A stretch of DNA of 22,119 nt from a bacterium. Its GTDB lineage: Bacteria > Hydrogenedentota > Hydrogenedentia > Hydrogenedentiales > SLHB01. This document shows, one piece after another, positions 1-22,119 of this stretch. Under the pieces are notes generated by a model that was not told where the DNA came from, ran no database searches, and saw only the letters and a list, made by a program, of their open reading frames with translations. A program made the position numbers and the translations under genes. Location of the stretch: assembly GCA_024231375.1 (NCBI GenBank), contig JAAEQP010001347.1, positions 1 through 22,119 of the forward strand. Direction: 5' to 3'. Every line of letters begins with the position of its first letter. The stretch's first letter is position 1.

Positions 1-60
1 GACCGCGATAATGACCATCGCGGCAATGAGCTCAACGTGCGAGAAGCCTCCTCGCCTCAA
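1..60 (-). CDS. Prepilin-like protein, N-terminal fragment cut by window edge
   Basis: Only the first 20 codons are in the window, read on the minus strand from a TTG start at 60-58. They translate as LRRGGFSHVELIAAMVIIAV (the first residue would be Met in the cell). This is a type IV pilin/pseudopilin N-terminus: a short basic leader, a Gly-Phe cleavage site, Glu at +5 of the mature protein and a hydrophobic helix. A GGGAGG ribosome site lies about 6 nt upstream of the TTG, and no better start is visible. It follows the complete prepilin gene at 204-1103 in the same direction after about 140 nt, so the two probably belong to one secretion/pilus-like gene group. The rest of the protein is outside the window and the specific pseudopilin type cannot be told. 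Confidence 0.6.
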   Translation of the reverse strand, partial: MRRGGFSHVELIAAMVIIAV

Positions 61-131
61 GAGATACCTCCCCCTCGCTGGCGCCCGGACCCCTCGGGCA
101 TTGCCCGTTATTCGGGCTCGACCTGTCCCCC

Positions 132-140
132 ATTGTAGCA
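132..140 (-). promoter_or_regulatory. Possible extended -10 promoter for the partial prepilin
   Basis: On the minus strand the sequence reads TGCTACAAT, which matches an extended -10 element (TG-n-TACAAT). No convincing -35 is visible. It lies about 72 nt upstream of the TTG start, between the two prepilin genes, so the downstream one may be transcribed separately. Confidence 0.3.
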
Positions 141-203
141 CACGCAAGGCAACCTGCTAGTCCGCTATCAGAACAGAGCGGCCCCCAGCTCAGAAGACAA
201 GCG

Positions 204-1103
204 CTACGGCAGCAGCGTTTCTATGTTGGCGAACAGGAGCGACCACGACGCGCAGATGGGCCAATCGCCCGGATAGCGAATGAACTCGACATGGCCGTCC
301 ATGAACAGCACGTTGCCGCCGCCGGGGATGTGGTTGAAATTCGTGGAGCCAGTGGCGCCGCCCAGTGCGATGTTGGCGTTGGCTTCGTCGTGCATGACGG
401 CGAGTTCACTCTGGGCCATGGCCGTGGCGGCCGGGTTGTTGATGTCCGACACGAAGAATCGCTCGATGCCTTCGCGAAGGCGGTACATGGTGCCCGTGGC
501 CCAGGAGACGTCCTCGTCGAATGCGCCGTCCACGGGCGGGTCGGACGTCATGTCGCCGATCTGCGCCGCAAGGACGGTCACGAACGCGGTGTCAATCCAC
601 GCCAGGCTGCCGTCGGTCGAGTTCAAGTCCGCTAGGTCCACGAGATAGTGATTGGGCCTCACGCCCCAGCTGTAGTAGAAGTAGGACATGGGCGACATCA
701 TGCACGGGCAGATGGGCTGGTCGGCTTGGTCCATGCAATGCCACGAAGTGCCTTCGAGCACGTTGCCGATGTCTGGATCGGACGGACACAGCATGACCGA
801 CGTGTCGGTGAGGTACTCGGGGTAGATTTGGCTGCCATCCGGGCTGAAGAGCAGCACCGGCGTGTCGACGCGCCGGTCGCAATTGGATCCCTCGCGCATG
901 CGCAAGGTGGGAAACTTCTCGCCCTTGGACTCGTTCGAGTACATCTTGAACACGATGCCCATCTGCTTCAGATTGTTCTGGCAGCTTGCCCGCCGGGCCG
1001 CTTCGCGCGCACGGGCCAACGCCGGCAACAATATCGCCGCTAGGATGCCGATAATGGCAATGACGACCAACAACTCGATTAGGGTGAAGCCTTTTCGCCT
1101 CAT
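204..1103 (-). CDS. Prepilin-type N-terminal cleavage/methylation protein (pseudopilin, H-x-DG C-terminal type)
   Basis: This 299-residue protein begins [20 protein letters not shown], a textbook prepilin signal: basic leader, Gly-Phe cleavage site, Glu+5 and a hydrophobic helix that packs into a pilus. It would be processed by a prepilin peptidase and placed at the inner membrane/periplasm, in a type II secretion or type IV pilus-like fibre. The C-terminus has the NFNH...[14 protein letters not shown] motif of the large pseudopilin family common in Planctomycetes, Lentisphaerae and similar lineages. The open frame extends up to 1337, but the ATG at 1103 is preferred: GGAGG lies about 8 nt upstream and the prepilin leader starts there. 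A second prepilin start follows downstream. Which complex it serves is not visible. Confidence 0.92.
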
Positions 1104-1302
1104 GTATGAATCCTCCATGGTTTCGTCTGGGGTAAGCCCAAGCCCGCCCCGCCAACGAGCGAACGTAGCGCCGCTCACCGCTCGCCAGACCCTCGAATCT
1201 TGCACGAAATCTGCAAGAGCACTTGGTCTTGGATGCGAGTTCAGTTCATAATAGGACGCGCATAGCGCATTCTGATAGTAGGCTTTCGGAGGAAATACTT
1301 GT

Positions 1303-2283
1303 ATGATACCGTCCGATGGGTTCTCGGCGGCCTTCACGGTCCCTAATTTTCACCAGAAACTCGACGGATCCCGGCCCATCCAGGTGTACACCTACGCGTT
1401 CGACCCGCTGGACGAGGCTGCGGAGCCTGTTGCGGCGCCCGGGCCGATCTGCGGCACGCTGCTCGGGTTTCCCGGGGTCAACGCCCTGCCGCCCCACGAC
1501 CACGACCACCACGAGATTTCTATCGTCACCGGCGGCACCGCCATCCACCGCACCGCGGACAAGGTGACGCGCCTCTCCCGGGGATCGGCCCTAGCCATTG
1601 CGCCGGGCGAGGTCCATGCTTTCGAGGAAATGGACGCCATGTCCATGGTGAACTGCACGTACCTCACCGAGTGGCTGTTCTACGACCTGCGCGAGTTGTT
1701 GCTGGTGGACGGGCTGGCGGCCTTGTTTTTTCCCCGGGCCATCTGCAGCACGGGACACCGCTTGCTCCTGCCTGAATGGCGTATCGACGACCGGGACATC
1801 GAACCCTGCCTCCGGGAGTTGAACGATATTGCCGAGGAACGCGCACGCCCGGAACCGTCGCCCATGTTCATGCGCCGGGTCCTGGAGAAGTTGATGCTCA
1901 TGCTTCAGCGCACCTACGTCGCCTCCGGCGCCGACACGCCCATGCCTTTCCAGCCCGAAGTGCGCACGGCCATCGAACGCATCGAGGAACACATCCTCCA
2001 AGGCGACGCCTTTGACGCACCGTCCCTGGCGGGTGAGATGGGGATGTCGCGGGATCATTTCGCCCGGCAGTTCAAGCAAGCCACCGGCTGGAGTCCGACG
2101 GACTACTTCCAGAACCGCCGCGTCCAACACGCCAGTTGTCTTCTGTTGAACAGCCGCCAATCGGCTACGGAAGTCGCCTACGCCTTGGGATACTTCGACG
2201 CATCCCACTTCTCGCGATTGTTCAAACGGTACCGGGGCATATCGCCACGCGAGTACAGGCGGAGGTACGCGGCGGCCGGTTGA
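1303..2283 (+). CDS. AraC-family transcriptional regulator with N-terminal cupin sensor
   Basis: This 326-residue protein has the usual two-part AraC layout. Residues about 50-115 look like a cupin: a His-rich strand [13 protein letters not shown], then GxxHRT and [15 protein letters not shown]. Residues about 221-322 form the paired helix-turn-helix DNA-binding domain, with [22 protein letters not shown], then [20 protein letters not shown] and [11 protein letters not shown]. Such proteins usually sense a sugar or other small molecule through the cupin and activate nearby genes. The ATG follows GGAGG by about 10 nt. It is divergent from the prepilin gene (200-nt gap) and convergent with a lipoprotein gene, so no target can be named from context. 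The family call is safe; the ligand is unknown. Confidence 0.92.
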
Positions 2284-2298
2284 GAGTCCACAGAGCGA

Positions 2299-2766
2299 TC
2301 AGCGGAGCGTGCCCCACTCCACGATGAGCCATTTGCCCCCGCTCTTCTCCAGGTACACGTCCACCTTGCCCTGGGTACTGATGGGGCGGTCGGACGGACG
2401 GATGGGGTTGGCTACGGTACCGAAGGTTTCAACCACATGGGCCCGGCTGCCCGTGATCGAGACCGCCGGCCGCACACGCGTCACCTTGATGTCCTTGTAG
2501 TTCTTGAAGACCGTCTTGAGATGGTCCTGAAGGCCTTCGTAGTCGCGGCCCTCCGCATCAAGGTAGTATTGGGAAACGTGGGCCATCACCCGGTAGATGC
2601 GCTTCTCGGACATGGCCCAATGCACTTCGGCCATCACCCGCAGTACCTGTTCCGCGTCCGACACCACCGGCGTGGTTACGCCCGGGATCTCCATCGCCGG
2701 ACCGCCGGCGCACCCAGTCAACGCGACCACAACCACAACGGCCGCCCCCACGGACCGAATGGTCAT
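2299..2766 (-). CDS. Lipoprotein with NTF2/SnoaL-like fold
   Basis: This 155-residue protein starts with a lipoprotein signal peptide: a hydrophobic stretch from residue 6, the lipobox LTGC, and the lipidated cysteine at residue 19. The mature part resembles NTF2/SnoaL-like domains: an early helix (VLRVMAEVHWAMSEKRIYRVMAHVSQYY), a middle YEGLQDHLKTVFKNYKDIKV segment, and late beta strands ending VDVYLEKSGGKWLIVEWGTLR. These domains often bind small ligands or act as structural modules, and no catalytic residue can be assigned. Its ATG overlaps the stop of the upstream lipoprotein gene (ATGA), which implies translational coupling. It converges with the araC-type gene, 15 nt from stop to stop. 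Confidence 0.75.
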   Translation of the reverse strand: MTIRSVGAAVVVVVALTGCAGGPAMEIPGVTTPVVSDAEQVLRVMAEVHWAMSEKRIYRVMAHVSQYYLDAEGRDYEGLQDHLKTVFKNYKDIKVTRVRPAVSITGSRAHVVETFGTVANPIRPSDRPISTQGKVDVYLEKSGGKWLIVEWGTLR

Positions 2767-3254
2767 TTCGCGGGTACCGGCGTCAGATGAAGCTCAAACT
2801 CGCGACCCCGGGCCACACCGAGCTCGCTGATCTTCACCACCAACCGTTCGCCGTTCTTGTTGAACCGCAGTTCGGCCCCTTCCGACTGGACCACCGAATC
2901 AAGGATCCAGTCAGCGGCCGGACATTCCCGGATGAAGAAGTTGGCCAACTCCTGCACCGACGACCGCGACGAATACACCATACGGCCGATACGCAAATCC
3001 GACGACTGGTACACGTAGGTCCGGTCATCCTGTTTGGCGCCGAGCGGCAACGGCACATCCGGGAACCGTTGTTCCGTCGAAAGCTGGAGTCCCGGTTCCG
3101 GCGGCAGCGGATCGATAGGCACATCGCCCGGTTCCATCAGTTCCGGCGGCACATCCGATGATGGGCGCTCCCAGAACCGCCAATTCACCTGTTGCGTCTG
3201 ACAAGCCGTCAGGGTCAACCCCGCGAGTAGAACGAGAGCCACAGCGCGTCGCAT
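2763..3254 (-). CDS. Lipoprotein of unknown function
   Basis: This 163-residue protein starts MRRAVALVLLAGLTLTAC, a clear lipoprotein signal with the lipidated cysteine at residue 18. A longer frame with a TTG start at 3287 exists. The ATG at 3254 fits better because GAGAGGGG lies 8 nt upstream and the signal peptide starts there. After a proline-rich linker (about residues 30-55) comes a compact domain with FPDVPLPLGAKQDDRTYVYQ and VQELANFFIRECPAADWILD. That layout recalls periplasmic proteins that describe themselves only as domains of unknown function. It is the first gene of a two-gene lipoprotein operon with an ATGA overlap. I do not recognise a specific family. Confidence 0.7.
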   Translation of the reverse strand: MRRAVALVLLAGLTLTACQTQQVNWRFWERPSSDVPPELMEPGDVPIDPLPPEPGLQLSTEQRFPDVPLPLGAKQDDRTYVYQSSDLRIGRMVYSSRSSVQELANFFIRECPAADWILDSVVQSEGAELRFNKNGERLVVKISELGVARGREFELHLTPVPAK

Positions 3255-3310
3255 AGGAAAGCCCCTCTCTTGGCGTATCGTCGCCAATACGTTAAATGTC
3301 CCACCATACC

Positions 3311-3339
3311 GTCCGGCGGGCCTTATGCCCGCCCCGGAC
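3311..3339. repeat. GC-rich hairpin
   Basis: The arms GTCCGG+CGGGC and GCCCG+CC+CCGGAC pair around the loop CTTAT, with a two-base bulge on one side. There is no U-tract on either side, so it is not an ordinary rho-independent terminator. It lies about 57 nt upstream of the lipoprotein operon start and could sit in its 5' leader. Confidence 0.55.
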
Positions 3340-3514
3340 CAGTATCACCATCGATCCCCGGAACCAGCCGGAGTCCACCACCTCTACTATGGCTCGCGGA
3401 CCCCGAAAGTTCCTGACAGACCTAAGATAGCCGCACAAGCGGCTGGGTTCAAGAGCCATCATCGCGCACTGGAACCTGACCCATATTACGATCAACTTGT
3501 GAAAAGGGCGATCA

Positions 3515-3596
3515 CGTGGTAGGGGCACGCTTCCGCGTGCCCTGGCTCCGACACGCGACGCCCCCTCCTCGGTAGGGTCGCGCTACGTCGCGACCG
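3515..3596 (+). repeat. 82-bp direct repeat, copy 1, with two GGTAGGG hairpins
   Basis: This copy matches 3710-3791 with only a few substitutions. It has two hairpins, each headed by GGTAGGG. The one at 3518-3541 has stem GGCACGC/GCGTGCC and loop TTCC. The one at 3571-3595 has stem GGTCGCG/CGCGACC. The layout resembles REP/palindromic intergenic elements. Confidence 0.85.
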
Positions 3597-3640
3597 TCTT
3601 GGCCTCCATGGCCGCAACCACATGCCCCCGAACCAAGACG

Positions 3641-3664
3641 GCCGACGCGGAGGTCGGCCCTACC
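3641..3664 (-). repeat. Inverted single GGTAGGG hairpin unit
   Basis: On the minus strand this reads GGTAGGG followed by a GCCGAC/GTCGGC stem around CTCCGC. It has the same head and the same CTCCG-like loop core as the other units but a different stem sequence, and it lies between the two 82-bp direct repeats in the opposite direction. Confidence 0.75.
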
Positions 3665-3709
3665 CCGGCTTCCGTGAACATCGCGGGAACCGCACAAACG
3701 GAACAGTAC

Positions 3710-3791
3710 CGTGGTAGGGGCACGCTTCCGCGTGCCCTGGCTCCGACACGCGACACCCCCTCTTCGGTAGGGTCGCGCTCCGTCGCGACCG
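3710..3791 (+). repeat. 82-bp direct repeat, copy 2, with two GGTAGGG hairpins
   Basis: This is the second copy of the repeat at 3515-3596. Its hairpins lie at 3713-3736 and 3766-3790. The few differences from copy 1 fall mainly in the linker and the loop (CTACGT against CTCCGT), while both stems are intact. Confidence 0.85.
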
Positions 3792-3862
3792 GCCACAGCT
3801 TTCCCATCCCTCGTGATCTACGTGCCCTTCGTGGTTGGTCTCTTCAGGATCGGGGGCGCGGC

Positions 3863-5278
3863 CTATCTTCGGGCGTTTCGCTCGGGCCGTTTGTCGCGGT
3901 CAATGTCGACGCGGAACTCGCCGAAACAACCGTGCGTGCACAGGATGCCACGTTCGGTAAGGGCGTGGGCCATGGCTTCGTAGTGCCAGCGAGGATCGCC
4001 CGGCAATGACTTGAAAATCGCCTCGTAATCTCTGTCCCCCAAGCCGTCGATCTCACTCACTGACATGTCGCCGAAGACCCTGCGCGTCTCGGCGAGCGCG
4101 GTATCCGTGTACTTCCGCGTCATCTTCTTGAGAGTATAGTGACTGGAGAAATGGAAGACTCGGTCTTTCTGATTCATTGCAAATTCAACGGCTCCACCAT
4201 CCCCCGGGCGCGATGCGGCTTCGAGAGAAGAGAGAAATGTCCGCGCATCAACGCAGACCGTCTCGCGTTTGCCGGCGTTGTCGTCGACTACGGTGACGAC
4301 AACGAAATCAACGGCAGTGAACCCAACCGAATCCAACGCCCGCTCAAACTGCGCGTCCGACAGCCCAATCGGCGCATCCCCTTCCGCCGCGTCCACCGCC
4401 GTGCGGATATGGTCAAAGCACCCATCGATCTCGCCGGATTCCAGGAACCCAATGGTCATGGCATCGACGCACCCAAGCCCCAGCACGTAACGCATGGATT
4501 CCGGGATCTTGTCCGCCAGTTTGCCTTCGCCCACGATCTTCATGCCGAGCATGCCTTTGCCCGCGGCGTGGGCTTTCTGCAACACGGCCGCCACCTCTTC
4601 GGGCGGTCCGTCCATCTTCTCGCCGAAGGGGTTGATGCGCGACAACATGACGTCCACCCACGGCGACCCGGCGGCTTCTTCCATGGCGGCGAAATTGTGG
4701 CACGACACACCGTGGGCGCGGATGATGCCCTTGTCCTTGGCTTCGGACAACGCGTCCATGCAGGCGGCGTGTTTCTCGGTCCACTTGGGACCGTCCCGCT
4801 CGGTGAGGCAATGCATCAACACCACATCGATGCAATCCACATCCAATTCCTTGCGGAACCGTTCGAGATCGGCCCGGATGAAGTCGGGTTCGCGCGACAC
4901 GGTCTTGGTCGAAAGCATGACCTTGTCGCGGTCGATGGTGTGGGACAGCATTTCGCGCATGAACACGTGGGACCCGTACATGTCGGCCAGGTCGAAGTAC
5001 GTGATGCCCTTGCCATACGCGTGGTCAAACACGGACAGCACCGCGTTGCGTCCCTGCCGCGTCAACCGGCTGCTGCCGTTCCACGCGTTCACGCCCGTGC
5101 CCATGCCCAAGAGACTGCACTTGATGCCCGTGTTGCCGAGGGTGCGGACTGTTGTGGCGGAAAGGTCGGCCATCGGCGCGGGAGCGGCCATCGCGCGTGT
5201 GGTCCCGCCCATGGCGGCCCCGGCGACCAAGCCAGCCGCGGAATTGCGGAAGAAGCTCCGTCGATTCATCCTGTGCAT
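3863..5278 (-). CDS. Tat-exported aldo/keto reductase with extra C-terminal domain
   Basis: This 471-residue protein begins with a twin-arginine signal (MHRMNRRSFFRNSAAG, then a hydrophobic Ala/Gly stretch to about residue 32), so it is probably folded in the cytoplasm and exported. Residues about 44-300 are an aldo/keto reductase barrel. The catalytic tetrad is visible as Asp96 and Tyr101 (YFDLADMYG), Lys125 (LSTKT) and His156 (LMHC). The family reduces carbonyls with NADPH, although exported members may act differently. Residues about 305-471 are an additional domain ending CTHGCFGEFRVDIDRDKR, which I do not recognise; most family members end near residue 300. The ATG at 5278 has GGAG 8 nt upstream, a better site than the internal Met4. 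It stands alone between two repeat-filled gaps. Substrate unknown. Confidence 0.88.
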   Translation of the reverse strand: MHRMNRRSFFRNSAAGLVAGAAMGGTTRAMAAPAPMADLSATTVRTLGNTGIKCSLLGMGTGVNAWNGSSRLTRQGRNAVLSVFDHAYGKGITYFDLADMYGSHVFMREMLSHTIDRDKVMLSTKTVSREPDFIRADLERFRKELDVDCIDVVLMHCLTERDGPKWTEKHAACMDALSEAKDKGIIRAHGVSCHNFAAMEEAAGSPWVDVMLSRINPFGEKMDGPPEEVAAVLQKAHAAGKGMLGMKIVGEGKLADKIPESMRYVLGLGCVDAMTIGFLESGEIDGCFDHIRTAVDAAEGDAPIGLSDAQFERALDSVGFTAVDFVVVTVVDDNAGKRETVCVDARTFLSSLEAASRPGDGGAVEFAMNQKDRVFHFSSHYTLKKMTRKYTDTALAETRRVFGDMSVSEIDGLGDRDYEAIFKSLPGDPRWHYEAMAHALTERGILCTHGCFGEFRVDIDRDKRPERNARR

Positions 5279-5397
5279 GCGCGCGTCTCCGTTGTTCGTC
5301 CCGTGTCCATTCTACACAACGGGCGGTGTGCAAGGAACAGGAGCGAAGCCTGCGCTATCACGAATGTGTCACCCAGACCGAAACCCACCCAAACAAT

Positions 5398-5437
5398 TCT
5401 TACCCTCGCCCAACGGGAGAGGGCAGGGTGAGGGGTC
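5398..5437 (-). repeat. CCCTCACCC...GGGAGAGGG palindromic repeat
   Basis: This is one of five copies in the window of an element built around CCCTCTCCC-GT-GGGAGAGGG (here with one arm mismatch), flanked by CCCCTCACCCTG on one side and TAAGA on the other. The orientation is minus relative to the copy at 11938. Confidence 0.8.
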
Positions 5438-5462
5438 TGCAGCCTTGTCCGGGTTCCCTGAG

Positions 5463-5524
5463 CCCAGCGACTTCCCATGCGCCCGAAGACACCCACAAAC
5501 GAGTTTGTGGGTGGCACATCAGCC
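5463..5524 (+). repeat. 62-bp repeat type A, copy 1
   Basis: This copy appears identical to 5597-5658. Its centre is a perfect 10-bp hairpin, CACCCACAAA-CGAG-TTTGTGGGTG, followed by GCACA. The outer parts are the reverse complement of the type B repeats, so A and B are opposite orientations of one element family with different centres. Confidence 0.85.
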
Positions 5525-5544
5525 GGGCGAGTTGCCTCCCCGCT

Positions 5545-5590
5545 CTCAAGTGTGCCACCTTCAAGCGCCAGCTCGTGGGTGCCCGGATTG
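5545..5590 (+). repeat. 46-bp repeat type B, copy 1
   Basis: It has the form TGTGCCACC, a short CAAGC/GCTTG-like stem (here GCTCG), then TGGGTG and CCGGATT. Near-identical copies lie at 5681-5726 and 5744-5788. Confidence 0.8.
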
Positions 5591-5596
5591 CCCAAC

Positions 5597-5658
5597 CCCA
5601 GCGACTTCCCATGCGCCCGAAGACACCCACAAACGAGTTTGTGGGTGGCACATCAGCC
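5597..5658 (+). repeat. 62-bp repeat type A, copy 2
   Basis: This is the second copy of the 5463-5524 unit. An A-B pair (5463-5590) is followed by A-B-B (5597-5788), which looks like tandem duplication of a composite unit. Confidence 0.85.
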
Positions 5659-5680
5659 CAGGCGAGGTACCTCCCCCATC

Positions 5681-5726
5681 CTCAAGTGTGCCACCTTCAA
5701 GCGCCAGCTTGTGGGTGTCCGGATTG
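5681..5726 (+). repeat. 46-bp repeat type B, copy 2
   Basis: It carries TGTGCCACC, then the CAAGC-GCCA-GCTTG stem-loop, then TGGGTGTCCGGATT. It differs from copy 1 at two positions, one of which completes the stem. Confidence 0.8.
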
Positions 5727-5743
5727 CAAGTTGCCTCCCCACT

Positions 5744-5788
5744 CTCAAGTGTGCCACCTTCAAGCGCCAGCTTGTGGGTGTCCGGATT
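5744..5788 (+). repeat. 46-bp repeat type B, copy 3
   Basis: It is the same as copy 2 over the shared length. The TTGCCTCCCC run before it also precedes copy 1, which supports a local duplication. Confidence 0.8.
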
Positions 5789-5813
5789 CCCCACGGGGAT
5801 CTCAACAGAAGGC

Positions 5814-5857
5814 ACAAAAAAACGCCGGGGAACCCGCGTCATGCAGATTCCCCGGCG
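5814..5857 (-). terminator. Rho-independent terminator of leuCD
   Basis: On the minus strand a 9-bp perfect GC-rich stem (CGCCGGGGA with TCCCCGGCG, loop 17 nt) is followed at once by a run of seven T. It starts about 10 nt after the leuD stop codon. Confidence 0.88.
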
Positions 5858-5866
5858 TCAACGTGA

Positions 5867-6463
5867 CTAGGCGATGCCATGGGCCGCTTCGTACGCGGCG
5901 ATCTTGTCCTCATGGCGAAGGGTCAAGCCGATCTGGTCCAACCCCTTCAACAGCCGTTCTTGCAGGAACGTGTCCAACTCGAATGCGATGGTCGACCCGT
6001 CCGGTTTCGTGATGGTCAGTGCTTCCACATCGACCGCGAGTTCGTACCCTTCCTGCGCCGCCACTTCGGCGAACAACGCGTCAATCACGTCGTTCGGCAG
6101 GCGGATAGGCAGCATGCCGTTGTTGAAGCAGTTGTTGTAGAAAATGTCCGCGAACGACGGCGCCAAAATGCAGCGGAACCCGTAGTCGTTCAACGCCCAC
6201 GGCGCATGCTCGCGCGACGATCCGCATCCGAAGTTGTCGCGCGCCAACAGCACGCTCGCGCCTTCGTAACGCGGCGCGTTCAACACGAACTCGGGGTTCG
6301 GTGTCTTGCCGTCTTCCAGAAACCGCCAATCGTAGAAGAGGCAGTCGTCGTATCCCGTCCGCTGCACGCGCTTGAGAAACTGCTTCGGGATGATCTGGTC
6401 CGTGTCCACATTCTGGGCGTCCAACGGCGCCACGATGCCGGTGTGTTTCACCAATGGTTCCAT
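5867..6463 (-). CDS. leuD: 3-isopropylmalate dehydratase, small subunit
   Basis: This 198-residue protein is the swivel-domain subunit of isopropylmalate isomerase. With LeuC it moves the hydroxyl of 2-isopropylmalate to give 3-isopropylmalate in leucine synthesis, in the cytoplasm. Family motifs are clear: [13 protein letters not shown] (residues 18-30) and [15 protein letters not shown] (residues 77-91), the second forming part of the substrate pocket. The length is normal for a bacterial LeuD. The ATG has GGGAG about 7 nt upstream. It follows leuC by 176 nt of non-coding sequence and ends at a strong terminator. Confidence 0.97.
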
Positions 6464-6521
6464 GTGTCTGCTCCCGTAAACCGGAGGCCGGCCGAAACCG
6501 GCGTTCCGTGTAGTGCCTAGG

Positions 6522-6640
6522 GGCGCGGCCAGAAAGTAGGCAAGCGTCCTAAGTACGTTTGTTTCGCCTCTGTAAGTCTTGTGTTTCTGGTTGAACTTGG
6601 GGCCGCGCCTTATAGAAGCCGACCTTTCAGGCCGGACTTC
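6522..6640. repeat. Inverted repeats between leuC and leuD
   Basis: GGCGCGGCC at 6522-6530 faces GGCCGCGCC at 6601-6609, with shorter inner CCAGAAA/TTTCTGG arms (6529-6535 and 6584-6590). Next to it, TAGAAG at 6613-6618 and CTTCTA at 6637-6642 close a second, imperfect hairpin at the leuC stop codon. The gap is long for a two-gene operon and may hold a small insertion or an mRNA stabilising structure. Confidence 0.55.
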
Positions 6641-8049
6641 TAGTTGAAGTCCCAGTCCCGAATGTCCACGAAGTGGCCCTTGACGGCCGCGGCCGCGGCC
6701 ATGGCCGGACTCACCAGATGCGTGCGTCCGCCCTTGCCTTGCCGACCTTCAAAATTGCGGTTCGACGTGGCCGCGCACCGTTCGCCCGGACTCAGCCGGT
6801 CGTCGTTCATGGCCAGGCACATGGAGCACCCCGCCTCGCGCCATTCGAATCCCGCGTCCTTGAAGATAGCGTCCAAGCCCTCGGCTTCCGCCTGAGCTTT
6901 CACGGCATTCGACCCCGGTACGATCATGGCCAGCGTGATGGATTCGTTGACCTTGTAGCCCTTGGCCACAATCGCGGCTTCGCGCAGGTCTTCGATGCGA
7001 CCGTTTGTGCAGGACCCGATGAACACCTTGTCCACCGACACGTCGGTCATGGGCACGTTCTCGTCCAGCGCCATATACTTCAGCGCCTTGTCAGCCGATC
7101 CGCGCTTGTCCACGTCGTCCATGTCCGCCAACACCGGCGTCCGTCCGTTGACGCCCGTCACCATACCGGGCGACGTGCCCCAGGTGACCTGCGGCTCGAT
7201 GTCCGCCGCGTCCAACTCGACCAGCACGTCGTACGAACAGCCCGGGTCCGACGCCCACGCTTTCCACGCGGCAGCCAGTTCGTCCCACGGCGTATCCTTG
7301 TCGATGTAGTCACGTCCCTTCAGGTACGCGACCGTCTTCTCGTCCGGCGAAATCAGGCCGGCCCGCGCGCCCGCTTCGATGGTCATGTTGCTGACCGTCA
7401 TGCGGCCTTCCATGGACAGCGCCCGGATGGCGTCGCCCGTGAACTCGATGACGTAGCCCGTGCCGCCGTCGGTACCGATCTTGCCGATGATGGCCAGGAT
7501 GATGTCCTTGGCAGTCACACCGGGACCCGCCGTACCGTTGACGCGCACTTCCATGGTCTTCGACTTCTGCTGGAGCAGCGTCTGCGTGGCCAGCACGTGT
7601 TCCACTTCGCTCGTGCCAATGCCGAATGCCAGCGCGCCGAAGGCCCCGTGCGTGGCCGTATGCGAATCGCCGCACACGATGGTGTACCCGGGCTGGGTCA
7701 GGCCCAGTTCCGGTCCGATCACGTGTACGATGCCGTTGCGCTCGTCGTTCATGTCGAAACACGTGACGTCGAACTCGTCGCAGTTAGTGCGCAGGGTCTC
7801 GACCTGGGTCTTGGACAACAGGTCGGCAATGGGCTTCGACCGGTCCGTCGTCGGGATGTTGTGATCCATCGTCGCGAACGTGCGGTCCGGGCGGCGCACG
7901 GTGCGGTTCGTCAGCCGCAGCCCTTCAAACGCTTGCGGCGACGTCACCTCGTGTACGTACTGCCGGTCAATGTAAATGATCGGCGACTGCCCCGGCTCCG
8001 CATGGACCAGGTGGGCGTCCCAGATCTTCTCATAGATGTTCTTGGCCAT
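6640..8049 (-). CDS. leuC: 3-isopropylmalate dehydratase, large subunit
   Basis: This 469-residue protein is the Fe-S catalytic subunit of isopropylmalate isomerase, an aconitase-superfamily enzyme of leucine synthesis. The three cysteines that hold the [4Fe-4S] cluster are in the expected places: Cys347 (FIGSCTNGR), Cys408 and Cys411 (GCSMCLAMN). [20 protein letters not shown] and [19 protein letters not shown] are also typical. The frame stays open to 8250, but the family start [15 protein letters not shown] lies at 8049 with GGAAGGAA about 10 nt upstream. Its length matches bacterial LeuC almost exactly. It is transcribed together with leuD. Confidence 0.97.
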
Positions 8050-8134
8050 GTTCGTCTGTTCCTTCCATAGTCGTCGTCCGCGGACCTCACACAGTTCTCC
8101 ACGGATACGGTCTACAAGGGCGGGATGTCCGCCG

Positions 8135-8140
8135 AGTATA
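8135..8140 (-). promoter_or_regulatory. Possible -10 element upstream of leuC
   Basis: The minus strand reads TATACT about 86 nt upstream of the leuC ATG, in the 121-nt gap after the GGDEF gene. No good -35 is visible, so this is weak. Confidence 0.3.
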
Positions 8141-8170
8141 GCAAATTGCGGCTTCTCGACTCGACTCCAC

Positions 8171-8842
8171 CTACGCGTTGTACTTGCGTAACAGGTCGTC
8201 CAGCGCTTCGCGAAGCAACCGGGCCTCACCCACGCCTTCGCGTTTCGCAAGGCGCGAGAGGCCGTACAACTGCCCCTGGGCGTAGTGGCTCGTCTTGGTG
8301 ACCATCTTCTCCTCGCGCGCCAGGCACACCTTATTGCCGCCTTGGTCTTTCGCGCGATAGAGCGCTTCGTTCACCTTGCGCACCACGTCCTGCGGCCCAG
8401 CGCCGTCCGCCGGATACGCCGCCACGCCAACCGTGATTCGTGCCTCCAACGTCACCGTCTTACCTTCACCGGCAGACACCTCGCGCTCGCCCTCAAACCC
8501 GCTGCGTGCCTGTTCCAACGTAAGGAAGGCGTCTTCCTTGTCCACACCCGGCATCACGACGGCGAACGCGTCGCCGCCATACCGGAACACGGCGCCGCAC
8601 TCGGCGAACACCTCGGACAGATGGGCCGACAGCGCCACCAGCACCCCGTCGCCCGCCTCGCACCCATAGGTCTCGTTGAGCTTGCGGAACCGGTCGATGT
8701 CGATAAGGCCCACCGAGCACTCGCCGCCCAGCTTTTCCGACTGTCCGATGCCGGCCTCAAAGGCCAGGCTGAACGCATCGTACCGGTCCAGCCCGGTGAG
8801 TTCGTCGTGGCCTTCCAGCGTACCATGCAGTGCGTCGCTCAT
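8171..8842 (-). CDS. Degenerate GGDEF-domain protein with ribbon-helix-helix-like C-terminus
   Basis: Residues about 13-175 of this 223-residue protein are a GGDEF (diguanylate-cyclase-like) domain. It has [12 protein letters not shown], the metal-site region [16 protein letters not shown]...GD, the signature at 89-93, and the closing [13 protein letters not shown]. The signature is GGDAF: the fourth residue, Glu in active enzymes, is Ala, so cyclase activity is doubtful. Residues about 180-221 ([20 protein letters not shown], then [19 protein letters not shown]) look like a CopG-type ribbon-helix-helix unit, which normally dimerises and binds DNA. There is no membrane segment or sensor domain. 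The ATG at 8842 has GGAGG 8 nt upstream; a GTG at 8857 would place that ribosome site inside the gene. Palindromes in its upstream region could be its own operator. Confidence 0.8.
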
Positions 8843-8873
8843 GATCGAGCCCTCCACTTATATGCGGCTTTAT

Positions 8874-8910
8874 GCATACATTGGACAGCCTATGTATGCC
8901 ATAATATGGC
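8874..8910. promoter_or_regulatory. Two palindromes upstream of the GGDEF/RHH gene (possible operator)
   Basis: GCATACA (8874-8880) and TGTATGC (8893-8899) form a 7-bp inverted repeat with a 12-nt spacer. It abuts GCCATA-A-TATGGC (8898-8910), a 6-bp palindrome with a one-base centre. Both lie in an AT-rich patch 32-68 nt before the ATG, where a promoter would be expected. Confidence 0.5.
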
Positions 8911-9126
8911 TAATATTTCAAGTTTCGGCATGGTTTTCCTTGAATTCAGCGGGCAAGCGTGGCCCCCGCCTGAAACGAACTCGCCCCTCGACGTTAGATT
9001 CATGGTACAGTCTGGGGAACTCTGGCCATGGGCCGGGGATGAATGGCTGAGCAATGAAGTGCAGGCAGGTTGGGCGCAGCCCCTGTTGGGCGTGTCTAAC
9101 TTGCTATGGAGTAACAGATTAGACTT
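8911..9126. other. Divergent intergenic stretch
   Basis: This stretch separates the minus-strand GGDEF gene and the plus-strand Skp-like gene. Apart from the palindromes next to it I see no gene or clear repeat. Confidence 0.5.
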
Positions 9127-9528
9127 ATGAGAGCCAATTGTTTCCATGCAGTATCTCTGGTAGTGGCCGTCCTCATCGGTTTCGCCGCGGCCGCGGAACA
9201 GATGTCCATTCCCAAGACTCAGATTGACGAGAAGAAGATCTTTTGGGGGTCGTCGGCAGACTTTTCCAACCCGGCGGAAGTCAACTACGAGAAGGTCGTC
9301 CAGGCGACACCTGAGTACAAGGCCCTGAAGAAGAAGAAGCTGCAACGCGGCACGGGCAAATACTGGATCCTGATGACCCAGGCCAGCGAACGCAGTGTGA
9401 AGGCCATCCGGTCCACCGGCGAGAAGCAGGGATACGATCTCGTGTGTTCCGCGGGGTACCTGGGGAGTCTGGACCCGGCCGTTCCGGCGGACGACATCAC
9501 GAAGGATGTGCTCAAGGCCGCCAAGTAG
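9127..9528 (+). CDS. Small secreted protein, short Skp/OmpH-like
   Basis: This 133-residue protein starts with a signal peptide (hydrophobic core VSLVVAVLIGFAAAA, likely cleavage near residue 23). The mature part has NYEKVVQATPEYKALKKKKLQ near the middle and GEKQGYDLV...LDPAVPADDITKDVLKA at the C-terminus. That order recalls the periplasmic chaperone Skp/OmpH, where a Y/V-x-K-V start and an ending of the kind GYDLV...DPxxDITDxVIKxLN bracket a long coiled coil. Here the coiled coil is almost absent, so a chaperone clamp could not form as in Skp. The resemblance is from memory of the family and is moderate. The ATG has only a weak, distant GGAG. It lies 78 nt upstream of a thioredoxin-fold gene. 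Confidence 0.6.
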   Translation: MRANCFHAVSLVVAVLIGFAAAAEQMSIPKTQIDEKKIFWGSSADFSNPAEVNYEKVVQATPEYKALKKKKLQRGTGKYWILMTQASERSVKAIRSTGEKQGYDLVCSAGYLGSLDPAVPADDITKDVLKAAK

Positions 9529-9606
9529 CATTCAGGAATGCTGCGACCCTTCCTCCCGTTTCTCCCTTGAGAGCCTATATGTACTGCCAACGAAGGAGAA
9601 GTGACC

Positions 9607-10176
9607 ATGCCGCGACCCCCGATTCTACCCACCATTGACTGGCGCGCCGTGTTTGAGGGAGGCGATGATTTCGCGTCCTGGTTGAAGCGGGGGGAAAGCC
9701 CTGAGAACCAGAGCCGCATGGAGACCATCCGTGCGGACTTGGCGATCGAGCCCCAATGGCAGGCCTTTCTAACGGCATTGCCGAGACAGGTCCGCGTGGT
9801 CGCCATCGCCGAAGATTGGTGCGGTGACGTGGTACGGCACGCGCCCGCCATGCAGAAACTCGCCGATGGAGCGCCGAATCTGGAGGTCCGCTACGTCTAC
9901 CGGGAAGACCATCCCGATGTCTTCGCGCGATTCCTCACCAACGGGGGCGAGGCCATTCCAAAGTTCGTGTTTCTCAGCCAGGACTTCGTGGAATGCGGGA
10001 GTTGGGGTCCCATGCCCAGCCAATGTCGCGAACTGATCGCCCGCGGGAAGGCCTGCGGTGACGTGGGCGCTGCGCGAAAGAAGGTGTCGGGCTTGTACGA
10101 GGCCGACTCCGACCAGCGGTACGTGCTGCGTGAGCTGCTGCAGTTGGTGGACATTGCCGCCAGCACGGCGCCGTAG
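9607..10176 (+). CDS. Thioredoxin-fold protein with single-cysteine WCGD motif
   Basis: This 189-residue protein has a thioredoxin-like core: a strand VRVVAIAEDWCGD at 62-74, a helix after it, a strand LEVRYVYREDHPD, and the cis-proline site EAIPKFVFL (Pro118). The active-site motif is WCGDVVRHAP. Only Cys72 is present where ordinary thioredoxins have CxxC, so a classical dithiol mechanism is unlikely. A monothiol, bacilliredoxin-like or binding role is possible. There is no signal peptide, so it is cytoplasmic. The ATG at 9607 is chosen over GTG 9601 because AAGGAG ends about 8 nt before the ATG. The tRNA-Sec gene follows downstream on the same strand; whether this gene helps selenium metabolism is open. 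Confidence 0.8.
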   Translation: MPRPPILPTIDWRAVFEGGDDFASWLKRGESPENQSRMETIRADLAIEPQWQAFLTALPRQVRVVAIAEDWCGDVVRHAPAMQKLADGAPNLEVRYVYREDHPDVFARFLTNGGEAIPKFVFLSQDFVECGSWGPMPSQCRELIARGKACGDVGAARKKVSGLYEADSDQRYVLRELLQLVDIAASTAP

Positions 10177-10240
10177 CAGGGCGATTCCATCGATCTGATC
10201 CCTTCCGGCCGATTAAGCCATTCCATATCACGGGCATAGG

Positions 10241-10292
10241 CCTGTCAAGGACAGGTCTCTCTTGACACACTGTGCCCGGAATTGGATATAGT
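10241..10292 (+). promoter_or_regulatory. Hairpin and putative sigma-70 promoter for selC-selA
   Basis: A small inverted repeat CCTGTC-AAG-GACAGG (10241-10255) is followed by TTGACA (10262-10267). GATATAGT follows at 10285-10292, giving a -10 hexamer at 17 nt (GATATA) or 19 nt (TATAGT) spacing. Transcription would start about 40 nt before tRNA-Sec. The hairpin plus the pyrimidine-rich TCTCTCTT after it might also end the upstream transcript. Confidence 0.5.
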
Positions 10293-10342
10293 GGCGTGTC
10301 TGGGCGTCTGGCGTATTCCGCGGTCGCCCTCGGGCGAGTTGG

Positions 10343-10437
10343 GGAGGTGACAGGGGCCCGGTGGCTCCCGCGGTCTTCAAAACCGTTTGCGCCGCTTAAC
10401 GGCGGCGGGTGGGTTCGACTCCCATTCACCTCCGCCA
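10343..10437 (+). tRNA. selC: tRNA-Sec (UCA anticodon)
   Basis: The 95-nt sequence folds as bacterial tRNA-Sec. The 8-bp acceptor stem is GGAGGTGA with TCACCTCC, with discriminator G and an encoded CCA. The T arm is GTGGG-TTCGACT-CCCAT. The D stem is an extended 6 bp (GGGGCC/GGCTCC) with a minimal CGGT loop. The anticodon arm GCGGT-CTTCAAA-ACCGT carries TCA at 10377-10379, and there is a long GC-rich variable arm. The 8+5 layout with a UCA anticodon is diagnostic of the tRNA that inserts selenocysteine at UGA. It ends 35 nt before the selA ATG. Confidence 0.96.
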
Positions 10438-10472
10438 CTTTTTCCCCTGTTCCCCGGGAAGGGAGAGGATCC

Positions 10473-11906
10473 ATGGCCCAACGAAGGCGCAAGAACGCGG
10501 CCCAATCCGCCGACCCACGGCAACACCTCGCCTCGGTTTCCGCTGTGCTGGAACACGATGCGATTCGGCTGCAGGTAGAGCAACGATCCCACGACGTGGT
10601 GGTCGATGCCATTCAGCAGGTGCTGGACGCGTACCGGGCACAATTGACGCCCGAATCCCAGGCACCGGACCTGGACACTCTCGCGGCCGAGGTCGTTGGC
10701 GCGTTGGACGAATCCGAACTGGACGCCATTCGCCCCGTCGTCAACGCCACGGGCATCATTCTGCACACCGGTCTTGGTCGTGCCGTGCTGCCCCAAGACG
10801 CAGTCGACGCGCTGGCGGGCGTGAACCGGTGCTGCAATCTTCAGATCGATCTCGAAACCGGACTGCGCGGTAAACGCAACCACGTGACCGAACAGTTGCT
10901 GTGTCGATTGACGGGCGCCGAAGCCGCCTTAGTCGTCAACAACAATGCCGGTGCCACGCTGCTGCTCCTGTCCGCTCTGTGCAGCGGGAAAGAGGTAGTG
11001 GTGTCGCGCGGACAACTCATCGAAATCGGCGGCTCCTACCGGTTGCCGGACTGCATCCATGCCAGCGGCGCGCAGCTTGTCGAGGTGGGCACGACCAACA
11101 AGACGCATCTCCGGGATTACCGTGCGGCGGCTACACCCGAAACCGGCGCCCTCATGCGTGTGAATCCGAGCAACTACCGCATCGTTGGATTCAGCCAGGA
11201 TGTGCCGACCCGCGACCTCGTGACGTTGAAGCAAGAACTGACCGAAGATCCCGAACACGCAGACCTGATCGTCATCGACGACCTGGGATGCGGTGCCTTG
11301 GTCAATCTGGAGGAGTACGGACTGCCTCACGAGCCAACCGTGCCCGACAGCGTAGCCGCGGGCGCGGACCTGGTCTGTTTCAGCGGCGACAAGCTCATCG
11401 GCGGTCCCCAGGCGGGCATCATCGTAGGACGCAAGGACTTGGTGGATCGCGTCCGCAAGCATCCCCTGACGCGGATGCTTCGCGTGGGCAAACTGACCGA
11501 CATGGTGTTGGAGCACACATTGCGGCTCTTCCTGCATCCCGAACGCCTGCGCGAAGCCAATCCGACCATCCGCATGATCACGCTGCCGGTAGACGGTCTG
11601 AAGAAACGGGCGAACGCCTTGAAACGGAAGTTGGACCGGCTCGACGCACCGCTGACGGTCGGTATCGCGGAAGATGCTAGCGCCGTGGGCGGCGGTTCGC
11701 TACCGGGCACACCGATACCCACGTTCGTGGTGAGCGTGCGCGCGGACGGCATGACGGCGGACGAGCTGAGCGCCGCCCTCCGCCGCCACGAACCGCCCGT
11801 AATTGCACGCATCAAGGATGACGACGTGCTGCTCGACATGCGCACGCTTATGGACGGCGACGACCAGGCGGTGGTGGCTGCGTTTGAGTGTTTGTCGGGT
11901 GAGTAA
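10473..11906 (+). CDS. selA: L-seryl-tRNA(Sec) selenium transferase
   Basis: This 477-residue PLP enzyme converts Ser-tRNA(Sec) to Sec-tRNA(Sec) using selenophosphate, in the cytoplasm. Visible family features are RPVVNATGIILHTGLGRAVL (87-106), the VVNNNAGATLLLL segment, GGSYRLPDC and VGTTNKTHLRDY. The PLP-binding lysine Lys307 lies in FSGDKLIGGPQAG. The open frame extends upstream through the tRNA-Sec gene to 10272, but those codons are tRNA sequence. The ATG at 10473 has GGGAGAGG just upstream and gives the normal SelA length. The gene sits between selC and selD and completes the enzyme set for making Sec-tRNA. Confidence 0.97.
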   Translation: MAQRRRKNAAQSADPRQHLASVSAVLEHDAIRLQVEQRSHDVVVDAIQQVLDAYRAQLTPESQAPDLDTLAAEVVGALDESELDAIRPVVNATGIILHTGLGRAVLPQDAVDALAGVNRCCNLQIDLETGLRGKRNHVTEQLLCRLTGAEAALVVNNNAGATLLLLSALCSGKEVVVSRGQLIEIGGSYRLPDCIHASGAQLVEVGTTNKTHLRDYRAAATPETGALMRVNPSNYRIVGFSQDVPTRDLVTLKQELTEDPEHADLIVIDDLGCGALVNLEEYGLPHEPTVPDSVAAGADLVCFSGDKLIGGPQAGIIVGRKDLVDRVRKHPLTRMLRVGKLTDMVLEHTLRLFLHPERLREANPTIRMITLPVDGLKKRANALKRKLDRLDAPLTVGIAEDASAVGGGSLPGTPIPTFVVSVRADGMTADELSAALRRHEPPVIARIKDDDVLLDMRTLMDGDDQAVVAAFECLSGE

Positions 11907-11937
11907 GCGGGACTGAAGACCCGCCTGCGGCGGGCGA

Positions 11938-12067
11938 GCCCCTCACCCTGCCCTCTCCCGTTGGGAGAGGGTAAGAGAGACGCGCTGGCCGGGGCGGGTC
12001 TGGAGACGTTCGGTCAGTAGAGTGGCTCGGTCAGAGCGCGGCCAAGAGACCGCGACCGGCCACAACG
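11938..12067 (+). repeat. Composite palindromic repeat between selA and selD, copy 1
   Basis: The unit has a CCCTCACCCTG-CCCTCTCCCG/GGGAGAGGGTAAGAG palindromic head (11940-11976). A tail follows with GGAGACGTTCGGTC, GTGGCTCGGTCAGAG and CGACCGGCCACAACGG. Head and tail recur together after selD. It fills nearly the whole selA-selD gap. Confidence 0.8.
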
Positions 12068-12093
12068 GAGTAGTCTGCGAGTGAGGAGGACGG

Positions 12094-13749
12094 ATGACGA
12101 TTGACATGTCGCGGCGGCGTGCCGTGATGGACCGATCCCAGAAGTTGGGGCACTGCATCTGCAACCCGAAACACCCGTGCCCGTGTCCGCCGCTCATCGA
12201 ACAGAACGTGTGCCCGTGCGCGGGCGAACGGTTGCCGGTGAAGCAAGGCCAGGTAGCCCTGACCCGCCACGTGCGCAAAGCCGGGTGCGCCTCGAAAATC
12301 GGACAGGCCGATCTGCTCAGCATCCTGAGCGGCCTGCCTTCGGTCACCGATCCCAATGTGCTCGTTGGCACATCGGCGGGCGACGACGCAGGGGTGTACA
12401 AGCTCGACGACCGCAATGCGTTGGTCCAGACCGTGGACGTGTTCACGCCCTGCGTGGACGACCCGTATCTGTTCGGCCAGATCGCCGCGGCCAACTCGGT
12501 CAGCGATGTGTACGCCATGGGCGGGCGGCCCATTTCGGCCTTGTCCATCATCGGATTCCCCATTGACGAATTGGACGGCAGCATCATGCAGCAACTGCTG
12601 CGGGGCGGCATCGACAAACTGGCCGAAGCCGACTGTTCCGTGATTGGCGGCCACAGCATCAACGACGAAGAGATCAAATGCGGGTTCGCGGTGACGGGTC
12701 TCATCGATCCGTCGAAGCCCGTTCAGCGCGACACGGCGCGTCCTGGTGATGTCCTCGTGCTTACCAAACCGCTGGGCACCGGCATGGTGTCGTTCGCGGC
12801 GCAACTCGGGTTGGTCAGCGACGACGTCCTCGCCGAAGTGGGCGGATGGATGGCGGCCCTGAACCGGGACGCCGCGGAACTCATGCTCACGCACGATGCC
12901 CATGCCTGCACGGACGTGACCGGGTTCGGCTTGGCCGGACACCTGGTCTCCATGGTCCGCGGTAGCGGCGTGACGGCCGAGATCGATTTGTCAGCGGTGC
13001 CCGTGTTCGGCATGGTGCCCGAATGCATCCAGCACGAAGTATTCGGCGGCGCGGTAGACCGCAACCAGGCCTACGCCATGGGCTGGGTCTCCGCGCCGGA
13101 GGCCGACGGAACCGGCCTGCCGGTGCTGTACGACCCCCAGACCTCGGGCGGCCTGCTCGTGGCCCTGCCGGAAGAACGGGCGCGGGCCTTCGTGGACGAC
13201 ATGCAGCAACGCGGACACGACGCCGTGGCCGTCATCGGCCGCATTGCGGAAAACGAGCCGGGGCGTGACGGGCTGGTGCGTGTGGTGAACGCGGAACTGG
13301 GTCGGTTCGTAGGACTCCGGGAACCCATGGACCTGTCGAAGAAACGCGACATACCCGCGGACGAACCGGCCGCGGTTGAATACGAAGACGTGCCGTGTTG
13401 TGAAGACCCGCCCGACCTTGGCCCAACACCGGTGGCGCACACAGCGACTCCCGAAACCATCACCCAAACGGAGACCTCGCAGATGGACGATCCATTGGGA
13501 ACCTTCAAACAGTTCATGGCCGAGGCCAACAAGCCCGGCCGCATCGATGCGCGGGCCAAGAAGCTCATGGCCATCGTGCTCGCCATCGCCCACCATTGCG
13601 ATCCGTGCCTGAAGATCCATCTGCAGGGCGCGGTGAAAATGGGGATTCCAAAGGAAGAGATCGACGAAGCCGTGGCGCTCGCGGTCGAGTTCGGCGGATG
13701 CACGTCCATGATGTTCTATCGCGATGCCTGTCAGGAGCTCGGGTTGTGA
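12094..13749 (+). CDS. selD: Selenide, water dikinase fused to Cys-rich N-terminus and AhpD-like C-terminus
   Basis: This 551-residue protein makes selenophosphate from selenide and ATP. Residues about 55-400 are SelD: TRHVRKAGCASKIGQADLL with catalytic Cys65 (matching E. coli Cys17), GDDAGVYKLDDRNALVQTVD, AANSVSDVYAMGG and GGHSINDEEIK. The second SelD cysteine of the E. coli GCGCK motif is Ser67 here. Residues 18-46 are a Cys-rich segment (GHCICNPKHPCPCPP...NVCPCAGE) with six cysteines, possibly a metal or selenium site. After a linker with VPCCEDP, residues 464-551 form an AhpD/carboxymuconolactone-decarboxylase-like domain with CDPCLKIH (Cys502, Cys505, His509), a peroxidatic-type CxxC. 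The frame is uninterrupted, but an internal ATG at 13483 with GGAG upstream could also yield the AhpD part alone. GAGGAGGA precedes the main ATG. Confidence 0.93.
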   Translation: MTIDMSRRRAVMDRSQKLGHCICNPKHPCPCPPLIEQNVCPCAGERLPVKQGQVALTRHVRKAGCASKIGQADLLSILSGLPSVTDPNVLVGTSAGDDAGVYKLDDRNALVQTVDVFTPCVDDPYLFGQIAAANSVSDVYAMGGRPISALSIIGFPIDELDGSIMQQLLRGGIDKLAEADCSVIGGHSINDEEIKCGFAVTGLIDPSKPVQRDTARPGDVLVLTKPLGTGMVSFAAQLGLVSDDVLAEVGGWMAALNRDAAELMLTHDAHACTDVTGFGLAGHLVSMVRGSGVTAEIDLSAVPVFGMVPECIQHEVFGGAVDRNQAYAMGWVSAPEADGTGLPVLYDPQTSGGLLVALPEERARAFVDDMQQRGHDAVAVIGRIAENEPGRDGLVRVVNAELGRFVGLREPMDLSKKRDIPADEPAAVEYEDVPCCEDPPDLGPTPVAHTATPETITQTETSQMDDPLGTFKQFMAEANKPGRIDARAKKLMAIVLAIAHHCDPCLKIHLQGAVKMGIPKEEIDEAVALAVEFGGCTSMMFYRDACQELGL

Positions 13750-13787
13750 GGAGACGTCTTCCTGCAGATGGGTCTCTGTGGAAGCAA

Positions 13788-13946
13788 GACCCCTCACCCT
13801 GCCCTCTCCCGTGGGGAGAGGGTAAGAGCCCCCCTCGACCCCGCCATTTCAAGGATACGCCGACCGGGGTGGGGATTGAGACCTTCGGTCGTGGCGTGAC
13901 CTCGCGGTCACGTCGGTGGCTCGGTCAGAGACCAGCCACAACGGCA
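13788..13946 (+). repeat. Composite palindromic repeat, copy 2
   Basis: It has the same head as at 11938 (perfect CCCTCTCCC/GGGGAGAGGG centre). The tail has GAGACCTTCGGTC, GTGGCTCGGTCAGAG and CCAGCCACAACGG, with an insertion of unrelated sequence between head and tail compared with copy 1. Confidence 0.75.
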
Positions 13947-13972
13947 ATGATGTTGCTCTTTGACGACTCTTC

Positions 13973-14012
13973 ACCCCCTCTCCCCACGGGAGAGGGTTGG
14001 GGTGAGGGGTCT
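13973..14012 (-). repeat. CCCTCACCC palindromic head, minus orientation
   Basis: This is a head-only copy. On the minus strand it reads GACCCCTCACCCCAACCC, then the palindromic CTCTCCC core. It differs from the other copies at the CCAA position. Confidence 0.75.
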
Positions 14013-14033
14013 TCCTCCGTCTTGACCTGTCTC

Positions 14034-14126
14034 CGGCCGAGCCACATTCGACGGTCCAAGGTCTCCGGACCTGCCGTAGCCACAATCTTACCCTCTCCCC
14101 ACGGGAGAGGGCAGGGTGAGGGGTCC
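14034..14126 (-). repeat. Composite palindromic repeat, inverted copy 3
   Basis: The head at 14086-14126 is the exact reverse complement of the head at 13788-13827. The tail at 14034-14073 matches GGAGACCTTGG...GTGGCTCGG in reverse. Copies 2 and 3 could therefore form a large hairpin or recombine to invert the DNA between them. Confidence 0.75.
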
Positions 14127-14239
14127 TTTCGCAGCCAAGCCGCGGTGACTCGCTCAACCGCTCGATCGCCGAGGAGTACCCTCAGGTGAGCCGGGCGCAT
14201 CCAGGCCTGCTCCGGCCCAGTCAGAATCCCGAGGTGCTG

Positions 14240-16174
14240 ATGATGATCTGCACCGCGGGGCACGTGGACCATGGCAAGACACGTCTCGTGAAGCTGTTGA
14301 CCGGCTGCGAAACCGACCGCTTGAAGGTCGAGCAGGAACGCGGACTCACCATCGAACTGGGATTCGCGCCGTGTACTCTCGGCGGCGACTTGTGCGTCGG
14401 TATCGTCGACGTGCCCGGCCACGAGAAGTTCGTGAAGAACATGGTGGCCGGTGTGTCGGGCATCGACATGGCCGTGCTGGTCATTGCGGCCGACGACGGC
14501 ATCATGCCCCAGACCCTCGAGCACATGCAGATTATGCAGTTGCTCGGCGTGCGCCACGGTATCGTGGCATTGACCAAGACGGACTTGGTCGACGAGGCCC
14601 GCGTGGAAGAGAACGTGACCGCCATCGGCGGATTCCTCAAGGGCACGTTCATGGAAGGCGCGCCGATTTGCCCGGTTTCTTCGGAGACCGGCGACGGATT
14701 CTTCGATTTCTACGAGGTTCTCGTGCGCGAGATCAAGAGCCTCGCCCGCCGCGAGCGGCACGGCGTGTTTCGCATGCCCATCGAACGCGTGTTTGTGAAG
14801 AAGGGGTTCGGCACGGTGGCGACGGGTATCCCGGTGGACGGCCTGGTTCGCGTGGGCGACCAGGTCGAACTGGTGCCCGGCGGCCAAACCAGCCGAATAC
14901 GCGGCCTCCAACGCTTTCTGCGCGATGCCGACGAAGGCGGCTACGGCCAGTGTCTTGCGCTGAACATGACGGATTTCGCAAAGGCACCACCCGAACGGGG
15001 TCAGGTGCTGATCCATGCGGGATATTTGTCCCCGTCCACGATCTTCCATGTGCAACTGCGACCGGTGCCGGGTCTCGAACACCCGCTGCAGAACGCGGAG
15101 TCGGTGAAACTCCACGCGGGGACCAGCGAGACCCCGGCCAAGGTATACCTGTGCGGCGACAAGACCCTTTCGAACCACAGCACCGGTTTCGCGACCCTTG
15201 TGACATCCGATCCCGTGGCGGCCGCGGTTCACGACCGGTTCATCATCCGCCGGGCCTCGCCCGCGACGACGGTGGCGGGCGGCGAGATCCTGGCTGTGAC
15301 CCACGGCAAGAACCGCCCACGTCAGAAACAGGTGGAGGCGTTGCTGGAAGGATACCGCGCGCATCTGGGCGATGCGGACCCGGCGTCGCTTGAAGGAATC
15401 GCGCGACGGGTGACTTGGACCCTACTTCACGACCATCCGCTGGGCGCGACTGCGGAGCAGATCGCCCAGACCATCCAGATCGATCTGGACACGGTGATGC
15501 GCCAGGTTGCGGCGTTGGCCGCGGACGGCGCCGTGATGGCCGTGCAACCCGACTACTTCATGCACGGCGACAGCTACGCGGAGTGCCTGCATCGCGCCGA
15601 AGCCCGCGTGACCGAAGCGGCGGAACAGGATGACGCGCTCAGCCTGACCTTCGGCGATTTGCGCAAAGGCCTCGACTGGCCGGGGCCCGTGTGGGATCGC
15701 ATCCAGAAGGATCTCGAGGAGAAGCGCCTCTTCCGCGTGCGCGGCGGCAAACTGGTGTTGCGCGGAGCACCCGACCGGTTCACGGAATCGCAACGCGCGT
15801 TGATGAAACAGATCCTCGACCTCTACGAGCGCACGGAGTTTCAGTCGCCCCGGCCCGAGGAAGTCCCCGACGCGCTGGAGGCGCCGGCTGGCGACGTGGC
15901 CCGTTTGATGGAGCATCTTTATAACGAAGGCGACCTCGTACGTCTCGCGAAGAATGTAGTGCTCAGCTATAATGCGTTTCGGCGTGCTCAGGACATCGTG
16001 ATCCAACAGGTCCAGGAAAGGAACGTGGTCGACTCGGCGGACTTCAAGGTCGCCATCGGCTCGACACGCAAGTACGCCTTGGCGATTCTGGATTTCATGG
16101 ACGGAAAGCACATCACGGTCCGCACAGGCAATCTACGGCGGTTGGCGCCGCACTACGAGCGCAACCTGCTCTGA
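14240..16174 (+). CDS. selB: Selenocysteine-specific translation elongation factor
   Basis: This is a 644-residue GTPase that carries Sec-tRNA(Sec) to the ribosome and binds the SECIS hairpin next to the recoded UGA. The N-terminal EF-Tu-like part has TAGHVDHGKT (P-loop), ERGLTIELGFA, VDVPGHEKFVKNM and ALTKTDLVD. The C-terminal part is a series of winged-helix domains ending STRKYALAILDFMDGKHITVR, the SECIS-binding end. Family members begin M-I-x-x-TAGH, which favours ATG 14240 or 14243 (GAGGTG just upstream). A GTG at 14186, with GAGGAG before it, would add 18 residues. Probable selenoprotein genes start only 24 nt downstream, so factor and clients are likely on one transcript. Confidence 0.96.
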   Translation: MMICTAGHVDHGKTRLVKLLTGCETDRLKVEQERGLTIELGFAPCTLGGDLCVGIVDVPGHEKFVKNMVAGVSGIDMAVLVIAADDGIMPQTLEHMQIMQLLGVRHGIVALTKTDLVDEARVEENVTAIGGFLKGTFMEGAPICPVSSETGDGFFDFYEVLVREIKSLARRERHGVFRMPIERVFVKKGFGTVATGIPVDGLVRVGDQVELVPGGQTSRIRGLQRFLRDADEGGYGQCLALNMTDFAKAPPERGQVLIHAGYLSPSTIFHVQLRPVPGLEHPLQNAESVKLHAGTSETPAKVYLCGDKTLSNHSTGFATLVTSDPVAAAVHDRFIIRRASPATTVAGGEILAVTHGKNRPRQKQVEALLEGYRAHLGDADPASLEGIARRVTWTLLHDHPLGATAEQIAQTIQIDLDTVMRQVAALAADGAVMAVQPDYFMHGDSYAECLHRAEARVTEAAEQDDALSLTFGDLRKGLDWPGPVWDRIQKDLEEKRLFRVRGGKLVLRGAPDRFTESQRALMKQILDLYERTEFQSPRPEEVPDALEAPAGDVARLMEHLYNEGDLVRLAKNVVLSYNAFRRAQDIVIQQVQERNVVDSADFKVAIGSTRKYALAILDFMDGKHITVRTGNLRRLAPHYERNLL

Positions 16175-16197
16175 CGAAAAGGGATTGAAGCAAGCAC

Positions 16198-16482
16198 ATG
16201 GCGGTCTGGTCACAGACATCGAAGACGAGGCGCGCGGTAGGCGTACTCGCGCTACTTATCGCCATCGGTCTGATCGTTGGCGGGGCCAGGGTGTCATACG
16301 AGGTGCATGACGACGACGAGATGGCGGCCGCGTTTGGCTTGGACACCTACACCGAAGTGTCCGAACGCGAACTCGTGATCGATGCCACGTTCAGCGGTGT
16401 CACCCGTCGTGACGGCAAGCTGTATTCAACCTATGATCGGGCGCTGGGCGCGGTGAAACGCGCCTGCCCCACGTGAATTTAG
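16198..16482 (+). CDS. Probable small membrane-anchored selenoprotein with C-terminal CxxU
   Basis: Read to the UGA at 16474-16476 this is a 92-residue protein ending ...KRACPT. If that UGA is selenocysteine, it becomes 94 residues ending CPT-U-I before a TAG at 16480-16482. Basic residues (KTRR, 9-12) precede one hydrophobic helix (about 14-29), so the C-terminus should face outside the cytoplasm. Cys90-P-T-Sec93 would be a CxxU redox motif next to the C-terminus. The case for Sec is the hairpin after the UGA: it has the same position and loop as those in two downstream selenoprotein candidates. The gene follows selB by 23 nt; the ribosome site is weak (AAAAGGGA). I do not recognise the family. 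Confidence 0.7.
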
Positions 16483-16489
16483 CCCATAC

Positions 16490-16508
16490 GGCGGTCATGG
16501 CGGCCGCC
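16490..16508 (+). promoter_or_regulatory. Putative bacterial SECIS hairpin 1 (UGA at 16474)
   Basis: The stem GGCGGUC/GGCCGCC (7 bp, one U-G pair) closes the loop AUGGC at 16497-16501. The inner six pairs start 17 nt after the U of UGA. It lies beyond the TAG stop, which is acceptable for a Sec at the penultimate position. Confidence 0.75.
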
Positions 16509-16537
16509 TTCGCGACAGACTGAGGCGGGCGAGGCCA

Positions 16538-17383
16538 TTGAGAAGGCCAGCCCCAGGGAGAAATCCGTTCATCAAGCGTCGATTCGTTCAAGTAACCTCG
16601 CTGGTCTTGCTCCACAGTTCCTTTGCGCCGTGGGCGCAGGCCAAGTGGTTCTGCAATCCCGTGCTGAGCTGCCATTCGTGCGTGCTGGCGTGGTTCGCAT
16701 GCCCCGTCGGCGTGTTCGTCCACTACTCGGGCTACCACATGTTTCCCTTCGTGGCCGCGGGCACGGTACTGCTGCTGGGGGCGTTGTTCGGCAGGTTGCT
16801 CTGCGGCTGGGTGTGTCCCTTCGGGCTCATCATGGATTGGCTCTACAAGATCCCCTCACCCAAGTTCGCCATGCCCAACTGGACAGGCTACATCAAGTAC
16901 ATCGTGTTGATTGTGATGGTGTTCGCCCTCCCCTGGTTCCTGGGCGAACAGAGCCTGTACTCCTTCTGTCGGATCTGTCCGGCATCGGCGCTGCAAATGA
17001 CTGTCCCGAACCTCATCATGGGGAAGGTGACGACCGTCAGCGTGGCGCTCGTGGTGAAACTCGCCATTCTCGTGGCCGTGCTCGTGCTGGCCGTGTTCAG
17101 CAGCCGGTCCTTCTGCAAGGTGTTCTGCCCCATTGGCGCCATCCTTGCCCCGTTGAACCTCATCAGCTTCTGGGCGCTCAAACCGCCCGTCATGGCCTGC
17201 CGCGATTGCGGCCGATGCGACCGCGTATGCCCGGTTTCGGGGGTGCCATCCGAGCGCATCGCGAGCGGCATCCCGGCCAACCGCGCCATGGAATGCGTGG
17301 TCTGCCACGATTGCCAGGAAGCATGCCCCCACGGTGAATGTCCTTCGGGGAGCGACGAATCCGGTCCGTTTGCGGTAGAATAG
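16538..17383 (+). CDS. Membrane-bound 4Fe-4S electron-transfer protein, NapH-like
   Basis: This 281-residue protein has four or five membrane helices and two ferredoxin-type clusters. In order it shows a Cys-rich start (C39, C45, C48, C55), CGWVCPFG (C89, C93), CRICPA (C144, C147) and FCKVFCPIG (C193, C197). These are repeated CxxxCP/CxxCP signatures of the NapH/CcoG/RnfB-neighbour type. A dicluster ferredoxin tail follows (CRDCGRCDRVCP at 221-232 and CVVCHDCQEACP at 253-264). Such proteins pass electrons between the quinone pool and exported or periplasmic partners. The start is uncertain: TTG 16538 has GGCGAGG upstream, and no ATG or GTG is available in frame. It lies between two probable selenoprotein genes, which makes it their likely electron donor, by inference. 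Confidence 0.88.
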   Translation: MRRPAPGRNPFIKRRFVQVTSLVLLHSSFAPWAQAKWFCNPVLSCHSCVLAWFACPVGVFVHYSGYHMFPFVAAGTVLLLGALFGRLLCGWVCPFGLIMDWLYKIPSPKFAMPNWTGYIKYIVLIVMVFALPWFLGEQSLYSFCRICPASALQMTVPNLIMGKVTTVSVALVVKLAILVAVLVLAVFSSRSFCKVFCPIGAILAPLNLISFWALKPPVMACRDCGRCDRVCPVSGVPSERIASGIPANRAMECVVCHDCQEACPHGECPSGSDESGPFAVE

Positions 17384-17417
17384 CAGCGCTCGATACCGAA
17401 CGAGGGGAGTAGTATCG

Positions 17418-19478
17418 ATGAAGAGATTGCGTTTGCAGTCCCGGTGGTTGATGGTCGCGCTTGTGCTGCTGGCGGCTGGCGCGGTGCATGCCGAGCAGCA
17501 TGTGTTCCGGCTGGGGCACTTTGAACGGGGCTTCCAACTCACCCTCACTGAGAACGCCGAATTCCGGAAGGTGGCGTTCAGTGCCGAGCCAGAGTATGCG
17601 AACGTGGGTGTGCATCGCGGCACCATTCCCGTGGGACCCGAGAAGAAGGACCTTATCGGGTACGCCATTGACCCGGTGAAGAAGGTGGCGTATGTGGACC
17701 TCAACCGGAACCAGGACCTTACCGACGACGGGAAGGGGTTCCGCTCACCCGGCGATTCGTACCGCCAAACCTACGGCAGCATTCCCATTGCCATAACGGA
17801 TGGTCCGGTTGCCCGCGAGTACATGATCGAACTTTCCTGCTGGCCTTCCGGAACCATGACGACGGCAACCGTGCAGTCGGGCTGGTCCGCGAAAGTCGAA
17901 CTGGCGGAGGAGATGGTGCAGATCGGCGTGATCGACAATCTGGATGGCGTGATCGACCAAAACGACCGGCTCATCATTAGTCCTGTCAAACGGTGGCACC
18001 CGGCGCAGAACCATGAGAACGCGCGCTATCGATTCGGGGCCATGGAGCACGTCTGGTTCAACGGTCGCGCGTACGACGTGGCCTACGCGTTCGAGTCAAA
18101 CGGAGAGAAGCCCTCCGAGTTGGTCGTGACGCTGACGGACGTCGCGCCGCCAACCGCGCCACTCACTATTGCGGGTACTTCAATCGCTCAACTGGTCCTG
18201 CGTGGCCAATCCTGGGCCGTGGTGGCCGATTCGCCGGGCGAGACTCTCCAGGTTCCGGTCGACACCTATTCGTCACAGCGCATCCATACGGACGCGGACG
18301 AGGTCTACGGGGAGGCCCTTGCCGAAGTGAATCAGTCGCTGAACGTGGCGGCGGGTGCGCAGGTCACCCTCAACGCCGGTGGACCCATCGGGCCAAGCGT
18401 CACCGAGATGCGGTCTGGGAACACGTTGACGCTGACACCGATCGTCCGCGGCATTGGCGGGGAGGTCTACGCGTTTGCCGATGATTTCACGCCGCCCTTG
18501 CCTGCGTTCGGGGTCTATCGGGGTGACAAACAGATATTCGCTGGCAAGTTCGAGTATGGGTGAGGCGGCCCCTGCGCGTACTCATGGCGAGTACCTCTGA
18601 CGGCTTTCGGCGACCTCCGCATCGAAGCGTGGCAGAAGATGGGCACGACCGAACACCGTGGCCAGCCTATCACCGTATCCTGGCCCATCTACCGCAACCT
18701 GGCGCGGGTGTTGCCTTGGTTGCTGTTCTTTGCCCTATTCCTCTTGCCCGAAAACCGTACCCGCCGCGCGTGGGCGGTGTGGATTCCCATGTTGGTCATC
18801 GTGGGACCGGTCATCCTTCTCGATTTCGCGATTGCATCCTTTGACGGCTCGGGACTGGGCTCGCTAAGCGACGCAGCCCAAGCATTCGCCATCACGACAG
18901 GATCCCTCTGGCTGTTGGGCGACCGCATCGCCGGGTCCGGCGGGTGGACGACCCTCGGAAAGGCTCTGATCGCCGCCGTCGTCATCTGCTTGCTGACCCT
19001 GATCGGTTTCAGCACGCTGGATTTCGGTGAATGGTTCGCCATGCCTGGTGGACTGGCGGGGGTGACGGTAGGCTCGGTTGTCCTGGGCTTCCCGTTGGCG
19101 GCCCTGTTCTGCCGGAAACGGATTGCGCCGCCCTCGTTCACGGGCGGGCTATTCCTCGGGATTCTGGGCGCGTCCATCGTGATTCCGGGAGTGGTCCTAT
19201 GCGTGGTGGCGCTGTCTCAGATAGCCAACCCCGAGATACTCCTCCAGATGGCGTTTATGCTCGTTGCGGCCCTTGTCGGCGGCGGGTTCCTGGGCGCTGC
19301 GACCTGCGGCGCCATGCTGGGATTCGTCATGCTGGCGTTCACGAACGGGTTGTTCCTGGACCGGTTGTATCGGGTGTTGCGCAAGCCGTTGCCGGCAGAA
19401 ACAGTCGAGGAGCCGCCACAGAACACCGAGATTCCGGAGGAGGAGGTCGAGGAGCCGTGGCAAGAAGGCGCTTCATGA
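17418..19478 (+). CDS. Probable selenoprotein: secreted domain joined through in-frame UGA to a multi-spanning membrane domain
   Basis: Residues 1-25 are a signal peptide. Residues about 26-381 are a secreted domain with acidic loops (DLNRNQDLTDD at 94-104) like Ca2+-binding loops. The frame meets UGA at 18561 (codon 382) and then stays open in the same frame to 19478, giving 686 residues. Around the UGA it reads FEYG-U-GGPCAYSWRVP, matching FKYG-U-GATCAATWRGP in the next gene, and a SECIS-like hairpin follows. U382 and Cys386 would form a UxxxC pair. From about residue 430 there are seven or eight hydrophobic helices and then an acidic tail. A standard caller would split this into 17418-18563 and a membrane protein starting at ATG 18639, which has no good ribosome site. 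The ATG has GAGGGGAG about 8 nt upstream. Function unknown. Confidence 0.8.
18578..18594 (+). promoter_or_regulatory. Putative bacterial SECIS hairpin 2 (UGA at 18561)
   Basis: Perfect 6-bp stem GUACUC/GAGUAC with loop AUGGC (18584-18588). The stem starts 17 nt after the U of UGA, as in hairpins 1 and 3. Relative to hairpin 3, three of the six pairs are changed on both sides with pairing kept. Confidence 0.85.
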
Positions 19479-20905
19479 TACGAATCGGGGCGGCGGTTAC
19501 GCTGCTGGTTGGGTTCGCGGTGACCGCGTCGGCACTGGAGATCCCGCTCACTTATGAGAGGTATCCGCTTGCCAGCTCCGATTTCCAGCCCATGGGAGGG
19601 GCCACGCTCAAGTGCCGGGTGGGCACCCCACGGGGCAAGTGGAACCTGCCCGAACTGGTGAGTGAGAATCCGGTCTACATCGCTTACGAGTTGGCGGGGC
19701 AGCAGCATATGATGGTGCTGGACCGGCAGAGGAAGGGCGGTCCCTTCTACAATCGAATCTACTTCGATGCCAACGGAAACAGAGACCTGACCGACGACCC
19801 CGTGATAGACGGCACGGTCCACTCGCACGGGCCCGTTTCTTACAGGGCTCAGTTCGATCCGTGCGATGTGACCCTCAATGTGGGCTCGGATGCACTCCCT
19901 TTCAGCTTCGCCGTGGCCGCCAGATGCTTCGTACGCGATCCGAAGAGATCTACGCCCACGGCAGAGGAACTCGCAAAACACCTGCGCGTGGAAGTGACGA
20001 CCAACTGCAGGTACACGGGCACTCTTGACCTCGACGACAAGAGTCTCCAGATCGTGCTCAGCGACGGCAACGCGAACGGGACCTTCGATGACCTCGCGAC
20101 CCTTCCCAAAGTGGGGTGGAAGAACCTTGAGAGGCTCCTGGTGCCGTTCGGCGATCATCTGTACTTCAAGACGGCCGCGAAGATGAACATCTACCACTCC
20201 GTACCTCTCGGCCAGTATCTGTCGATTGGGGGCCGCTTGTTCGCCGCGAGTGTCGACATTCCCGGCGGGAAGATCGTCCTTTCGGAGCCGGAAGGTGCGC
20301 TTGTGTCCGTAGAACTCCCGATGGAGGTGGAGCACCTTGCCCTTCTCTCCGAGACATCGGGCACGTGTGTCATGCTGCGCAAACCGCCCAAGCAGGTCAC
20401 CATCCCCGCTGGCAGCTATATGCCCGTGAAGTACAGAGCCCTCCGTCGCGACGATCAGGGCGACCTGTGGGAGCTCTTGGCGCTCGCGGCGGGCAGAACA
20501 TCGACACTCGACCTCTCAACTGACGGCGCGACGGTCACCTTCGGTGAGCCGTACACGCCCACCGTCATCATCGAGCCGACGCAAGTCGATCAGTTGAAGG
20601 CGGGCCGGATTCACGACCTGCCCATGGTCTTCTGCGTTCGTGGCCAGGCGAATGAGCAGCTCCTTGAGGTCATGCGCATCGAGGGCCATCACCCCTTGGA
20701 CGGCGACCGGCCCAAGGAGGCGGAGTACAGGATTGTGGAGACAGACGGGAAGGCCGTCGCGCAAGGCGCCTTCAAGTACGGGTGAGGCGCCACGTGCGCG
20801 GCCACATGGCGTGGTCCGGAACTCAACACCGAATACTACATCCTGTGCAACTATCAGGTTGGCCCGTATGAAACGAAGCTTGAGAAGCAGTCCGTGAAGT
20901 TCTGA
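19475..20905 (+). CDS. Probable secreted selenoprotein, paralogue with C-terminal Sec-containing Ig-like end
   Basis: A signal peptide (residues 1-20, cleavage after ASA) leads into a secreted domain with two acidic metal-loop motifs, DANGNRDLTDD at 98-108 and DGNANGTFDD near residue 200. Read to the UGA at 20783 it has 436 residues ending AFKYG. With UGA as Sec437 the frame adds GATCAATWRGPEL...KLEKQSVKF before a second UGA at 20903, 476 residues in all. The extension aligns with the post-UGA part of the preceding gene, and a SECIS-like hairpin lies at the same offset. Sec437 and Cys441 form UxxxC. The ATG overlaps the previous stop (ATGA), so the genes are coupled. It is closely similar to the gene at 21097. 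Biochemical role unknown; a redox or metal-binding role is inference. Confidence 0.8.
20800..20816 (+). promoter_or_regulatory. Putative bacterial SECIS hairpin 3 (UGA at 20783)
   Basis: 6-bp stem GGCCAC/GUGGUC (one G-U pair) with loop AUGGC (20806-20810). It starts 17 nt after the U of UGA, the same as the other two. Confidence 0.85.
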
Positions 20906-20979
20906 TGACGCGGGGCGGAGGCTTCGCAGACAAGCAGGCGACCATCGTCCCCGAAGTCGCACCGAACCAAGGAGATACG

Positions 20980-21006
20980 ATGCCATTGGGCCCGGTGGCG
21001 GAGTGA
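20980..21006 (+). other. Eight-codon mini-ORF with strong ribosome site
   Basis: AAGGAG lies about 6 nt before an ATG that opens MPLGPVAE and then UGA, in the gap before the third paralogue. It could be a leader peptide or a relic. There is no AUGGC hairpin after this UGA, so I do not read it as Sec. Confidence 0.3.
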
Positions 21007-21096
21007 TCGATTGCCGCAGGAAATGTCATAACTTGGATCCACGGATCGAAACGTGGACAATGACGGCTGCCCCGTGGGCGGAGAGGAGGCAGGTCT

Positions 21097-22119
21097 ATGA
21101 GACGAATCAGTTTTGCCATAGCGATGTCCCTGGCACTCGCCATGGCTGCGTCCGCGCTGGATATCCCTCTGACGTACGAGAAGTACTCGGATAGCAGGCG
21201 CGACTTCCGGCCCATGGGCAGAGTCATGATTAAGTGCCAGGCGGGGGCACCACAGGGCGATTGGAAGCTCCCCGAACTGGTGAGCAAGCAACCGGTCTAC
21301 GGCACCTACGGGTTGGCCGGGCAGAAGCTGATGATGTTGCTGGACCAGCAGAAGGCCAGCGACCCCTTCTTCAACCGCATCTATTTCGACGCCAACAACA
21401 ATAGGGATCTCACCGACGACGCCGTCATCGACGGGACGGTGCAATCGCACGGCGGAAACTACTACTACAGCCAGTTCGGCGCGTGCGATGTGACCTTGAA
21501 GGTGGGCGACGCCGCACTCCCTTTCAGCTTCATGCCCGCGCTCAACTTCATGGTGCCCAATCCCCAGGGCGAGGCGATGAGCGCGGACAATCTGGCCAAG
21601 TACCTCACCGTGTACATCACGACGAACTGCATGTACACGGGCGTTGTGGACCTTGACGGACAGCATCTCCAACTCATGCTGGGCGACGCCAACGCGAACG
21701 GGGTCTTCGGTGACATTGCGGAACTCCCGGCTGTCAGCGCGCAACAACCGAACATGTATCGGGTCCCTTCTGGCGACCAGTTGTACATCAGCGCAACCAA
21801 GAAGCTGGAATACTACGACTTCCTGCCGCTCGGGCAGTATCTCTCTGTCGGCGGACGTCTGTACGCGGTGAGCGTTGACATCGCCGGCGGCAAAATGGTG
21901 CTCTCGGAACCCGAGGGCACGTTGGTGTCGGCGAAACTGTCGATGGAGGCGGACCACCTCGTCCTCTGTTCGGCCACGTCGGACACGTGCATCATGTTGT
22001 ACCAGCCCGGCACGCAGATTACGGTGCCGGCGGGCAGCTACATCCCGGCGAAGTATCGGGCGCTCCGCAACGACGAGCAAGGCGACCTCTGGGGGCTCGT
22101 GGCCTACGGAACGGGCAAC
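21097..22119 (+). CDS. Secreted paralogue of the 19475 selenoprotein, cut by window end
   Basis: The first 341 codons are present and the frame is open to the window end. A signal peptide (MRRISFAIAMSLALAMAASA) is followed by a domain closely like residues 20-350 of the preceding gene: LDIPLTYEKY, LPELVSKQPVY, FFNRIYFDANNNRDLTDDAVIDG, TTNCMYTGVVDLDG and GDANANGVFGD. Both acidic loop motifs and Cys47 are kept. By alignment, the YG-Sec-G-x-x-C region would fall roughly 95 codons past the last base here, so whether this copy has Sec or Cys cannot be seen. GGAGG lies 7 nt before the ATG. It is the third member of a tandem family in this operon. Function unknown. Confidence 0.85.
   Translation, partial: MRRISFAIAMSLALAMAASALDIPLTYEKYSDSRRDFRPMGRVMIKCQAGAPQGDWKLPELVSKQPVYGTYGLAGQKLMMLLDQQKASDPFFNRIYFDANNNRDLTDDAVIDGTVQSHGGNYYYSQFGACDVTLKVGDAALPFSFMPALNFMVPNPQGEAMSADNLAKYLTVYITTNCMYTGVVDLDGQHLQLMLGDANANGVFGDIAELPAVSAQQPNMYRVPSGDQLYISATKKLEYYDFLPLGQYLSVGGRLYAVSVDIAGGKMVLSEPEGTLVSAKLSMEADHLVLCSATSDTCIMLYQPGTQITVPAGSYIPAKYRALRNDEQGDLWGLVAYGTGN

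Follow-up and report, generated by a model that had tools for sequence, protein, structure and literature searches.

In this analysis of a 22,119-nucleotide stretch of bacterial DNA (contig JAAEQP010001347.1, Hydrogenedentota; hereafter the window) we propose that three UGA codons are very probably read as selenocysteine (Sec) by SelB and tRNA-Sec encoded upstream of them, each by means of a SECIS-type hairpin. This predicted decoding is strongly supported at the sequence level, since the UGA is held across phyla, it is followed by a conserved frame or an immediate stop, the stems carry compensatory changes and the genes are linked to selA. As in established bacterial Sec insertion, SelB carrying Sec-tRNA would bind the hairpin and decode the UGA. 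The protein families of the three UGAs are predicted to be new selenium proteins, distributed over several phyla of uncultured bacteria. The relevant features of the window are as follows:

10272–11906, plus strand: selA open frame (TIGR00474, 533 bits; true start behind the tRNA gene)
10343–10437, plus strand: selC, tRNA-Sec (ARAGORN; Rfam RF01852, 75.2 bits)
12094–13749, plus strand: selD with fused C-terminal CMD/AhpD-like domain (TIGR00476, 352 bits; PF02627)
14186–16174, plus strand: selB (TIGR00475, 298 bits; SelB winged helix PF09107)
16198–16482, plus strand: small protein, predicted selenoprotein of the CPTUx-stop family, ending CPT-UGA-Ile-stop, with an N-terminal hydrophobic segment
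16474–16476, plus strand: UGA 1, predicted Sec codon (CPT-UGA)
16490–16508, plus strand: hairpin 1 (7 bp, loop AUGGC, 3' untranslated region)
16538–17383, plus strand: NapH-like membrane ferredoxin (TIGR02163 below cut-off, Fer4_5 above cut-off)
17418–19478, plus strand: predicted membrane selenoprotein, in which helices follow an exported beta-rich part that holds the Sec domain
18561–18563, plus strand: UGA 2, predicted Sec codon (context FEYG-U-GGPC)
18578–18594, plus strand: hairpin 2 (6 bp, loop AUGGC, within the coding frame)
19475–20905, plus strand: predicted exported selenoprotein, Sec in the C-terminal Ig/Fn3-like domain
20783–20785, plus strand: UGA 3, predicted Sec codon (context FKYG-U-GATC)
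20800–20816, plus strand: hairpin 3 (6 bp, loop AUGGC, within the coding frame)
21097–22119, plus strand: paralogue of the third protein (57% identity), truncated at the window end ahead of its Sec site

The complete selC-selA-selD-selB set upstream of the UGAs, described in the original prediction, was recovered with ARAGORN and with Rfam, Pfam and NCBIfam models. The coordinates likewise bear out its central observation that the three UGAs share an identically placed hairpin with an AUGGC loop. In each case a 6-bp stem starts at +17 and the loop ATGGC at +23: GCGGTC (16491–16496) pairs with GGCCGC (16502–16507), GTACTC (18578–18583) with GAGTAC (18589–18594), and GGCCAC (20800–20805) with GTGGTC (20811–20816). 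The last two stems, at 18578 and 20800, differ by three two-sided changes with pairing kept, as first described. The likeness of all three holds for position and loop, but the hairpin at 16474 lies outside the coding region.

The window contains 287 TGAs on the plus strand and 297 on the minus strand. A six-pair stem at +17 follows 4 and 1 of them, and ATGGC at +23 follows 4 and 2, respectively; both together are found behind three plus-strand TGAs, exactly those at 16474, 18561 and 20783, and behind no minus-strand TGA, and 200 plus-strand sequences simulated under a first-order Markov model did not contain the combination once. A covariance model, proposed earlier as a check and built here from 39 hairpins of other genomes, placed the three window hairpins at ranks 1, 2 and 4 with both strands scanned, though it is not fully independent of them, because the same 17-nt hairpin as that at 18578–18594 occurs at 18 other sites; rank 3 was 1628–1648 on the minus strand, antisense to an AraC-like gene. 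The genes of UGA 2 and UGA 3 are not independent of each other either, since both contain a homologous domain, and the gene of UGA 1 has no sequence kinship to them. Folding energy of the 47-nt stretch, taken alone, was unremarkable for the three hairpins (z -0.44, 0.69 and -0.20), an observation which counts against Sec.

Of 51 database homologues of the third protein, 50 stop at the residue that precedes its UGA. In the DNA of relatives, TGA occupies the Sec position at 101 distinct sites (104 were found, three of which share the 65-nt core of another site). One TGT, one TGC and one TAT stand at the same position, and these speak against the Sec reading; six further rows were unaligned. The read-through frames of the 101 sites end in TGA (46), TAG (33) or TAA (20), with two ends not reached, and since each of the three stops is thus in use at the ends of these genes, the constant TGA does not reflect general stop usage. 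Behind the hairpin the differences by codon position amounted to 0.297, 0.215 and 0.466 (110 pairs), so the frames behind these UGAs are kept in relatives, with codon-like substitution. The conserved frame completes an Ig/Fn3-like domain in a confident model; three strands of the last domain of the third protein lie behind the UGA and are modelled at pLDDT 92–97. In the second protein six helices of at least 20 residues follow the UGA. Of the 101 sites, 86 have a cysteine at position +4 relative to Sec. The families therefore show the pattern of selenoprotein genes, that is, a conserved UGA followed by conserved coding sequence or an immediate stop. Homologues with Cys in place of Sec, suggested as a further check, appear to be almost absent: the TGT (L105) and the TGC (L100) both belong to divergent members, and no Cys homologue was present among the matches listed in two protein database searches.

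The immediate stop is characteristic of the first UGA. CPT-UGA was found in 19 of 19 relatives, window included, and the UGA precedes the stop by one codon in 18 of these 19, which leaves the hairpin untranslated. At 16474, with UAG following two codons on, only one residue would come after Sec. Taken singly, most untranslated hairpins could be matched by shuffled sequence (P 0.007 to 0.52), and 2 of 19 form only five pairs, both points against the Sec reading.

Selection on RNA structure, inferred originally from the stems of the window, is upheld by the relatives, in which stems are kept beyond protein demands. All six stem pairs were present at 72 of 100 coding sites, against 2.9% after synonymous shuffling (maximum 8% in 500 shuffles), and 7 of 100 lacked a stem of six or more pairs nearby. 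Covariation reached 0.870 versus 0.217 in 42 hairpins and 0.418 versus 0.236 in 15 untranslated ones, all of them chosen for having the stem. In the loop, AUGGC alternates with GUGGC, AGGGC and ACGGC, and distant members carry GGU loops. The idea of a lineage-specific SECIS form was not borne out, as the hairpin form spans several phyla. Agreement with known bacterial SECIS geometry is partial. The rules given in PMC13188914 comprise a loop of 3–9 nt, spacing of 16–37 nt, energy of at most -7.5 kcal/mol and a G in the first two loop positions. Loop size, spacing and energy conform in all three window hairpins, and the three agree jointly at 90 of 102 sites in coding sequence and 17 of 19 in untranslated sequence, but the G rule is followed at just 55 of the 102 and 5 of the 19. 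In the window, AUGGC has no G in the first two positions of any of the three loops; this breach of a published rule is a point against Sec. As described in that source, bacterial SECIS elements resemble the window hairpins in being short stem-loops just behind the UGA; the CPTU family differs from them in that its hairpin lies behind the stop codon.

Sec machinery accompanies these genes in the same genome, as the full set in the window and as a SelA match in 36 of the 43 genomes that carry the domain, compared with 5 of 37 that do not. In 15 of the 36 genomes selA and a domain gene lie no more than 7.5 kb apart. Homologues ending at the same position in genomes without sel genes had been named as evidence that would tell against Sec decoding; 7 of the 43 genomes, which may be incomplete, gave no SelA match, which does weigh against it. 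A clear tRNA-Sec is present in two of these seven; the rest yielded only borderline matches or none over the cut-off.

Were the UGAs ordinary stops, the hairpins would be 3' elements, for example terminators or structures that confer stability, and the downstream frames would be separate or decayed genes. Gene callers do end database homologues at the UGA, and the ordinary folding energies of the window would suit such an explanation, which is nevertheless very improbable: TGA is constant here although the true ends of these genes use every stop codon, substitution behind it is codon-like, the strands located there complete a domain, six or so conserved membrane helices follow it in the second gene, and the domain is associated with SelA. 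Open frames passing through UGA would also be seen if these organisms generally read it as an amino acid (Gly, Trp or other), but this is contradicted by the 46 of 101 read-through frames which themselves terminate in UGA, and the selC-selA-selD-selB set of the window argues against it as well; its probability is close to nil.

If Sec decoding is accepted, the function of the products is a separate and weaker matter. We tentatively suggest, at somewhat below an even chance, an exported redox relay, on account of the Cys at +4, NapH-like ferredoxin relatives at 13 of 47 loci and thioredoxin-like fusions of the N-terminal domain at 8 loci (recognised by eye). Electrons from the quinone pool or cytoplasm would enter the NapH-like ferredoxin, be handed to the small membrane protein at its C-terminal CPT-Sec-x arm and finally reach the Sec-x-x-x-Cys pair that the Ig/Fn3-like proteins carry; among these, the second protein has a membrane part of its own. 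Alternatively, Sec is inserted but serves metal or selenium binding, surface peroxide removal or ferredoxin-free thiol chemistry. Up to 9 domain matches per genome would fit binding or scavenging, and the DxNxNRDLTDD motif of the N-terminal domain, which may be a calcium loop, also speaks for this alternative; the recurrent ferredoxin neighbour and the thioredoxin-like domains speak against it, and we consider such a role nearly as probable as not.

As judged from literature searches, Table 1 of PMC13188914, Pfam and NCBIfam, the families appear to be unreported. That table, listing 119 prokaryotic selenoprotein families and including those of Haft and Tolstoy 2025, has no entry for an Ig/Fn3-like Sec domain or for CPTUx-stop, although a distant relative could be hidden in it, because some entries give no motif. 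No NCBIfam 20.0 model was matched by the predicted selenoproteins of the window, 6 CPTU members or 10 membrane-form members, and 55 members of the third-protein alignment gave one stray match to an unrelated model only; some Haft and Tolstoy 2025 families were matched by NCBIfam in other proteins. Pfam gave only isolated matches, to MG2 and GEVED, in single members. Taken together, and with due reserve, we may be dealing with an undescribed extracytoplasmic selenium-dependent redox system of Ig/Fn3-fold Sec-x-x-x-Cys proteins, almost never in Cys form, fed by the membrane CPT-Sec-x arm and NapH-like ferredoxin, often encoded beside sel genes and read through an RNGGC-loop SECIS class in Hydrogenedentota, Planctomycetota, Verrucomicrobia, Aminicenantes and Sumerlaeota/BRC1. 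If so, some of these lineages may retain Sec machinery mainly for its sake.

Bacterial selenoproteins are usually found by Cys homologues or the SECIS loop rule (PMC13188914). These families are almost without the former, and the latter is broken by roughly every second hairpin, which may explain why they stand in databases as hypothetical proteins ending at the UGA. The deep-Sep authors state that Cys homologues now seem to exist for every known selenoprotein and that a candidate lacking them may be lost to filtering (PMC12013277); the present superfamily would come close to a counter-example. Known prokaryotic families listed in PMC13188914 resemble those of the window in the in-frame UGA, the SECIS-like hairpin, Sec near Cys and genes near sel genes or each other, and differ in that Cys forms are almost absent here. 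With selC, selA, selD, selB and three predicted Sec genes on 22 kb, the window would make a compact test bed for hairpin recognition by a foreign SelB.

C-terminal or penultimate Sec is known from mammalian thioredoxin reductase (GCUG) and the bacterial UXX-star and KCU-star families. Such proteins, including those in Table 1, share with CPTU a Sec near the C-terminus, within a Cys/Sec pair and with a stop soon behind. CPTU differs in being a small protein that has a single hydrophobic segment, ends in CPT-Sec-x and matches no NCBIfam model. DsbD combines an Ig-fold redox domain, a membrane domain and a thioredoxin domain. Its family has no sequence match here in Pfam or NCBIfam and is not among the listed fold matches, the latter excluding nothing. 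As an analogy of working only, the second protein similarly fuses an Ig/Fn3-type domain with a redox-type pair to a membrane domain, the pair being Sec-x-x-x-Cys in place of the two Cys of DsbD.

The three UGA codons of the window are, in our judgement, very probably decoded as selenocysteine (Sec). The original prediction placed after each of them a six-pair stem beginning at +17 from the U and an AUGGC loop beginning at +23, and all its positions, stems and loops were confirmed on the window sequence. The genes concerned are arranged as follows.

Upstream of the three UGA genes: tRNA-Sec, selA, selD (12094-13749) and selB
16198-16482, plus strand: small CPTU protein, C-terminus CPT-UGA-Ile-stop, UGA at 16474-16476
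3' of the CPTU gene: NapH-like ferredoxin
17418-19478, plus strand: second-UGA (membrane) protein, UGA at 18561-18563 within FEYG-U-GGPC, followed by a helical region
19475-20905, plus strand: third-UGA protein, UGA at 20783-20785 within FKYG-U-GATC, followed by 39 residues
21097-22119: paralogue of the third protein (57% identity), truncated where the window stops, short of the likely Sec site

This order, from the sel genes to the third protein, recurs whole or in part in five loci of relatives (L001, L008, L009, L010 and L011). The three UGA proteins gave no Pfam or NCBIfam match above cut-off. The selD product has a Cys-rich extension at its N-terminus and, fused to its C-terminus, a CMD/AhpD-like domain containing a CxxC pair; loci L001, L022 and L028 encode long SelD relatives that have both extra ends. 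Similar G+C-rich repeats, giving similar translated strings on both strands, occupy the intergenic stretches at about 5280-5860, 11907-12090 and 13750-14130.

Across the whole window, a six-pair stem at +17 follows 4 of 287 plus-strand and 1 of 297 minus-strand TGAs, and ATGGC at +23 follows 4 and 2, respectively. Both together occur at three plus-strand TGAs and at none on the minus strand, and simulating the plus strand 200 times with a first-order Markov model did not produce the combination. Each of the three stretches taken alone has an ordinary folding energy, so the distinctive feature is the common position and loop, not stability. A covariance-type model built from 39 hairpins, window rows left out, ranked the window's three 1, 2 and 4, a ranking qualified by the second hairpin being the same over 17 nt as 18 other sites. 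A minus-strand hairpin at 1628-1648, antisense to an AraC-like gene and preceded by a TGA at a distance of about 20 nt, scored 20.4 and 20.1 bits, comparable to the three SECIS candidates; it is probably due to chance.

The DNA of relatives was sampled as 47 loci from genome contigs. With the middle codon of the motif left free, 46 sites were found in 30 of these loci and the window, all 46 with TGA; the sole non-stop match to the pattern was an unrelated sequence. The 30 loci bear the labels Aminicenantes, Sumerlaeota/BRC1, Hydrogenedentota, Verrucomicrobia and Opitutia, Limisphaerales, Planctomycetota, Omnitrophota and, in one case, Nealsonbacteria. Profile matches to the Ig/Fn3-like domain carrying the UGA in the second and third proteins gave, over all loci, 104 TGA, one TGT, one TGC and one TAT at the site, six further rows stopping short of it. 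Judged by a 65-nt core, 101 of the 104 TGA sites are distinct; their read-through frames end at TGA (46), TAG (33) or TAA (20), with two ends not reached, and the first Cys after the UGA lies at +4 in 86. Downstream of the hairpin region, 110 overlapping pairs, selected at 50% protein identity or more, show difference rates of 0.297, 0.215 and 0.466 at the first, second and third codon positions. The homologues in L043 and L045 carry neither Sec nor Cys at this position of their last domain, and these forms have apparently lost the Sec-Cys pair; L096:1476 has two consecutive UGAs at the matching column.

Database proteins end at the same place. With the third protein as query, a capped set of 7997 candidates was scored and 53 matches were listed, two from the window itself; among the 51 others, 50 have as their last residue the one immediately preceding the site, and the remaining one is truncated further upstream. 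A profile search, capped in the same way, added two proteins, one ending at the site and one a shorter fragment, and none of its 52 listed matches was a Cys homologue reading on past the site.

At the coding sites, where the hairpin lies inside the frame, the full six pairs stand at the fixed position in 72 of 100, while random synonymous codons gave a mean of 2.9% and a maximum of 8% in 500 runs. A nearby stem of at least six pairs was present at 93 of 100 sites versus 29% of synonymous shuffles, and the rates were nearly unchanged before repeat removal. Among 42 hairpins (26 distinct coding stems, the window's second and 15 of the 19 untranslated ones), two-sided changes were found at 7 of 7 pairs, with covariation of 0.870 versus 0.217 shuffled, which was lost when the pairing partner was slid. 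Since these rows were selected for having a stem, the evidence lies in the changes only and not in the pairing rate.

In the CPTU family, TGA follows CPT in 6 of 6 first relatives and in all 19 distinct members, window included, and is followed by one codon and a stop in 18 and by two codons in one; matches were found in 18 of 47 genomes searched. Because of this stop the hairpin lies outside the coding region and cannot be fixed by protein sequence. Its loops are AUGGC, AGGGC, ACGGC and variants. Considered one by one, most of these hairpins do not stand out from shuffled sequence (P 0.007 to 0.52), but their best stems average 6.7 pairs versus 4.6 shuffled. The 15 untranslated hairpins alone show two-sided changes at 5 of 7 pairs and covariation of 0.418 versus 0.236.

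By profile search, 23 of the 25 genomes reached through loci contain the domain, as do 13 of 68 from the phylum of a Hydrogenedentota genome. In the phyla of a Pirellulales, a Verrucomicrobia and an Aminicenantes genome it was found in at least 37 of 392, 5 of 240 and 1 of 199 genomes, lower bounds as part of each genome's candidates was scored; some weak matches are without the Sec region. Genomes G020, G017 and G117, with nine, seven and seven matches, are possibly selenoprotein-rich. For the link to the Sec machinery, 43 genomes with the TGA-bearing domain were assembled, overlaps counted once, from 22 locus-derived genomes, 17 of the 37 of the Pirellulales phylum (E <1e-10) and 11 of the 13 of the Hydrogenedentota phylum. 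SelA was above cut-off in 36 of the 43, against 5 of 37 (from 55) Hydrogenedentota genomes without a domain match; within Hydrogenedentota alone, SelA is above cut-off in 9 of 11 genomes with the domain and in 5 of 37 without it (Fisher p 5e-5). Among the seven domain genomes without SelA, two have tRNA-Sec (77.2 and 66.6 bits) and three more have a match narrowly above the 47-bit cut-off, one of these at the end of a contig carrying two of that genome's domain genes. Of the 36 genomes with SelA, 15 have selA at most 7.5 kb from a domain gene.

What the products do is a more tentative matter. They may form an exported redox relay, a reading we hold at somewhat below even chances, prompted by the Sec-Cys spacing, the recurrent NapH-like ferredoxin (13 of 47 loci), N-termini that look signal-like by eye, and thioredoxin-like fusions. 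In the latter, a domain of WCGPC type, again by eye, takes the place of the Sec domain after relatives of the N-terminal domain in eight loci (L029, L033, L034, L037, L038, L041, L044 and L047).

Measured against Pfam, NCBIfam and the table of 119 families in PMC13188914, the families are new. L095:1744 and L101:1750 (minus strand) have a UGA at the matching column and best nearby stems of just three pairs; either a SECIS of this kind is absent there or the match is wrong. In three distant small members (L092:1741, and on the minus strand L097:1149 and L104:1738) the UGA lies within YG-U-GGGGWAS, with an 8-bp hairpin whose GGU loop is nearer the E. coli form. In loop size, spacing and energy, 90 of the 102 coding sites and 17 of the 19 untranslated ones agree with the published bSECIS rules as PMC13188914 states them, but a G at loop position 1 or 2 is present at only 55 and 5, respectively. 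The SECIS form described here is a variant and no new principle.
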